A stretch of DNA of 64,000 nt from Pseudoglutamicibacter cumminsii (GCF_003143995.1 NZ_QFWG01000010.1:1-64000); one strand, 5' to 3'; shown: positions 1 to 64,000, counted from the stretch's first letter. The notes: a model not told the origin generated them from the sequence alone. Program-made: numbers and translations.

Positions 1-53
1 CGTCAGCCCCTCCGACTTTGAGCGTTACAGATCAGCTAGGACAGCCGCGACGA

Positions 54-3000
54 CTACCGCGGTTGCTCGCCGTAGAACAGTTCCTCGAACACCTGCCGCG
101 AACGCCGCGCGACACGAAGCCACGCTTCTTCCAGCTCCGGTCCGGCGTCTTTACCCCAGCCGATCCACGTCGCGACCGCCGAAATCTCCGAGCGGCTCGA
201 CGGGAACGAATCCGACGCCCGCCCCGTGCACGCCATATTCGCGGCACGCACATCGGTCGCCAGCTTCCACGCCGTTTCGAGGCTCTCGGCGTCCTCCTGG
301 CTAACCAACCCAGCATGATGCCCGGCGCGCAATGCCTCGAGGCTGTTCGTGGTCTGCAAACCCGGGTGCCGCTTAGCGAAACGCAGCTGCATCGATTGAA
401 CCAGCCACTCGACATCGCTCAAACCGCCCGGCCCGAGCTTCACGTGCCGCTTCGGGTTCACGCCGCGAGGCAACCGCTCCCCCTCAACCCGCGCCTTGAC
501 CCGACGGATCTCTTGAAGCTCTTTGTCCGAAAGCCCATGCTGGTACCGCACCGGGTCGATCAGCTCGATGAACTTCCGCCCAACTTCCTCATCCCCAGCG
601 AACGGTCGGGCACGCAATAACGCCTGACGTTCCCACGTCTCAGCCCACCGTTCGTAATAGTCTGCATAAGACTCCAGCGAACGCACCAACGGGCCATTCT
701 TGCCCTCGGGACGCAAGTCAACATCGATCTTCAACCGATGCTCCGCCAGAATCGGAGGCGTCAACGAACCCGACAGCAAATGCCCTAGCGCAGAAGCCAT
801 ACGGTTCGCTTGTTGCTTCGCCGCTTCCGGGTCGACGCCTTCAACCGGCTCATACACATACATCGCATCCAGATCAGATCCGTAACCGATCTCAGCGCCA
901 CCTTGCCGGCCCATCGCAATCACAGCGAATCGAGCTAGCTCACCGTGCTCCGCGACCTCCTGATGCCGGGCCACATGCCACGCACCCATGACCGCGGCCT
1001 GATCCACGTTCGACAGCGCCCGGCCCAGCTCCTCAACATCGATCAGCCCAGAACCGTGCGCCAACGCGACCCTCAACGTCTCACGCCGCCGCGCGGTCCG
1101 AACCAGCTGCATGCCACCATCCGCGGCATCCTCATGCCGGTCCAGCTTGGCCGAAACCTGCTTCCACAGCTTCTCCCAACTGCGAGGCTTCAGATCGGCA
1201 TCATTACCCAGCCATGCGGTAGCCTCAGGCGAAACCTCAAGCAAATCAACAACCATGCGCGAGGTCGACAAAATACGGCACAAACGCTCCGCACCCGCCG
1301 CAGAATCACGCAGCATCGACATGAACCACGGGGTCGATCCCAAGGAATCCGAAAGCCGCCGGAAACCCAACAGCCCAGCGTCAGGGCTCACGCCGTCCGC
1401 AAACCACTCCAACATGACCGGCAACAGATGCCGTTGCAAAGCCGCGGTACGCGAAATCCCGCCCGTCAGCGCTTCGATGTGGCGCATCGCCTGCTTCGGG
1501 TCTGCATAACCCAAAACCTTCAGGCGCGCCTCAGCCGCTGCAGGGGTCAGCCGAACCTCATCGTCATGCAGGCCAGCCGCCGCAGCCAACAGCGGCCGGA
1601 AGAAGATCTTCTGATGCAAACCCCGCACGCGGTTCTTGATCTTCTTCCACGCCTTGAGCATGTGCTCGGCGGTAGCGACCTGCCGCTCACCGGGCGCCGC
1701 AATACCACGCGCAAGCGCCCGCTGTTCGGCCTCCGATTTAGGCATCGCGTGCGTGCGCCGCAACCGCACCAGCTGGATGCGGTGCTCGAGGCTCCGCAAG
1801 TACCGGTAGTCCGCACTGAACTGGCGCGCATCATCACGCGAAATATACGCGGCACTCGCCAACGCATCGAGCGCTTCCAGGGTTCCGCGGACCCGCAGGC
1901 CCTCATCCACACGCCCGTGAACCAGCTGCAGCAGCTGAACCGTGAACTCGACGTCTCGGAGCCCACCAGGGCCGAGCTTGATCTGCCGTTCGATCTCCGC
2001 AGGCGGGATGTTGTCGGTGACGCGCTGGCGCATCTTCTGCACGGCCTCAACGAAGCCATCGCGGCGGGACGCCTCCCACACCATCGGCCAGATCGCCTCG
2101 ATGTATTCCTCGCCCAGCGCGGCGTCACCTGCGATGGGCCGAGCCTTGAGCAGCGCCTGAAACTCCCAGTGGTCAGCCCAGCGTTTGTAGTACTGAACGT
2201 GTGAAGCGAGTGTGCGGGACATCGCGCCGTCTTGGCCTTCGGGCCGCAGGTTCGCGTCTAGCTCCCAGAGGGCCGGTTCTTTGCCGGTAGAGCCTACGAT
2301 GTGCCCCATGGCTTTCGTGAGGCTCGCGGCAATGTCTTCGGCGCGGTCGGCCGTCTCCTCGTCCGCGCCCTCGGCGACGGAGTGCACATAGATCACGTCG
2401 ACGTCGGAAACATAATTCAGTTCCCTCGCACCGCACTTGCCCATGCCGATGACCGCGAGCCGGACTTGGGTCACGTCGGTGTCCGGATAGGTGTCGGCGA
2501 CGTGCCGGTAGGCGATCGCTAGCGCCCCGTCGACGGCGGCCGCGGCTAGGTCTGCAAGCTCAGCTGCGACCATGCGCACCGAGTCCGAGGCCTCATCGGC
2601 GCACACGTCTTTCATTGCGGTGTCCAGGAGCTCGGCGCGGTACGCGACGCGGAGCGCGGCGACCGTGGCGTCCTCTGCTGACGCCGCGATCGGAACCTCG
2701 GCTTCCGGATCAGCGCCGACGGCCGTGAGCATTTTGGCGCGGAGACCGCTCGGATCGGATGGATCGTATTCGCTCGGCCGTTCAACGGTGAGCGCATCGG
2801 CTTGATCCGGGTGCCGCAACACGAAGTCCACGAGCGCCTCTGACGCGCCTGCGAGCATGAACAACGGTTGGTTGCGGTTTGGGTCTTGGACTGCGCCGGC
2901 TAGCGACGGGATCCGCTCAAGCAAGCGAATCACGTTGAGCAGAGCCATGTCCGGGTCGGCGGTGGCGCGCAAAGCCTCGAGCACCGTCATGTGATCGACC

Positions 3001-3137
3001 TGGGCGAGTTCTTTCGACCTCAGCAGGGTGCGCGCACGCCGCGGGTCGTGGAACCCCGCGGCTCGTACAGCGCGGTCGATCGTGGAGGATGACCCTTCTG
3101 CGTTTGCAGGCGTCTTTTCGTCTTGCTGGGATGCCAT
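54..3137 (-). CDS. glnE: bifunctional glutamine synthetase adenylyltransferase / adenylyl-removing enzyme
   Basis: GlnE attaches AMP to, and removes it from, a tyrosine of glutamine synthetase in response to nitrogen status. The 1027-residue protein has the expected two-half architecture. The N-terminal (adenylyl-removing) nucleotidyltransferase domain carries NYVSDVDVIYV near residue 245, and the C-terminal (adenylyltransferase) domain carries GYGSDLDAMYVY near residue 752; both keep the two catalytic aspartates. Conserved GPGGLRDVEF and GPGGLSDVEW motifs follow each domain. It starts 22 nt after the stop of the upstream glutamine synthetase gene, so the two are probably co-transcribed. The glnA-type partner next door appears to lack the modifiable tyrosine, so the substrate is probably another GS outside the window. 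Identity is certain. The 53 nt downstream contain no obvious terminator. Confidence 0.97.
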   Translation of the reverse strand: MASQQDEKTPANAEGSSSTIDRAVRAAGFHDPRRARTLLRSKELAQVDHMTVLEALRATADPDMALLNVIRLLERIPSLAGAVQDPNRNQPLFMLAGASEALVDFVLRHPDQADALTVERPSEYDPSDPSGLRAKMLTAVGADPEAEVPIAASAEDATVAALRVAYRAELLDTAMKDVCADEASDSVRMVAAELADLAAAAVDGALAIAYRHVADTYPDTDVTQVRLAVIGMGKCGARELNYVSDVDVIYVHSVAEGADEETADRAEDIAASLTKAMGHIVGSTGKEPALWELDANLRPEGQDGAMSRTLASHVQYYKRWADHWEFQALLKARPIAGDAALGEEYIEAIWPMVWEASRRDGFVEAVQKMRQRVTDNIPPAEIERQIKLGPGGLRDVEFTVQLLQLVHGRVDEGLRVRGTLEALDALASAAYISRDDARQFSADYRYLRSLEHRIQLVRLRRTHAMPKSEAEQRALARGIAAPGERQVATAEHMLKAWKKIKNRVRGLHQKIFFRPLLAAAAGLHDDEVRLTPAAAEARLKVLGYADPKQAMRHIEALTGGISRTAALQRHLLPVMLEWFADGVSPDAGLLGFRRLSDSLGSTPWFMSMLRDSAAGAERLCRILSTSRMVVDLLEVSPEATAWLGNDADLKPRSWEKLWKQVSAKLDRHEDAADGGMQLVRTARRRETLRVALAHGSGLIDVEELGRALSNVDQAAVMGAWHVARHQEVAEHGELARFAVIAMGRQGGAEIGYGSDLDAMYVYEPVEGVDPEAAKQQANRMASALGHLLSGSLTPPILAEHRLKIDVDLRPEGKNGPLVRSLESYADYYERWAETWERQALLRARPFAGDEEVGRKFIELIDPVRYQHGLSDKELQEIRRVKARVEGERLPRGVNPKRHVKLGPGGLSDVEWLVQSMQLRFAKRHPGLQTTNSLEALRAGHHAGLVSQEDAESLETAWKLATDVRAANMACTGRASDSFPSSRSEISAVATWIGWGKDAGPELEEAWLRVARRSRQVFEELFYGEQPR

Positions 3138-3159
3138 GGACTTCTTCTAGAGCACCCTT

Positions 3160-4500
3160 CTAGAGCATCCCGAGGTAGCGGCGTAGCTCGAACGGGGAGA
3201 TATCTTGACGGTATTCGTCCCATTCGGCTCGTTTATTGCGTAGGAAAGCGTCGAAGACCCATTCGCCCAGGATGTCGGCGACCAACTCGGAGTTCTCCAT
3301 GACGTTGATCGCTTCGTGCAGCGTGGACGGCAGCGGGTCGAGGCCGAGCACACGGCGTTCACGGCTTGTGAGCGAGAAAATGTCTTCTTCGGTTGGATCA
3401 CCGAGGTCGTAGCGTTCGCGGATGCCTTTGAGGCCGGCGCCCAGGATGCACGCGTAGGCGAGGTACGGGTTGGCGGCGGAGTCGATGCCGCGGTACTCGA
3501 CGCGGGCGGACTGCCCCTTCTCTGGCTTGTAGAGCGGTACACGCACGAGGGCGGAACGGTTGTTGTGGCCCCACGAGATGTGGCTTGGCGCTTCTCCCCC
3601 GCCCCACAAACGCTTGTACGAGTTCACAAACTGATTGGTTACCGCGGTGAATTCCGGGGCGTGTGTCAGAACGCCCGCGATGAACTGGCGCGCCGTCGTG
3701 GAGAGCTGATATTCGCGGCCGCCTTCGAAGAACGCATTCCGCTCCCCTTCGAACAGCGAGAAATGCGTATGCATCCCGGACCCAGGGTGATGCGAGAACG
3801 GTTTAGGCATGAACGTCGCGTAGATGCCTTGCAGGAGCGCGACCTCTTTGATGATGGTGCGGAACGTCATGAGGTTGTCGGCAGTAGCCAGAACGTCGGC
3901 GTAGCGCAGGTCGATCTCGTTTTGCCCCGGCCCGGATTCGTGGTGCGAGAACTCGACGGAGATGCCGACTTCTTCGAGCGAAGTCACGGCTTTGCGGCGG
4001 AAGTCCTGGGCGATGCCGCCGGGAACGTGGTCGAAATAGCTCGCCGAATCCACGGGTTGCGGGTGGCCGTTGGCGTCCATCTCGTCGCTGCGCAGCAGAT
4101 AGAACTCAACTTCAGGGTGCGTGTAGCACGTGAACCCCATGTCGGCGGCTTCTTCAACCTGCCGCTTCAAGACGTGACGTGGGTCGGCCATCGATGGTTC
4201 GCCATCGGGGGTCAGGATGTCACAGAACATGCGGGAGGTCGGTTCGATGTTGCCTCGCCATGGAAGCAACTGGAACGTTGACGCGTCGGGCTGCAAGAGC
4301 ATGTCAGATTCGAAGATACGAGAGAGGCCTTCGATCGAGGAGCCGTCGAAACCGAGCCCCTCACGGAAAGCCCCCTCGACTTCCGCTGGCGCGAGCGCGA
4401 CAGATTTAAGCGAGCCCACGACGTCGGTGAACCACAAACGCACAAAGCGGACGTCGCGTTCCTCGATAGTCCTGAGAACGAAGTCTTGTTGACGGTTCAC
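3160..4500 (-). CDS. glnA: type I glutamine synthetase, GlnA2-like
   Basis: Makes glutamine from glutamate, ammonia and ATP in the cytoplasm. The 446-residue length matches the short actinobacterial GlnA2 type, which lies next to glnE in Mycobacterium. Visible GS signatures include LGFDGSSIEG near residue 50, the metal/ATP-site motif HESGPGQNEIDL, MPKPFSHHPGSGMHTHFS, and NRSALVRVP. In the region that carries the adenylylated tyrosine in E. coli GlnA (NLYDLPPEE), this protein reads EEDIFSLTSRER. By my hand alignment a phenylalanine occupies the tyrosine position, so direct control by the neighbouring GlnE is doubtful. Upstream of the operon lies a 15-bp tandem repeat. Family assignment is certain; the paralogue label is inferred from length and context. 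Confidence 0.95.
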   Translation of the reverse strand: MNRQQDFVLRTIEERDVRFVRLWFTDVVGSLKSVALAPAEVEGAFREGLGFDGSSIEGLSRIFESDMLLQPDASTFQLLPWRGNIEPTSRMFCDILTPDGEPSMADPRHVLKRQVEEAADMGFTCYTHPEVEFYLLRSDEMDANGHPQPVDSASYFDHVPGGIAQDFRRKAVTSLEEVGISVEFSHHESGPGQNEIDLRYADVLATADNLMTFRTIIKEVALLQGIYATFMPKPFSHHPGSGMHTHFSLFEGERNAFFEGGREYQLSTTARQFIAGVLTHAPEFTAVTNQFVNSYKRLWGGGEAPSHISWGHNNRSALVRVPLYKPEKGQSARVEYRGIDSAANPYLAYACILGAGLKGIRERYDLGDPTEEDIFSLTSRERRVLGLDPLPSTLHEAINVMENSELVADILGEWVFDAFLRNKRAEWDEYRQDISPFELRRYLGML

Positions 4501-4519
4501 TCAATGCTCCTTCAGCGCG

Positions 4520-4549
4520 TTGATTGCGGGCGGGTTGATTGCGGGCGGG
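4520..4549. repeat. perfect 15-bp tandem duplication upstream of glnA
   Basis: The unit TTGATTGCGGGCGGG occurs twice head to tail (4520-4534, 4535-4549), followed by a degenerate start of a third copy. It lies in the 81-nt gap between the glnA start and the stop of the small upstream gene. It could affect the glnA leader or simply be replication slippage; no hairpin or known operator is evident. Confidence 0.6.
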
Positions 4550-4581
4550 ATTGGTGCGTGGTGTGCTCGGTTTGCGGCCGC

Positions 4582-4764
4582 TTAGTCTTCGTCTTCTTCG
4601 TCCCACTTGCGGGTGCGTTCCGCAGCGATCTCGTAGGCTCGGGAGGCTTCTTCCGCGGTGCGGTAGGGCCCCATGCGGTGCGAACCAACAGACTGCGGGC
4701 CCTTCTCGACCTCGCCGGTTGAGGTGTTGAACCAGTACTCGCCTTCAGGTGCTTTATCAGTCAT
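4582..4764 (-). CDS. small conserved actinobacterial protein, SPOR-like
   Basis: A 60-residue, acidic protein of unknown function. It reads through a compact aromatic core (YWFNTSTGEVEKGPQS), then MGPYRTAEEASRAYE, then a strongly acidic tail ending EEDED. The GPYxTxEEAxxA pattern is that of short SPOR-like proteins found widely in Arthrobacter relatives. I see no signal peptide or membrane segment, so it is probably cytosolic. It is divergent from map, 118 nt away, and lies 81 nt upstream of glnA on the same strand. I recognise the family but know of no assigned role. Confidence 0.75.
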   Translation of the reverse strand: MTDKAPEGEYWFNTSTGEVEKGPQSVGSHRMGPYRTAEEASRAYEIAAERTRKWDEEDED

Positions 4765-4882
4765 GGCTGGCCCCTTTCCCTGGGCTATCTTCTGCGATGC
4801 CGCGCCAACGTCGGCACAGCATCGTTCTTCTGTTCTTCACATTACGCGTTTATGCCTCGCAGGTGGGTCCTAAACTGGGGAC

Positions 4883-5782
4883 ATGACTGATTCTTCTGCT
4901 TCATCATCGAAAGCAACCGCCCCCATCGGGACCTTGACTAAGGGCCGCGTCTCGCCTTTGCGTAAGGTTCCTGCCGATATTCAGCGCCCACCGTATGTTG
5001 GCAAGCCTGGCCCAGAGAAATGGGAGGGCGGGGATGTTTACTCCCCTGAGGAGGTCGAACGGATTCGCGCGGCCGGCCGTATTGCTGCCGATGCGTTGCA
5101 GCTGATCGGTGAGACGGTCAAGCCTGGCATGACCACGGATGAAGTGGATGCGATCGGTCACGAATTCCTGATCAAGAACGGCGCATATCCTTCGTGCCTT
5201 GAGTATCAGGGCTTTCCGAAATCGACGTGCACCTCGCTCAATGAGGTCATTTGCCACGGGATCCCTGATGACACGGTGATCCAGGACGGCGACATCCTCA
5301 ACGTGGACATCACCGCGTACAAGGACGGCATGCACGGCGACACGAACGCGACCTTCCTTGTGGGCGATGTGGATCAGGAGTCGCGCGATCTGGTTGAGCG
5401 CACGCATGAGGCGATGATGCGCGGTATTCGCGCGGTCAAGCCGGGGCGTCAGATCAATGTGATTGGTCGGACGATCGAGGTGTATGCGAAGCGCTTCGGT
5501 CTCGGAGTGATTCGTGACTTCACTGGCCACGGCGTGGGCGGCGCGTTCCACTCGGGTTTGATTGTTCCGCATTACGATGCGGCGCCCGCTTATGACACGG
5601 AGATGGTGCCTGGTATGGTCATCACGATCGAACCGATGCTTGCGCTGGGTACTCACCGTTGGGAACAGTGGGATGACGGTTGGACTGTGGTGACGGCTGA
5701 CCGGAAGCGTACGGCTCAGTTTGAGCACACGTTGGTTGTGACTGAGGATGGCGCAGATATCCTCACGCTGCCAAGCTCCTGA
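4883..5782 (+). CDS. map: type I methionine aminopeptidase
   Basis: Removes the initiator methionine from new proteins. The 299-residue protein has the five metal ligands of the pita-bread fold: Asp in ILNVDITAY, Asp in HGDTNATF, His in [12 protein letters not shown], Glu in ITIEPML and Glu in QFEHTLVV. The N-terminal extension with [18 protein letters not shown] is typical of the longer actinobacterial MetAP1c form, which has a proline-rich segment in front of the catalytic domain. The start follows a GGGGAC purine stretch by only a few bases. It is monocistronic: a very strong terminator follows about 55 nt after the stop. Confidence 0.97.
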
Positions 5783-5837
5783 GCTACTCGCGCGTAAACT
5801 TTTTAGCGTTTTCATCCGGGGTACCGGACATCTATCG

Positions 5838-5877
5838 AGGGGGCTTCTCGATGCTATTTAGCATCGAGAAGCCCCCT
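5838..5877 (+). terminator. strong Rho-independent-type terminator after map
   Basis: An 18-bp perfect stem, AGGGGGCTTCTCGATGCT paired with its reverse complement, closes a 4-nt ATTT loop (5856-5859) and is followed by a T-rich stretch (TTGAGTTTCTTT). It ends the map transcript and isolates the downstream cutinase gene. The remaining 190 nt up to the cutinase start hold that gene's promoter; I could not assign -35 and -10 boxes with confidence. Confidence 0.9.
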
Positions 5878-6067
5878 TTGAGTTTCTTTGAAACTGATTG
5901 ATTGCCCCTGAATCCCAGGACCCGCCATGGCTTTGCTGTGGAGAATTTATGAAAATCTTTCTGGATATTCCTTTAGTGGCGAACTTGGTGTGCGATATGT
6001 AACAAGCTTCGCGAGCTTGATGATGATCACTTCCCTTGAGGAACTCCCCTTTGAGGATAGGAACACC

Positions 6068-7018
6068 ATGAAAAAGAACTCCATGCGCAGCATCGCAGCA
6101 GTCGCCGCACTCGGCGTTGGCTTGAGCCTCGGCGCACCTGCCGCCAACGCTGCCCCTACCCCAGCACCAGCCCAGGCAGCCCCGGCCGTCGCATCGAGCC
6201 ACCTTGCTCCATTCGGCCCAGCGGATCCAGCTAAGCTTCCTAAACCTAAGCCTGGCGAGATCCACGGCCCAAACCCAAAGGCCGAAATGCTCACTAAGCA
6301 GGGCCCTTACGAATACAAGACACAAAAGCTTCCTGTGGATCTGCGCACCGGATTCTATGGCGGCACCCTCTACTACCCTGTCGCTAAGAAGGGCGAGAAG
6401 TTCGGCGGCATCGTAACGATGCCTGGGTTCACCGAGCCTGGCATCGCGATGGAGTTCTTCGGCAAGCGCATGGCTTCCCACGGCTTCGTGGTTCTGCGTG
6501 CCGAGTCCCTCACTCCGTTCGATGAGCCGAACGTTCGTTCCCGCGCCGTTGAGAACGCTATGAAGCGTCTGACTCGCGGCGATCACAAGGCTAGCGAGAT
6601 CCTGGATCCGGAGCGCCTGGCACTGATCGGTCACTCGATGGGTGGCGGTGGCGTCCTGATCGCCGCTGAGCGCAACCCGCAGCTGCGTGCGGTGATTTCG
6701 CTGCACCCATGGGCTAAACGCCCAATCTTCAACGTCAAGGTTCCTGTGATGGTCAACGGCGGCCTGCTGGACTTCGTCGCTGACATGGCTCAGTACACCG
6801 GCCCGATCTACGCGGGCATCCAGGGCGCACCGTACAAGGCGCTTCACACGCACCTTGCTGGAACGCACTGGGCGGGCATCGTCGATGATCCTAAACTGCA
6901 GGCCCGCAACCTTGCGTTCCTGAAGTACTTCGTTGACGGCGACACCCGTTACGCGGAGTTCCTTGAGGCTCCACCTCAGGAGTCGATGACCTTCACCTCG
7001 ACCACGGGTCCAATCTAA
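6068..7018 (+). CDS. secreted cutinase / PET-hydrolase-like alpha/beta hydrolase
   Basis: Probable extracellular polyester or lipid esterase of the bacterial cutinase family that includes Thermobifida Cut2, LCC and PETase. The chosen ATG follows GAGGATAGG at good spacing and opens a Sec signal peptide (MKKNSMRSIAA... to ANA, about 28 residues); the reading frame continues 47 codons upstream but that part is not signal-like. The mature part shows the family landmarks in order: YGGTLYYP, the oxyanion loop MPGFTEPG, nucleophile GHSMGGGG (Ser190), SLHPWA (the substrate-clamping Trp), GGLLDFVAD (Asp235) and GTHWAG (His267), then the hallmark end FVDGDTRYAEFL. Spacing Ser-45-Asp-32-His matches the family. 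There is no cysteine at all, so the usual C-terminal disulfide is missing, and Phe replaces the oxyanion Tyr of many PETases. It stands alone between two terminators. Substrate is unknown. Confidence 0.88.
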   Translation: MKKNSMRSIAAVAALGVGLSLGAPAANAAPTPAPAQAAPAVASSHLAPFGPADPAKLPKPKPGEIHGPNPKAEMLTKQGPYEYKTQKLPVDLRTGFYGGTLYYPVAKKGEKFGGIVTMPGFTEPGIAMEFFGKRMASHGFVVLRAESLTPFDEPNVRSRAVENAMKRLTRGDHKASEILDPERLALIGHSMGGGGVLIAAERNPQLRAVISLHPWAKRPIFNVKVPVMVNGGLLDFVADMAQYTGPIYAGIQGAPYKALHTHLAGTHWAGIVDDPKLQARNLAFLKYFVDGDTRYAEFLEAPPQESMTFTSTTGPI

Positions 7019-7077
7019 ACAAGACTCAAGGTGCATGGTCAGACGCTGCGCTTCAGAGGCGTCTGAGATATAAAGTA

Positions 7078-7117
7078 CCGGCGGTGGTTCGGGCTTCCCC
7101 TCCCGAACCACCGCCGG
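7078..7117. terminator. bidirectional terminator between cutinase gene and nrdR
   Basis: A perfect 16-bp stem, CCGGCGGTGGTTCGGG (7078-7093) with CCCGAACCACCGCCGG (7102-7117), has an 8-nt loop and sits between two convergent genes. A short T tract follows on the plus side and T-rich sequence follows on the minus side. Confidence 0.85.
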
Positions 7118-7131
7118 AGTTTAATGCGCAC

Positions 7132-7620
7132 TTAGGTTGCTGACAGTGTGCGTTGATGCGGCGGCAGAGTTGTTTCTGGGTTTTCGCGTAGCGCTTTGAT
7201 CGCGTCTTCGAAGTCTTCAAGGGTTTCGAAGCCCTGGTATACGGACGCGAAGCGGAGGTAGGCGACCTGGTCGAGGCGGCGCAGCGGGCGCAGGATTGCT
7301 AGCCCCACTTGGTGCGCGTCGACTTCGGCGCGGCCTTCAGCGCGGATGGTTTCTTCGACTTCCTGTGCGAGCATCGCGAGGTCGTCTTCTGAAACGGGAC
7401 GGCCTTGGCAGGCCTTCGAGACGCCGGAAATGATTTTTGAGCGGCTGAACGGTTCGGCCACGCCGGAGCGCTTGACGACCGAAAGGCTCGCGGTTTCGAT
7501 CGTTGTAAAACGACGGCCGCAGGAGCTGCACTGACGGCGGCGACGGATCGAGTAGCCGTCTTCGGTTGCGCGAGAGTCAACAACACGCGATTCAGCATGC
7601 CTGCAGAACGGACAAAACAC
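7132..7620 (-). CDS. nrdR: transcriptional repressor NrdR
   Basis: NrdR senses ATP/dATP and represses ribonucleotide reductase genes. I chose the GTG start at 7620 because it is preceded by GGGAGG at 8-nt spacing and because it places the zinc ribbon at the N-terminus as in all NrdR proteins: VFCPFC (Cys3, Cys6) and CSSC (Cys31, Cys34). The rest is an ATP-cone domain with VVKRSG, followed by the conserved [22 protein letters not shown]. The length of 162 residues is normal. It is downstream of hisD on the same strand, 227 nt away. No ribonucleotide reductase gene is in the window. Confidence 0.96.
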
Positions 7621-7826
7621 GTGGCTGACCTCCCTTTGCGACGTCGTCACTCTTTTAACACACGCAACGTGCATCACAATCATAACCGGGCGCCACACGA
7701 ATCACAAACATGTAATTACTACATCTAGTGACGTGACACCCCAGCGTCCACTACACATAGGGGTCGCGGGCGGGGTCGCTGGCGAGGGGCTAGCACAACT
7801 GCTCGTCACAACCGGCCCCGCAATGG

Positions 7827-7856
7827 GTTCAGAGGTCCGCGACGTGTTCAGAGGTC
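7827..7856. repeat. 11-bp direct repeat at the end of hisD
   Basis: GTTCAGAGGTC occurs at 7827-7837 and again at 7846-7856, a 19-bp period. The second copy overlaps the hisD stop codon. It is upstream of nrdR on the minus strand. The role is unknown; it may be an nrdR promoter element or chance. Confidence 0.4.
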
Positions 7857-9194
7857 TCGCGCAGTCACGGCCTCGCCGTGCGCCGGAAGGTCCTCTGCCG
7901 AAGACAGCGCCACGACGTGCTCAGCCACCTCGGCGAGCGCCGCACGGTCATAGCGGATCTCCTGAACGGCTTTCAGGAAGGTCGTGACGTTGAGGCCGGA
8001 AGCGTACCGTGCGGTACCCATGGTCGGGAGCACGTGGTTCGAACCTGCCACGTAGTCCCCCAAGCTGACTGGCGAATAGGCTCCCAGGAAAACTGCCCCG
8101 GCTTGCGTGATGAGCTGCGCATCAGCCTCAGGGTCTTCCGTGAGCAACTCGAGGTGCTCGGCCGCGTAGTGGTTCGCTGCCGCGATCGCCGCATCGTGGT
8201 CGTCCACAAGCACGATGCCGGACTGCGGCCCGGACAGGGCCGTCAAGACTCGCTCGGAATGCTTGGTGTGTTGTGCGCGTTCCCATGTCGCGGAGCGGAA
8301 CACGTCAACGAGCGCCTCGTCCCACGTGATGATGACGCTCGCGGCGTTCGGATCGTGTTCGGCTTGCGAGATCGCATCAGCTGCAACGATCTTCGGGTCA
8401 GCCGAGGCATCAGCGACGATCGCGATCTCTGTAGGGCCCGCTTCAGAGTCGATGCCGACCTCACCCTTGACCAGCGCTTTCGCGGTAGCAACGAATACGT
8501 TGCCTGGCCCCGTGATCAGGTCGACTGGCTCAAGTGCTGTGTCCAGGCCAGCATCGGCATCGGTGTCGAGGCCATGGGCCAACGCACCGATCGCCTGCGC
8601 GCCACCTACCGCGTAGACCTCATCTACTCCGAGCAGTTGCGCGGCGGCGAGGATGGTTGGGTGCGGTAGTCCGGAGCCATCCTTGGCTGGCGGGCTGACG
8701 AGCGCAATCGACCCGACCCCGGCTTCCTGCGCAGGCACAACGTTCATCACGACCGAGGACGGGTACACCGCCAGCCCTCCGGGCACATACAGCCCGACGC
8801 GGCGAACCGGTTCCCAGCGCATCGTCACGCTGGCACCGGGGCCGAAGGTGGTCGTGGTGGGGGCAGGCTTGTGGTCGGCGGCGAAGGTACGGGCGCGTTC
8901 GATCGCGACTTCGAGACCCCGGCGGACATCCGCATCGAGGCCTTCGAGCGCTTCGACCATCGCGCCCGCTGGCACGCGCAGGGACGGCACTGCAACGCCG
9001 TCGAACTGTTCGGTCAGCGCGGTTACGGCGGTGGCCCCGCCTTCGCGGACCATCTTGAGGATGTTCGCGACAACGCTCTGATGCTCGGTGCTCGTGCTCG
9101 CTTGCAGGCGCGGCAGGCCGGCGCGGAGGGCGGCGTCGTCGGTGCCACGCAGGTCGATCAGCGGGAGGACATCAGTTTCTGCTACGTTGCTCAC
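7848..9194 (-). CDS. hisD: histidinol dehydrogenase
   Basis: Catalyses the last two steps of histidine synthesis, oxidising L-histidinol to histidine with NAD and zinc. The 448-residue protein shows the family core: GPGNVFVATAKALV, then GIDSEAGPTEIAI, AEHDPNAASV (with the His zinc/active-site region), AAEHLEL and GSNHVLPT. The remaining his genes are not in the window; hisD after dnaE and before nrdR is a common arrangement in this group. A 28-bp tandem repeat with the palindromes TCACAGCATGTGA lies directly upstream and is a likely operator. Confidence 0.96.
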   Translation of the reverse strand: MSNVAETDVLPLIDLRGTDDAALRAGLPRLQASTSTEHQSVVANILKMVREGGATAVTALTEQFDGVAVPSLRVPAGAMVEALEGLDADVRRGLEVAIERARTFAADHKPAPTTTTFGPGASVTMRWEPVRRVGLYVPGGLAVYPSSVVMNVVPAQEAGVGSIALVSPPAKDGSGLPHPTILAAAQLLGVDEVYAVGGAQAIGALAHGLDTDADAGLDTALEPVDLITGPGNVFVATAKALVKGEVGIDSEAGPTEIAIVADASADPKIVAADAISQAEHDPNAASVIITWDEALVDVFRSATWERAQHTKHSERVLTALSGPQSGIVLVDDHDAAIAAANHYAAEHLELLTEDPEADAQLITQAGAVFLGAYSPVSLGDYVAGSNHVLPTMGTARYASGLNVTTFLKAVQEIRYDRAALAEVAEHVVALSSAEDLPAHGEAVTARDL

Positions 9195-9222
9195 TCTTCC
9201 AGTCTAGGAGCCGCGGCTCGCC

Positions 9223-9278
9223 AAGTAGCTATGCGTCACAGCATGTGACAAGGTAGCTCAGCATCACAGCATGTGACG
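9223..9278. promoter_or_regulatory. 28-bp tandem repeat with two TCACAGCATGTGA palindromes
   Basis: Two imperfect 28-bp units (9223-9250 and 9251-9278, about 23 of 28 identical) each carry TCACAGCATGTGA, an inverted repeat of TCACA around GCA. They sit in the 107-nt gap between the dnaE stop and the hisD start, so the most likely target is the hisD promoter. The GTCACAGC half resembles the 9-bp GTCACAGCG-type direct repeat that I recall for mycobacterial MtrA, and it also resembles the TCACA array upstream of the LysM gene at 48.1 kb. Which regulator binds is inference. Confidence 0.55.
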
Positions 9279-9301
9279 CGCGGCCCGAAGCTCTACGCAA
9301 C

Positions 9302-12300
9302 CTAGACGAGGCAGTCCGGCCCGAGCAGCACTTTGAGGTCCCCGAACAGCGCGGCGTTCGGGGTGACCGCGTACTGCGCTCCGAGGCTCATGGTCTCGAT
9401 GGTCGAGCTGCCGATGAGCCTGATGCGCACCTCGGACTTGCCCGGGTGGGTGCGAAGCACGTCACCGAGCTGCCGCACGATGGGTTCTGTCGCTTGGTGC
9501 GTTGGGATCTGGACCAAAAGCGGCCCAGCCCCTCCGTCAGCGGTGATGTCTGGAATCTTGAGCTCTTGCGCCGAGATCGAGATCGCTCCGTCGTCGCGGC
9601 GCTGGAAGCGTCCCTTGACGGTCACGATGAGGTCTTCGGCGAGCAGGGTCGCGATCGGCTGATACGCCTGCCCAAAGAACATGACTTCGATCGAGCCAGA
9701 GAGGTCTTCGATCTCGCACTTGGCGTACGGATTACCGGAGTTCTTGGCAACGCGGCGTTCGAGGTTCGTGATCATGCCCGCGATCGTCACGGTGTGACCG
9801 TCTTGCGGCCCGCGGTCGGACACGACCTGAGCGACTGGCATATCAGCTAGCCTGCCGAGCGCGTCCCCGAGCCCCTGGAGCGGGTGGTCGGAGACGTAGA
9901 GGCCCAACATTTCCCGTTCGAGGCTGAGCTTTTCCTTCTTATCCCACTCCGGGATGTCCGGAATCTCGACGTCGAGCGCGTTCGCGAGGCTTTCGTCTCC
10001 AGACATGCTGAACAGGTCGAACTGGTGCGCGGCCTCGTGCCGTTTGAGCGCCATCGCTTGGTCCACAGCATCTTCGTGGATAGCGGTGAGCGCACGACGA
10101 TGGTGGCCCAGGTCGTCGAATGCGCCGGCTTTGATGAGGGATTCGATGGTGCGCTTGTTGAGCGCTTGCGGGCCGACTTTGTTGAGGAAGTCGGAGAAGG
10201 ATTCGAAGCGTCCCTTTTCTTCGCGCGCTTCAACGATCGCTTCGACGACGTGGGCGCCGACGTTGCGGACCGCGCCAAGGCCGAAGCGGATGTCTTTGCC
10301 GACTGGGGCGAAGTTGTTTTGGGACTCGTTGACGTCGGGCTGCAGAACCTTGATGCCCATGCGGTGGCATTCGTTGAGGTAGAGCGCCATCTTGTCTTTA
10401 TCGGTTCCGACCGATGTCAGAAGCGCGGCCATGTATTCGGCCGGATAGTTGGCTTTGAAATATGCGGTCCAGTAGGACACGAGCCCGTACGCGGCCGAGT
10501 GCGCCTTGTTGAACGCGTAGTCGGAGAACGGGAGCAGAATGTTCCACAGCGAAGTGATCGCTTCTTCGGAGAAGCCGCGCTCAACCATGCCGTCATGGAA
10601 GCCCTGGTACTGGCGATCCAGCTCTTCTTTCTTCTTTTTACCCATCGCACGGCGCAAAAGGTCTGCCTGGCCGAGCGAATAGCCAGCGACCTTCTGGGCG
10701 ATCGCCATAACCTGCTCCTGGTAGACGATCAGACCGTAGGTCGTATCCAGGATTTCGGCGAGCGGTTCAGCGAGCTCAGGGTGGATCGGGGTGATCTCCT
10801 GCTGACCGTTCTTACGCAGCGCGTAGTTCGTGTGGGAGTTAGCGCCCATCGGGCCCGGACGGTACAGCGCGATGACAGCGGAGATGTCTTCGAAGTTGTC
10901 CGGGCGCATGAGGCGCAGCAGCGACCGCATCGGGCCACCATCGAGCTGGAACACGCCGAGCGTGTCGCCGCGTGCCAGGAGTTCGTATGCTGCGGGATCG
11001 TTGGTTTCGAGACGTTCGAGGTCCGGTACCTCTCCCCCGTTGAGACGGATGTTCTCGACGGCGTCAGAAATGATCGTGAGGTTACGCAGACCCAAGAAGT
11101 CCATCTTGATGAGGCCAAGCGACTCACAAATCGGATAGTCCCACTGGGTGATGACCTGGCCGTCCTGGAGGCGACGCATGATCGGGACGACGTCGATGAT
11201 CGGGTCAGAGGACATGATGACGCCGGCCGCGTGCACACCCCATTGGCGCTTGAGGCCCTCAAGGCCCTTCGCGGTTTCGAAGACCTTGCGGGCTTCGGGG
11301 TCGGTTTCGAGCAGTTCGCGGAACTCGCCAGCTTCGCCGTAGCGCGGGGCATCGGGGTTTTCGACGTCCCACAACGAAATGTCTTTAGCCATGACGGCTG
11401 GCGGCAACGCCTTGGTGAGCGTCTCACCCATCGCGAACGGGTGGCCCAGCACGCGGGACGCGTCCTTGAGTGCCTGCTTAGTTTTGATAGAACCGTACGT
11501 CACGATCATCGAAACCTTGTCGGCCCCGTATTTCTCGATCACGTACTGGATGGTTTCGCCGCGGCGACGATCGTCAAAGTCGACGTCGAAGTCCGGCATC
11601 GAAACACGTTCTGGGTTGAGGAAGCGCTCAAAGATCAGGCCGTGTTCGAGCGGATCGAGGTCCGTAATACGCAGCGCGTACGCGACCATCGAACCCGCAC
11701 CCGAACCACGTCCAGGGCCCACACGGATGTCGTTGTCTTTGGACCAGTTGATGAAGTCCGCAACCACAAGGAAGTAGCCCGGGAAGCCCATGCGTTCAAT
11801 AACGTCGAGCTCGTATTCGGCCTGCTTTTGTGATTCCTCCGGGATGCCGTCCGGGTAACGGTAGTGCAGGCCGCGCTGAACTTCCTTGACGAGCCACGTG
11901 CTCTCCGTCTCCCCTTCTGGCACGGGGAACTCCGGCATGTATTTACCGATCGATGCCTCGAAGTCGACCTTGCACCGCTCAGCGATCAGCAACGTGTTGT
12001 CGCACGCCTCAGGCAGTTCCTTGAACAGTTCACGCATTTCACGCGGGGACTTCAAGTAGTAGCTGCTGCCGTTGAACGCGAAGCGCTTACCGCCCTGATC
12101 GTAGGACGGCTCGAGCAGCGTGGAGCCGGATTGGATCGCCAAAAGCGCTTCGTGTGCCTTCGCGTCTTCTTCGTGTGTGTAGTGCAGGTCGTTGGTCGCA
12201 ACGAGCGGCAGGTTGAGGTCTTTCGCGATGCGCATGAGGTCGCCGCGCACCCGATGCTCGATCTCAAGCTCGTGGTCCATAAGCTCGAGGAAGTAGTTAC

Positions 12301-12865
12301 CGTCGCCGAAGATGTCTTTGTATTCACCGGCGGCACGCAGCGCCTCGTCGTATTGGCCTAGACGCAAACGGGTCTGGATCTCACCCGATGGGCAACCGGT
12401 GGTTGCGATGACGCCCTTGGAGTGCTGGGAAATGAGTTCGCGGTCCAGGCGCGGCCAGCGCGAAAAGACCTGGTCGAGCGAGGCCTTGGACACCGCCTGG
12501 TTGAGGTTGTGCCAGCCTTCGTTGTTCTCAGCCCACAGGGTCATGTGGGTGTAGGCGCCACCACCGGAGACGTCGTCGCCCTTTTGGTCGCGTGTGCCCC
12601 ACTGCACGCGTGTGCGGTCGGAACGGGCTGTCCCGGGTGTCACATACGCTTCAACACCCAGGATGGGGTTGATGCCTTTGTCTTTAGCTTTCCGATAGAA
12701 ATCGTAGGCACCGAAAAGGTACCCGTGATCGGTGATCGCCATCGAATCCATGCCCAAGCGTTGGGCTTCATCGAAAAGGTCAGCGACACGGGCCGCACCG
12801 TCCAACATCGAGTACTCGGTGTGGGTGTGCAGGTGAACAAAACCATCGTCAAGACTTCCAGCCAC
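9302..12865 (-). CDS. dnaE: DNA polymerase III subunit alpha
   Basis: Replicative polymerase catalytic subunit. The 1187-residue protein begins with a PHP domain (FVHLHTHTEYSMLDGAA and ITDHGYLFG), then the polymerase core with PDFDVDFDDRRRGE carrying catalytic aspartates, the thumb/fingers region with YRPGPMG, GLIVYQEQVM and the KKKKEELD stretch, AFNKAHSAAYGLVSYWTAYFKANYP, a helix-hairpin-helix region (GPQALNKRTIESLIKAGAFD), and a C-terminal OB fold (HTVTIAGMITNLERR). The length is normal for actinobacterial DnaE1. It lies 57 nt downstream of the pseudouridine synthase gene. Confidence 0.98.
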   Translation of the reverse strand: MAGSLDDGFVHLHTHTEYSMLDGAARVADLFDEAQRLGMDSMAITDHGYLFGAYDFYRKAKDKGINPILGVEAYVTPGTARSDRTRVQWGTRDQKGDDVSGGGAYTHMTLWAENNEGWHNLNQAVSKASLDQVFSRWPRLDRELISQHSKGVIATTGCPSGEIQTRLRLGQYDEALRAAGEYKDIFGDGNYFLELMDHELEIEHRVRGDLMRIAKDLNLPLVATNDLHYTHEEDAKAHEALLAIQSGSTLLEPSYDQGGKRFAFNGSSYYLKSPREMRELFKELPEACDNTLLIAERCKVDFEASIGKYMPEFPVPEGETESTWLVKEVQRGLHYRYPDGIPEESQKQAEYELDVIERMGFPGYFLVVADFINWSKDNDIRVGPGRGSGAGSMVAYALRITDLDPLEHGLIFERFLNPERVSMPDFDVDFDDRRRGETIQYVIEKYGADKVSMIVTYGSIKTKQALKDASRVLGHPFAMGETLTKALPPAVMAKDISLWDVENPDAPRYGEAGEFRELLETDPEARKVFETAKGLEGLKRQWGVHAAGVIMSSDPIIDVVPIMRRLQDGQVITQWDYPICESLGLIKMDFLGLRNLTIISDAVENIRLNGGEVPDLERLETNDPAAYELLARGDTLGVFQLDGGPMRSLLRLMRPDNFEDISAVIALYRPGPMGANSHTNYALRKNGQQEITPIHPELAEPLAEILDTTYGLIVYQEQVMAIAQKVAGYSLGQADLLRRAMGKKKKEELDRQYQGFHDGMVERGFSEEAITSLWNILLPFSDYAFNKAHSAAYGLVSYWTAYFKANYPAEYMAALLTSVGTDKDKMALYLNECHRMGIKVLQPDVNESQNNFAPVGKDIRFGLGAVRNVGAHVVEAIVEAREEKGRFESFSDFLNKVGPQALNKRTIESLIKAGAFDDLGHHRRALTAIHEDAVDQAMALKRHEAAHQFDLFSMSGDESLANALDVEIPDIPEWDKKEKLSLEREMLGLYVSDHPLQGLGDALGRLADMPVAQVVSDRGPQDGHTVTIAGMITNLERRVAKNSGNPYAKCEIEDLSGSIEVMFFGQAYQPIATLLAEDLIVTVKGRFQRRDDGAISISAQELKIPDITADGGAGPLLVQIPTHQATEPIVRQLGDVLRTHPGKSEVRIRLIGSSTIETMSLGAQYAVTPNAALFGDLKVLLGPDCLV

Positions 12866-12922
12866 ATGACCATGTTAGCCATCGCCGCGGGCGGGACGGG
12901 CAATACCGTTGGTAGCGGCGGG

Positions 12923-13840
12923 TTACTCTTCGCGCAGTAGCTCGAGCGAGTCCACGAGGTCTTGTGGGTATGGGGCCTCGAGGTACATCTCTTCCCCAGT
13001 TACCGGATGTGTGAAACCTAACTCCTTGGCGTGCAGCCACTGGCGGGTGAGCCCGAGCTGTGCCGCGAGCGTTGGGTCTGCGCCGTACTGTTGGTCGCCC
13101 ACAAGCGGGTGGCCCATCGCGGAGAAGTGCACGCGGATCTGGTGGGTACGGCCGGTTTCGAGTTTGACCCGCATCATCGAGGCGGTCCCGAACGCTTCTT
13201 CGAGCTTGTAGTGGGTCACGGCGTCGCGGCCGTCCGTCACGACGGCGAATCGCCAGGTTGCGTTCGGATGCCGGCCGATGGGAGCGTCGATGGTGCCCTC
13301 CATGGGGTCTGGTAGGCCCTGGACGACGGCGTGGTAGATCTTGGTTGGCGTGCGGTCTTTGAACGCTTGCTTGAGGCCTGCGTAGGCGGGTTCGGACTTC
13401 GCGACGACCATGAGGCCAGAGGTTCCGACGTCGAGCCGCTGGACGATGCCTGCGCGCTCTTGAGCGCCCGAGGTTGCGATCGCGATGCCTTGGCGCGCGA
13501 GCTGCCCCGTGACGGTCGGCCCGGCCCAGCCCGGGGATGGGTGCGCCGCTACCCCGACCGGCTTGTTGATGACCACGAGGTCCGCGTCTTCATACACAAT
13601 CGGGATGTCTTGCACGGGTTCCTCCACTTCTTCGGCCGCTACGATCGTGACGATGATTTCGGACCCGGCGTCCGGACGCATCGATTTCAAACCGCGCTGA
13701 CCGTCGACGCTTACGAGGCCGTCCTGAATCATCTGCGCGGCAACGGTGCGGGAGACGTCCGCGGCCTTGGCGACCACGACGTCGAGCCGTTGACCCGTCC
13801 CCGGAACCGTGATGACCTGTTCAGCGGGCTCGGTGCTCAT
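12923..13840 (-). CDS. RluA/RluD-family 23S rRNA pseudouridine synthase
   Basis: Converts uridines in RNA, probably 23S rRNA, to pseudouridine. The 305-residue protein has an N-terminal S4 RNA-binding region (RLDVVVAKAADVSRTVAAQMI) and the catalytic domain with RLDVGTSGLMVVAK, in which the Asp of RLD is the catalytic residue. The family usually has HRLD; here it is QRLD, a mild deviation outside the catalytic residue. LETGRTHQIRVH and HPLVGDQQYG are further family motifs. The start overlaps the lspA stop by 4 nt, so translation is probably coupled, a frequent lspA-rluD arrangement. Confidence 0.93.
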   Translation of the reverse strand: MSTEPAEQVITVPGTGQRLDVVVAKAADVSRTVAAQMIQDGLVSVDGQRGLKSMRPDAGSEIIVTIVAAEEVEEPVQDIPIVYEDADLVVINKPVGVAAHPSPGWAGPTVTGQLARQGIAIATSGAQERAGIVQRLDVGTSGLMVVAKSEPAYAGLKQAFKDRTPTKIYHAVVQGLPDPMEGTIDAPIGRHPNATWRFAVVTDGRDAVTHYKLEEAFGTASMMRVKLETGRTHQIRVHFSAMGHPLVGDQQYGADPTLAAQLGLTRQWLHAKELGFTHPVTGEEMYLEAPYPQDLVDSLELLREE

Positions 13841-14388
13841 GCGCTCTCCTCAGCCAACTGGTCCTTTTGATGCCCGGTAACGCGGGGACCCCCAGCGAGT
13901 GGAACGTTGCACCAGATCAGCAGCACAACCGCCACGACGCTGCACGTAATCAGGGAGTCGGCGATGTTGAAGATCGCGAAGTCGCCGACCGAGATGAAGT
14001 CGACCACGTGGCCGTGCCCGAATGCCGGCGGGCGGAAAAGGCGGTCGGTCAGGTTGCCGAGGGTACCCGCGAGAAGAGCCGCAAGCGCGGCCATCCACAA
14101 CCGCGAACGTGCCTTCGTCAGCATCAGCACAACCACAGCTACTGCGACCACGGCCATGAACACCGTGAAGACCCACGTGAAGTTCTCACCCATCGAGAAC
14201 GCGGCCCCCGGGTTACGGATCGAATACCACTTGAACCACGGCTCGATAACCCATCGAATCTCGCCAACATTCATAGAGGTTTCAACCCAGTATTTGGTCA
14301 GTTGATCAAAGCCGTAACCGATCACCAAAATGATGCCTGCGATGCTCGCGAGGCTTCCACGTGTTGCGGTGGTCTTCGGCGTTGTCAT
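13837..14388 (-). CDS. lspA: lipoprotein signal peptidase (SPase II)
   Basis: Membrane aspartic protease that cleaves signal peptides of lipoproteins. The chosen ATG at 14388 follows AGAAGGG at good spacing; an in-frame start 26 codons upstream has no such site. The 183-residue protein has four hydrophobic segments and both catalytic aspartate motifs, GNLTDRLFR and FNIADSLIT. The intergenic side carries a terminator-like hairpin separating it from divIVA. Substrates in the window include the lipoprotein at 43.1-44.0 kb. Confidence 0.95.
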   Translation of the reverse strand: MTTPKTTATRGSLASIAGIILVIGYGFDQLTKYWVETSMNVGEIRWVIEPWFKWYSIRNPGAAFSMGENFTWVFTVFMAVVAVAVVVLMLTKARSRLWMAALAALLAGTLGNLTDRLFRPPAFGHGHVVDFISVGDFAIFNIADSLITCSVVAVVLLIWCNVPLAGGPRVTGHQKDQLAEESA

Positions 14389-14470
14389 AGGTACCCTTCT
14401 GGTGCCGTGTTCCGAGCGGATATGGATGGGTAGCGGGTCTACCTGGTCCGGCATGAATCGTTGCACACAT

Positions 14471-14509
14471 AGTTCAAGGCGGCGACCCCGCGGGTCACCG
14501 CCTTGAACT
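14471..14509 (-). terminator. hairpin terminator or attenuator between divIVA and lspA
   Basis: A stem of about 18 bp with one mismatch (GTTCAAGGCGGCGACCC against its near-complement at 14492-14509) closes a 3-nt CGC loop. It lies downstream of divIVA and upstream of lspA on the minus strand, so it probably ends or attenuates the divIVA transcript. Confidence 0.75.
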
Positions 14510-14575
14510 TACGCCCTCGCCGACGTGCTCGTTGACGTCGAAATGCGTTGGCAGTGAAGCTGCCGTAGAGCTAGA

Positions 14576-15292
14576 TTAGATCTGCTCCGAAATCGGGGTC
14601 TGGCCGTCGAGGTCAGACAGCTGGTCTGCGATGTAGGTGCGCAGGCGATCGCGGTAGCTGGTCTCGAAGGACTTGAGGTCCTCAATTTCGCCTTCGAGCT
14701 TGGTCTTCTTCTCAGCCAAGTCATCGAGGGTGCGGCGCTTGGTTTCTTCAGCGTCCTCGGTGGTCTTCTTCGCTGCTGCTTCAGCGTCGGAAACAAGGGA
14801 CTGTGCCTTGGCCTGAGCCTCGGAGATGATGCGGTCGCGCTCGTTAGCACCCTGGGTCACGTACTCGTCGTGGAGGCGCTGTGCCATCTGCAGGACGCCT
14901 GCAGCCTGGTCTGCGGAACCGGTCGATGCGGCTGGAGCAACTGGTGCCGAGGTCTCAGCGGCTGCTGCAACTGGAACCGCTGGCTGTTCAACCTCTGGGG
15001 TCTCCTCAACCGGAGCAGCCTCGACGGTCTCTTCAACCTCTGGGGTTTCAGCCTCTGGAGCTTCAACCTCTGCCTCAGCGGTTTCCGAGGTTGCGGAAAC
15101 TGGGGCTGGAACAACGTTGCCTTCCTGGCATTCAGCCAGCTGGCGACGCAGTTCAGCGTTCTCGTCGTTCAAGCGACGAAGTTCTTCGACAACCTCATCA
15201 AGGAAGTCATCGACTTCGTCCTGGTCGTAGCCTTCGCGGAACTTCGTAGGCTGGAAGCGCTTGTTGACTACATCATCCGGCGTCAGTGCCAT
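14576..15292 (-). CDS. divIVA: polar growth / division protein DivIVA (Wag31)
   Basis: Coiled-coil scaffold that gathers at curved membranes (poles and septa) and directs wall synthesis in actinobacteria. The 238-residue protein has the conserved N-terminal lipid-binding domain RFQPTKFREGYDQDEVDDFLDEV, a low-complexity acidic linker rich in Pro, Glu, Val and Ala (about residues 65-115), and a long C-terminal coiled coil (roughly residues 125-225). It is separated from yggT by 169 nt that probably contain its promoter, and it is followed by a hairpin. Confidence 0.96.
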   Translation of the reverse strand: MALTPDDVVNKRFQPTKFREGYDQDEVDDFLDEVVEELRRLNDENAELRRQLAECQEGNVVPAPVSATSETAEAEVEAPEAETPEVEETVEAAPVEETPEVEQPAVPVAAAAETSAPVAPAASTGSADQAAGVLQMAQRLHDEYVTQGANERDRIISEAQAKAQSLVSDAEAAAKKTTEDAEETKRRTLDDLAEKKTKLEGEIEDLKSFETSYRDRLRTYIADQLSDLDGQTPISEQI

Positions 15293-15461
15293 CTGATCTC
15301 CTCGATTACTCGGGTACGGTCACCAGCGAAACTTACGCTGGTCACGACATTTAGTGACTTTGAAACGCCCGCGCTGAAGCCCCGCTAGACGAATGCCTGA
15401 TTACGACTCTATAACATGCTTCGGTTTTTCGCGACGCGCTGGCCGTAAGACGCGGCTTAGC

Positions 15462-15770
15462 TCACATCATTCCTACGCCCAGGCGGAACACGAAGCCCTT
15501 GAGGATGGACACCACGAAGAACACTAGAATGAACGAAAGGTCCAGCTGGACGCCTCCGAAATTCACGGGCGGGATCACTTTTCGGACCCACCCGAGCAGT
15601 GGCTCCGTGGTGCGGTTGACCGTGCTTGCGAAGACAAGCGCGGCACCGCGAGGCCTCCAGTCACGAACGAATGAGTCGATGAAGCTCACAACGATACGGG
15701 CCATCAGCAAGTACATGAACAGGCTCAGCGCAAGGTAGATCGCACCGAAAATCATGCCGTTTGCACCCAT
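15462..15770 (-). CDS. YggT family membrane protein
   Basis: A 102-residue integral membrane protein with two hydrophobic segments: IFGAIYLALSLFMYLLMARIV at the N-terminus and LSFILVFFVVSILKGFVF at the C-terminus. The loop has the family pattern RTTEPLLGWVRKVIPP. YggT proteins sit between sepF and divIVA in most actinobacterial division clusters, as here. A role in division or osmotic stress is suggested in the literature but not shown by the sequence. The ATG follows AGGGAT closely. Confidence 0.9.
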   Translation of the reverse strand: MGANGMIFGAIYLALSLFMYLLMARIVVSFIDSFVRDWRPRGAALVFASTVNRTTEPLLGWVRKVIPPVNFGGVQLDLSFILVFFVVSILKGFVFRLGVGMM

Positions 15771-15845
15771 GTATCCCTGGCCCTATCCGTGTGGTGAGTT
15801 TCTACGTCTCGGAAATGTTGTGACCCGCAGCGCAGCGCGGAAGAG

Positions 15846-16406
15846 TTAACTCTGGTTGAAGAATGCGGACTGGTCGTCGCCAGTGAGCTCTTCACCCAGG
15901 ATTTCGACGCCATGTGGGGTGAGCAGGAAGACCTTGTTGGTTACGCGCTCGATGTTGCCACGCAGCGCGAACACGAGGCCGGCCGAGAAGTCGACGAGGC
16001 GCTTAGCTTCAGACTCTCCCATGTCAGTGACGTTCATGATCACTGGGATGCCGTCGCGGAAGCTCTCACCGATCGTCTTCGCGTCGTTGTAAGAGCGCGG
16101 GTGAACAGTCGTAATCTGACGCAACTCAGTGTCCTCCTCCGGCGCGGACGCCGCGCGCTTGATAGGCGTCACCGGAGCGCGGAAGTCTTCCGCAACTTTC
16201 GGTTCGGTTTCTGGCTGTGCAACTTCGACCAGCTGCGGCTTAGCCTTCTGAGGCTGTTCTGCTGCTGGTTCAGGCTTTACCTCGTGGCGCACCTGTTCCG
16301 AAGCGGCGGGTGTGACGTCCTTCGCCGGTTCCTGGCGTTTGACGTCGTCGTCCTCCGCCTCAGCCAGGCCAAGGTAGATCATGGTCTTGCGGAGGGCTCC
16401 TGCCAT
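15846..16406 (-). CDS. sepF: cell division protein SepF
   Basis: Membrane-associated Z-ring anchor that binds the FtsZ C-terminal peptide. I chose the ATG at 16406 because AAGGAG lies 6 nt upstream and the protein then starts [19 protein letters not shown], the amphipathic membrane-binding helix typical of actinobacterial SepF. A low-complexity Glu/Pro linker (about residues 20-90) is followed by the SepF core with [19 protein letters not shown] and NVTDM. The length of 186 residues is normal. Context: yggS upstream, yggT downstream. Confidence 0.95.
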
Positions 16407-16461
16407 CGGATACTCCTTTAGTCGATGCGTGGGTGCCTTAACGTGCAGGCACCTTTCAAAG

Positions 16462-17235
16462 TTAACCCACCGCGGGGCGAGAACCCAGGACATCCGATCC
16501 GATGCGTAGGTGTGTCGCTCCTGCGGCGATCGCTTGTTCTAGATCATGGCTCATCCCGGCCGAGATTCCAGTTGCTTGGGGGTGTGTTTGGCGAATTCGC
16601 TGTGAAAGTTCACCTAAACGCTCGAAAGCTGCGGCCGGATCTTCATCTAGTGGGGCCACGGTCATGACTCCGTGCAGAGCGAGCCCCGGGCTTTCCGCGA
16701 TGCTGTCGGCTACCGCTTGAGCACCGTTGATGCTGACGCCGCCGCGGCCGTCGTCGGGTTGGCTTTCGCGGACATCCACCTGGACGTAGCAGCCGAGTGG
16801 GTCGAGGCCTTCGTCGGCGCGGCGCCGCCCTGCACGTGCAAGTGCTTTGACCAGCGATGCGCGGTCTACGGAGTGAATTTCGTGCGCGTAGCGGACCACG
16901 CGGTTAACCTTATTGCTCTGTAGCTGGCCGATGAAGTGCCAGCGCAAGTCCGGAGCGTATTCGCTGAGCGCGGCGGCTTTAGGGGTCGCTTCTTGTTCGC
17001 GGTTTTCGCCCATGTCGCGCACGCCGAGGTCATAGAGGGCAGCGGCGTCCGATGGTGGGAAGAACTTGGTCACGACGATCAGCGTGGGCTCTTTCGCGCG
17101 GCCCGCAGCTTGGGTTGCTTTGGTGATGCGTTCTTTAACAGCGCTGAGGCGGGCGGCGAGTTCTTCGCGGCGTTCCTCTGTTGCGTTGAGGCTTGGTGTT
17201 TGCAGGTCCTGGGCTTGGTTGTCCTGGTTGCTCAC
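16462..17235 (-). CDS. YggS-family pyridoxal phosphate homeostasis protein
   Basis: PLP-binding protein of the alanine-racemase-like TIM-barrel family that controls the free PLP pool; it has no known enzyme activity. The 257-residue protein shows IVVTKFFP (PLP Lys), the [11 protein letters not shown] segment, [13 protein letters not shown] and the C-terminal [21 protein letters not shown] phosphate-binding region. It begins 12 nt after the stop of pgeF, in the usual ftsZ-pgeF-yggS-sepF order. Confidence 0.94.
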
Positions 17236-17247
17236 TGTGTTCCTCTT

Positions 17248-18000
17248 TCAGTTGTTGCGCTGATAGATGATGGTCGCGTTGCGGTCTCGCTGGTCTGCTC
17301 CGCGGTACGAGTACCACGCGGAGTTTTCTAGGGTGCACTCCCCGGTTTCGTGGACGAGGGCGCCGTGCTCTTCGAGGACCGCGCGGGTTGCTCGCGGTAG
17401 GTCTAGCGATGGGGTGCCCCAGCTGGTTGTGGAGGCGATGGCGTCCGATGCTGTCCCTGGCATGGTTGCCGCCGCTTCGGTGACCATGTGTTCGGGTACT
17501 TCGTAGCAGCGCCCGCAGATAGCTGGCCCGATCCACGCCTCAAGGTTGGTAGCGTGCTGTCGTTTAAGTTCGGCGAGGGTGTTGTGGATGACCCCGGTGA
17601 GCAGGCCTTTCCGGCCTGCATGAATCACGGCAATCACAGTCCGACCAGCCGGGAGGCTCGCCGCGATCGCAATTGGGACGCAGTCTGCTGTCAACACGGC
17701 CGGGGCGTAGCTTCCGCTTGCGTCAACCAGCGCATCGGCTGTTGGCACATCATGCACGCGTTCACACGCATCAGCCCATGCGCCATCGGAATCGATGACC
17801 GCAACCGTGGGGCTGTGCACTTGCGACATGAGCGCGAGCGCCGCCGGGTCGATTCCAAGCTCTGCCGCTACCCGTTCGCGGGCCTGCATCACATGCGCAA
17901 CGGAGGGGCCCTCCACCGTATGTACGGCGAGGTTCCCCTCCGTGCAACCTGTGAATGCTACGCCAACGTTCGAGTGAAGCGTGAACGTTTCGCAGCGCAT
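17248..18000 (-). CDS. pgeF: peptidoglycan editing factor / YfiH (polyphenol oxidase) family
   Basis: The family (YfiH, laccase-domain DUF152) removes wrongly incorporated amino acids from peptidoglycan precursors in E. coli; copper oxidase or purine nucleoside activity has also been reported for members. The 250-residue protein has the metal-site motifs LTADCVPIAIA and VIHAGRKGLLTGVI, plus IGPAICGRCYEVPEHM near the C-terminal half. It begins only 4 nt downstream of the ftsZ stop, so the two are transcribed together. Confidence 0.92.
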   Translation of the reverse strand: MRCETFTLHSNVGVAFTGCTEGNLAVHTVEGPSVAHVMQARERVAAELGIDPAALALMSQVHSPTVAVIDSDGAWADACERVHDVPTADALVDASGSYAPAVLTADCVPIAIAASLPAGRTVIAVIHAGRKGLLTGVIHNTLAELKRQHATNLEAWIGPAICGRCYEVPEHMVTEAAATMPGTASDAIASTTSWGTPSLDLPRATRAVLEEHGALVHETGECTLENSAWYSYRGADQRDRNATIIYQRNN

Positions 18001-18004
18001 CGGA

Positions 18005-19194
18005 TTACTTCAAGAAGTCCGGAACGTCGAGGGAATCGCGTCCCGGTGGCATGACCGGCTCAACGACCTCTGGGACATCGCTGTCCGCGTCTTCCTCGAT
18101 GCTGTCTGGAATCTGCTGACCCTGATCCTGCGCCTGGTGCTGGGCTGCGGCCGGCGCAGCTTCCTTGCTTGCAGCGCCCTGCTCGTCTACGCGGGAAGGG
18201 ACTGACTGCTGGCCAGCCTGGGCGCTCTGCGCTGGGCGGGAGGTCTTGTCGACCTGGTCGAAACCGGCTGCGATGACGGTGATGCGGATCTGATCGCCCA
18301 TCGATTCGTCGATTGCGGAACCGACGATGATGTTGGCCTCTGGGTGGACGACTTCCTGCACGAGGCGTGCGGCGTCGTTGATCTCGAACAGGCCGAGGTC
18401 CGAACCACCCTGGAAGGACAGGAGGACACCCTGTGCACCTTCGATGGATGCTTCCAGAAGTGGCGACGCGATGGCCTGCTCGGCCGCGTCAAGCGCACGG
18501 TTTTCGCCGCTTGCGGCACCGATACCCATGAGGGCGGAACCTGCGCCTTCCATGACGGTCTTGACGTCCGCGAAGTCGAGGTTGATAACACCCGGGGTCG
18601 TGATGAGGTCGGTGATGCCCTGAACACCGGAAAGCAGAACCTGGTCGGCGGCCTTGAACGCGTCCATCATCGTGATGCGCTCGTCGGAGATCGCAAGCAA
18701 GCGGTCGTTTGGAATCACGATGAGCGTGTCAACTTCGTCGCGCAACGCGTCGATGCCGGACTCTGCCGAGTTGGCGCGGCGGCGGCCTTCGAACGTGAAC
18801 GGACGGGTCACAACACCGATGGTGAGTGCGCCGAGCGAGCGGGCGATGCGGGCGACGACTGGTGCTGCGCCGGTACCGGTACCGCCACCTTCACCTGCGG
18901 TCACGAAGACCATGTCCGCGCCGCTGAGGAGGTCGCTGATCTCGTCTTCGTGGTCTTCTGCTGCCTGGCGGCCAACGTCTGGGTTGCGCCGGCGCCGAGG
19001 CCACGGGTCAGTTCACGGCCGATCTCAAGCGTGACATCCGCTTCTGACAACATGAGGGCCTGAAGGTCTGTGTTGATCGCAATGAACTCGACGCCACGGA
19101 GGCCTTCTTCGATCATTCGATTGACTGCGTTGACGCCACCGCCGCCAACACCAACCACCTTGATGACGGCGATGTTTTCTTGTCCAACTGCCAC
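18005..19194 (-). CDS. ftsZ: cell division GTPase FtsZ, reading frame broken by an apparent 1-nt deletion
   Basis: FtsZ forms the Z-ring. The N-terminal part (from 19194) reads [18 protein letters not shown] through TRGLGAGA, then runs out of frame. The remainder continues in another frame with [21 protein letters not shown] (GTP tubulin signature, here given in part), the T7 loop [11 protein letters not shown] and the C-terminal partner-binding peptide LDVPDFLK. Adding one T at about 18984-18985 on the plus strand (one A in the coding strand, giving GCA AAC CCA) restores the expected [15 protein letters not shown] junction and a full protein of about 396 residues. Because ftsZ is essential, a sequencing or assembly error is more likely than a real mutation. 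It is 257 nt downstream of ftsQ; that gap probably holds a separate ftsZ promoter and contains the inverted repeat TCAACC-GTT-GGTTGA at 19419-19433. Confidence 0.93.
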
Positions 19195-19451
19195 GTTTCG
19201 GGTCCCCTGCTCGTAGTTGTTTGCTCGTAAAAGTTAAGCTGACGCCGGAGCATCATGCGATCCATGTATAGGCATGGTGCTGAAGCGATCTCCGAGCCTA
19301 TGTATTGAGTAAACCGCCCGCGCTAGGTTGCTTCAAACCTTGCGTTCGGCGTGTCGTTGCGCTGTGAATGTTTTCGACCATCTTGCGGCAGATTCGACGG
19401 TTTTCTGAGGCCCATCTTTCAACCGTTGGTTGAGACTCCGAGCCAGGTCAC

Positions 19452-20342
19452 CTACTTATTACGCGTTACTGGACGCTGAGGCGTCGAGACGTCAAAGACT
19501 TTGTCCTTGATGTCTTTTTGCTTCAGGAACGTCTCAACTAGCGCGGCTTTCATAGGGCCCTCGGTAGCGCTTCCCCATACGATCTTCCGGCCATCCCTCA
19601 GCGTGAACGTGATGGTGTCCACGGATTTCGCTTCCGCTTCCTTAAGCGATCCGAGCACTCCAGACGGAAGCTCAGAGAGCGATTCAACCAGGCCATCGAA
19701 AATCTGGTGCTCTGGGTCCTTCTCCGGAACCCGGACCAGCGGAAGCTTGTCGCCTTCCTTGCCGGCTACGACTTTGAGCGGAACACCGTTGTCGCCCACG
19801 ATCCATCGCTTACCGTCACGTTCCATGACAGCGACCTGTCGGTGCTCCACGATCTCAACGCGCACATCGCGCGGCCCATCCAGCTGGATCCGGACGTCCT
19901 GAACCGCCGGGAACTTCTTGAGCAGCCGATAGATTTCCTTGTTGTTGAGGCTACCTACGGCTTTGCCTTTGAGAGGCTCGAGTGCCTCGACGAGCTTGTC
20001 GGTATCCGCGAGCTGAGCACCTGAAACGCTCACGTTCTTGACTGCAGCGAGCGGGCTGAGCGAAAGCCCAACCAAACCACCCACAACCAACACGAAGACA
20101 CCCGCGCCAATGCTGAAGCGCAGAATCTTGCGACGCCGCGCACGGTCCTTCTTGTGCGGGCGGATCGGCGTAGGCTCAGCAGCAACATCGCCGGAATCAG
20201 CGGCGCTGGCATCGGCAGCACCATTTGCAGCAACGTCATTTGCGGCAGAGTCATGCGCGCCAGCGTCAGCATCGGCGTTGCCAGCCGCTGGCTTCCGTGG
20301 GTGAGCTACAGCGCTGAACTCAAACTCGTCGTCAGAACTCAT
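19452..20342 (-). CDS. ftsQ: cell division protein FtsQ/DivIB
   Basis: Bitopic divisome protein that links FtsL/FtsB to the septal synthase. The 296-residue protein has a long cytoplasmic Ala/Asp-rich N-terminus (about residues 15-70, very low complexity), a basic stretch KKDRARRRK, a single membrane segment FSIGAGVFVLVVGGLVGLSL, then a POTRA domain (VKNVSVSGAQLADTDKLVEAL) and the FtsQ region with KFPAVQDVRIQLDGPRDVRV. The start overlaps the murC stop by 4 nt, indicating coupling. Confidence 0.94.
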   Translation of the reverse strand: MSSDDEFEFSAVAHPRKPAAGNADADAGAHDSAANDVAANGAADASAADSGDVAAEPTPIRPHKKDRARRRKILRFSIGAGVFVLVVGGLVGLSLSPLAAVKNVSVSGAQLADTDKLVEALEPLKGKAVGSLNNKEIYRLLKKFPAVQDVRIQLDGPRDVRVEIVEHRQVAVMERDGKRWIVGDNGVPLKVVAGKEGDKLPLVRVPEKDPEHQIFDGLVESLSELPSGVLGSLKEAEAKSVDTITFTLRDGRKIVWGSATEGPMKAALVETFLKQKDIKDKVFDVSTPQRPVTRNK

Positions 20343-21805
20343 CCGTTGTAGCTTTCACCGCTTTCGGCATCGTCAAAGCCGTGCTCAGCGATCTCTTCGA
20401 CGATCTGCGGACCCAACGCAGTCACATCGCCTGCGCCTAGCGTCAGGATCACATCCCCCGGGCGGGCAAGCTCAGCCATCCGCGCGGGAACATCTTCCGC
20501 GTCAACCAGGGCGTATTCAACGCCCACGTGGTCCGCGATGAGCTGGGTGGTGACACCCGGGATCGGATCCTCGCGCGCCGGGTAGATCGGCAGCAACGTC
20601 ACCGTGTCAGCGAGCGAAACCGCATCAGCGAAACCGTGCGCGAAATCCCGCGTACGGGAAAACAAATGCGGCTGGAACACGGCGTGCACACGTCCTTCCT
20701 CCGCGACGTCGCGAGCCGCACCCAGCGCGGCCGTAACCTCGGTCGGATGGTGTGCGTAGTCGTCATAGACCCGCACGCCGCGCGCCTCACCCTTGAAATC
20801 AAAACGACGCGAGGCGCCTTTGAAGTCAGCCAGCGCATCGGCACACTCTTGAGGGGCGAACCCGAGCAAAACGCCCACCGCAATAGCGGCGCTCGCGTTC
20901 AACACATTGTGCGCACCAGGGAACGGCAGGCTCAGCTGAGCTACACCGTTGCGGGTCGTGACCTTAGCCGTCATGCCGGTGCCCTGTGGCTGCATGCGAG
21001 ACACCCGCACATCCGCGTCAGGGGTGAAACCATAGCCGACCACCTTCGGGCCATGGCCGTACGCGGAAACCTTCTGCGCAAGCTCAGCTGCACCCGCGTC
21101 ATCCAGGCACACCACCACAGCGCCGTCCTCCGGGACGCGCTGCACATGCTTCTCGAACGCCTCGGCAACGGCTTCAGGAGTCCCGTAGTGATCCAGGTGA
21201 TCCGGCTCGATGTTGGTCACCACCGCGATGCTCGGCTCATAGTTCAAGAACGAACCATCCGACTCATCGGCCTCAGCAACAAAAACATCGCCACCGCCAG
21301 CGGCCGCGTTCGTGCCCAGACCACCCACCGTCGCGCCGACCGCGAACGACGGATCCGCGCCCAGCTTGGTCAGCATCGTCGTGATCATCGAGCTCGTGGT
21401 CGTCTTGCCGTGCGTACCTGCAACCGTGACCGCCTCGCGGCCCTTCATGAGCAACGCGAGCCCCTCAGACCGATGCAAAACCCGCAGACCACGCTCGCGG
21501 GCCTCGACCAGCTCCGGGTTATCGTCGCGGATCGCGGACGACATCACGATCGTCTCCGCACCCTCGACATGCCGAGGCTTGAAACCAACAAACGTGCGCG
21601 CGCCAGCCGCCTCAAGCTCACGCAAAACCGGGAGGTCCTTCGCATCCGTGCCGGAAACCTCCATGCCGGCCGCAAGGTACAGCCGCGCAACCGCGGAAAC
21701 CCCAACACCCCCGATGCCCAAGAAATGCACCGGACCCAAGTCACGCAGACTCAGATCCTCGATACTTCGGCCTTCAGAGCGGGCATCAGAACCCGATGCA
21801 GTCAT
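20339..21805 (-). CDS. murC: UDP-N-acetylmuramate--L-alanine ligase
   Basis: Adds L-alanine to UDP-MurNAc, the first amino acid of the peptidoglycan stem. The 488-residue protein shows the N-terminal Rossmann motif VHFLGIGGVGVSAVARLYLA, the ATP-binding AGTHGKTTTSSM, the substrate motif ADESDGSFL, NIEPDHLDHYG and the C-terminal DDYAHHPTEV. The length is normal. Stop/start overlap with ftsQ, and 62 nt to the murG stop upstream. Confidence 0.97.
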   Translation of the reverse strand: MTASGSDARSEGRSIEDLSLRDLGPVHFLGIGGVGVSAVARLYLAAGMEVSGTDAKDLPVLRELEAAGARTFVGFKPRHVEGAETIVMSSAIRDDNPELVEARERGLRVLHRSEGLALLMKGREAVTVAGTHGKTTTSSMITTMLTKLGADPSFAVGATVGGLGTNAAAGGGDVFVAEADESDGSFLNYEPSIAVVTNIEPDHLDHYGTPEAVAEAFEKHVQRVPEDGAVVVCLDDAGAAELAQKVSAYGHGPKVVGYGFTPDADVRVSRMQPQGTGMTAKVTTRNGVAQLSLPFPGAHNVLNASAAIAVGVLLGFAPQECADALADFKGASRRFDFKGEARGVRVYDDYAHHPTEVTAALGAARDVAEEGRVHAVFQPHLFSRTRDFAHGFADAVSLADTVTLLPIYPAREDPIPGVTTQLIADHVGVEYALVDAEDVPARMAELARPGDVILTLGAGDVTALGPQIVEEIAEHGFDDAESGESYNG

Positions 21806-21867
21806 GGTGTGGTTCCTCCACTTACAGCCAGAACCACCTTCAACAGTGGCTTCTTGGCCTCGAATGA

Positions 21868-22971
21868 TTATTTAGATGCGTGGTCAGCAGCGATGTCGAC
21901 GATGGTGGCCGCCATGGTCTGCGCCGCGTCTGTAATACCAACGGTAGCCGCCGCGATGCCCATCCGCTCAAGGCGCACCGGATCATTGAAAAGTGCCATG
22001 ACATTCTCAGTGAGCCAGTCGCTCGTGAGCTCGGCGTCATTAACCATGAGAGCGGCGTGAGCATCGACCAAAACCTTGCCATTGAGCGCCTGCTCGCCAT
22101 TGCCCACCGGCAACGGAACCAGGATGCTCGGCAAGCCTGCGGCCGCGATCTCGCACACCGTGCCCGCACCCGAGCGGCACACAATCACATCAGCGGCCTC
22201 ATACGCCCGCTCCATAGCGTCAACGTAAGGGACCTGAACATACGCGGCACCACCCTCCGCGCCCTGAGCCTCAATCCCCTTGCCTTCACCCGTGATGTGC
22301 AGAACCTGCACACCGTTCCGGGTCAGCTCCTCGAGCGCGCCAGCCAGCGCCTTGTTGAGATTCACGGCACCCAGCGAGCCACCCGTGACCAACAACGTTG
22401 GGGCGTCCGGGTCCAAACCGAACCCGCGGCGTGCATCAGCCGCACCCGCTGCACGGTCCAACTGCGCGATCTCATCCCGCATCGGCATCCCCACATGCTG
22501 AGCGCCAGGGATCTTGGTTTCCGCGAACGCCGTGCCAACAAAGGCCGCCTTCTTAGCGCCCATCTTGTTAGCCATACCAGCGCGAATATTCGCCTCGTGG
22601 ATCACCACCGGAACCTTCGCGCGGAAAGCAGCCTTATACATCGGCGGGCACACATACCCACCCACGCCGACCACCACATCGGCATCAACATCCCGCAGAA
22701 TCTGCGCCGCACGACGCTGCGCCTCCAGATACTTGCGCGGGAACTGCAACGCAGCCTTATTCAACCGGCGCGGCATCGGAGCCTTCGGAATCAACTCCAG
22801 ATCAAAACCCGCCTGCGGGACCAAGCGAGTCTCCAAGCCCTCCGGCGTGCCCACTACCGTGATGCGCGCCTCCGGCATCTTCTTGCCCACCGCCCGCGCC
22901 ATCGCCAACAACGGCGAAACATGCCCCGCCGAGCCACCGCCGGCAAACACAACAGACAGTCCAGAGCCCAC
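21868..22971 (-). CDS. murG: UDP-GlcNAc:lipid I N-acetylglucosaminyltransferase
   Basis: Converts lipid I to lipid II at the inner face of the membrane. The protein has VVFAGGGSAGHVSPLLAMA (glycine-rich loop 1), GVGGYVCPPMYKAA, HEANIRAGMAN, VTGGSLGAVNLN and the donor-binding CRSGAGTVCEIAAAGLPSILVPLP. I chose the GTG at 22971 because AGGAAGGG lies 7 nt upstream; an ATG seven codons earlier, at 22992, is also possible but lacks a clear ribosome binding site. The gene follows ftsW closely. Confidence 0.96.
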   Translation of the reverse strand: MGSGLSVVFAGGGSAGHVSPLLAMARAVGKKMPEARITVVGTPEGLETRLVPQAGFDLELIPKAPMPRRLNKAALQFPRKYLEAQRRAAQILRDVDADVVVGVGGYVCPPMYKAAFRAKVPVVIHEANIRAGMANKMGAKKAAFVGTAFAETKIPGAQHVGMPMRDEIAQLDRAAGAADARRGFGLDPDAPTLLVTGGSLGAVNLNKALAGALEELTRNGVQVLHITGEGKGIEAQGAEGGAAYVQVPYVDAMERAYEAADVIVCRSGAGTVCEIAAAGLPSILVPLPVGNGEQALNGKVLVDAHAALMVNDAELTSDWLTENVMALFNDPVRLERMGIAAATVGITDAAQTMAATIVDIAADHASK

Positions 22972-22994
22972 GCCTGATCCCTTCCTCATCACAG

Positions 22995-24212
22995 CTACAC
23001 GCCGTTGCTTTCAACAGCCGGCGCCTCAACGGATGCCGCCCGCTGCGTCGCCATGATCTCAGTCCGTGCAATATTCAGCACCAAACCGACACCCACCAGC
23101 GTAGACAACAACGCCGAACCACCATACGAAATAAACGGCAACGGAACACCGATCACCGGAAGCAAACCGGAAACCATGCCGATGTTCACGAAAGCCTGGA
23201 TTGCGATCCACGCCAAAACGCCGCCACACACAACCCGCGAATACAACGATTCGCCGCGGAAACCGATGCGGTAAATGCACACGATCATCACGATGAACGC
23301 CGCGATAATCGTGAGCGTGCCCCACAAACCGATCTCTTCACCGATGATCGCCATGATGAAGTCATTCTGCGCTTCCGGAATGTAGCTCCACTTCAAACGC
23401 GACTGGCCGAGCCCCACGCCAGTCCAACCGCCGGAAGCCAGCGCAAAGCGGCCCTGCAACGCCTGGAAACCAAGGCCTTGCGCATCGTCCTCAGCACCCT
23501 TACCTGCGAAAGACAAAATACGCATGATGCGGTTAGGGCTCACCGCAATAGCCGCAATGACCATCGCAAGACCGGCCGCGCCCAGCAAACCCAGAACACG
23601 CCACGGAGCACCCGAAACCAGGTACATCACCGCAAGAATCGACGAAAGAACCAGAACCTGGCCGAGGTCCTTACCGAGCATGACCAGCCCGATCGCAAAC
23701 CCCACGACCAAGGCAACCGGAACCAGCGCATGTATCGGCTTATCCATCAAGCGGCGCTTACGCTCAAACATGGTCGCAGCGAACAAAACCATGACCGGCT
23801 TGAGCATCTCCGAAGGCTGCAACGTAACCGGGCCGAACTGGAGCCAGTTCTTATTACCGTTGACGTTCACACCGATCAGCAAGACCAGCCCTAGCAGGCC
23901 GATCATCCCGAGCATCGCGAGCCACGCGAACCGTTTAAGCCATTCGGTGGGCATCGCCATGATTAGGAACATCGCGACGATGCCCATGACGCCGAATGTC
24001 GCTTGCTTGATGAACAGCGAATACGGGTCGCGGTCAGCGGAAACGAATTCGACCGCTGAGGAGGACAGCACCATCACGAAACCGAACGCGGTCAGCAACA
24101 GGGTTGCCGCTACGAGGACATAGACCGTGGTGCGTAGCCCCGCGGCATCGGTGAGTTCGATGCGGCTGAGCTGCCTGCGCAGGAAACCCACGCGTGGCTT
24201 GGTGCTGGCCAT
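22995..24212 (-). CDS. ftsW: SEDS-family peptidoglycan glycosyltransferase FtsW
   Basis: Septal glycan polymerase that works with FtsI. The 405-residue protein has about ten hydrophobic segments and SEDS motifs: GNKNWLQFGPVTLQPSEMLKP (given in part), GKDLGQVLVLSS, the ALASGGWTGVGLGQSRLKWSY loop, PEAQNDFIMAIIGEE and GVPLPFISYGGSALL. A cytoplasmic N-terminus with basic residues precedes the first membrane segment. It sits between murD and murG in the standard order. Confidence 0.96.
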   Translation of the reverse strand: MASTKPRVGFLRRQLSRIELTDAAGLRTTVYVLVAATLLLTAFGFVMVLSSSAVEFVSADRDPYSLFIKQATFGVMGIVAMFLIMAMPTEWLKRFAWLAMLGMIGLLGLVLLIGVNVNGNKNWLQFGPVTLQPSEMLKPVMVLFAATMFERKRRLMDKPIHALVPVALVVGFAIGLVMLGKDLGQVLVLSSILAVMYLVSGAPWRVLGLLGAAGLAMVIAAIAVSPNRIMRILSFAGKGAEDDAQGLGFQALQGRFALASGGWTGVGLGQSRLKWSYIPEAQNDFIMAIIGEEIGLWGTLTIIAAFIVMIVCIYRIGFRGESLYSRVVCGGVLAWIAIQAFVNIGMVSGLLPVIGVPLPFISYGGSALLSTLVGVGLVLNIARTEIMATQRAASVEAPAVESNGV

Positions 24213-24258
24213 GGGTACCTCCTGCAGTGATCCGGTATGTTGCCTTGTTTGTACGCCG

Positions 24259-25797
24259 TTACTCGGTTGAGTTGCCCAGTGCGTCCGTCACGGCCTTCGC
24301 GAACGCATGCCCGCGTGCGGCGTAGGAAGCAAACTGATCCATGGACGCCGATGCGGGCGCCAGCAGAACCGTGTCGCCTTCCTGCGCGACGCTCAACGCG
24401 TGCTGGACGGCTTGGTTCATGACGGCTTCGCCGAGCTCTGGGGTGACCTCGGTTGGTTCTCCAGTTTCTCCCACCTGGGTGCGTAGAACGGGAACGTCGG
24501 GCGCGTGTTGGCTGAGAGCTTCCTCAAGTGCTCTCGTGTCGGTTCCGATGAGCACTACGGCGCGCAGGTGGTGGCTGTGCTGTTGAACTAGTTCGTGGTA
24601 CTCAACGCCCTTGGCCAGCCCGCCGGCGATCCACACAACCGTGGGGTATGCCGCGAGGGCGGCGTGCGCCGCGTGAGGGTTGGTCGCTTTAGAGTCATCA
24701 ACCCACGTGATGCCGTTGGCTTGAGCGATGGTCTGGATGCGGTGCTCGCCGCGGTCATAAGCTCGCAGGCCTGCGGCAACGCCTTCCGCATTGATCCCAG
24801 CGGCGCGGGTCAGCGCGGCGGCAGCCAACGCGTTCGCGACCGTGTGGTGAGCAGGGCGTTCGCCCAGGTCCGACAGCTGAGCAAGCTCTTGGGCTTGCGT
24901 GCGGCGTTCCGCGATGTATGCGCGGTCCACCAACAAGTCTTCGACCACGCCCAGCATCGAAACCGCTGGGCTCTTGGTCGTGAAACCGATCCCGCGGCAG
25001 CCTTCAACCACATCGGCATCTTCGACCATCGTGAGCGTTACCGGATCTTCAGCGTTGAAGATCGCGGCGATCTTGGTGCGCTCATAGATCTTGGCTTTGT
25101 CCGCCTTGTACTGTTCGAAGCCGCCGTGCCAATCGACGTGGTCCTCGGCGATGTTGAGAACGGTCGAGGCCAGAGGCGAGACCGAATACGTGTGGTGTAG
25201 CTGGAAGCTCGAAAGCTCAACCACGAGCACGTCGAAGCCCTGCGGGTCACGGATCGCATCCAGCACTGGGGTTCCCACGTTGCCGACTGCGATCGCGCGG
25301 AAACCGTCCTGGCGGAGCATCTCGGCCGCCATCGTGACGGTTGTGGTTTTACCGTTGGTTCCGGTAACGCACAGCCATTCGGCCGGTTGCGCGAGTTCGC
25401 GGCCATCGCGCACGCGCCACGCAAGCTCGATCTCGCTCCACACCGGAATCCCGGCCTCGCGAGCCTCAACCAGCAACGGATGCGTAGGCCGCCAGCCTGG
25501 CGAAACAATCACCAGGTCAGGCTTTTCACCATCGACCGTCGGCAGCGCTTTGACGTGCTCTTCGCCGAGCGCAACCGAAACAGCGCCAACGATCTCGAGG
25601 GTCTGCTTGCGTTCGCGGTTGTATTCGTTATCCACGCCGTCGACCACCGCGACCTTGGCGCCGAGCTCAATCAGGGTGTCGGCTGCGGCGAAACCGCTCG
25701 CGCCGATTCCGGCTACGACGACGCGCAGGCCAGCCCAGTCGGCTCCCCACGAGTCAAGATGTTCAAGCCCACCCAGCATGGGTAGTTGCTCGGTCAT
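24259..25797 (-). CDS. murD: UDP-N-acetylmuramoyl-L-alanine--D-glutamate ligase
   Basis: Adds D-glutamate to the muropeptide precursor. The 512-residue protein shows VVVAGIGASGFAAADTL, the ATP loop VTGTNGKTTTVTMAAEML, the ELSSFQLH motif, NIAEDHVDWHGGFEQY and DDSKATNPHAAHAAL. It is somewhat longer than E. coli MurD (438) but normal for actinobacteria. The start overlaps the mraY stop by 4 nt. Confidence 0.97.
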   Translation of the reverse strand: MTEQLPMLGGLEHLDSWGADWAGLRVVVAGIGASGFAAADTLIELGAKVAVVDGVDNEYNRERKQTLEIVGAVSVALGEEHVKALPTVDGEKPDLVIVSPGWRPTHPLLVEAREAGIPVWSEIELAWRVRDGRELAQPAEWLCVTGTNGKTTTVTMAAEMLRQDGFRAIAVGNVGTPVLDAIRDPQGFDVLVVELSSFQLHHTYSVSPLASTVLNIAEDHVDWHGGFEQYKADKAKIYERTKIAAIFNAEDPVTLTMVEDADVVEGCRGIGFTTKSPAVSMLGVVEDLLVDRAYIAERRTQAQELAQLSDLGERPAHHTVANALAAAALTRAAGINAEGVAAGLRAYDRGEHRIQTIAQANGITWVDDSKATNPHAAHAALAAYPTVVWIAGGLAKGVEYHELVQQHSHHLRAVVLIGTDTRALEEALSQHAPDVPVLRTQVGETGEPTEVTPELGEAVMNQAVQHALSVAQEGDTVLLAPASASMDQFASYAARGHAFAKAVTDALGNSTE

Positions 25798-26903
25798 ACT
25801 CTCACCAGCCAGTCAAGGTAGAACAAGCAGAGACCCGCGATCACGAAGAGGCCTCCGAGGATCCAGAAACGCACCACAACGGTGACTTCCTGCCAGCCTT
25901 TGAGCTCGAAGTGGTGTTGCAGCGGCGCCATGAGGAACACGCGCTTACCGCCCGAGATCTTGAAGTATCCGACCTGAATGATGACGGACAGCGAGATCAG
26001 CACGAACATGCCGGCGATGACGATGAGCAGCAGCTGGGTGCGGCCGAGGATCGCGAATGCGGCGACAGCGCCACCGAGTGCAAGCGAGCCGGTGTCCCCC
26101 ATGAAGATACGCGCCGGTTTGGTGTTCCACCACAGGAAGCCAACGAGAGCACCGATGAGGATGACGGCCCAGATCGCAAGGTCCATAGGGTCGCGGACGT
26201 CGTAGCAGGCGCCTTCAATTGCGCGTGCATTGCCACAGGTTTGGGATTCCTGCCACAGCCCGATGAGGGCGTAGGCGGAGAACACGAAGATCGAAATGCC
26301 GGTTGCCAGGCCGTCGAGGCCATCGGTCAGATTGACGCCGTTGGTTGTTGCGGTCGCGATCAGGTTGGCCCAGATGACGAACAGCACGGCACCGAACACG
26401 GGGCCTGCGAAGCTCAGGTCGAGCCACGGGATGTCGCGGGCAGCGGAGATCATCATGGAGCCTGGGGTGCGTCCTTGTTCGTCTGGGAACATGAGCGCGA
26501 GCACCGCAAAGGCCACACCGACGATGCCTTGCCCGAGGATCTTCTGCCACGGGGTCAGGCCGAGCGAGCGTTCTTGGCGGATCTTGGCGTAGTCGTCGAA
26601 GAACCCGACACAGGCCATGCCGGCCATGAGTAGCAACAGCAACAAGCCCGATGCGGTGGGCCCTGCGGTTGGTGAGTTCAGTAGCCACAGGATGAGGTGG
26701 GTGAGGAAGTACGCGAGGATAGCGGCAGTCACGAAGACTGCGCCGCCCATCGTGGGGGTTCCGCGTTTAGACATGTGGCTTTGCGGGCCGTCTTCGCGCA
26801 CGAACTGTCCGTAGCCGCGCCGGGTCACAAGGCGGATGAACAGCGGCGTGCCGGCGAAGGAAAGGATGAGGGCTATGACGCCACCGAGAACGAGTCCAAG
26901 CAT
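25794..26903 (-). CDS. mraY: phospho-MurNAc-pentapeptide transferase (MraY)
   Basis: Transfers phospho-MurNAc-pentapeptide to undecaprenyl phosphate, making lipid I. The 369-residue multi-pass membrane protein has the signatures GTPTMGGAVF, GFFDDYAKI (catalytic Asp pair), NGVNLTDGLDGLATG and the ends PLQHHFELKGW and FWILGGLF. It is coupled to murD by a 4-nt overlap, with 3 nt between the murF stop and its start. Confidence 0.97.
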   Translation of the reverse strand: MLGLVLGGVIALILSFAGTPLFIRLVTRRGYGQFVREDGPQSHMSKRGTPTMGGAVFVTAAILAYFLTHLILWLLNSPTAGPTASGLLLLLLMAGMACVGFFDDYAKIRQERSLGLTPWQKILGQGIVGVAFAVLALMFPDEQGRTPGSMMISAARDIPWLDLSFAGPVFGAVLFVIWANLIATATTNGVNLTDGLDGLATGISIFVFSAYALIGLWQESQTCGNARAIEGACYDVRDPMDLAIWAVILIGALVGFLWWNTKPARIFMGDTGSLALGGAVAAFAILGRTQLLLIVIAGMFVLISLSVIIQVGYFKISGGKRVFLMAPLQHHFELKGWQEVTVVVRFWILGGLFVIAGLCLFYLDWLVRV

Positions 26904-26906
26904 GTA

Positions 26907-28394
26907 TCAGCCTTCCCGCGCAACGTCGGCCTGAGCGAACTTTTCACCGAGCCAGCGTAGGCCGGCACCGTTCGAGGATTTGAACAGCACAACGTCGCCG
27001 GCCTGAACGTTCTCGTTGAGGAACGCTTCGGCTTCGTCTGCGGTTTCGAACCAGGACGCTTCGTCGCCCCACGACCCCTCTTGCACGGCGGCGGAGTGGA
27101 TCGGCTTGGCGCCCTGCCCCACGACTACGGTCTTGGAGATGTTGAGTCGCACGGCCATGCGGCCGAGGCGGTCGTGTTCGGTGATGGAGTCGTCGCCGAG
27201 TTCGAGCATCTCCCCCAGTACGGCCCACGTACGGCGTGGTTCGCTGTGTGCGTTGCCGCGTTCGATTTCGGCGAGCAGCTGGAGTGCGGCGAGCATGGAT
27301 TCCGGATTGGCGTTGTAGGCGTCGTTGATGACGGTGACGCCGTCGGCGCGTTCTGTTCGTTCCATACGGTGCCTTGAGATTGCTCCGAGTCCTGAGAGGG
27401 TGTCTGCGATGAGCCCAGATTCGATCCCGGCCGCGCTGGCCGCGGCAGCTGCGGCGAGGATGTTCGGTACGTGGTGGCGTCCGACGAGGCCGGAGGTCAC
27501 CTGGCGGACGGATCCGTCTGGGAACGTGATAGCGACGACGGGGTTGCCGTTGCCGTCGAGGTGCACGTTGGTTCCGTAGACGGCTCCCGCGAGGTCTTCG
27601 CCCTCGCTTGTGCCGGTTGCGTTCGCGGCTGCGGGGTTGCTTTCGCTGAAGCTCCACACGGGTGCCTGGGCGGCTTCGCGCATGTTCCATACGGTCGCGT
27701 CGTCGTGGTTGAGCACCACTGCCCCGTCGGTTCCCACGGCTTCGACGAGTTCACGCTTAGTCAGCGCGATGTTTTCGACGCCACCGAATTCGCCGACGTG
27801 CGCGGTTCCGACCATCAACACAACGCCGATGTCTGGTTTGACGATGTCGGCTAGGTAAGCGATGTTGCCGCGCTGCGTCGCGCCCATTTCGGCAACGAGG
27901 TAGCGAGTGTTTTCCGTCATTTCGAACACGGTAAGCGGCAGGCCGACTTCGCCGTTATAGGAGCCCTGCGGCACCACGGTTGGGCCTTCGTGGCTCAGGA
28001 TCGCACCGAGCAGGTCTTTGGTCGTGGTTTTGCCGGCGGAACCGGTGATCCCGATGACGGTGAGGTCGCCGTTGGCGCGTACGGTTTCGACGACGTGGCG
28101 AGCGAGCACGCCCATCGCGGCGACGACGTCGTCGACGATGATCATCGGCAGGGGCTGGCCGTCGGCGCTGGTGACTTCGCGTTCGCCGAGGACTGCTACG
28201 GCGCCGTCGTTGATCGCGGCTGCGGCGTATTCGTGCCCGTCGGTGGTTTCACCTGGCTTGGCTACGAAGAGCGCTCCGGGCGTGATTTCGCGGGAGTCGG
28301 TGGTGACTGCTTGGATGTGCGCTTCGGTGTCCACCGGGCCATAGATGCGGCCTCCGGTGACATCGGCGAGTTGCTTCAAGTTGAGAGTGATCAT
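26907..28394 (-). CDS. murF: UDP-MurNAc-tripeptide--D-alanyl-D-alanine ligase
   Basis: Adds the D-Ala-D-Ala dipeptide to complete the pentapeptide. The 495-residue protein has the N-terminal MurF domain (VTTDSREITPGALFVA), ATP loop ITGSAGKTTTKDLLGAIL, LVAEMGATQRGNIAYLADIV, NHDDATVWNM and DAYNANPESMLAAL. It lies 17 nt downstream of the murE stop. Confidence 0.97.
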   Translation of the reverse strand: MITLNLKQLADVTGGRIYGPVDTEAHIQAVTTDSREITPGALFVAKPGETTDGHEYAAAAINDGAVAVLGEREVTSADGQPLPMIIVDDVVAAMGVLARHVVETVRANGDLTVIGITGSAGKTTTKDLLGAILSHEGPTVVPQGSYNGEVGLPLTVFEMTENTRYLVAEMGATQRGNIAYLADIVKPDIGVVLMVGTAHVGEFGGVENIALTKRELVEAVGTDGAVVLNHDDATVWNMREAAQAPVWSFSESNPAAANATGTSEGEDLAGAVYGTNVHLDGNGNPVVAITFPDGSVRQVTSGLVGRHHVPNILAAAAAASAAGIESGLIADTLSGLGAISRHRMERTERADGVTVINDAYNANPESMLAALQLLAEIERGNAHSEPRRTWAVLGEMLELGDDSITEHDRLGRMAVRLNISKTVVVGQGAKPIHSAAVQEGSWGDEASWFETADEAEAFLNENVQAGDVVLFKSSNGAGLRWLGEKFAQADVAREG

Positions 28395-28411
28395 GGTTCT
28401 GTTGACTGACT

Positions 28412-30064
28412 CTACTCGGTCTTGGTGCTTTGTTGTGTGAGTGCGGCGCGCGCTTCTTCGCGGTCGTCGATGGGTACGAGGGTTCCGCTGACTTCTTGCG
28501 CGGTTTCGTGGCCGCGGCCTGCGAGCAGTACGACGTCGTCGTCGCCTGCCATGTGGACGGCTTGGTGGATTGCGTTGGCGCGCGGCGCGGCTTCGAGCAC
28601 GGTGGCGCCGGTGGTTGCGGCTGCTTCGCGTGCGCCTTCCAGCACGGCGGCGCGGATGGTGGCTGGATCTTCATCGTGTGGGTCGTCGTCGCTCACGATC
28701 ACGACGTCGGCGTTTTGTGCGGCGATGCGTCCCATGATGGGGCGTTTGAGCTGGTCGCGTTCCCCTGTTGCACCGAAGACGACGATGACGCGGCCTTCGC
28801 CGGTGCGTACGGATGCGAGGGCGCGTTCGAGGGCGTCGGGGTTGTGTGCGAAGTCGACGATGACCGCGGGGCGGGTCGATACGACTTCCATCCGGCCGGG
28901 CACGCTTGGGGTCAGCGGTGCGGCTTCGCTCGCAATGGCTTCCTGCAGCCGCGCTACGGGCACTCCGGAGGAGAGCACCATGACCAGCGCGAGTGCGGCG
29001 TTGGCGATGTTGAATTCGCCTGGCATGTCTACGTGCGCGTCGAGCGTTTGTGGCGCGCCGGCGTCGTCGGCTGGGCCGGTGAGGGTGAAGCGGTAGCCGA
29101 GGTGGTCGCGGCGGATGTCGCGCACGGTCCAGTCGGCGTCGTTGCCCGCTACAGACAGTGTTTGGACCGGGATGCCCGCGGTTTCGGAGAGTTTCTTGCC
29201 CCACGCGTCATCGACTAGGACCACGCCGGTGCGCGCGTGTTCTGGCGTGAAGAGCTGGGCTTTGACGTTGAAGTATTCCTCCATCGAGCCGTGGAGGTCG
29301 AGGTGGTCTTGGGTGAGGTTGGTGAAGCCGACCACGTCGTAGAGCAACCCGCTGATGCGGTGGAATTCGATCGCGTGAGATGAGACTTCCATCGCGATGG
29401 TGTCGACGCCGGATTCGCTCATGCGGGCCCGGAGCGCGTGGAGCTGGGTGGCTTCCGGCGTAGTCAGCTTGGCTTCGATGGTTTCGTTTCCGGACTGGAT
29501 TTCAATGGTGCCGATGAGTCCGGTGTTGTGTCCTGTCGCGTTGAGCAGGGAGCGCACCATATATGTTGTGGTGGTTTTCCCGTTGGTTCCGGTCACGCCG
29601 ATGAGCGCCGGGAGCTGGCGGCCGTTGCCGCCACCTTGGTCGCCGCCGCTGTAGATGGTTGCAGCGAGGTCGCCAAGGCGGGTGCGTAGGTTCTGGGTGA
29701 CCACGATGGGCGTGCTGGTGCCATCTGTTCCAGCGAGTTCGGCGCGGATGAGTTCAGCGCCGGCGTCGTCGGTCACGATGGCGGCGGCTCCGGCGTCGAT
29801 GGCTTGGGTTGCGTAGCGCGCGCCGTGGGTTTTGGCTCCGGGCAGCGCGGCGTAGAGGTCGCCTGGCTGGACGGCTCGGGAGTCGAGGGTTACGCCGGTA
29901 ACTCGGGTCTCGGCGGCCTCGGGCGCGAGCTCCGTGGTGTTAGCTGCGAACTCTGCTTGCGAGAAGAGTGCTGCAAGTGTTGCGCCGGTTGTGTGCTTTG
30001 GACGGAAGGCTTGTTCGGCCTGCGCCGCACTGTTGGGGGTGTGTGACACGGGTTTCCTTACCAT
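28412..30064 (-). CDS. murE: UDP-MurNAc-L-Ala-D-Glu amino-acid ligase (MurE)
   Basis: Adds the third, diamino residue of the stem peptide. The 550-residue protein shows VTLDSRAVQPGDLYAALPG, the ATP loop VTGTNGKTTTTYMVRSLL, EVSSHAIEFHR, FTNLTQDHLDLHGSMEEYF and VDFAHNPDALERAL. The residue selecting meso-diaminopimelate versus lysine lies near the DDPHDEDPATIR segment. meso-DAP enzymes usually carry DNPRxE there; the different wording fits a lysine-type wall as in Micrococcaceae, but that is inference. The first codons overlap the 3' end of ftsI by 7 nt. Confidence 0.96.
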   Translation of the reverse strand: MVRKPVSHTPNSAAQAEQAFRPKHTTGATLAALFSQAEFAANTTELAPEAAETRVTGVTLDSRAVQPGDLYAALPGAKTHGARYATQAIDAGAAAIVTDDAGAELIRAELAGTDGTSTPIVVTQNLRTRLGDLAATIYSGGDQGGGNGRQLPALIGVTGTNGKTTTTYMVRSLLNATGHNTGLIGTIEIQSGNETIEAKLTTPEATQLHALRARMSESGVDTIAMEVSSHAIEFHRISGLLYDVVGFTNLTQDHLDLHGSMEEYFNVKAQLFTPEHARTGVVLVDDAWGKKLSETAGIPVQTLSVAGNDADWTVRDIRRDHLGYRFTLTGPADDAGAPQTLDAHVDMPGEFNIANAALALVMVLSSGVPVARLQEAIASEAAPLTPSVPGRMEVVSTRPAVIVDFAHNPDALERALASVRTGEGRVIVVFGATGERDQLKRPIMGRIAAQNADVVIVSDDDPHDEDPATIRAAVLEGAREAAATTGATVLEAAPRANAIHQAVHMAGDDDVVLLAGRGHETAQEVSGTLVPIDDREEARAALTQQSTKTE

Positions 30065-31860
30065 CCGTAGTTCTGTTTGTCGCCGGTGAATACTTTATAG
30101 GCCTTGGATTTTGCATCGCTTGGGGCGAGGCCGCGGCTGCGCACAGTTGCTTCCATGATGCTGGTGAAGGTGTCCCCTACTGACCAGTCTTTCCAGTTGC
30201 CTTTCGGGTGGTGCATGGTCACGAGCACGAGGTACTGAGGATCGTCCGCGGGTACGACGCCGCCTAAGGCCTGGGAGTGTTGGTCGAATTTACCGCTCGG
30301 TCCTTGGGCCTGCGCGGTACCGGTTTTGCCGGCTACGCGATAGCCGGGCATCTTCATGGCTTGCGCGGTTCCGTGTTCAACCACGGATTCCATGGTGCGC
30401 AGCATCTTCTGTGAGGTGTCTTTGGAGACCACGCGCTGCTTCTCGCCGGTTGGTGCTTTGGTTTTGTTGCCTTCGGCGTCGATGTAGTTTTCGACGATGG
30501 TGGGCGTGATTCGTTCTCCGCCGTTGGCGATCGCTTGGAACATCGAAGCGGTGTTCATGGGTGAGAGCGAGTAGCCCTGCCCGAACATCGTGGTGAGGCG
30601 TTGGCGGCGGTCCCAGTTTTCGGGTTTCACGAGGATTCCCGGGTTGCCGGGGCCGAGCCCGACGTCGAGGGATGAACCGATGCCGAGTTTCTTCATGAAT
30701 TCGTAGCGGTCTTTGTCTTTGAGGCGTTCGCCGATCATGACGGTTCCGGTGTTGTAGGAGCGTGCGAAGATACCGGCTCCGGTCATGTCGAAGGTTGCGT
30801 GTGGCAGGGAGTCAGAGATGAGTTCTTGTCCGAATTTTTTCTTATTCGGGACTTTGAAGTTCTCTTCTGGCTTGAGTTTCCCTTGCTCGTAGGCGAGGGC
30901 GAAGGTTGGGATCTTGCCGGTTGAGCCGGGTTCGATGGCTTGGCTGATCGCGGTCGAGGTGCGGTAGTCGGCGTCGGTCTCGGCGGGGTCGTTGGGGTCC
31001 ATCGGGGTCGAGTCGGCGATCGCGAGGATGCGGCCGGTTTTGATGTCCATGACGATGGCGTTGACCCAGAGCGCATTGAATTGTTTGCGTTTGGACATCA
31101 CGGCTTCTTGCGCTGCCCATTGGATGTCTTGGTCGATGGAAAGTTGGACGTCTTGGCCGTTGACGGCCTCTTTTTCGGCTAGCGCGGCGCCGGGGATGCG
31201 CACGCCGTCTGCGGAGCGTTCGTAGACGCGTTCGCCGGGGATACCTTCTAGGTGTTTTTGTTGCGAGAGCTCGATGCCGCTCGCGCCTTTGCCTTCAGCG
31301 TTGGTGAAGCCGAGCACTTGGCCGGCGATCGCGCCGTTGGGGTATTCGCGGTGGGCACGTTGTTCGGTGCTCATCCATGGGAACCCGATGCGCATGACTT
31401 CGTCGCGCACCTTGGGCGTCACGTTTTTAGCGATGACGGAGTACCCGTTTTTGCGTTCGCCCTCAACTCCGAGCATGAGGTCGCGTACCTCGTCGGGGTC
31501 CTTGCCAAGTTGATAGGCGACTTCTTCCGCTGCTTGTTCGGAGGTGATGGTTTCGCGTTGCCCGGTTTCGGGGTTTTTCCGCGAGAATTCGTCCGCGACG
31601 AGGTTTTGGTTGACGATGATGTCGTAGCGCACCACGGACATCGCGAGCACTTCCCCGTTGCGGTCCAGGATGCGTCCGCGGACGGGGTGCAGGGTTTCTT
31701 TTGTGGTGCGGGATGAGAGCGCATCGGCCGCGGCTTGTTTGGAGTCGATCCCTTGGACCCAGACCATCCGCCCTGCGAGCACGAGCATGAGCAGCATCAC
31801 GAACGCGAGCAGCACCCGCATGCGTTTCACGGAGCGGAGTTCAGCGGTGCTACGTGCCAT
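30058..31860 (-). CDS. ftsI: septal class B penicillin-binding protein FtsI (PBP2/PBP3 type)
   Basis: Transpeptidase that cross-links septal peptidoglycan together with FtsW. The 600-residue protein has an N-terminal membrane anchor (VLLAFVMLLMLVLAGRMVWV), a PBP dimerisation domain (HPVRGRILDRNGEVLAMSV), and the transpeptidase domain with active-site motifs STGK (Ser nucleophile), SYN (in ARSYNTGTV) and KTGTAQ. There is no PASTA domain at the C-terminus. It lies 47 nt downstream of ftsL. Confidence 0.96.
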   Translation of the reverse strand: MARSTAELRSVKRMRVLLAFVMLLMLVLAGRMVWVQGIDSKQAAADALSSRTTKETLHPVRGRILDRNGEVLAMSVVRYDIIVNQNLVADEFSRKNPETGQRETITSEQAAEEVAYQLGKDPDEVRDLMLGVEGERKNGYSVIAKNVTPKVRDEVMRIGFPWMSTEQRAHREYPNGAIAGQVLGFTNAEGKGASGIELSQQKHLEGIPGERVYERSADGVRIPGAALAEKEAVNGQDVQLSIDQDIQWAAQEAVMSKRKQFNALWVNAIVMDIKTGRILAIADSTPMDPNDPAETDADYRTSTAISQAIEPGSTGKIPTFALAYEQGKLKPEENFKVPNKKKFGQELISDSLPHATFDMTGAGIFARSYNTGTVMIGERLKDKDRYEFMKKLGIGSSLDVGLGPGNPGILVKPENWDRRQRLTTMFGQGYSLSPMNTASMFQAIANGGERITPTIVENYIDAEGNKTKAPTGEKQRVVSKDTSQKMLRTMESVVEHGTAQAMKMPGYRVAGKTGTAQAQGPSGKFDQHSQALGGVVPADDPQYLVLVTMHHPKGNWKDWSVGDTFTSIMEATVRSRGLAPSDAKSKAYKVFTGDKQNYGW

Positions 31861-31907
31861 GCGTGTCTCCTGGGGTGTAGGTCAGGGAGTAGTTTCCAGC
31901 ATGAGGT

Positions 31908-32711
31908 TTAGTTCCCGCTGGTTTCTCCGGTGGTTTGTGGACCGGGGATGCTTCCGCCGTTGAGGTCTTTGCCGTCGAATGGCTTGGTTTCCTTCTGAGC
32001 GTCGGCGGTCTTCTTATTATTGCCGGCGGTGTCTTTCGCGTCGGTGCTCTTCTGAGGGGTGTCGCTCACGTTAGCGTCCCCCTTGCTGGTCTCGGCAGCG
32101 CCTGTTCCGTTGGCGTCCACACCCGGAACAGCCGCAGATCCGATCGACGAGCTGGTGCTTTGCTGCTTAGTAGCCGCTTCGTTTTGCTTGGCGCGGATGG
32201 CTTCGCGGGCGCGCTCTAGTTCGCGTTCGCTGTAGTCGTGCGCGCGAGGCGCTTTGACGTGGGGGCCGTTGGCCGCACCTTTGTCTTTCTTTTTCGCTTC
32301 GGTTGCGGTGCCGTAGATTTTCTTCTTTTCGATGTCGATCGTGGCGGCGCTTCCGGAGGCGGTCATCCCGAGTTTCGCTGCGTTTGCGGCGAGATTTTGT
32401 GGGGACTTTTTGTTGTAGAGCTCAGCGCTTCGCGCCTGGTTGTCTTGGACGAGTTGCTGCTGTTGTTTGTTCAGCTGGACGAGTTCGTACTGGCCTTTGG
32501 CTACTTTGACGTTGATGCCGAGTGCGGTTGCGACTGTGACGCCGATGATCACGAGGCACAGCACGATGAAGCTCCACAGGCGTTTGCGGGGCTTGTATTC
32601 GATGATGGACAGCGGCGTCCGCGTTTCAGCCTGGGCGTCACGGTAGGTGCCGCCATCGTACTGGGGTTCAGCGTGGTTGGGGTTGACCCTGAGCAGTGGT
32701 TGTGCGCTCAT
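31908..32711 (-). CDS. ftsL: cell division protein FtsL, with a long polar C-terminal tail
   Basis: Small bitopic divisome protein. The frame is open far upstream but that part overlaps rsmH; the ATG at 32711 overlaps the rsmH stop by 4 nt and follows AGGAGG, so it is the start. The 267-residue protein has a cytoplasmic N-terminus, one membrane segment LWSFIVLCLVIIGVTVATAL, then a coiled coil (KGQYELVQLNKQQQQLVQDN) and the NLAANAAKLGM motif of FtsL/DivIC proteins. The remainder, about residues 130-267, is a charged, Ser/Thr/Lys-rich, probably disordered tail that is long for FtsL. Confidence 0.88.
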   Translation of the reverse strand: MSAQPLLRVNPNHAEPQYDGGTYRDAQAETRTPLSIIEYKPRKRLWSFIVLCLVIIGVTVATALGINVKVAKGQYELVQLNKQQQQLVQDNQARSAELYNKKSPQNLAANAAKLGMTASGSAATIDIEKKKIYGTATEAKKKDKGAANGPHVKAPRAHDYSERELERAREAIRAKQNEAATKQQSTSSSIGSAAVPGVDANGTGAAETSKGDANVSDTPQKSTDAKDTAGNNKKTADAQKETKPFDGKDLNGGSIPGPQTTGETSGN

Positions 32712-33787
32712 GAGTTCCTCCTGGTGCGTTGGCTGAAGCGGTCGCTGTAGTGGTGGCGGCTGAGTGGTTCGCGGGTACGTTCCACTGCGCGGAGTCGGGC
32801 GGCAGCGGCGCGGGAGTTTTCTTCGACTTCTTGTGGGGTCGGTTTTTCGTTGCCGCGGGTTACGAGCCGGTATTGGGCTTTGTGTTCTTCGGGTTCGACG
32901 GGGAGCCCGGCTGGCGCGGATGAGGTGGTGGCTTCCGCGAAGGCGTATTTGACGAGCCGGTCTTCGAGGGATTGGTAGCTCATGACCACGATGCGGCCGC
33001 CGGTTGCGACGGCGTCGAGGGCTGCCGGGAGAGCGGCTTCGAGGACTGCGAGTTCGTCGTTGACTTCTACGCGCAGCGCTTGGAAGGTTCGTTTGGCGGG
33101 GTGGCCGCCTTTGGTTCCGCGTGGGTAGGCGTCGATGATGAGCTGCGCGAGTTGCCCGGTGGTGGTGAACGGCTGGGTTTCGCGGGTGCGCAGGATCGCG
33201 TCGATGATGCGGCGCGCGTGGCGTTCTTCGCCGTAGGCCTTGAGCACGCGGGTCAGTTGTTGGTGCGTGTAGGTGTTCACGACGTCGGCCGCGGTGAGCG
33301 TGGACGTAGTGTCCATGCGCATGTCGAGCGGGGCGTCGTAGGAGTAGGCGAAGCCGCGTTCGCGTTCGTCTAGCTGATACGAGGAGACGCCGAGGTCGAA
33401 GAGGATGCCGTCGACGGCATCGATACCTGTGGTTTCGCGTGCGGTGTCGATGTTGTCGTAGGTGGTGTGGCACGTGACGAGCCGGTCGCCGTATTCGGCG
33501 AGGCGTTCGCTTGCCATGGCGAGCGCGTTGGTGTCGCGGTCGATGCCGATCACGTGGGTGTCGGGGTTGCGGGCGAGGATTTCGTGAGTGTGCCCGCCCA
33601 TGCCGAGTGTCGCGTCGATGACCCAGGGGGTGCGGCCGGCTTCTCGCGCGGCGTCGATGCCCGGTTGGAGGAGGTCGAGGCAACGGTCTAGCAGTACGGG
33701 GGTGTGACGTTCGGCTGGGGTCTGGTGTTCAGCGGGGGGCTGTGCGCGGGTGGCCGCGGCATCGGCGAATGGTGCTTCGTCGTGCAC
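32708..33787 (-). CDS. rsmH: 16S rRNA (cytosine(1402)-N4)-methyltransferase
   Basis: Methylates C1402 in the 16S rRNA decoding site (also called MraW). The 359-residue protein has HTPVLLDRCLDLL, the SAM-binding DATLGMGGHTHEIL, GIDRDTNALAMA, DGILFDLGVSSYQLDERERGFAY (given in part), and SYQSLEDRLVKYAF. The GTG start at 33787 follows AGGAGGT with 9-nt spacing. A structured RNA element lies in the 258-nt gap after mraZ. Confidence 0.96.
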   Translation of the reverse strand: MHDEAPFADAAATRAQPPAEHQTPAERHTPVLLDRCLDLLQPGIDAAREAGRTPWVIDATLGMGGHTHEILARNPDTHVIGIDRDTNALAMASERLAEYGDRLVTCHTTYDNIDTARETTGIDAVDGILFDLGVSSYQLDERERGFAYSYDAPLDMRMDTTSTLTAADVVNTYTHQQLTRVLKAYGEERHARRIIDAILRTRETQPFTTTGQLAQLIIDAYPRGTKGGHPAKRTFQALRVEVNDELAVLEAALPAALDAVATGGRIVVMSYQSLEDRLVKYAFAEATTSSAPAGLPVEPEEHKAQYRLVTRGNEKPTPQEVEENSRAAAARLRAVERTREPLSRHHYSDRFSQRTRRNS

Positions 33788-33896
33788 TGAGCTGCCACCT
33801 CCTGCGGGGCTTGGGTCTATGTGCGCCGGCCCGCTGCGTGGTCGGTCTGTACTGAATTCGTATGGGTTGAAGATATTTGTGTGTGGTGAAGATGCT

Positions 33897-33997
33897 CCGA
33901 GGGGCTCGTTCCCCCACCGCGAACCTGTTTGGTGGCCCGGCTCAGGGGAAGGTGAGTCGGGATACCTGCGTCCGCGGGAGGAGAGCGCGCCCCTCGG
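33897..33997 (-). ncRNA. candidate cis-regulatory RNA upstream of rsmH (mraW-motif-like)
   Basis: Read on the minus strand, CCGAGGGGC (33989-33997) pairs perfectly with GCCCCTCGG (33897-33905), closing about 100 nt. Inside are two further stems: CCCGACTCA with TGAGCCGGG (one mismatch, loop CCTTCCCC) and CCACC with GGTGG (loop of 12). The element fills the mraZ-rsmH gap and ends about 110 nt before the rsmH start. An actinobacterial RNA family called the mraW motif has been described upstream of mraW/rsmH; membership is likely from position and structure, but I cannot run a covariance search. Confidence 0.6.
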
Positions 33998-34045
33998 TTT
34001 CCGGTGCTTCTACGTGGTCTGCTGGCTGAGGTGCCGGCTGGCCTT

Positions 34046-34477
34046 TTAGAAGAAGCCGGGTATCACTTCTTCGTTTGTGTCTGAGAAGGAGTCTTCCTGC
34101 TCAGTGAGGTAGCTGTTCCAGGCTTCGGTGTCCCAAATCTCTGCTCGGCTGCCGGCTCCGATCACGGTTACGTCGCGATCGAGGCCCGCGTAGGCCCGCA
34201 GTGGTTGTGGGATGGTGACGCGCCCCTGTTTATCCGGCATCTCGTCTGAGGCTCCGGACAGGAAAACGCGAATGTAGTCCCGTGCTTGCTTTGAGGACAT
34301 CGGGGCGGCCCGGAGTTGCTCGTGGACCGCCTCGAATTCCTTAGCGCTGAAAACGTAGATGCATCGTTCCTGGCCGCGGGTCAGGACGAGGCCCTTGCTG
34401 AGCTCGTCCCGAAACTTGGCCGGGAGGATGATGCGTCCTTTTTCATCAAGACGTGGCGTGTACGTCCCAAGGAACAT
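34046..34477 (-). CDS. mraZ: transcriptional regulator MraZ
   Basis: First gene of the dcw cluster; a DNA-binding SpoVT/AbrB-like protein that controls its own operon. The 143-residue protein holds two copies of the fold, with [25 protein letters not shown] in the first (given in part) and [18 protein letters not shown] in the second. The upstream DNA carries many AAAGTGG-type boxes, consistent with autoregulation. Confidence 0.96.
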
Positions 34478-34493
34478 ACCGCCACCCCTTTCT

Positions 34494-34780
34494 GAAAGTG
34501 GTGGAGTTCAGGGCGTCCACTCCCTGAACTCCATCTAGCTCCAACAGCCCCCACTTTACTCCACTTCACTCCCCCGTCAAATGGTTTGCCCGTGTTTTGA
34601 GAAAAATCTGTGAAATACCTATGCCCGTTTTTCCTTGAAAACACGGGAAAGTTTGCAGGTGGGGTGAAAGTGGAGGGAAATAATCTTGGCGGCTCACACT
34701 AGCGACCTCTTTAGCCTCCAGTCGACCCAAAGTGGCCCGAAAGCACGTGGGCGGGGTTGACGGTGGATGAAAGTGGAGAT
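34494..34780. promoter_or_regulatory. cluster of AAAGTGG boxes upstream of mraZ (putative MraZ operators)
   Basis: The heptamer AAAGTGG occurs at least five times here: on the plus strand at 34495, 34668, 34729 and 34771 (approximate starts), and on the minus strand within 34551-34558. On the minus strand the stretch 34547-34576 reads as GTGAAGTGGAGTAAAGTGGG, a direct repeat with a period near 10 bp. The plus-strand copies at 34659-34677 and 34764-34780 share GTGG-N-TGAAAGTGGAG. Known MraZ boxes are short direct repeats of this type. A 11-bp inverted repeat (GGAGTTCAGGG at 34503, CCCTGAACTCC at 34522) lies in the mraZ leader. That MraZ binds here is inference. Confidence 0.6.
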
Positions 34781-35288
34781 CGATTGGAAGCAAGGTCTTC
34801 GAACAATTCCGCCCGAAAGAGTGGCAACAACACCAGGTCTCGACAGCACAGCAAGAGACGAGGTATAGCAGTGACACCCCAACACGACTCTCGGTTCGCC
34901 ACAGCACTCCTAGCCGCACGGTCGGACCTATACCGCATCGGTGATCTGCCATATTCAACGGCATCAGTTCTTGCCAGCGCATTCCGACCGCGACTTTGCA
35001 ACCACGGCGCTTGGCAAACAGGCAACGACGATGCGCTCTTCGGCACAGCTGAAGTTGTTGACTCCATCGTTGGAGACAAGCCACTCCCCAGCAGGGCGTG
35101 AGGGCAATGTCACCTGGCATGAGCGCCGCAAGCAGTAGATAGTTCACCCTCAGCGGGCATATAGTGGAGTCATAGCCTAGCCACAGGAAAGGTGATGCTC
35201 CTTCAAGGTTGTGCCCTTGTTGCACTGTTTTTCTTGATGGCTTTTCAGGGCGCATGTACCGCCGAATCTATTTCGATAGGACTCATTT
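34781..35288. other. non-coding stretch between the mraZ boxes and the surface protein gene
   Basis: About 500 nt without a convincing gene. Short open frames on both strands have no recognisable domain, no good ribosome binding site and atypical composition. It marks the left edge of the accessory island and should contain the surface-protein promoter; TATAGT at 35160-35165 is a possible -10 box without a good -35. Confidence 0.4.
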
Positions 35289-38200
35289 ATGCGTACACAC
35301 AACAGCGAGGACAGGAAGAAACGCGCTCCGCGTTTGTCCTTGGCCGCGCTTTCAGTCATAGCCTTGACAGGCACGTCGCTTGCGGCTGTCCCTAGCTTCA
35401 TGGCCGCCTCACCGGCGTCGGCCGCTGAACTCTCCGGCGGCATCCGCGACAAGTCGGGCGCGGTAGAGAAGGACGCCCAGAAGGCCTCCGACCTGCCGGC
35501 CGGATCGTGTGTTGTTCAGGCAGACAACTCTCAGCAGGGCAGCCAGGCTGGTTTCAGCTGGTATACCTCTGAGCCGAGCGCGAGCAGCCCCAACAAAACC
35601 CGGTGGGGCTTGAGTGTGGCCTTCGATAACTCGAAGGACCGCACGTTTGCCGATTGGAACTTTACCAATTCAGGCCTCATGAGTGCGTACCTCGATGCGG
35701 GACAGATTCCCTCTATGAATGCTGGTCAGACCTTTGTTGATAAGAAGGTTACGCAAAAGGCTACAGAAGCCCTTGCGATCGATCGCAGTGGCCGACAAAC
35801 GAACCTTAACCTCAACGCTGAACTGACCGATGCGAAAGTCAAGCAGTTCGCTGAGGCCACTGCCGCGAACCCGGTACGTTACGCCTGGCAGGGCGACTAT
35901 AAGCAGGAAAACCCTCAAGGGCCAAGGGCCACCCAGGGGGGCAACGCATCGTTTGACGCCCTCGTGAACCCGTGGCCGAGCGAGAACATCGAATGTAACC
36001 CGATCACGGTCTCGTGGGAGAACTTCGAGAAGCACGTCATCGTCCCTGGCGCGGAAATCAAGGTCGGTAAGATCAACATCCCGGCTGTGACCGGCCAGGG
36101 CACGGATGATTCCATGTCCCGCATGGTCGTGGAGGCCTACGACGGCAACGGCAAGTTCATCGGCACCACCGACCCAGTGGCGTCTGGCGGCACCAAGAAC
36201 CTGCGCATCGACGAAACAACCGGCGAGATCTACTTCACCTGGCCTGAGTACCGCGGCACCGACCTGGCTACCGATAAGAACGTGAATTTCTCCGTTCTTG
36301 CGAAACCGCGTAGCGTAGACGAGCTCAAGGCTGCAGCTAAGAGCAACAATGAGTTTATTGAGCATGACGCAGCCTTCAACAGCTCCAACTCGCTGACCCG
36401 CTACAACAAGGCGAACGTCATCGACTCCAAGGCATTCTCCTTGGATGACACCGAGTACCACTCCCCGAAGTACGACAAGACGGACGCCACGATTATCTCC
36501 GGCGTCGATAGCGCTACCGGTCCGATTGCTACCGAGCCGCAGAAGGTCACCTTCACCCAGACCCCTGACCTGATCAAGGACCTGGCGAAGAAGAAGGCAG
36601 ACGGCGGTTACGAAGCCAAGGTCACCCTGGACGAGAAGTACGTCTACGAGGGCTGGACCGTCGAGATGGACGAGAACTACAACGTCACCGTCACCGCTCC
36701 AGAGGACCCGCGCCCAGGCACCTTCGCGCGCCCTGTGATCACGGTGGAGTACTCCAACGGTTCCACTGACAAGCTTGAACTCCTCGTAGTTGTTGACCCG
36801 AACAACACCCAGGTCACCGATCTGGTTCGCCCTGGTCTGACCAAGGGCAAGATCGGGGCTGACCTCACGGCCCAGGTGGGTACCAAGTCGATCATGAAGG
36901 GCTACAAGCCGGTTCACCCGGCGAAGTTTGAGATCGACGAGTCCACTGTGCCTGAGGGCTGGACCGTGACGGTCGACGAGACCGGCAAGGTCATCGCGAA
37001 GGCTGACGACACCGTGGCACCGGGCACGATCATCACTCCGAAGGTCAAGGCAACCTACCCTGACCAGACCACGGACGAGATTGAGGTCCAGTTCCAGGCG
37101 ATCGTGGAAATCAAGATCCCGACCTACGACACGGTGGCCGGCCAGCCGAACGCGAGCGTCAGCCTTACTCCTGAGATCCCGGAGCGCGGTCTGAGCGGTA
37201 ACACGACCGATGAGGCCCCGTCGCGCTACACCTTCGAGGACGGCACCAACCAGACCACCCTTACCAGCAAGGACGGTAAGACCTGGACCGTCTACGTTGA
37301 CGAGAAGACCGGTGAGATTACGACCACGATTCCGAAGGGTGCGCAGGAAGGCGACATCCTCAACGTTCCGGTCCAGGCTCACTACAGCGATGAAGGCAAG
37401 CAGAAGCCACAGACCGTCGTTGGCACCGTCGTCGTTATCAAGGGCGACATCAAGGCGAACTACAACGTTCAGACCACAGCTCCGGGCCAGGAAGTTAAGC
37501 ACCAGGTTGAGGACACGCCTGACGGCTCCACGTTCTCCTTCGGAAACAAGAATGGTAAGCCGGTTCTTTCTCAGGAAGTCAACGGCTGGAAGTACACCAT
37601 TGACCCGAAGACCGGTGAAGTTTCCTCCACCCCGCCGGCCGATGCTAAGCCGGGTGACAAGAACACCGTCACGGTGACCGTTAACGCTCCGGGTGGCTTG
37701 ACCACTCAGGCGCCTGTCACCACCGTGGTGAAGCTGACCAACGCCTGGGAAGCCGAACCGTCCTACCCGGTACAGACCGTGTACCCGGGCGAAACCGCAA
37801 CGCTGCCAGTTGCACTGGAGAAGCCAGACAACGTCAACGTCGCGGAGGAAAACCCATACAAGTTGGGTGAGATTCCTGCCGGCTGGAATGTCAGCATTGA
37901 CGACAATGGCCAGATCACCGCAACCGCACCTGAGGATGCGAAGCCAGGCGATCAGGTCAAGATTCCGGTTACTGTGACCTACGAGGACGGCTCTACGGAT
38001 ATCACCTATGCTGTGGTCAACGTCCTCGGAGTGCCTGAACGCGAGGTTCCGTTCAAGGTCGAGTACAAGTACGACGACACCATCCCTGCCGGCGAGTACA
38101 AGGTTGAGACCAAGGGCAAGCCTGGCAAGGAGAAGATGAAGAAGGACGGCACCTGGGAGCGCTCCGAAGAGCCTCAGAATGAGATCGTCGTCATCGGCAC

Positions 38201-39806
38201 CAAGCCTGCTGAGAGCGCCAAGGAAGTCACCTGGACGGTTCCGATCCCGTACCCGACCGAGGTTCGCGAGAACCCGGACCTGAAGCCTGGTGAAACCCGG
38301 GTTGTTCAGGAAGGTGAGAACGGCGAGAAGACCTTCACCGCTAAGTTCACCGCTTCGGGCGATCAGGCTGAGGTCGTCGAGGAAGAGACCACCAAGGAGC
38401 CTGTCAAGCGGATCGTCGAGTACGGCCCTGGCATTGCTCCGAGCGAGCTCGTGACCAAGATCGAGAAGCCGATTCCGTTCGAGACCAAGGTGATCTTCGA
38501 CGACACCCTCGAAGCCGGAAAGCAGGTTGTTGACCAGAAGGGTGAGGTTGGTACCGAGGTTGTGACCTCAACTCAGAAGCTCGTGGACGGCAAGCCTTCG
38601 GGCGACCCAGTCGTGACCTCTGAACGCACCAAGGAACCGACCGAGGAGATCATCCGCGTGGGCACCAAGTCCGAAGGCACTCACACCAGTGAGTACGTCA
38701 AGGACGTGCCATTCGAGACCGAGGTGATCTTCGACGACACGATGGAAGCCGGAAAGCAGGAGACTGTCCAGGAAGGCCAGCTTGGTAAGGACAAGGTCAC
38801 CACTACCCTGACCATCGAGAACTCGAAGGTTGTGGATTCCAAGACCGAAACCGTACGTGTGACCGAGCCGGTCAAGAAGATCATCAAGATCGGCACGAAG
38901 GGCAAGCCTGCCTCCACCGAGTTCGAATGGACTGAGAAGACTCCGTTCGAGACCGAGATTCGTGTGAACCCGGATCTGCAGCCTGGTGAAACCAAGGTTG
39001 TCCAGGAAGGTAAGCAGGGCGAGGTCAAGCACACCGTCAAGGTAAACGCCGAAAACGGTGAGATCACTACGGAGGACACCTCCGAGAAGATCAGCGACCC
39101 GGTCAAGCAGATCATTGAGGTTGGTCCGGCCAAGAACCAGACTGAGCTCACCGATAAGCACACCGAGAAGACCCCGTACGACACCGTCATCGAGTACGAC
39201 CCGAACCTCGAGGTCGGCAAGGTCGTTGAGGACCAGGCTGGCGCCTTCGGCGAGAAGGAAATCACCAAGACCTGGAAGCTCGAAAACGGCAAGCCAGTCG
39301 GCGATCCGGAAACATCCGAGAAGGTCGTGACGGAACCGCAGCCGCGCAAGCTGCGCGTAGGCACCAAGTGCAACTGCGAACAGCCAACCCCAGAACCATC
39401 TGAGGAACCGACGCCGGAGCCGTCTGAGGATCCAACCCCAGATCCTTCCGAGGAACCGACCCCAGAACCATCTGAGGACCCAACCCCGGACCCATCCGAG
39501 GAACCAACCCCGGCACCGTCGGAGGAACCTTCTGAGGATCCGTCGGAGGACCCAACCGAGGATCCAACGCCGGCGCCTTCCGAGGACCCAACCGAGGATC
39601 CAACCGGTGAGCCAGGTGAATCGCCTAGCGATAGCCCAAGCGCTCCGGGTGCAGACAACAACAAGCCTGCTCAGCCGCAGAAGCCTGGTACGCCGCCTCT
39701 GGCTCGTACGGGTGTCAACGCTGGCGGGGCGCTGGCTACGGTTGCTCTGATGATGCTCGGTGGCGTAAGCCTGCTGGCATTGCGTCGGCGTCCATCGCAG
39801 CGCTAA
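35289..39806 (+). CDS. large G5/Rib-like repeat surface protein with LARTG sorting signal
   Basis: A 1505-residue cell-wall-anchored adhesin-like protein. A signal peptide with a basic N-region (KKRAPRL) and cleavage near SPASA-A (about residue 45) is followed by a roughly 370-residue N-terminal domain I do not recognise. Next come four or five Rib/YPDG-like modules (about 410-915; each has GW-x-V-x-hydrophobic-D plus PGD/PGT loops). Six G5-type modules follow (about 918-1360; pattern PF-x-T-hydrophobic-x-DD-x-LEAGK ... EPVKxIIxxGTK). A Pro-Glu-rich wall-spanning stretch (about 1366-1441) precedes LARTG (1471-1475), a hydrophobic helix and RRRPSQR. LAxTG is the preference of class E sortases rather than LPxTG; no sortase is in the window. 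It is transcribed alone and ends at a strong terminator. Adhesion or biofilm function is inferred from architecture. Confidence 0.85.
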   Translation: MRTHNSEDRKKRAPRLSLAALSVIALTGTSLAAVPSFMAASPASAAELSGGIRDKSGAVEKDAQKASDLPAGSCVVQADNSQQGSQAGFSWYTSEPSASSPNKTRWGLSVAFDNSKDRTFADWNFTNSGLMSAYLDAGQIPSMNAGQTFVDKKVTQKATEALAIDRSGRQTNLNLNAELTDAKVKQFAEATAANPVRYAWQGDYKQENPQGPRATQGGNASFDALVNPWPSENIECNPITVSWENFEKHVIVPGAEIKVGKINIPAVTGQGTDDSMSRMVVEAYDGNGKFIGTTDPVASGGTKNLRIDETTGEIYFTWPEYRGTDLATDKNVNFSVLAKPRSVDELKAAAKSNNEFIEHDAAFNSSNSLTRYNKANVIDSKAFSLDDTEYHSPKYDKTDATIISGVDSATGPIATEPQKVTFTQTPDLIKDLAKKKADGGYEAKVTLDEKYVYEGWTVEMDENYNVTVTAPEDPRPGTFARPVITVEYSNGSTDKLELLVVVDPNNTQVTDLVRPGLTKGKIGADLTAQVGTKSIMKGYKPVHPAKFEIDESTVPEGWTVTVDETGKVIAKADDTVAPGTIITPKVKATYPDQTTDEIEVQFQAIVEIKIPTYDTVAGQPNASVSLTPEIPERGLSGNTTDEAPSRYTFEDGTNQTTLTSKDGKTWTVYVDEKTGEITTTIPKGAQEGDILNVPVQAHYSDEGKQKPQTVVGTVVVIKGDIKANYNVQTTAPGQEVKHQVEDTPDGSTFSFGNKNGKPVLSQEVNGWKYTIDPKTGEVSSTPPADAKPGDKNTVTVTVNAPGGLTTQAPVTTVVKLTNAWEAEPSYPVQTVYPGETATLPVALEKPDNVNVAEENPYKLGEIPAGWNVSIDDNGQITATAPEDAKPGDQVKIPVTVTYEDGSTDITYAVVNVLGVPEREVPFKVEYKYDDTIPAGEYKVETKGKPGKEKMKKDGTWERSEEPQNEIVVIGTKPAESAKEVTWTVPIPYPTEVRENPDLKPGETRVVQEGENGEKTFTAKFTASGDQAEVVEEETTKEPVKRIVEYGPGIAPSELVTKIEKPIPFETKVIFDDTLEAGKQVVDQKGEVGTEVVTSTQKLVDGKPSGDPVVTSERTKEPTEEIIRVGTKSEGTHTSEYVKDVPFETEVIFDDTMEAGKQETVQEGQLGKDKVTTTLTIENSKVVDSKTETVRVTEPVKKIIKIGTKGKPASTEFEWTEKTPFETEIRVNPDLQPGETKVVQEGKQGEVKHTVKVNAENGEITTEDTSEKISDPVKQIIEVGPAKNQTELTDKHTEKTPYDTVIEYDPNLEVGKVVEDQAGAFGEKEITKTWKLENGKPVGDPETSEKVVTEPQPRKLRVGTKCNCEQPTPEPSEEPTPEPSEDPTPDPSEEPTPEPSEDPTPDPSEEPTPAPSEEPSEDPSEDPTEDPTPAPSEDPTEDPTGEPGESPSDSPSAPGADNNKPAQPQKPGTPPLARTGVNAGGALATVALMMLGGVSLLALRRRPSQR
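39385..39612 (+). repeat. in-frame PTPEPSEE/DPTPDPSEE coding repeat
   Basis: Imperfect 8-codon units (PTPEPSEE, PTPDPSEE, PTPAPSEE and shorter PSEDP forms) make up the wall-spanning linker of the surface protein. The DNA copies vary in codons for the same residues (cca/ccg, gaa/gag), so selection acts on the protein pattern. Such tracts can vary in length between strains. Confidence 0.8.
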
Positions 39807-39856
39807 CGGTGAGAGCTAGCGGAACCGCCACGGCGGACCGCTAACTCAAACCAAAA

Positions 39857-39894
39857 GTGGCGGGGATACAGGAGAAATCCTGTATCCCCGCCAC
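39857..39894. terminator. strong bidirectional terminator between surface protein and ABC operon
   Basis: A perfect 17-bp stem, GTGGCGGGGATACAGGA with its complement, has a GAAA tetraloop (39874-39877). AAAA precedes it and GTTTTAA follows on the plus strand, so it can work in both directions. It separates the plus-strand surface protein gene from the end of the minus-strand operon. Confidence 0.9.
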
Positions 39895-39932
39895 AGCGTT
39901 TTAACACGGTCCTACAACACCGCAACAGCGGA

Positions 39933-41846
39933 TTAGAGAGCGTTGCTTGGAGGCTGCTTGCTCGCAATAAAAGCCGGAACAACAGCAGACACAAGGCCAG
40001 CCACGACACCGAGGCCCAAACCTACCGGCACAAGCCACGGCTCAACCTGAGGCGTCCACCCCTGCGCGGCAGACACCACAACAACACCAATAACACCCGC
40101 GAGCGCACCCACTGCCCCACCGATGAAACCAATCAGCACGCCTTCGGTCACGAACCGCGCCGCAATACCCTTCCGGGTTGTTCCTAGAGCGCGGCGCAGA
40201 GCGATCTCCGGCGCACGCGACAGCACAGTCAAATACATCGACGTCGAAGCGCTCACAGCCGCAAGAATCAGCAAGGTGGCCGCCATGATGCCGACCAGCG
40301 CATCGAGATCCGTAGACACACCCATGCGGAGGTTCCGCAAATCAGCCACAGTTTGCACCCGATAGCTTCCCGGATCAGCCGCATCCAGCTGCATCGGCAC
40401 GGCCTCCGCCAGTGCGGCCGGGAAACCCTTCTCTGTGCGAATCAACAACTGAGGCTGCCCTAGATGCAGCTGTGGAGCCAAAGACAACGGGACCAACACC
40501 GCATTACTCAGCCCAGGGCGTCGTTCCCCCGTCGTGAAGGAATCAACGACGCTCAAACGATGGTCGCCCACCACAATCGAGCCGTCGGCGCCACTGCTGG
40601 GGAGGTTCAGGGCTTGCAGAGCGTCAGGCCCCACAACCGCTACCGAATTAACGGCCGGTATCCCGAAAAGATCCGCTGTCTGCTTCTTCCCTAGCGTGAG
40701 GTCTTGGGCCGCGAAAAACTCGTCATCCACCGCGATGATCTGCAGTCCCCCGCCTGAGTTCACGTCGCCGGGTTCTAAACGGTATAAGCCAGTCGACGAG
40801 GCGGGTAGCTGAATCATGCGCGTCACCCGCTGCACGTGCGGAAGCTGCTGAATCCGTTCCTGATCGCGCGTGAGGCTCTCCTCGAGTTCTTCCCGCTCGT
40901 AGTACGGGGTGGTAACCCACACTTCGTCGAACGCGGCGGCTTCGAGGCGCTCGTTGATCTGGACTGCGGCGGTCTGGCTGATCCCCACGGAAGCGATCAG
41001 CCCGCCGATGCCTAACGCGAACGCCAACACCAGGAACGCTGTGCGGATCCCGCGGAGCAAAACCTCCGTGAGAGATTCGGCGAGCACGTCAGCCACGCGG
41101 GTACGTAACGGCCCCCGCGGCGGCTTCTCAAGAGCTACGCTCGCGGCGCTCGGCACAGCAGCAGAGACGCCGGTGTCTTCCGCGATCCTGCCGTCAACGA
41201 TGCGGATCACGCGGTGGGCGCGGGCCGCAACCTCTTCGTCGTGGGTGATGACGATCAGCGTCGCGCCGTGCTCACGCGCTCGTTCAAGGTCGGCGAGCAC
41301 CGCCATCCCCGATGCGGTGTCGAGCGCACCAGTTGGCTCGTCGGCGAGCACCAGCTCGGGTTGCGATGCCAACGCGCGCGCCACAGCGAGCCGCTGCCTC
41401 TCACCGCCGGACAGCACCCCCGCTTTATACGTGGCGCGGTCGCCGATGCCGAGGCTGTTCATCGCTTCGAACGCGATCTCGGAGCGTTCCTGGAGCGGTA
41501 CAGCGTGCGGAACCATCCCGAGGGAGGCGTTCGACAACGCGTCCAGGTGCGGCAGCACGTGCGAGGCCTGGAATACGAAGCCGATACTGTCTGCCCGGAG
41601 CCTATCGCGGTCCTTCTCCGTCGCTTTGGTGAGGTCCTGACCGGCGAAGACGTACGAGCCCTTGTTCGGGGCGTCGAGCAAACCGAGCAGTTGCAGGAGC
41701 GTGCTCTTGCCCGCACCGGAGGGACCCACTATGGCGACGTATTCGCCAGCGTAAATGTCCAGGTCGACGTCGAAGACACCGGCGGTGCTGTCTGCACCGT
41801 ATTGGCGAGTTACCCCGCGCATCTCAATGAGTTTGCGGCGTTCCAT
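39933..41846 (-). CDS. MacB-like ABC exporter: ATPase fused to FtsX-type permease
   Basis: A 637-residue fusion like MacB. An N-terminal ABC ATPase has Walker A GPSGAGKST (residues 41-49), signature LSGGERQRLAVARAL and Walker B LVLADEPTGALD. From about residue 265 an FtsX/MacB permease follows, with one membrane segment (AFLVLALGIGG region), a large extracytoplasmic domain of about 230 residues, and three C-terminal segments including GIMAATLLILAAVSASTSMYL. Such proteins use ATP to drive periplasmic or extracellular export of peptides, often with an adaptor. Here the start codon overlaps the stop of the adaptor gene by one base (TGATG). It is the last gene of a four-gene operon with a candidate secreted substrate as its first gene. 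Confidence 0.9.
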   Translation of the reverse strand: MERRKLIEMRGVTRQYGADSTAGVFDVDLDIYAGEYVAIVGPSGAGKSTLLQLLGLLDAPNKGSYVFAGQDLTKATEKDRDRLRADSIGFVFQASHVLPHLDALSNASLGMVPHAVPLQERSEIAFEAMNSLGIGDRATYKAGVLSGGERQRLAVARALASQPELVLADEPTGALDTASGMAVLADLERAREHGATLIVITHDEEVAARAHRVIRIVDGRIAEDTGVSAAVPSAASVALEKPPRGPLRTRVADVLAESLTEVLLRGIRTAFLVLAFALGIGGLIASVGISQTAAVQINERLEAAAFDEVWVTTPYYEREELEESLTRDQERIQQLPHVQRVTRMIQLPASSTGLYRLEPGDVNSGGGLQIIAVDDEFFAAQDLTLGKKQTADLFGIPAVNSVAVVGPDALQALNLPSSGADGSIVVGDHRLSVVDSFTTGERRPGLSNAVLVPLSLAPQLHLGQPQLLIRTEKGFPAALAEAVPMQLDAADPGSYRVQTVADLRNLRMGVSTDLDALVGIMAATLLILAAVSASTSMYLTVLSRAPEIALRRALGTTRKGIAARFVTEGVLIGFIGGAVGALAGVIGVVVVSAAQGWTPQVEPWLVPVGLGLGVVAGLVSAVVPAFIASKQPPSNAL

Positions 41847-43069
41847 CAGAGCACCACGGTGTCACCAACAGCAAGGTCATCGGATTCCACGGCCGCCCAT
41901 CCGGCGGCGGTTTTCCCCACGGTGACCTTGACTCGACGAGGCTCCTCCTTATCGTTTGAGCCCTGCTTGCTGGAACCTTGCCCGGTTGTGCCGCGCGACC
42001 CCGGTGCCGCGACGAGCACATAGTCGCCGTCAGCATCGTGCCGCAGAGCGGTCACTGGTACGGCTTTCTGTGGTTTAGCTTTCGTGGTGAGCTCTACACG
42101 AACCTGAGTTCCCGTCTGGACTTTCTCAAACGCCTCGTCCTTGGTTGCAAAGCTCACTTGGTGGCCGGGCGCGCGGCTGTCCGTGCCGCCTTCGAATTCG
42201 CCGACGTTCTCAACGGTTCCTGCGAACGTGGCAGCACCGGCGATGATCCGAACTTCTGTACCTTTCTTCAACTGCTGGGCATCAGCCACGTTTACGTAGG
42301 CTTTGATGGTGCGACTACCCACGCGAATTTTGGCGAACGGTTGCTCAGGCCCCAAGGTGGATGATACGCCGGCAACGCTCAGCACAGTCCCGCTCTTGCC
42401 ACCGATGGAGGCGAAAGCCGCCACTGGAATGTAAGGCTGGGTCTGCGGCGCGGCTGGCTGGTCGCTTCCGTCTTCCTCGGTAGCGGACTCGTCCGAGGGC
42501 CCGCTCGGTGAGGAGTCGGTCTCGCGCTGCGGCAGGGCGTAGCCGGCTTCCCGGAACAGTGCCGCTACGGCGTTGATCGTGGTTGCATCGACAACACCGG
42601 ACGCTGGAACGTTGTAGCCGGTCGTTTCTAGCGCTTTCTGGAAGGCAATGACGTCGTCGCCTTTATCGCCAGCGGCGAGGTCGCGGTAGAGGGGAAGTTG
42701 CCCCGACACGGCGAACACTGGCGTGCCCGCTACTGAGCCCAGCAGTTGGCCGGGGACAACGTCCTTACCTTTCTTCAGCGCCTGTTTGGTGACGGTGGGG
42801 GTTTCCGGCAGGACGGTCGGCAGAACATCCCGTGTTTTGCCCTCCCCTACGGCTCCCAGAATGACTGTGTCAGGGACGATGGGACGCTCTTCGACCACTG
42901 CGGTGGCTTGAACTTTCTCGTCCGTGACCGTGGCAACCGAGCTTTTCGGTGCCGTCAAGGTGCCGATGAAGAAAGCGGCGACCACTGCTCCGATCACTAC
43001 GACAGTGATGACGAGGGTCCGCACGGGGAATGCGACCCGCGAAAGATGTGGTGCGCCCGCTTTCTTCAT
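41846..43069 (-). CDS. membrane-fusion (HlyD/MacA-like) adaptor with a peptidoglycan-binding domain
   Basis: A 407-residue protein with an N-terminal membrane anchor (VRTLVITVVVIGAVVAAFFIGTL) and an extracytoplasmic region. At about residues 130-175 it has a PG_binding_1 module (GDKGDDVIAFQKALETTGYN ... DATTINAVAALFREAGY). A Ser/Glu/Asp-rich linker and then beta-barrel/lipoyl-like segments follow (ASIGGKSGTVLSVAG, IKAYVNVADAQQLKKGTEVRI). It is a MacA-type partner for the adjacent ABC exporter. The wall-binding module would let a Gram-positive adaptor dock in peptidoglycan in place of an outer-membrane channel. An AAAGGTG ribosome binding site precedes the ATG. Confidence 0.85.
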   Translation of the reverse strand: MKKAGAPHLSRVAFPVRTLVITVVVIGAVVAAFFIGTLTAPKSSVATVTDEKVQATAVVEERPIVPDTVILGAVGEGKTRDVLPTVLPETPTVTKQALKKGKDVVPGQLLGSVAGTPVFAVSGQLPLYRDLAAGDKGDDVIAFQKALETTGYNVPASGVVDATTINAVAALFREAGYALPQRETDSSPSGPSDESATEEDGSDQPAAPQTQPYIPVAAFASIGGKSGTVLSVAGVSSTLGPEQPFAKIRVGSRTIKAYVNVADAQQLKKGTEVRIIAGAATFAGTVENVGEFEGGTDSRAPGHQVSFATKDEAFEKVQTGTQVRVELTTKAKPQKAVPVTALRHDADGDYVLVAAPGSRGTTGQGSSKQGSNDKEEPRRVKVTVGKTAAGWAAVESDDLAVGDTVVL

Positions 43070-43099
43070 GCGTTAACACCTTTCTACTGAGGGACCTAA

Positions 43100-43978
43100 T
43101 TATCCGTTCTGTGCAATGTATTCACGGGCTGCGGACAAGACGCGGTCCTTATCTTCTTTAGCTGGTTTAAGTTCAGCCTCATGCTTATCGATGAGTGGCT
43201 GTTGATAGGAAGCAACCAGGTCGCCGAGGCGTTGGCTTGTTGACGTTTGGTTGTTGCAACGGGCTTCAATGCTGGCGAGTCGGATGCCTTCTTGTGTTGT
43301 CTGCGACCCTTTGGACTCGAGAAGCTCCGTGGACTCATCCGAGGCCCACGTGTCCTTGCTCTTCGGGGCTGTAAGCCCAGCCTCGGTGAGGCACTGAGCC
43401 CATTCTTTATGGACTCGCTCCCATTCTTCGTCCTTCGCGGCAGCGTTGAGAGCCTGCGTGCTCAGCTCGTCAGCCCTATCAGAGGATGCTACGTTGTAAT
43501 CCCTGAGGACTTCGGTATCCGGGTCTGTCTCGAACCGCGTCTGGCATTCTTCATACCCCGTTGTCCAGGCTTCGCCACCTGCGGCTTCTTCCTGTTCCTC
43601 CAGCGCGGTTACACTGCTAGGTTTTGTCCCCCAGCCGTAGTCAGCCGCGAGTTGCTCATCCCAAATACCGAACGTGCGGTCATCAAGAACCGCATCTTCA
43701 GGCCCGGTAGCCGTGTACGTGAGGCCCTTCTCAGCCATGCACTTAGACGTGTAGACCCTTTTGGCTTGATCCATCAACGCTTGATCGGCGGGGTCATCAA
43801 CTACCAGATAGGCCGATAACGGGGTCAGGATTTGTGCGCTCTCGCGGTCAAGCTTAGCCCGCGCGCTGGTGTCTCGCCCCTCACTACTGGCATTCGATCC
43901 GCTACACGCCGCAAGTGAAACCCCGAGAAAAGCAGCGGCGAAACCGGCCAGAGCCCTTTTTCCATGTTTCATAGTCAC
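43100..43978 (-). CDS. secreted lipoprotein with spaced Cys motifs, exporter-operon partner
   Basis: A 292-residue lipoprotein of unknown function. The signal peptide ends in the lipobox LAAC (LGVSLAAC). The mature part is acidic and mostly helical, with four further cysteines in short motifs: KCMAEKGLTY, ECQTRF, QCLTEAGL and RCNNQT. Repeated C-M-x-x-x-G/C-L-x-x-x-G units are typical of lipoproteins encoded with MacB-like exporters in actinobacteria, although I know of no defined role. It lies between the crystallin-like gene (9-nt gap) and the adaptor gene (30-nt gap). Two starts are possible, GTG at 43978 or ATG at 43972; both follow AAGGCGG. It could be an immunity protein or a substrate-capture factor; this is inference. 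Confidence 0.8.
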   Translation of the reverse strand: MTMKHGKRALAGFAAAFLGVSLAACSGSNASSEGRDTSARAKLDRESAQILTPLSAYLVVDDPADQALMDQAKRVYTSKCMAEKGLTYTATGPEDAVLDDRTFGIWDEQLAADYGWGTKPSSVTALEEQEEAAGGEAWTTGYEECQTRFETDPDTEVLRDYNVASSDRADELSTQALNAAAKDEEWERVHKEWAQCLTEAGLTAPKSKDTWASDESTELLESKGSQTTQEGIRLASIEARCNNQTSTSQRLGDLVASYQQPLIDKHEAELKPAKEDKDRVLSAAREYIAQNG

Positions 43979-43987
43979 ATGTCCGCC

Positions 43988-44332
43988 TTATCGAACAGCT
44001 GAGATCCGGTCACTCCAGGTTTCACCTAGGTGCAGGTTGGTGCGAAGTGAACGCAGGTCACTGTAATCGTGTCTGAGCGGAGCGGTTCGCCCATAACAGC
44101 CAGCGTTTTCGCACATCTGACGCGACTTGCCCTTCTTGATCGAGCTCGCGCGGTCGTTAGCCCACTTAGGAAGATTTCCAGAGTTCCAGGTTCCCATTTC
44201 ACCGGAATAGTTGATGTGGTCATACAAAACAGCGGCATGCGAAGCCTGCATGCTCGATCCCAGCGCGACCAGGCTCAAGGCACCAGCAGCGAGTCCTCGC
44301 TTGAAGAACTTCGATGAAACTTTTTTAGACAT
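43988..44332 (-). CDS. small secreted beta-gamma-crystallin-like protein
   Basis: A 114-residue exported protein, first gene of the exporter operon. The basic N-terminus and hydrophobic core end at ASHA-A (about residue 33), a Sec signal peptide. The mature part of about 81 residues is basic. It opens with a Greek-key hallmark, Tyr37-x6-Gly44 (YDHINYSG), followed by NDRASS at residues 59-64, which fits the N/D-N/D-x-x-S/T-S calcium-binding motif of microbial beta-gamma-crystallins. A second half ends WSDRISAVR, a degenerate repeat of that motif. Two cysteines (74 and 79, MCENAGC) may form a disulfide. It also resembles family I36 inhibitors and small bacteriocin-like proteins. AAGGGGG precedes the ATG. 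Function is unknown; export substrate of the downstream transporter is inference. Confidence 0.75.
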   Translation of the reverse strand: MSKKVSSKFFKRGLAAGALSLVALGSSMQASHAAVLYDHINYSGEMGTWNSGNLPKWANDRASSIKKGKSRQMCENAGCYGRTAPLRHDYSDLRSLRTNLHLGETWSDRISAVR

Positions 44333-44409
44333 ACTTATCCCCCTTTTGGAGAAATAAAGCTATTAGAAATCACCTCGTATATTTATGGAAACATCCACGA
44401 GATGAGATA

Positions 44410-44438
44410 ACAGTAGGATGAGGTTCTCTGTGAGTCAA
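44410..44438 (-). promoter_or_regulatory. promoter of the crystallin/exporter operon
   Basis: On the minus strand TTGACT (44433-44438) is followed after exactly 17 nt by TACTGT (44410-44415), a good -35 and a TANNNT-type actinobacterial -10. Transcription would start near 44403, giving a leader of about 70 nt before the crystallin-like gene. The surrounding 100 nt are clearly more AT-rich than the rest of the window. Confidence 0.6.
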
Positions 44439-44537
44439 GTAACAAATGTAAGTTTTTTGAGACGATTTCCTGAGGTTACCCAACCGGGCTTTTCGATACG
44501 CTCTGCATCGGCCTAGGCCGGGGCATATTTCATCCGA

Positions 44538-44572
44538 AAGGTGGGTTCGGAACCGTGTTCCGAACCCACCTT
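44538..44572. terminator. hairpin closing the DUF3040 transcript
   Basis: A perfect 15-bp stem, AAGGTGGGTTCGGAA (44538-44552) with TTCCGAACCCACCTT (44558-44572), has a 5-nt loop. It lies downstream of the DUF3040 gene on the minus strand and upstream of the exporter promoter, so it insulates the operon from dinB-side transcription. Confidence 0.8.
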
Positions 44573-44620
44573 GCAAGCTCTGACTAGGGGCCTACACCCC
44601 GTTCTTTGGACTGAGGGAAA

Positions 44621-45007
44621 CTATCCCTGGTTGTGGCGGTTATCCCATTCTTTTTCGAGCCGCGCCATGAAACTATCGCCGCGGCGAGCATTCGAACTAT
44701 TCGAGCTCGTCGTAGTAACAACCTGCTCGGTCTTCCTCATAGCGAGGGCGGCACCCACAACCATGATCCCGAACCCGACAATACCCAAGATGACCGTCGC
44801 GATCAGTCCAGCGCTAATCGCGATACCCGAAAGGAGAACACCCAAGCCAGCGAACGCGATCAACGCACCCAACGCAATATTGCGGGTGCTCAGCTTGTTC
44901 TGCGGCGTCTGCTCAACGCGACGCATCGTGCTCGAAAACTGTGGATCTGCGTGGAGTTGCTTCTCCATCTCAGCGAGCATACGGCGCTCACTCTCAGATA
45001 AACCCAC
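44621..45007 (-). CDS. DUF3040 membrane protein
   Basis: A small membrane protein of unknown function that lies next to dinB and mraZ in many actinobacteria. From the GTG at 45007 it starts MGLSESERRMLAEMEKQL, the family's usual N-terminus, and AAGGGGG lies just upstream. An in-frame ATG at 45022 is the alternative. A helix rich in charged residues is followed by two hydrophobic segments (NIALGALIAFAGLGVLLSGIA and LIATVILGIVGFGIMVVGAAL), and a polar C-terminus ends in ARLEKEWDNRHNQ. In this genome about 10 kb separates it from mraZ. Confidence 0.85.
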   Translation of the reverse strand: MGLSESERRMLAEMEKQLHADPQFSSTMRRVEQTPQNKLSTRNIALGALIAFAGLGVLLSGIAISAGLIATVILGIVGFGIMVVGAALAMRKTEQVVTTTSSNSSNARRGDSFMARLEKEWDNRHNQG

Positions 45008-45127
45008 GGCCTCCCCCTTCATCGGACCATTCCTGAACTCCTATTGTACTCAGGCGGGCCCACACAGTTCGAGCCGGTTCCTCAAACACCGAAACGCTTT
45101 ACCCCGCGTTCACCGAGCGGTCGCTTC

Positions 45128-46417
45128 TCACCGAGGCCCCGCATCGTCCTTCTTGACTGGCCCCTTCAAGAACGATGCGGGCCGCACGCTGTCCTTGAAC
45201 CGTGCGTTGATTGCGTCCATCATCTTCTCCGCGCCCGCCGTCTTCTCTGTGCCCGTCTTCTTCGTGCTCGTTTTCTTCCCTGACTCAGGGCTTTCATCAC
45301 GCTTGGTCGACGCACTGCTCTCGGCCACGGCTTGATCCCAGTCGAACATGAGCTGCTCGCCTTCGCGCGCGGACGCGAACTCGCCCGCCCTCACGCCGAT
45401 CAGCCGGACAGGCTTTAACGGACGCGGCAACGCGGACAGCAGCGACAACGCGACCTCACTCATAACAGCAGAGGAATCCGTTGGGTCGCTTAGGCGGCGT
45501 TGCCGGGAAATCGTCGTGAAGTCATCCCACCGGACCTTCAAACCCACAACATAAAAACGATGTCCGGCCGCCCGTACACGCTCCGCAACCTTAAACGACA
45601 ACTCCTTGACCCACCTGCGCAACACCGCCTCATCAGTGACATCGGCATCGAACGTGTGCTCATGCGAAACCGACTTCTCCACACGCTCCGTCACCACCGG
45701 CCGCGGATCAATCCCCCGAGCAAGCTTGATGAGCTCCGGCCCGTGCTTACCCAGAAGCCGTTGCATACGGCGCGGATCAGCCTGCGCAACATCGCCCGCC
45801 GTCATGAGCCCCTGCGAATGCAGCTTTAGCTCAGTAGCCTTCCCCACGCCAAACAGCTCACCCACCGGAAGCTCACGCATGAAATCATCAACAGCGCCCG
45901 GGGTGATCGCGTACACGCCGTCAGGTTTCGCTTTATCGCTGGCCATCTTTGCCAAAAACTTATTCGGCGCAAGCCCCACCGACGCCGGCAACCCCACCGC
46001 CTGCTTGATGCGCTGACGCACCACCTCAGCGCAATGAAACGGGCTCGAGTAGTGACGCATAACTCCGGTGATGTCCATGAACGCTTCATCCACGCTCACC
46101 TGCTCAACCAGCGGAGTCACATCCCTCAGCACCTCCATGACCCGCGCCGAAGCCTTGCCATAGGTCGAGCGCGTGGGCGGAACAATCAACGCGTGAGGCG
46201 CCATGTTCTTAGCCTGAGCCACCGGCTGGCCCGAATGAACCCCGTACGCACGCACATCATATGAAGCCGACAACACCACGGCCCGCGGGCTATCCTGCGA
46301 AACGATGATCGGGCGGTTCTGCAGGCGCGGATCAAGAATCCGCTCAACCGACACGAAGAACGCGTCGACGTCCACATGGGCGATCACGCGCTCGGGCTTC
46401 TGCCTGGACTCACTCAT
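45128..46417 (-). CDS. dinB: DNA polymerase IV (Y-family)
   Basis: Translesion DNA polymerase. The ATG at 46417 follows GGAGG at 9-nt spacing. Motifs: VIAHVDVDAFFVSVERI (catalytic Asp), SASYDVRAYGVHSG, SVDEAFMDITG (catalytic Asp/Glu), SVGLAPNKFLAKMASDKAKPDG (given in part) and the little-finger region with FKVAERVRAAG. The C-terminus, about residues 375-429, is an extra Ser/Lys/Glu-rich tail (KKTSTKKTGTEKTAG) with no clear beta-clamp motif; it may be disordered. Confidence 0.95.
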   Translation of the reverse strand: MSESRQKPERVIAHVDVDAFFVSVERILDPRLQNRPIIVSQDSPRAVVLSASYDVRAYGVHSGQPVAQAKNMAPHALIVPPTRSTYGKASARVMEVLRDVTPLVEQVSVDEAFMDITGVMRHYSSPFHCAEVVRQRIKQAVGLPASVGLAPNKFLAKMASDKAKPDGVYAITPGAVDDFMRELPVGELFGVGKATELKLHSQGLMTAGDVAQADPRRMQRLLGKHGPELIKLARGIDPRPVVTERVEKSVSHEHTFDADVTDEAVLRRWVKELSFKVAERVRAAGHRFYVVGLKVRWDDFTTISRQRRLSDPTDSSAVMSEVALSLLSALPRPLKPVRLIGVRAGEFASAREGEQLMFDWDQAVAESSASTKRDESPESGKKTSTKKTGTEKTAGAEKMMDAINARFKDSVRPASFLKGPVKKDDAGPR

Positions 46418-46544
46418 CCCAGCGTCCACCTCCGTTCAACGCATCACGCTGTGCACCGCTACCTTTATGCCCCATTGGCAGCCATCCCCACCATCGGGGG
46501 CGACGCCACGGATAGACGGCAACGCCACAGATAGAATAGGGGCC

Positions 46545-47660
46545 ATGACCGATTCTACGAAGGCACCCCTGGCACACATCAGCCCAGACACCTCGCCCGA
46601 GCACATCAGCTCCCTCTTCCGCGAAGCCATCGAAGAACACGTCAAAACATTCATGGACCAGCAGCGGCACGACCTCAGCCGCGTCAGCCACCGCACCAAC
46701 GCCCTGGTCGACGCGATCAGCTCGCTCAGCTCGGGCGGAAAGCGGCTCCGGCCGATCTTCGCCCTCTGGGGAGCGCTCGCTGCCGGCGGCGACGCCAACG
46801 ACGAGCGCCTCCTGACGCTTGGAACCGCGCTCGAACTCTTCCAGGCGGCCGCGCTCATCCACGACGACATCATCGACCACTCAGACACCCGCCGCGGCCA
46901 ACCCGCAGTACACCGCAAACTCGAAGCCCTCCACCGCGAAAACGAGTGGAACCGGTCCGCATCCGAATTCGGTATCGCGGGCGCAATCCTCGCGGGCGAC
47001 ATCGCCCTGGCCTTGAGCGAAACACTCTTCAACCAGGCCAACGCCGGCGCGAAGGCGCGCGAACTCTTCGACGAAATGCGCACCCAGGTCATGGCCGGCC
47101 AATACCTCGACGTGCTGGCCGAACAAACCGGATCCCAGCTGACCCCCAACGAAGCCGCGGAAAATGCCTGGACCATCGTGACCTACAAGGCCGCCCGCTA
47201 CTCCGCGGAAAAACCGACCCTGCTCGGAGCCGCACTTGCCGGCGCGGATCAGGAACTACTGGACGGACTGTCTGCGTTCTCGCTTCCTGCGGGGCAAGCG
47301 TTCCAGCTGCGCGACGACGAACTCGGCGTATTCGGCGACCCCGCCCAAACCGGTAAGCCAGCGGGCGACGACATCCGTGAAGGCAAACGCACCCTGCTCA
47401 TCGCGCTAACCCGCCAACGGATCAGCGAAGAGCAGCAAGCGTGGCTCGAATCCGTGCTCGGACGCGAAGACCTCGATGACTCCACGATCGAAGAAGTCCG
47501 CGAACTCATCCGAAACTCAGGAGCGGCAGAAGATCACGCCCGCCAGATCGATGCGCTCTACGACGAAGCCATGACCGCACTCGATGCCCTCGACATCCCC
47601 GAGCAAGCCCGCGAAGGACTCCGCTCAGTTGCGGCGGCGGCTGTGCGCCGGCACGCGTAG
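46545..47660 (+). CDS. trans-polyprenyl diphosphate synthase
   Basis: Chain-elongating isoprenyl synthase, probably for menaquinone or carotenoid side chains. The ATG at 46545 gives a 371-residue protein; the open frame upstream overlaps dinB antisense and is not needed. Motifs: GGKRLRP, first Asp-rich motif DDIIDHSDTRRG, then QLRDDELGVFGDPAQTGKPAGDD (given in part), in which the second motif reads DDELG rather than DDxxD, and REGKRTLL. This variant second motif is common in actinobacterial IdsA/GrcC homologues. Divergent from dinB; the 3' end carries a 24-bp tandem duplication. Confidence 0.9.
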   Translation: MTDSTKAPLAHISPDTSPEHISSLFREAIEEHVKTFMDQQRHDLSRVSHRTNALVDAISSLSSGGKRLRPIFALWGALAAGGDANDERLLTLGTALELFQAAALIHDDIIDHSDTRRGQPAVHRKLEALHRENEWNRSASEFGIAGAILAGDIALALSETLFNQANAGAKARELFDEMRTQVMAGQYLDVLAEQTGSQLTPNEAAENAWTIVTYKAARYSAEKPTLLGAALAGADQELLDGLSAFSLPAGQAFQLRDDELGVFGDPAQTGKPAGDDIREGKRTLLIALTRQRISEEQQAWLESVLGREDLDDSTIEEVRELIRNSGAAEDHARQIDALYDEAMTALDALDIPEQAREGLRSVAAAAVRRHA

Positions 47661-47684
47661 GCGGCTGTGCGCCGGCACGCGTAG
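47637..47684. repeat. perfect 24-bp tandem duplication across the synthase stop codon
   Basis: GCGGCTGTGCGCCGGCACGC plus GTAG occurs at 47637-47660 and again at 47661-47684. The first copy encodes the last residues and stop of the polyprenyl synthase, so the second copy is untranslated and the protein is unaffected. It looks like recent slippage. Only about 30 nt separate the convergent genes, and no terminator hairpin is evident. Confidence 0.85.
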
Positions 47685-47693
47685 GCGGCGCGA

Positions 47694-48086
47694 CTACCAG
47701 GCTAGGGCCGATGCTCGGCGACGCACCTCAGTCTTGCGGCCCGCTTCCAGCGCATCCATCGGGCTGCCCGGGAGAGTCTCGTCCTCAGTGAAGAGCCACG
47801 CGATGAGCTCTTCATCGCTATAACCGGCGTCAGTGAGCACCTGGATGGTGCCCTTGAGCGAATCCAACGGTTCGCCATCTCGGAAGAAACGAGCCGGAAT
47901 CTTCTTAACACCGCGCTCCCCGATCGGAACCGCGACGATCGCGCGAACATCAAGCAAGCGGCGTAGCTCGCGCACATCCAAGCCAGTGGATTCAACAATG
48001 TCTGGAACGGTCGTCCACTCGCCTACGAGCGTTTCAAGATCCTGTCCGCCGTTCGGCGCCTCATGATTCTGTACTGAATTCTGCAC
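47694..48086 (-). CDS. Rv2175c-like winged-helix DNA-binding protein
   Basis: About 130 residues, similar in order and motifs to mycobacterial Rv2175c, a DNA-binding substrate of the kinase PknL. The helix-turn-helix part reads WTTVPDIVESTGLDVRELRRLL, then PIGERGVKKIPARFF and GTIQVLTDAGYSDEELIAWLF, then the conserved DETLPGSPMDAL and the end VRRRASALAW. I prefer the GTG at 48086; an ATG at 48140 would put the start directly against a TCACA repeat array with no ribosome binding site. No serine/threonine kinase gene is adjacent. Target genes are unknown. Confidence 0.8.
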   Translation of the reverse strand: MQNSVQNHEAPNGGQDLETLVGEWTTVPDIVESTGLDVRELRRLLDVRAIVAVPIGERGVKKIPARFFRDGEPLDSLKGTIQVLTDAGYSDEELIAWLFTEDETLPGSPMDALEAGRKTEVRRRASALAW

Positions 48087-48138
48087 ACCACCACTGTGAC
48101 ACACAGAGCGCCTAGATCCCACACTCGAGAAGCTCAAC

Positions 48139-48246
48139 ATTCACAGAAGTCACATCTTTCACATGTATCACATACGCACCATTCTTCACTTGGGTTTACA
48201 TCCAGAACTTTCTTCTTGTATATTCACAGATGTCACATTTGCATCA
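48139..48246. promoter_or_regulatory. 9-bp-period TCACA direct repeat array in a divergent promoter region
   Basis: TCACA occurs at 48141, 48150, 48159 and 48168, exactly 9 bp apart (TCACA-N4, four copies). A second cluster has TCACA at 48224 and 48233, again 9 bp apart, then TCAC at 48244. The block ATTCACAGA-GTCACAT is shared by both clusters. It separates the Rv2175c-like gene (minus) and the LysM transglycosylase gene (plus). Nine-bp direct repeats of GTCACAnnn fit the MtrA response-regulator site I recall from Mycobacterium, which controls cell-wall hydrolase genes. Binding is inference. Confidence 0.65.
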
Positions 48247-48253
48247 CGGTGTT

Positions 48254-48337
48254 GTCCGCGAGATAACAAAACGGCCACGGGGACGTCCACACCCAACGCC
48301 ACCCACAGGGACTCATTCCCCCTGAGATCTCGCGGAC
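48254..48337 (+). promoter_or_regulatory. structured 5' leader of the LysM transglycosylase gene
   Basis: GTCCGCGAGAT (48254-48264) pairs perfectly with ATCTCGCGGAC (48327-48337), an 11-bp stem closing 62 nt. Inside, CAGGG (48306-48310) can pair with CCCTG (48320-48324), and a small CTGCA-TGCAG hairpin follows at 48343-48355 just before the ribosome binding site. Cell-wall hydrolase genes of actinobacteria often have a c-di-AMP riboswitch here, but I do not find its conserved blocks. It is a candidate unassigned regulatory RNA. Confidence 0.45.
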
Positions 48338-48388
48338 TCCACCTGCAATGTGCAGAAAGTAAATCCACATAACGTGAGGTCAGCAATC

Positions 48389-49720
48389 ATGGCTCCAACG
48401 CCTCCGCGCCGCACGACCGTCAATGGCGCCATCGCCACGGCGGCTCTGCCCATCATCACACTGTCGACCCTCGGCTCCCTGGCGGGAACCGCGAACGCAA
48501 GCAACATCCCCGCCACCAAGCCGACGCTACGCCCTGCAGCAACGCCAACACCATCCAACGTCGCGGATGCCAAGGCACGCGCCGCAGCACTCGTTGCCGC
48601 TGCCAAGCCGAAGGCCAAGACCGTCACCGTCAAAGCTGGCGACACCGTATGGGCCCTCGCATCCCGCCACGGCGTATCCGTAGAGCAGGTGTTGCGCCTC
48701 AACAAGCTCAAGGCCTCATCGCTGATCTTCCCTGGCCAGAAGCTCACCCTCAGCGAGGGTGCAAGCCTTCCAAAGCCAACCACCAAGAAGTCGAAGCCAG
48801 CGCGCTCTGCGTCCAAAACCTCGGCTTCCGCGAAGACTTACACGGTGCGTTCGGGCGATACCCTCTCCGGCATCGCTGCCAAGCACGGTGTGAGCCTCTC
48901 GACTCTCTTCAAGGCCAACAAGATGAACGGCTCGACGATCATCTACCCTGGCCAGAAGATCAAGCTCAGCGGTAGCGCCGCCGCACCAGCCCGTGTAGCC
49001 GCTGCTAAGCCTGCAGCCAAGGCAAAGGCAGCACCTAAGCCAGCTGCCGCATCGAAGACCTACACCGTCCGCGCAGGCGACACCCTCTCCGGCATCGCCG
49101 CCAAGCACGGCCTGAGCCTCTCCGCGATCTTCAAAGCCAACAACTTCAACGGCTCGACCATCATCTACCCAGGTCAGAAGATCAAGCTCAACGGCACCGC
49201 AACCGCTGCGAAGAGCGCGCCTAAGGTAGCCGCACAGGACAACTCGTTGGTCTCCAACAAATTCCTGCACTACACCTACGACGCGCAAACCCACACCAAC
49301 GCGAACGTATCCAAGCGCACCCTGCTCTCGCGCCAGGTCCCAAGCCCGGCACAGATGCGTCAGATCGTCGCAGACACCGCAGCACGCCACGGCGTCGACC
49401 CAGCACTCGCTCTTGCACACGCACAGGTTGAATCCGGATTCGACGCACGCGCCGTATCCCCAGCCAACGCGATCGGCACGATGCAGGTGCTTCCATCCAC
49501 CGCTAAGTGGATGGGCGACCGCGTAGGCCGCCAGCTCGACCCGCTCGACCCATACGACAACGTCACCGCTGGCGTCCTGTTCATCAAGTACCTGCAGAGC
49601 AACGCGAAGAACCGCGACGAAGGCATCGCAGCGTACTACCAGGGCCTCGCAGGCGTACAAAACAACGGCATGTACCCAGACACCAAGGACTACGTCCGCA
49701 AGGTCAAGTCGCACATGTAA
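48389..49720 (+). CDS. secreted lytic transglycosylase with three LysM domains
   Basis: Peptidoglycan-cleaving enzyme. The ATG at 48389 follows GAGGT; the 443-residue protein opens with a signal peptide (hydrophobic AIATAALPIITLSTLGSLAG, cleavage near NAS). It has three LysM modules of about 44 residues that bind glycan, each with V-x-x-GDT-hydrophobic ... PGQKhxL, at roughly residues 78-122, 150-195 and 225-270. The C-terminal SLT/goose-lysozyme-like domain has the catalytic Glu in AHAQVESGFDARA, NAIGTMQVLPSTA, DPYDNVTAGVLFIKYL and AYYQGL. Modules 2 and 3 are nearly identical at the DNA level. Preceded by a TCACA array and a structured leader; followed by a strong terminator. Confidence 0.93.
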   Translation: MAPTPPRRTTVNGAIATAALPIITLSTLGSLAGTANASNIPATKPTLRPAATPTPSNVADAKARAAALVAAAKPKAKTVTVKAGDTVWALASRHGVSVEQVLRLNKLKASSLIFPGQKLTLSEGASLPKPTTKKSKPARSASKTSASAKTYTVRSGDTLSGIAAKHGVSLSTLFKANKMNGSTIIYPGQKIKLSGSAAAPARVAAAKPAAKAKAAPKPAAASKTYTVRAGDTLSGIAAKHGLSLSAIFKANNFNGSTIIYPGQKIKLNGTATAAKSAPKVAAQDNSLVSNKFLHYTYDAQTHTNANVSKRTLLSRQVPSPAQMRQIVADTAARHGVDPALALAHAQVESGFDARAVSPANAIGTMQVLPSTAKWMGDRVGRQLDPLDPYDNVTAGVLFIKYLQSNAKNRDEGIAAYYQGLAGVQNNGMYPDTKDYVRKVKSHM

Positions 49721-49749
49721 CCGTACGGGCCAAACGGCCCCCACAAACC

Positions 49750-49792
49750 CAACTGGGGTGGTAGATCCGGGGAAGATCTACCACCCCAGTTG
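49750..49792. terminator. strong terminator between the LysM gene and gdhB
   Basis: A perfect 18-bp stem, CAACTGGGGTGGTAGATC with GATCTACCACCCCAGTTG, has a 7-nt loop and is followed by AGTTT on the plus strand. It serves the plus-strand transglycosylase gene and may also end the convergent gdhB transcript. Confidence 0.9.
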
Positions 49793-49860
49793 AGTTTAAC
49801 CAGAGCGTTTAGCTGGGCCAGTTAGAACCTGTGTCAGTTAGAACCCGCCCAGCTGGAACG

Positions 49861-52800
49861 TCAGCGCCCAACCATCGAACGCATGGTACGCGTGGCGACC
49901 AGCAGCGGAGCCATCTGGCCGCCACCCACCTCACGCACCGCGTCGAGCTGCTCATGCGCCCGCTCAATACGGGCCGCGTCACGCTGCTCCCACGCAACCA
50001 CGCGAACCTGCGCGGCCGAAAGATCGCCCGCGGCATCGGCATCGGCGGCACCAGCATCGACGTCCTTCGGAGCCTCAAGCACAGCCTGAGTCAGGCCCAG
50101 CACCGCGGCATACAGGTCATCACGCAGCGAACTACGAGCCAACGCCTCCCAACGCGAAGAACGTGGCAAATCGCTGATCTGCGTCAACAAATCATCGATC
50201 CCGTAGCGGTCATACACCGCGTAGTAGATCTCCGCGGCCTCCTGGGCAGAGAACTCGCTTGCGGATGCCAGCTGAGTGATGTCAAGCAGCGTGTAGGACT
50301 CGAAATCCAAGCTGTGACGACGCGCCAGCTCCTCAGGGAGGCCCGCCTCAACGTCACGCTCAAACCACGCCCGAGCACGCTCAGCGTCCACGCCGCACAG
50401 CATGTCGGCCAGGCCCTCACGCAATCGAGCCACTGGCTCAGCGAACTTCGCGAGAATCTCGTCAACCGACGCATCGAGCGACTCATGCTCAAGTACCCAG
50501 CGCGTTGCGCGGTCCAACAGGCGCCTCGAATCGACATGCAGCTGCAGCCACAGCTCATAGTCAATCCCGGCAGGCAACTGCGCGATCGCCTCAACATGCT
50601 GAGCGATGCCGAAGACCTCGTCCATCGCCAAGAACGCACGTGCCAGACGCGCGGCATCCGCCCCGGTCTCCTCCATCGCGCGGAACGCATACGTCACACC
50701 GCCGATGTTCACGATGCGGTTAGCGACCATCGTCGCGATGATCTCACGGCGCAACGGGTGCGCGGCGAGCGCGTCAGGGAAACGCTCCACGAGCTGAGGC
50801 GGGAAGTACGCTTCCAGGACCTTCTGCATCGCTGGATCCTCCGGCAGATCAGAATCCACCAGAGCATCGATCAGCTGCATCTTCGTGTACGCGACAACTA
50901 CCGCGGCCTCAGGGGTCGTGAGCCCCGCGCCGGACTGCCTGCGCAGCTTGAACTCATCCGAGCTTGGAAGGTCCTCGAGTGCACGGTCCAGATCAACCGT
51001 CTCCTCCAGGAAGCTCATCAACCGCTCATAGGCCGGCGCGAACTCGGAGGCGACACCCCGCTCAACAGCGAGCAAAACGTTCTGCGCCTTGTTGGTCGAC
51101 AAAACAGCGTCCGCGACGTTATCGGTCATCTCCGCCAGCAACGCCGGCCGGTCATCAAACGCAAGACGACCATCGCGAACCGCGGCATCCATCAGAATCT
51201 TGATGTTGACCTCACGGTCCGAAGACTCAACGCCACCCGAGTTATCGATCGCGTCAGTGTTGTTGACCGTGCCGGCCTTCTGTGCGGCCTCAATACGGCC
51301 CGCCTGAGTGAAACCGAGGTTACCGCCCTCAACGACCACGCGAGCACGCAACTGCGAGCCGTTCACGCGGATCGCATCGTTAGCGCGGTCCCCCACATCG
51401 GCGTTCGTCTCCGACTCCGACTTCACATACGTGCCAACGCCACCGTTATAGATCAAATCAACCGGCGCCATCAGCACCGCACGGATCAGCTCCAGCGGAG
51501 TCAACTCACGCACGTCATCAGCAAGACCCAGGGCCTCGCGCATCTGCTCCGTCACAGAAACCGACTTAGCTGAACGCGAGAACACGCCACCGCCAGCACT
51601 AATCAGCTCACGGTTGTAGTCCTGCCACGAAGAACGCGGCGTGTTGTACAAACGCACGCGCTCCTCGAACGAAACCTTCGGATCCGGGTTCGGGTCAATG
51701 AACACATCGCGGTGATCGAACGCGGCCACCAGCTTGGCGTGCTCAGTACGCATCAAACCGTTACCGAAAACATCACCCGACATGTCGCCGATACCGATCA
51801 TCGTGAAGTCCTCAGACTGCACATCGGTACCCAACGTCTTGAAGTGACGCTTAGCCGACTCCCACGCGCCGCGTGCGGTGATACCCATCGCCTTGTGGTC
51901 GTAACCAACCGAACCACCCGACGCGAAAGCATCGCCCAGCCAGAAACCACGCTCAGCGGAAATCGCGTTCGCGGTATCCGAGAACGCCGCGGTGCCCTTA
52001 TCTGCCGCGACCACGAGGTACGGGTCATCACCATCGTGAGCCACAACCCGCTCAGGACGAACCACCGAACGCGAGCCGTCCTCGGCGTACTCATAGTTAT
52101 CCGTAATATCCAACAAGCTACGGATGAACTCCTGATACGCCGCGCGACCAGCCTCAATCCAAGCGCCACGATCCACAGCAGGATCAGGCAACTGCTTGGC
52201 GAAGAAACCACCCTTCGCGCCAGCCGGCACAATCACAGCGTTCTTCACAGCCTGCGCCTTGACCAGACCAAGAACCTCCGTACGGAAATCCTCCTCACGG
52301 TCCGACCAACGCAAACCACCACGGGCCACCTCGCCGTAACGCAAATGCACACCAGCAACACGCGGCGAATCAACCCAAATCTCACGGAACGGACGCGGCA
52401 TCGGAGCGAAAGCCAACTCCCCCGTCGCAATCTTCAACGCAACAGTTGGGCGGCCCTGATACGCGTTCGTGCGCAACGTCGCACCGATCGCGTCCCGCAT
52501 ACGGCGAATCCACGTATCCGCGTCCAACGTCGCAACATCATCCAGCGCGGTTGCCAACGCATCGCGGGCGTCCTGCTGAGACTGCTCGCGATCACCCGCA
52601 AACTCCGGATCAAAACGAGCCTCAAACAAGCCCAACAAAGCCGACGTCACAGCCGGGTAACGCAGCAGAGTCGCCGCAGCGAACTCAACACTGTTCGAGG
52701 AACCACACTGGCGCAGATACTGAACATAAGCGCGGAAAATCGCGACCTGATGCCACGTCAGGCCTTGCGCGGTAACCAGACCTTCGAGAGCATCCGACTC

Positions 52801-54744
52801 CGTACGGCCAGCCGCAACAGCCCGGTACGCATCCTCAACCAGCGGCGCGATCCGCTCAACATCGGTCTCAGGAGCCAACGCGACCGTCAAAATGTACAGG
52901 TAGCGCTCCGGCGCACCCAAAGGCTCGACGACGTATGGGCGCTCCTGAATCACGCGGATCCCCAGCGCTTCAAGATGCGGCATGATCGACGACAGCGGAG
53001 CCTGATCCGTCAGGTAGAGGCGCAGCTTAGCGATCGTCGAGCCATCAGCCTCAACATCGAGCTCTTCAGGACGATCAATCGAATCCAGGCTCAGGCCAAT
53101 ACCCGCCGAATCCGCGTCAGCCTCAAGACGTTCAAACGCGCGAACGTCATCCAGCGCATCTTCAATCTCATAACGCACGCGATAATCAGCCGGGAACGCC
53201 TCAGCCCACTGCTGAGCATGCTGCATGCCCTTCTCCGTGCCACGCTCCTGCGTGAACACCTCGAGGATGCCTTCACTCCACGAACGCACCGCACGCGTCA
53301 ACCGAGCCTCAAGCGCCTGCTCGTCGACACCCACAGTGTCGACGCCTTCGCCCGCCTTGATGCGGTACGTCAACCGAACCACCGTGGTCGGCGAGTTCCA
53401 GACGTCCAGGTCCATGGTCTCCGCCGCGAACGTGCGCTTCAGTTCGTCCTCAACACGCAAACGAACCGTAGTGTTGTAACGGTCACGCGGCAAATACACC
53501 ATGACCGTCACGAAACGGCCAAACGCATCCCCACGCACAAACGCGCGAGTACGGCGCTGCTCACCCATACGGGAAATCTTCGAAACGATCTCGACCAGCT
53601 CATCCGTGCTCGACTGGATGAGTTCCTCACGCGGATACGACTCCAGGATGCGCAGAATCGACTTACCCGTGTGCGAGGTCGCCAGGTAACCCATGCGCGA
53701 CAACACATGCCGGACCTTAGAGCGCACCACCGGAACCTCAGTGACCGGCTGACGCAGGGCCTCAAACGTGTACAAGCCAATGAAACGGTGCTCACCCACC
53801 ACCGAACCATCAGCAGCGAAATCCTTGACGCCCACATAATCCAGGTACACGCGGCGGTGCACCGTAGAACGGCGGTTAGCGGTAGTCAAAACCAGCGGGC
53901 GCGGTTCGCGCGCTTTCTCCGCAGCCTTACCGCTCAGCGGACGTGACGCAGCATCCGTACGGCGCATCAAACCCAGCGCCGAATCGACGTCACCACGCAA
54001 AATCTCGTTACCGTTCTCCTGCTCAAGCGCGTAATAGCGGTAGCCCAAGAACGTGAACGAATCATCATCCATCCACCGCAAGAACGCGGCAGCCTCACGA
54101 CGATCACGTTCAGAAACCGACGGGATCTCCTGCTCAAGCCGTTCAGCCAAGCGGCGAGCCTGCACGCGCATCGGCTCCCAGTCCTCAACCGCGCTACGCA
54201 CATCCGCCAGAACCGACTCGACAGCCTGCTGAAGCTCTGCACGCTGATCAGCACCCAGCTCCTCAGTGATCAACACCGCGGTCCACGACTCGATCACAGC
54301 ACGCGCACCCTCAGGTGCCGCCAACATACCCAAAGCAGGCAACGCCGCAGTGCTCTCCGTAGCCGGCGTCGACTCCGAAAGCGGAACCTTCCGCACATCA
54401 ACCAGCGAACCATCCTCAACCGAACGATGCACCATATACGTCGGGTGGAAAACAAACCCGATCTTATTCGAGAAATCCAGAACACAGTTAGTGACCGAGT
54501 CAACGATGAACGACATGTCATCCGCAACCAGGAACACAACAGTCCCCTTCTCATGCGGCTCAACGCTCACTACCGCGGAGCCCTGCTTACGGACTCGGCC
54601 CACCGCCGCGTGACGCTCCAGCAGGTCCCTCACCCGATCGTGCCCAAAAGCCTCATATTCCTGAGCATCAATGTCCGCGCCATAACGCTGAACGATATCG
54701 TCGCCAAACGAACCAGATTGAGGAACTGACTGCGTGTTTGCCAC
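49861..54744 (-). CDS. gdhB: NAD-specific glutamate dehydrogenase, 180-kDa class
   Basis: Deaminates glutamate to 2-oxoglutarate with NAD. At about 1627 residues it matches the giant GDH class (as in Streptomyces clavuligerus), which has long N- and C-terminal regions around a normal GDH core. Core motifs lie in the middle: [33 protein letters not shown] (part), [24 protein letters not shown] (part), [11 protein letters not shown] with the substrate Lys, and [11 protein letters not shown] of the nucleotide domain. I prefer the GTG at 54744 (protein start VANTQSVPQ), which has GGTGG upstream, over the GTG at 54762. With glnA and glnE it places ammonia/glutamate metabolism at both ends of the window. 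Confidence 0.93.
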   Translation of the reverse strand: [1627 protein letters not shown]

Positions 54745-54796
54745 GCAACCCACCGCCTTCACAAGAATCGACGCGCGGCCGCAACAACGGCCTCTA

Positions 54797-56215
54797 TTAG
54801 GTGCCCCCGGTCACACTTGGGGCTCCCTTCACCCTAGCCTTAAACAGCCCACCGCGTGCAGCTTTTAAGGGAGTTTCCAGATTCTCTCCACACTCACACA
54901 AGCTACAAGCGAAATCCCGGATCGCTCCACGTGCCGCAGACCTCGCTGCGGCATGGCTCAAAGCCGTCGCTGCATCCAACGCATGCTCTACCGCGGCATC
55001 ATCTTTCGGGATGAAAACCTCCGGGCGAAAACCCTTAGGGCCAAACCTCTCCCATGCGAGCTTGACGCCACGCGCCGCGCCCTTAGAAACCTGATTCACC
55101 ACCACAGAGATACGGCCCTGCGTCAGCTCCGGCGCCTGCCCAACCGCACGCATCAGCCGCGGCAAACCCACCGCATCCGCAGTACCGATCACCACCACAT
55201 CGTCAGCCATCTCAAGAGCCGTGAGCGTCGCATCATCACGCTGCGGAGCGAACGTATCGAACGCGATGTCCTGATCATTATCAGCAGGCGCCGCAACGTC
55301 CACAATCACAAGCTCCGATGCCTCCCGCAATGCCTCAAGACTCCGCTTGAGCGCGGCCTTCCCGACCTCCTGCCAGCGGCTCGGACGAGGAAGCCCCGTG
55401 GTGACGCGCAAGATCGCTTTCCCGATGCGGACCCGCGCATGCGCGTCCGTATCCGAATTCGGTGAAAACGTTCCCGCTTCAACCGAACGGCACAACCGCA
55501 CAATTCCGGACGTCTCCCCGAGCATCCCAAGACGCGCCGCAATGCTCGATGCCCGCGTATCCGCATCCACCAAGGTCACAGACTTCCCGGCGAGCGCCGC
55601 TTCCGTCGCCAGTTCGATCGATAGAAAGCTGCGGCCCGGCGCTCCAGCGCCACTCCACACCACGACGATGCGGCCCGGCTCGCGCTGGACCGTTTCAGGT
55701 TCGATGCCCTCGGGTTGGCTGGACTGGTTTTCCTCGTTCGCGGGATCTTCGATGTCCGAGAGATGTGGCAGACCCGTGCGCGGCTCTACCCCGTGAAGCT
55801 GAGAAAGGTCGTCCGGGATTACGGACTCGAACTCATCGACGGTCTCAGCACGACGCCGCCCACGCCTCTTGAGAGGCTCCGCCCGCGACAACGCTTCCGC
55901 TATCACCTCAGCGGAAGCCGAAGAACCTACCGACCCCACACCAAGCCGAAACAAACGCGAAGCCGCCTTCGCATCGTCGGTCACCGCGACAAGACGACCA
56001 CCCGCGGCGTGAACAGCATCGACCAAGCCACTATCGACATCGTCAAACTGATCAACAACGATCACATACCGCGCCAAGCCAGCGGCCAGCGTCGCCAACA
56101 GCTCCGCCCCATCAGTGCACACCCGCACGACCGTGACCAACCCGACCTCAGACTCCAAACGAGCAAAAACATCGGGCGACTCGCCAAACAAAACAACAGA
56201 CGAGCTCACGGTCAC
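54797..56215 (-). CDS. CpaE/ParA-like protein with degenerate Walker A
   Basis: A 472-residue protein. The N-terminal 130 residues look like a receiver-like alpha/beta domain (VVLFGESPDVFARLESE ... YVIVVDQFDD), as in CpaE pilus-assembly ATPases. A disordered acidic linker follows (about 130-180). The second half is MinD/ParA-like: VVVWSGAGAPGRSFLSIELATEAAL, VTLVDADTRASSIAARLG, LVIVDVAAP and VVVNQVSKGAARG. The Walker A lysines are missing (AGAPGRS in place of KGGVGKT), so ATP hydrolysis is doubtful. It overlaps the SAF-domain gene by 4 nt. No pilin or Tad secretion ATPase is nearby, so the role is unknown. Confidence 0.75.
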   Translation of the reverse strand: MTVSSSVVLFGESPDVFARLESEVGLVTVVRVCTDGAELLATLAAGLARYVIVVDQFDDVDSGLVDAVHAAGGRLVAVTDDAKAASRLFRLGVGSVGSSASAEVIAEALSRAEPLKRRGRRRAETVDEFESVIPDDLSQLHGVEPRTGLPHLSDIEDPANEENQSSQPEGIEPETVQREPGRIVVVWSGAGAPGRSFLSIELATEAALAGKSVTLVDADTRASSIAARLGMLGETSGIVRLCRSVEAGTFSPNSDTDAHARVRIGKAILRVTTGLPRPSRWQEVGKAALKRSLEALREASELVIVDVAAPADNDQDIAFDTFAPQRDDATLTALEMADDVVVIGTADAVGLPRLMRAVGQAPELTQGRISVVVNQVSKGAARGVKLAWERFGPKGFRPEVFIPKDDAAVEHALDAATALSHAAARSAARGAIRDFACSLCECGENLETPLKAARGGLFKARVKGAPSVTGGT

Positions 56216-56865
56216 TCCCCCGCAGCACTCGCCGCAATCGGCGCAGAAACCACGCTCACAACGCTCTCACGCGCGATGTGGCCCACCATCGCGGAGACTT
56301 CATCACGCGGGATCAAAACCTCCAAAACATGCCCCTGCGAAGCCCCGAAACCAGAATCCGCGCGCTCAACCTTCACTACCCGGACCCCGGACAACGCGAG
56401 CTGCGGCTCGGTGTCTGCCTCCGCAACCTTCGGCGTGACATACACATCCACGCCTTGACCAACCTTGACACCCGCCGGCAACGGGCCCTCGACCGTCAAC
56501 GAAAACGAACGCAAATAGGCAGGCACATCCGATTCGATTGCGCGACGCGTCAACAGCTCGCCCTTCGAAACGTAATCGCTCACCGTCGCGCCAGCCACCG
56601 GAACATCACGCGAAACATAACGCTCACCCGGCCCAGCCAAGCGCGCTTCAACCGGAACCAGATCCTTCTCAGTGAGAACAGTGCCCGGGGCCAAATCATG
56701 AGCCGCAACCATGTACGTTTCCGTGCGAGTCACCGAACGCACCAGCAAGACGACGCCCAAGATCGAAGCGACAACCAGCACAACGCCGATCACCAACCTC
56801 GGGTCACGCCAGCTCGCCGGCTGCCACCTCAAAACCGACCCAGCAGAACCACCGCGATCGCTCAT
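56212..56865 (-). CDS. SAF-domain (CpaB/RcpC-like) membrane protein
   Basis: A 217-residue protein. The ATG at 56865 follows GAGGTGG. A single N-terminal membrane segment (LVIGVVLVVASILGVVLLV) is followed by a SAF domain (MVAAHDLAPGTVLTEKDLVPVEA ... VSKGELLTRRAIE), as in CpaB of Tad/Flp pili and in antifreeze/flagellar FlgA-type domains. The C-terminal half reads GVDVYVTPKVAEAD and EVLIPRDEVSAMVGHIA. It is translated together with the CpaE-like gene (4-nt overlap). A periplasmic role next to the wall is inferred. Confidence 0.8.
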   Translation of the reverse strand: MSDRGGSAGSVLRWQPASWRDPRLVIGVVLVVASILGVVLLVRSVTRTETYMVAAHDLAPGTVLTEKDLVPVEARLAGPGERYVSRDVPVAGATVSDYVSKGELLTRRAIESDVPAYLRSFSLTVEGPLPAGVKVGQGVDVYVTPKVAEADTEPQLALSGVRVVKVERADSGFGASQGHVLEVLIPRDEVSAMVGHIARESVVSVVSAPIAASAAGE

Positions 56866-57025
56866 AGCCACCTCAAACACGTCACGCCCATCGAGGGCAT
56901 TCTTCAAGATGATTTGACGATAACGACCAACGCGAAACACAACAAGAGGTAACAAGCGGCGCAATCCAACATCCCGGACACAGATCGCACACAGCTATAC
57001 CGCTCCGTTGCCGGGGCGAGGGCAC

Positions 57026-57613
57026 TCAGATCGTTGAAACAGCCGAAACCGCAGCAAGCGCGCCCAGAGGAACCAGCACCAACGACCGCGACGCCGAGCC
57101 ACCCACCTGCGCCTGCATGCGGACAAAATCCCCACCCACCGCAACAATCAAGCCGCTACCGACAACCCCGTCGGACAAAACGAAACGCACACTCTGCCGA
57201 TCCCGACCAACGGCGCGCAGCGCGGACTTCCACGGCGCCTTAGTGCTCCGGCACTGTGCTGCATTGCGGAACTGTGCTGTATTGCGGGGCTGCACTTCAG
57301 TACGGGGCACGGAGCCAACCCCTGCAGTAGAGCCGAGAACCTCAACCCACACGCCTGCTTGATCAGGGAAAAGCCACGACTCTCGCGCCGACTCAATCCC
57401 GAACCACCCGGAACCAACCGCGGCGACCTTCCCTGTAAAAGAATGTCCGGTCACGTGGACTTTGACCTGCGCTCCCGCTACTTCTGTCAAGAAATCGCGG
57501 CGCGCATATTCAGCCCGGGCAAGTTCGCCTGCCTCAGCGCGCATCTCTTGCCACTGCCCCGCGAGCAATTCGTGGGACATGTCCTCAAACAGGTCGTCGA
57601 AACGCATGCCCAC
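57026..57613 (-). CDS. conserved hypothetical protein
   Basis: A 195-residue soluble protein that I do not recognise. The N-terminal helix (FDDLFEDMSHELLAGQWQEM) is rich in acidic residues; two beta-rich halves (VKVHVTGHSFTGKVAAVGSGWFGIES and VRFVLSDGVVGSGLIVAVGGDFVRM) look like related Sm/SH3-like units. Between them is a short repetitive stretch (QPRNTAQFRNAAQCRST) encoded by three imperfect 18-bp units near 57249-57302. It is divergent from the LysM membrane protein gene and 60 nt from the SAF gene. Confidence 0.6.
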   Translation of the reverse strand: MGMRFDDLFEDMSHELLAGQWQEMRAEAGELARAEYARRDFLTEVAGAQVKVHVTGHSFTGKVAAVGSGWFGIESARESWLFPDQAGVWVEVLGSTAGVGSVPRTEVQPRNTAQFRNAAQCRSTKAPWKSALRAVGRDRQSVRFVLSDGVVGSGLIVAVGGDFVRMQAQVGGSASRSLVLVPLGALAAVSAVSTI

Positions 57614-57729
57614 AGCCTACTGAAAATCCACCACGCAAAACCCCCTCTTGACACCAACGGAAAACATCAAACAGAATCAAAGCACAGCAAACGAACATAG
57701 GTTCTTACTATTCGAAGGAATGACCACCG

Positions 57730-58491
57730 ATGACACCTAACGCTTCACGAAGGCTTCCGAGAAACCTGACGTCTTCACCTTCGTCTCTGCACATCACCGC
57801 GGCATGGCTCGCCCCCGTGGCCGGGCTCGCGATCGGAACGCCCGCACTCACTGCTCTAGGGCCCTGGTTCCCCAACGCCGAATCGCCAGACTTACTCATC
57901 GCACGCCTCGGCGCATGGAGCTTGTGCCTCATCAGCCTCTACTTCCTCCTCAACCACGCATTGGCGCTCTCACTGCGCGGCCTCAATGCCCTCGGCGTTC
58001 GTACCGAACGCTGGAACCGATGGGTTCCCCGCGCATCAGCGCTGGCCGCCGGCCTCATCCTCACAGCGCCAACACCATCGCACGCCGGACCACCACCGGA
58101 CACGACTGTCATCACACAAGAAACCCGCACACAAGAAACCAACGCGACAACGGCCACGCCCTCTGCATCAGCCGCCTTCCCCATCGACGGCAAGCAAGCG
58201 GCCACGCCGGCAAAGCAAGAAGCTACACAGCAAGAGGCCGCGGCCTTCACCGTCAAGAAAGCCGACCCCGTCCCACTACCGCGGAGCATGGGGACACCCG
58301 CCCGAGCCGACACGGTGATCGTCAAAACGGGAGACACGCTTTGGGACCTCGCCGCCCGACACCTCGGCCCGGGAGCAACTCCACAACAGATCGCCAAAGA
58401 AACTCAGCGGTGGCACAACAGCAACCGCGAGCTGCTAGGCGATAACCCGCACCTCATCCAGCCCGGACAAGAACTACTCATCCCTGCCTAA
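57730..58491 (+). CDS. LysM-domain membrane protein
   Basis: A 253-residue protein. Two hydrophobic segments in the first half (AAWLAPVAGLAIGTPALTAL and LGAWSLCLISLYFLLNHALAL) and a third near LAAGLILTAP are followed by an Ala/Thr/Gln-rich linker (about residues 115-190). A C-terminal LysM-like domain ends the protein: DTVIVKTGDTLWDLAARHLGPGA ... IQPGQELLIPA. It probably anchors to the membrane and binds peptidoglycan. The following Rv3235-like gene starts 26 nt later, suggesting one transcript. Confidence 0.85.
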   Translation: MTPNASRRLPRNLTSSPSSLHITAAWLAPVAGLAIGTPALTALGPWFPNAESPDLLIARLGAWSLCLISLYFLLNHALALSLRGLNALGVRTERWNRWVPRASALAAGLILTAPTPSHAGPPPDTTVITQETRTQETNATTATPSASAAFPIDGKQAATPAKQEATQQEAAAFTVKKADPVPLPRSMGTPARADTVIVKTGDTLWDLAARHLGPGATPQQIAKETQRWHNSNRELLGDNPHLIQPGQELLIPA

Positions 58492-58517
58492 GGGCGCACT
58501 CACACCGAAGGATTCCC

Positions 58518-59036
58518 ATGACCACCGCACCACTCTGCGAACCACGCCTCGATCCCGCAACGAACGTCACGCCGTTCCCTGCCCCATCCGACCCAGCCAC
58601 AGCCGGCCCCGCTGCAGGCTCCACCACTTCGGGCACCCCGACTACAGCGCAACCAGATTCTTCCGTGAGACCAGGGTCTCCGGCGCATCAACAGCTCGCC
58701 CGCACCATAGCTCAAGCAATCGCCGATGTGCTTTCCGGCCGACGCCCTTCCCTCGCCTTGGCAGGGTGGTTCGAACTCATGCCTCTCAACAAGGTACAAA
58801 ACCGCGCCGGATGGGAACGCGAAGCCTCCGCAGCTAAAGGAACCCCATGGCCGTGGCGCACCCTAGGCGTGCTTTCAACCCACGTGCAAGCCCAATACCG
58901 TAGCCCTAGTAGCGAAGCGCTACCCACACTCGAATGCTGTGCAAGCATCCTCACCCCACGAGGAGTCCGCGCCATCGCCTTCACCCTGAAACCACACGGC
59001 CGCAGGCTCCGGTGCACGGATGTCCAGATCGGGTGA
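58518..59036 (+). CDS. Rv3235-family protein
   Basis: A 172-residue protein of unknown function. The first 55 residues are Pro/Thr/Ala-rich and probably disordered. The C-terminal part has the family pattern AQAIADVLSGRRPSLALAGWF, then VLSTHVQAQ and the terminal AFTLKPHGRRLRCTDVQIG. Rv3235 homologues lie near secA in Mycobacterium and here too. No signal peptide or membrane segment is visible. Confidence 0.82.
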   Translation: MTTAPLCEPRLDPATNVTPFPAPSDPATAGPAAGSTTSGTPTTAQPDSSVRPGSPAHQQLARTIAQAIADVLSGRRPSLALAGWFELMPLNKVQNRAGWEREASAAKGTPWPWRTLGVLSTHVQAQYRSPSSEALPTLECCASILTPRGVRAIAFTLKPHGRRLRCTDVQIG

Positions 59037-59101
59037 AAGCTGAAGGGCACACGGGGTAAGCATGCCTACCCCCCCATCGGCTAGGCCCGAGGTAGTTAAG
59101 C

Positions 59102-59139
59102 AAGCGGGCTCGCACACCTTTCGGTGCGCGAGCCCGCTT
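59102..59139. terminator. bidirectional terminator between the Rv3235-like gene and secA
   Basis: A 17-bp stem with one mismatch, AAGCGGGCTCGCACACC (59102-59118) with GGTGCGCGAGCCCGCTT (59123-59139), closes a TTTC loop. TTGTTG follows on the plus strand. It separates two convergent genes. Confidence 0.88.
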
Positions 59140-59180
59140 TGTTGCAACGCCGATAACCGCGCAGCGCTGATATGAAAACC

Positions 59181-61871
59181 CTAGCGGCGCTTCTTAGCGT
59201 TCTTCTTAGCCTTACGCGCCTGCTTACCGGTCACCTTAGGCTCATCCTTCTTGGAGCGGGTGCGGCGAGTGCGTGCCTCACCAGACTCATCCGGAGCCGA
59301 ATACTCGAGATCTTCCTGGCTGGACTCAGAATCCATCAGACCAGCGCCCTTAGCCTCACCGGCGTCGTGGCCAGGTTCGACCTCTGCGTGGAACATCAAG
59401 GAAACCGAGTCCTCACGGATCCCCTCCATCATGGCCTCGAACATTTCGTAGCCTTCACGCTGGTACTCAACCAGCGGGTCACGCTGGGCCATCGCACGCA
59501 GGCCAATACCTTCCTTGAGATAGTCCATCTCGTAGAGGTGTTCCTGCCACTTACGGCCAATCGAAGACAACACAACGCGGCGTTCCAAGTCACGCATCGT
59601 CGTAGCGCCCAAGTACTCTTCACGGCGCTCGTACGCGACCAACGCGTCAGAGACGATCTCTTCCTTGAGCATCTCCGCAGTCAGGCCGCCCTGATCACCA
59701 CCGGCCTCCTCGATGAGGTCTTCCGGAGTCAACGTAACCGGGTACAGGACACGCAGGTTATTCCACAGCGCCTCAAGATCCCAGTCATACGGTTCGCCCG
59801 CCAGGGTCGCTTCCGTAACCATCGCGCCAACAGCATCCTCAATGAAGTGCTGCATACGCTCCTCCAAGTCCTCACCTTCGAGGATCTGACGGCGGTCAGC
59901 ATAGATCGCCTCACGCTGACGGTTCATCACGTCGTCATACTTCAAGACGTTCTTACGCTGCTCCGTGTTGACAGACTCAACCTGACGCTGAGCCGACTCG
60001 ATCGCACGCGAAACCATCTTGGATTCAAGCGCCATGTCATCCGGCATGCTTGGCGAGTTCATGATGCGCTCCGCCATACCGGCGTTGAAGCGACGCATCA
60101 GCTCATCCGACATCGACAAGTAGAAACGGGACTCACCCGGGTCACCCTGACGGCCCGAACGACCACGCAACTGGTTATCGATACGACGCGATTCGTGACG
60201 CTCCGTACCCAGAACATACAAGCCGCCGAGCTCACGAACCTCGTCGCCCTCAGCCTCACACTGGGCCTGGAACTTCTCGAAAACCTCATCCCAGACAGCC
60301 TGGTAACCCTCAGGATCAACATCGGCATCCAAGCCGCGGTTCTTCATCTCAGTGACAGCCAAGAACTCAGCGTTACCGCCGAGCATGATGTCAGTACCAC
60401 GGCCAGCCATGTTCGTCGCGACCGTAACCGCGCCCTTCTTACCGGCCTGAGCAACAACCGCAGCTTCGCGTTCGTGCTGCTTAGCGTTCAAAACCTCGTG
60501 GCGGATACCGCGCTTCGCGAGCTTCTGAGACAAGTACTCGGACTTCTCAACCGAAGTCGTACCAACCAGAACCGGCTGACCTGAACGGTGACGTTCCTCG
60601 ATGTCCTCAGCAACAGCCTCGAACTTCGCGATCTCGTTCTTGTAGATCAAGTCCGGCTTATCGATGCGCTGCATCGGCTTGTTCGTTGGGATCGGAACCA
60701 CGCCGAGCTTGTAGGTGTTGTTGAACTCCGCCGCCTCGGTTTCTGCGGTACCGGTCATGCCGGAGAGCTTGTCGTAGAGGCGGAAGTAGTTCTGCAACGT
60801 CACGGTCGCCAAGGTCTGGTTTTCAGCCTTGATCTCGACGTTCTCTTTCGCCTCAATCGCCTGGTGCATGCCCTCCGAATAACGGCGACCAGGAAGCGAA
60901 CGGCCCGTGTGCTCATCGACGATCATGATCTCGCCGTCCATGACCACATAGTCCTTATCCCGCTTGAACAGCTCCTTCGCCTTGATCGCATTGTTCAAGA
61001 AACCGATCAGCGGAGTGTTCGCGGACTCGTACAGGTTCTCAATGCCGAGGTAATCCTCAACCTTGTCGATACCCGAAGCCTTGACACCCACCGTGCGCTT
61101 CTTGATATCGACCTCATAGTCCTCGTCGATCTTCATGCCGCGCACGAGCTTGGAGAACCCGCTGTACCAGCGGTTCACGTCACCCTGCGCCGGGCCGGAA
61201 ATGATGAGCGGAGTACGGGCCTCATCGATCAGAATCGAGTCAACCTCATCGACGATCGCGAAGTTGTGGCCGCGCTGAACCAGCTCATCCATGGACCACG
61301 CCATGTTGTCACGCAGATAATCGAAGCCGAACTCGTTGTTGGTTCCGTATGTGATGTCCGCGGCGTACTGCTGGCGGCGCACCGAAGGCGGCTGGTTCGA
61401 AACGATAACGCCCGTGCTCATACCGAGGAAACGGTAGAGGCGGGACATGAGCTCGCCCTGATAGTTTGCGAGGAAGTCGTTGGTCGTCACAACATGGACG
61501 CCCTTACCGGAGATCGCGTTGAGGTAAGCAGCCGCGGTTGCAACGAGCGTCTTACCTTCACCGGTCTTCATTTCAGCGATGTTGCCCAAGTGGAGGGCCG
61601 CGGCACCCATCAACTGGACGTCGAAGTGACGCATACCCAGGGTGCGCTGCGACGCTTCACGCACCACCGCGAACGCTTCAGGGAGGAGGTCGTCGAGGCT
61701 CTCGCCCGCTTCATGCCGTTCACGGAACTGGTCCGTCATGGACTGCAGCTCTTCATCCGTGAGCTCCTTGATGGAGTCTTCGAGTGCGTTGATCTGTGAG
61801 ACGTAAGAACGCAGACGCTTCAGAATGCGTTTATCGCCAGCTCGCAAGATGCGCTCGAACAGATTGGCCAC
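59181..61871 (-). CDS. secA: preprotein translocase ATPase SecA (SecA1)
   Basis: Motor of the general secretion pathway. The 896-residue protein has Walker [13 protein letters not shown] near residue 105, the DEAD-type [44 protein letters not shown] and [13 protein letters not shown]. The C-terminus is a basic Lys/Arg-rich tail ([14 protein letters not shown]) without the zinc-binding SEC-C motif, as is usual for actinobacterial SecA1. It exports the signal-peptide proteins seen here (cutinase, surface protein, crystallin-like, LysM proteins). It lies 186 nt downstream of hpf with a hairpin between. Confidence 0.97.
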
Positions 61872-61954
61872 GTGTTTTCTCCCCCATGACGAAGCGACCG
61901 GAATCTACCGGCCCTTCGCCATCTTACGCGTTGAATACGTTTTTACCCCAAGCC

Positions 61955-61988
61955 AATGGCGGGAGATTCCTGAAAATCCCCCGCCATT
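61955..61988 (-). terminator. hairpin after hpf
   Basis: AATGGCGGG (61955-61963) pairs with CCCGCCATT (61980-61988), extended inward by GATT/AATC around a short loop with one mismatch. It lies between the hpf stop and the secA start on the minus strand. A T run is lacking, so efficiency is uncertain. Confidence 0.6.
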
Positions 61989-62057
61989 AGCCTGAATGAC
62001 AGTTACTAGAATTCTACTGCCCCACTGTTATGGGAACACTAAATTCCGATGCGGTCG

Positions 62058-62702
62058 TTAGCTGCGGTAGGTCTTGATGCCGTCTTTGGATACCTCGGTG
62101 AGGTTCTCGTCCAGGGCGATCACGCCGTAGGACCATCCGCGGCGACGGTAGACGAGCGAAGGCAAGCCGGTCTCAGAGTCGAGGAACAGGTAGAACGGGT
62201 GGCCTACGAGTTCCATGTTGTCCACGGCGTCGTCTTCGGTCATCGGAACGGCTGGGAAACGCTTGCGGCGGATTTCAACCGGGACGTCGCCAACTTCTTC
62301 TGCGCGGCGGGCTTCCTCTACCTGTTCGAGCAGGGACTTATCGCTTGCTGGCACTGACTCAGGGTCGATCGGCTGGCTCAGTGCGCGGTCATTACGACGG
62401 TGGTCTTTGGCTTTGTCGCGAGCGCGACGCAAACGCTCAAGCAGCTTTGCGAACGCGAGGTCGAAGGCCGAGAACTTCTCAGAGGAGTGAGCTTCAGCGC
62501 GGACCGCCGGCCCCGGGCCGATGACGGTGACTTCGACGGTCATTTCGGAATCAGCGACGCGAGCGTTAGGTTGGCGGGAAACCTTGATATCGATCGTTTG
62601 TGCCCTCGGGGAAAGCTGCTCAACCTTCGCGGCACGATCCTCGGCGTATTCGCGGAACCGGTCCGTAACGCTGACGTTGCGGCCAATGACGTTGACATCC
62701 AT
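62058..62702 (-). CDS. hpf: long-form ribosome hibernation promoting factor
   Basis: Binds and dimerises idle ribosomes under stress or stationary phase. The 214-residue protein has the N-terminal HPF/YfiA domain (MDVNVIGRNVSVTDRFREYAEDR, then VEVTVIGPGPAVRAEA) and the C-terminal dimerisation domain of the long form (DAVDNMELVGHPFYLFLDSETG, then VVYRRRGWSYGVI-like). AGGGAGG lies 8 nt before the ATG. It sits between comF and secA as in other actinobacteria. Confidence 0.96.
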   Translation of the reverse strand: MDVNVIGRNVSVTDRFREYAEDRAAKVEQLSPRAQTIDIKVSRQPNARVADSEMTVEVTVIGPGPAVRAEAHSSEKFSAFDLAFAKLLERLRRARDKAKDHRRNDRALSQPIDPESVPASDKSLLEQVEEARRAEEVGDVPVEIRRKRFPAVPMTEDDAVDNMELVGHPFYLFLDSETGLPSLVYRRRGWSYGVIALDENLTEVSKDGIKTYRS

Positions 62703-62889
62703 GAGAGGTCCTCCCTCAATTCCGAAACAGCACCCGGTGACGGTCCGGCGGGAAGACTATGAACTCATCACCGCCGTTGACGCCAGGTGATGGGTTTGGC
62801 TAGAGGCTCTACCTCGAACTCAAGCCCATGCTTAAAGTTACATCGGTCACACCGTGTTTCGCACCTGTTTGAACCGTATTGGAAGCAAG

Positions 62890-63744
62890 TTAAGCGGGTG
62901 GCTTATTTTCGGTCTCTTCACTTGCGCTGACGGCTGCAGTTCCACAGGGAGGCCTGACCCACGCGACACAGAACGCGCCAACAACCGTAAAGCCCTGAGC
63001 CCTCAGAGTTCGAGCAGCCTCGGCGAGAGTTGACCCGGTCGTCATAACATCATCGAACAACACGACCCTGCGTGGGATCCTTCCGTGCCGGTCCCGCCGC
63101 TTCGCGTTCTGTAGCGCGGCCTGGTCGATGGCAAACTGCCCCTTGACCGCCGCGCTCCGCCCGCTGCGACCACGCGATTTCTGTGGCCCCTGCCGCGTCA
63201 AACCCCAGCTCGTGAGTGTTCGAACCCTCAAGAAGTTCATAACCGACTGAACCTCAGACTCCCGCAAGAGCTCCTCGACCGGTGAGAATCCACGCGCACG
63301 CACCGATGAAGCCTTCGACGGAACCGGAACAACCGCGACTGGCCCGCGTTCAGTAACCGACCGCATCAGCTTCCACGCCCGATCCACTGCAGGACGAAAA
63401 CGCCTGATCAGTCCAAGACCACCCCGGGTTTTCGCTGCCAGCAATGCATTCGAAACAACCCCGGAATAGGCCGCCGCGGCCACAACCGGCGCCCGATGCT
63501 GCGGAGCTAAAACGTCAAGCTCCCTCAGATCATCAACTACAGACGGATGCAACAGCGCCCGCCCCAAATCCGACCCACATTCGACACACAACGGGCCGGC
63601 ATCGGATGAACATCCCACACACCGGGACGGAAGAATCGCCAAAGCTGCTTCGTTCAGAGCGTTGCGCGCCGCGCTCACCACAGGACCAAACCACGCCGCA
63701 TCGGCTGCTTCACGCCATGTCATGCATCCAGCATCGCGTGCCAC
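62890..63744 (-). CDS. comF: ComF-family phosphoribosyltransferase-like protein
   Basis: ComF proteins have a PRTase fold and take part in DNA uptake in competent bacteria; the role outside competence is unclear. The 284-residue protein has a zinc-finger-like N-terminus (CVGCSSDAGPLCVECG), GARxFSPVEELLRE, a QRxLxxAxRREN-type segment reduced to RSAAVKGQFAIDQAALQNAKRRDR (part), and the PRPP loop VVLFDDVMTTGSTLAEA. It starts 103 nt after the lpqB stop. No other competence genes are in the window. Confidence 0.9.
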   Translation of the reverse strand: MARDAGCMTWREAADAAWFGPVVSAARNALNEAALAILPSRCVGCSSDAGPLCVECGSDLGRALLHPSVVDDLRELDVLAPQHRAPVVAAAAYSGVVSNALLAAKTRGGLGLIRRFRPAVDRAWKLMRSVTERGPVAVVPVPSKASSVRARGFSPVEELLRESEVQSVMNFLRVRTLTSWGLTRQGPQKSRGRSGRSAAVKGQFAIDQAALQNAKRRDRHGRIPRRVVLFDDVMTTGSTLAEAARTLRAQGFTVVGAFCVAWVRPPCGTAAVSASEETENKPPA

Positions 63745-63847
63745 TACACCGCAACGGCCGGGTCACAGAAAATGTGGATAGAACGCCCCAAACTCACGGC
63801 TGTGGATCATCGCAGTGGGTTAGAACCGGTGTCACCAGCCCGCGCCA

Positions 63848-64000
63848 TCAGCCAGCGTACGAAAGCTCATGATCGTCCCGGCGGACCTGCTTCCAACCGT
63901 TCGAAGTCCGCTGATACACGCCATCCGCGTTCTCCGCATACACAGCATCCTGTCCCGCGCCCACCGTCAAATGAGTCATCCCGAGCAAAGGCTGACGCCA
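63848..64000 (-). CDS. lpqB: LpqB family lipoprotein, 3' end only
   Basis: The window's right edge cuts this gene; only the last 50 codons are present (stop TGA at 63848-63850). The frame reads WRQPLLGMTHLTVGAGQDAVY, then AENADGVYQRTSNGWKQV, then RRDDHELSYAG, matching a beta-propeller-like LpqB C-terminus. In actinobacteria lpqB follows mtrA and mtrB and precedes comF, so the MtrAB two-component system probably lies just outside the window. The assignment rests on position and short similarity. Confidence 0.7.
   Translation of the reverse strand, partial: WRQPLLGMTHLTVGAGQDAVYAENADGVYQRTSNGWKQVRRDDHELSYAG

Follow-up and report, generated by a model that had tools for sequence, protein, structure and literature searches.

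The four minus-strand genes described here form one layout of a class-wide family of gene sets and are not a one-off. We propose, with a probability of about 0.5, that they encode a secreted antagonist, its cognate immunity lipoprotein and a protective exporter, the activity being predicted. In operon order, the products are a small secreted protein of crystallin type (SP), a lipoprotein (LP), a MacA/HlyD-type adaptor (AD) and a MacB-type ATPase-permease (MB). We favor the antagonist and immunity reading because a Sec-secreted SP is followed by a lipoprotein and a MacB-type pump, because the genes occur in tandems and on plasmids, and because SP can be lost while the rest is kept.

The operon and its four products

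The genes span positions 44332 to 39933 on the minus strand of the window (the whole stretch of 64,000 nucleotides that was analysed), with intergenic distances of 9, 30 and −1 nt. The host genome is 2.09 Mb in size, and the host genus, Pseudoglutamicibacter, belongs to the Micrococcaceae. ORF and Pfam reading bears out the four genes, the spacing and the domains given in the initial annotation, which had also placed a single promoter in front of the operon and hairpins beyond both of its ends. The hexamers TTGACT (44433–44438, minus strand) and TACTGT (44410–44415, minus strand) can be read directly in the sequence, separated by a 17-nt spacer, and are kept in the nearest relative, but the second matches the consensus at 3 of 6 positions, which is weak, and TTGACT-N17-TACTGT is absent from the output of the consensus scan. 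Both hairpins exist: a terminator on the minus strand, composed of a 17-bp perfect hairpin and a T-run (39857–39894), lies beyond the 3′ end of the operon, whereas the terminator-like hairpin on the same strand at 44538–44572 closes the upstream DUF3040 gene (44621–45022), forming the 5′ border of the operon.

The first gene (43988–44332, minus strand) encodes SP, a secreted protein of 114 residues, recognised as βγ-crystallin/I36-like by profile comparison. Its Sec signal ends ASHA/AVLYD, leaving a mature part of 81 residues with a pI of 9.4; Sec-type signals are found in other members of the family as well, while the basic charge is dropped as a family trait, the family median pI being 7.6. 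Of its two crystallin Ca-site motifs (N/D-N/D-x-x-S/T-S), the first is strict, NDRASS (44141–44158, minus strand), and the second degenerate, SDRISA (43997–44014, minus strand), where many relatives have NDRISS. At least one such motif occurs in 60 of 78 family members, and two occur in 31 of the 78. The family profile finds clostrillin as its best match (E = 1.1e-14), as well as protein S, spherulin 3a and others of known structure. The profile similarity over the two-motif domain and the Ca-site motifs place SP in the βγ-crystallin superfamily, and the crystallin likeness first noticed in the single sequence thus holds for the family. The structures of SMPI and SKLP are not among the sequence matches listed, and a closer link to either is not established. 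A search of NCBIfam gave no match at E ≤ 1, lactococcin 972 families included, and homology to lactococcin 972 was rejected for this reason.

The I36 family (PF03995) is matched by 16 of 20 SP relatives at E ≤ 0.01, and a cassette on a Leifsonia plasmid is annotated "peptidase inhibitor family I36". SP might on these grounds be a secreted peptidase inhibitor of the I36/SMPI type, displayed or exported by the products of the other genes against foreign proteases. The SP of the window itself, however, stays below the Pfam cut-off (15.5 bits against 21.1), the name of the I36 family does not by itself amount to a function, and an inhibitor would explain neither the company of a lipoprotein and a MacB pump nor their survival where SP is lost. 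We therefore consider this explanation improbable.

LP, of 292 residues, is encoded at 43100–43978 (minus strand) and starts either with GTG at 43978 or with ATG at 43972. Residues 22–25 form the lipobox LAAC, with C25 as its cysteine, and in the family C80, C196 and C241 are invariant, while C145 is nearly so. None of 30 family members matches Pfam, where the LP of the window finds nothing credible; LP matches no NCBIfam family, and the family profile matches none of the PDB sequences. The predicted structure (pLDDT 89) is almost entirely α-helical. Searching with this model gave a best E-value of 0.77 in Foldseek and a best Z of 4.7 in VIA-align (156 residues aligned at an rmsd of 16.7), which is uninformative for a helical protein, and the lack of a fold match to the model is no evidence for a new fold.

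AD (41846–43069, minus strand; 407 residues) has the N-terminal transmembrane helix, the lipoyl domain and the β-barrel domain of MacA/HlyD-type adaptors, as seen in a structural model (pLDDT 79), which matches BesA (E = 1e-12), MacA (5nik, E = 5e-9) and the pneumococcal Spr0693 (5xu0, E = 1e-6). The α-helical hairpin by which MacA reaches TolC is missing. In its place, between the two lipoyl half-motifs, sits a PG_binding_1-like module (residues about 130–175; 42560–42661, minus strand). In the window the module scores 17 bits against Pfam PG_binding_1, below the cut-off of 23, and six of nine AD relatives match it; the replacement of the hairpin, proposed at the outset, is borne out by the relatives together with the model comparison. 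MB (39933–41846, minus strand; 637 residues) carries ABC_tran, MacB_PCD and FtsX in a single chain, all above their Pfam cut-offs, and is thus of MacB type. No TolC-type exit duct is expected for it, because the host is Gram-positive and has no outer membrane.

Distribution, arrays and loss of the small protein

The order SP-LP-AD-MB is found in at least nine genera and, in addition, on a Leifsonia plasmid. It is frequent among the Micrococcaceae (Pseudoglutamicibacter, Rothia, Micrococcus and others) and occurs in other Micrococcales and in Actinomycetaceae. Because the arrangement recurs in so many genera, far above chance, a chance grouping of the genes was rejected. Within the family, 30 of 197 genomes contain LP; at the level of the order the figure is 83 of 396, and at that of the class 76 of 395. 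Elsewhere in the class, SP and LP mostly form a pair, with no AD-MB within the roughly 5 kb inspected. The 396 genomes of the order gave 49 SP-profile hits, of which at least 19 immediately precede an LP hit in the same orientation, a lower bound since LP genes missed there surfaced later (L197, L201); the loci were partly chosen through LP or SP matches, so that such fractions are not population estimates. Many SP homologues have neither LP nor a transporter nearby.

The recurrence across genera shows the set to be a conserved unit in which SP and LP are kept together with AD-MB, as the initial annotation would have it. The annotated homologues that we found carry no function for the whole set, likewise in line with that annotation, and the open-access literature yielded nothing relevant on a crystallin or I36 protein with ABC genes. 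The annotation had further taken AD-MB for the exporter of SP. A dedicated secretion system would suit the tightness of the operon, and a second, separate association in the same genome has a further I36 protein encoded ahead of an ABC ATPase and of a large permease resembling FtsX. SP, however, has its own Sec signal, as do members of its family, and many SP-LP pairs have no AD-MB nearby; for these reasons a dedicated exporter is the least likely of the alternatives, and we think it very doubtful. On the same evidence, a pump that protects is more likely than one that secretes.

Several loci have tandem (SP-LP)n or LPn arrays in front of a single AD-MB set: five LP and two SP genes at L117 in Actinomycetaceae, the order LP-SP-LP-SP-LP-AD-MB at L143 in Rothia, and five LP genes at L148 in Jonesia. 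By analogy, these tandems may be likened to toxin/immunity arrays. Carriage on plasmids is seen in Leifsonia shinshuensis, where the annotation of the full set goes no further than an "I36 peptidase inhibitor", two hypothetical proteins and an ABC protein, and in Streptomyces, where an 87-residue reading frame of no known family precedes LP. The SP slot beside LP-AD-MB is in some loci filled by other, unrelated small secreted proteins (L126, L130 and L192, the last two SH3-like by eye), for which there was no Pfam match.

SP is the expendable part of the cassette, and LP is its partner. Each of the four Pseudoglutamicibacter genomes sampled carries LP-AD-MB. P. albus (G041) has lost SP through a deletion of 358 nt between two repeats of 9 bp, and in its sister G065 the SP gene is disrupted by a frameshift and by a nonsense codon; despite this loss, dN/dS between the two is 0.17 for LP, 0.18 for AD and 0.09 for MB, which is purifying selection. 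SP is also reduced in Micrococcus, cut to one motif in two genomes (G188, G044) and without a signal in a third (G165). In a sister lineage, LP-AD-MB have thus persisted longer than SP, which is the behaviour expected of immunity genes. Across 22 complete cassettes, the distances of SP correlate with those of LP after removal of AD and MB (r = 0.32, p = 0.0002), weakly with those of MB (r = 0.16, p = 0.06) and not with those of AD (r = −0.06). LP is by this measure the closest evolutionary partner of SP; covariation within one operon is suggestive, a hint of partnership short of proof of binding.

The retention of LP-AD-MB in all four species could also point to envelope maintenance. LP-AD-MB would then be a wall-anchored machine of mechanotransmission, similar to FtsEX, that senses or positions SP; SP itself would serve at the wall as a Ca-dependent ligand or structural component, with no killing involved. 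MacB/FtsX-type proteins act in wall remodelling and sensing (PMC5985334), AD is of peptidoglycan-binding type by its module, and the SH3-like proteins in the SP slot hint at wall binding. Such a role sits poorly, however, with an SP that is repeatedly lost or broken while the rest stays and with SP-LP pairs that exist without AD-MB, and the patchy distribution, the tandem pairs and the plasmid carriage would be unusual for housekeeping genes. We judge envelope maintenance unlikely, at perhaps half the weight of the antagonist reading.

A proposed model of antagonism with self-protection

If SP is an antagonist, it would leave the cell through Sec, fold as a Ca-binding βγ-crystallin-like domain and act on the envelope of nearby bacteria, which are probably relatives. 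LP, anchored at the outer face of the membrane, would be the matching immunity lipoprotein and would bind SP on its way to the target. AD-MB, a pump of MacB type, would protect the cell by driving SP out of the membrane zone, either free or in complex with its target, and the wall-binding module of AD would fix the complex to the peptidoglycan, replacing the docking to an outer-membrane channel. That SP is toxic and binds LP, and what the pump moves and in which direction, are predictions drawn from the genes and their company. A defence system was also considered and rejected, as PADLOC gave no credible match.

Several points count against the antagonist model. Between the two closest species, the one pair compared, dN/dS of SP is 0.13, indicating purifying and not diversifying selection; the presence of LP-AD-MB in every Pseudoglutamicibacter genome sampled fits a housekeeping role in the envelope too; SP homologues often stand apart from LP and transporter; and the dispensability of SP may have causes other than toxicity.

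More broadly, and more tentatively than for the operon itself, proteins of βγ-crystallin fold may be widespread actinobacterial bacteriocins with a dedicated four-cysteine immunity lipoprotein and often a wall-anchored MacB pump, in a slot that can be refilled by other folds; we hold this to be somewhat short of an even chance. Should antagonism by SP be confirmed, a large set of proteins secreted by actinobacteria and now mis-named "I36 peptidase inhibitor" or "hypothetical" would become a new class of bacteriocins, with a recognisable immunity partner by which the genomes of actinobacteria from skin, mouth and soil could be mined, and there would be a clear model of what MacA-like adaptors do in Gram-positive bacteria, which have no outer membrane. 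A natural test case for the antagonist model is the P. albus lineage, which is SP-negative.

Comparison with known systems

SP shares with the βγ-crystallins and with proteins of the I36 (SMPI) and SKLP type the fold family, the Ca-site motifs and, through its relatives, the I36 match; unlike them, it sits in an operon with LP and a MacB pump. In lantibiotic immunity, LanI and LanFEG are a lipoprotein and an ABC transporter that act as a joint immunity pair, a combination also seen here, but LP belongs to no known family, the transporter is of MacB type and SP, as the product, is crystallin-like and unmodified. The likeness to MacAB-TolC lies in the MacB domains of MB and in the match of the AD model to MacA, the differences in the missing TolC partner and in the PG_binding_1-like module that takes the place of the adaptor hairpin.

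Alike in its protective logic is YknWXYZ of Bacillus, which likewise combines a Gram-positive MacA-like adaptor with a MacB-type transporter. It has no lipoprotein, however, its ATPase and permease are separate, the toxin is encoded elsewhere, and we know of no PG_binding_1 module in YknX. YknWXYZ protects from the secreted SDP toxin (PMC4887032), and YknX is reported to bind peptidoglycan (PMC5985334), a precedent for a peptidoglycan-binding adaptor in Gram-positive bacteria.

The layout is also similar to that of the lactococcin 972 and streptococcin B operons, in which a small, Sec-secreted, β-rich protein is followed by ABC transporter genes. The ABC genes of the Lcn972 cluster, orf2-orf3, are thought to give immunity (PMC4055356), some pneumococcal strains have no functional streptococcin B (PMC11796350), and natural strains without a functional small protein are a further likeness (PMC4055356, PMC11796350). 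In contrast to these systems, SP is crystallin-like, and the operon adds a lipoprotein and a wall-binding adaptor.

Surface protein facing the operon

Downstream of the operon for the small crystallin-like protein (SP), four-Cys lipoprotein (LP), adaptor (AD) and MacB-type ATPase-permease (MB), and facing it, lies the gene for a repetitive surface protein of 1505 aa (window 35289-39806, + strand), with a PLARTG sorting signal and a Pro/Ser/Glu-rich tail.

Variation at the SP position and in the SP domain

The slot ahead of LP-AD-MB is taken at two of the compared loci (L130:4953-5282 and L192:4676-4993) by small secreted proteins that are SH3-like by eye and found no match in a Pfam search, and at L126:5163-5597 by a secreted protein, 144 aa long and of unknown family. 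In a Micrococcus genome (L072:7000-7520), an SP gene's 3' portion is fused with an LP fragment, which looks like a recombination scar from an earlier tandem SP-LP array. One protein at L199:5481-6350 joins an I36/crystallin-like domain to a C-terminal domain with weak Peptidase_M15_3 likeness (PF08291, E=0.001, under the cut-off); this fusion is possibly a wall-acting enzyme.

A second I36/crystallin-like gene set

The window's own genome encodes, outside the window, a second I36/crystallin-like secreted protein (PF03995, E=1e-12, Pfam), followed downstream by an ABC ATPase and an 816-aa FtsX-like permease, the set (G000:C2:76996-80537; L195:5997-9538) having neither LP nor adaptor. The layout is comparable at L212, and also at L214, where a contig end interrupts it.
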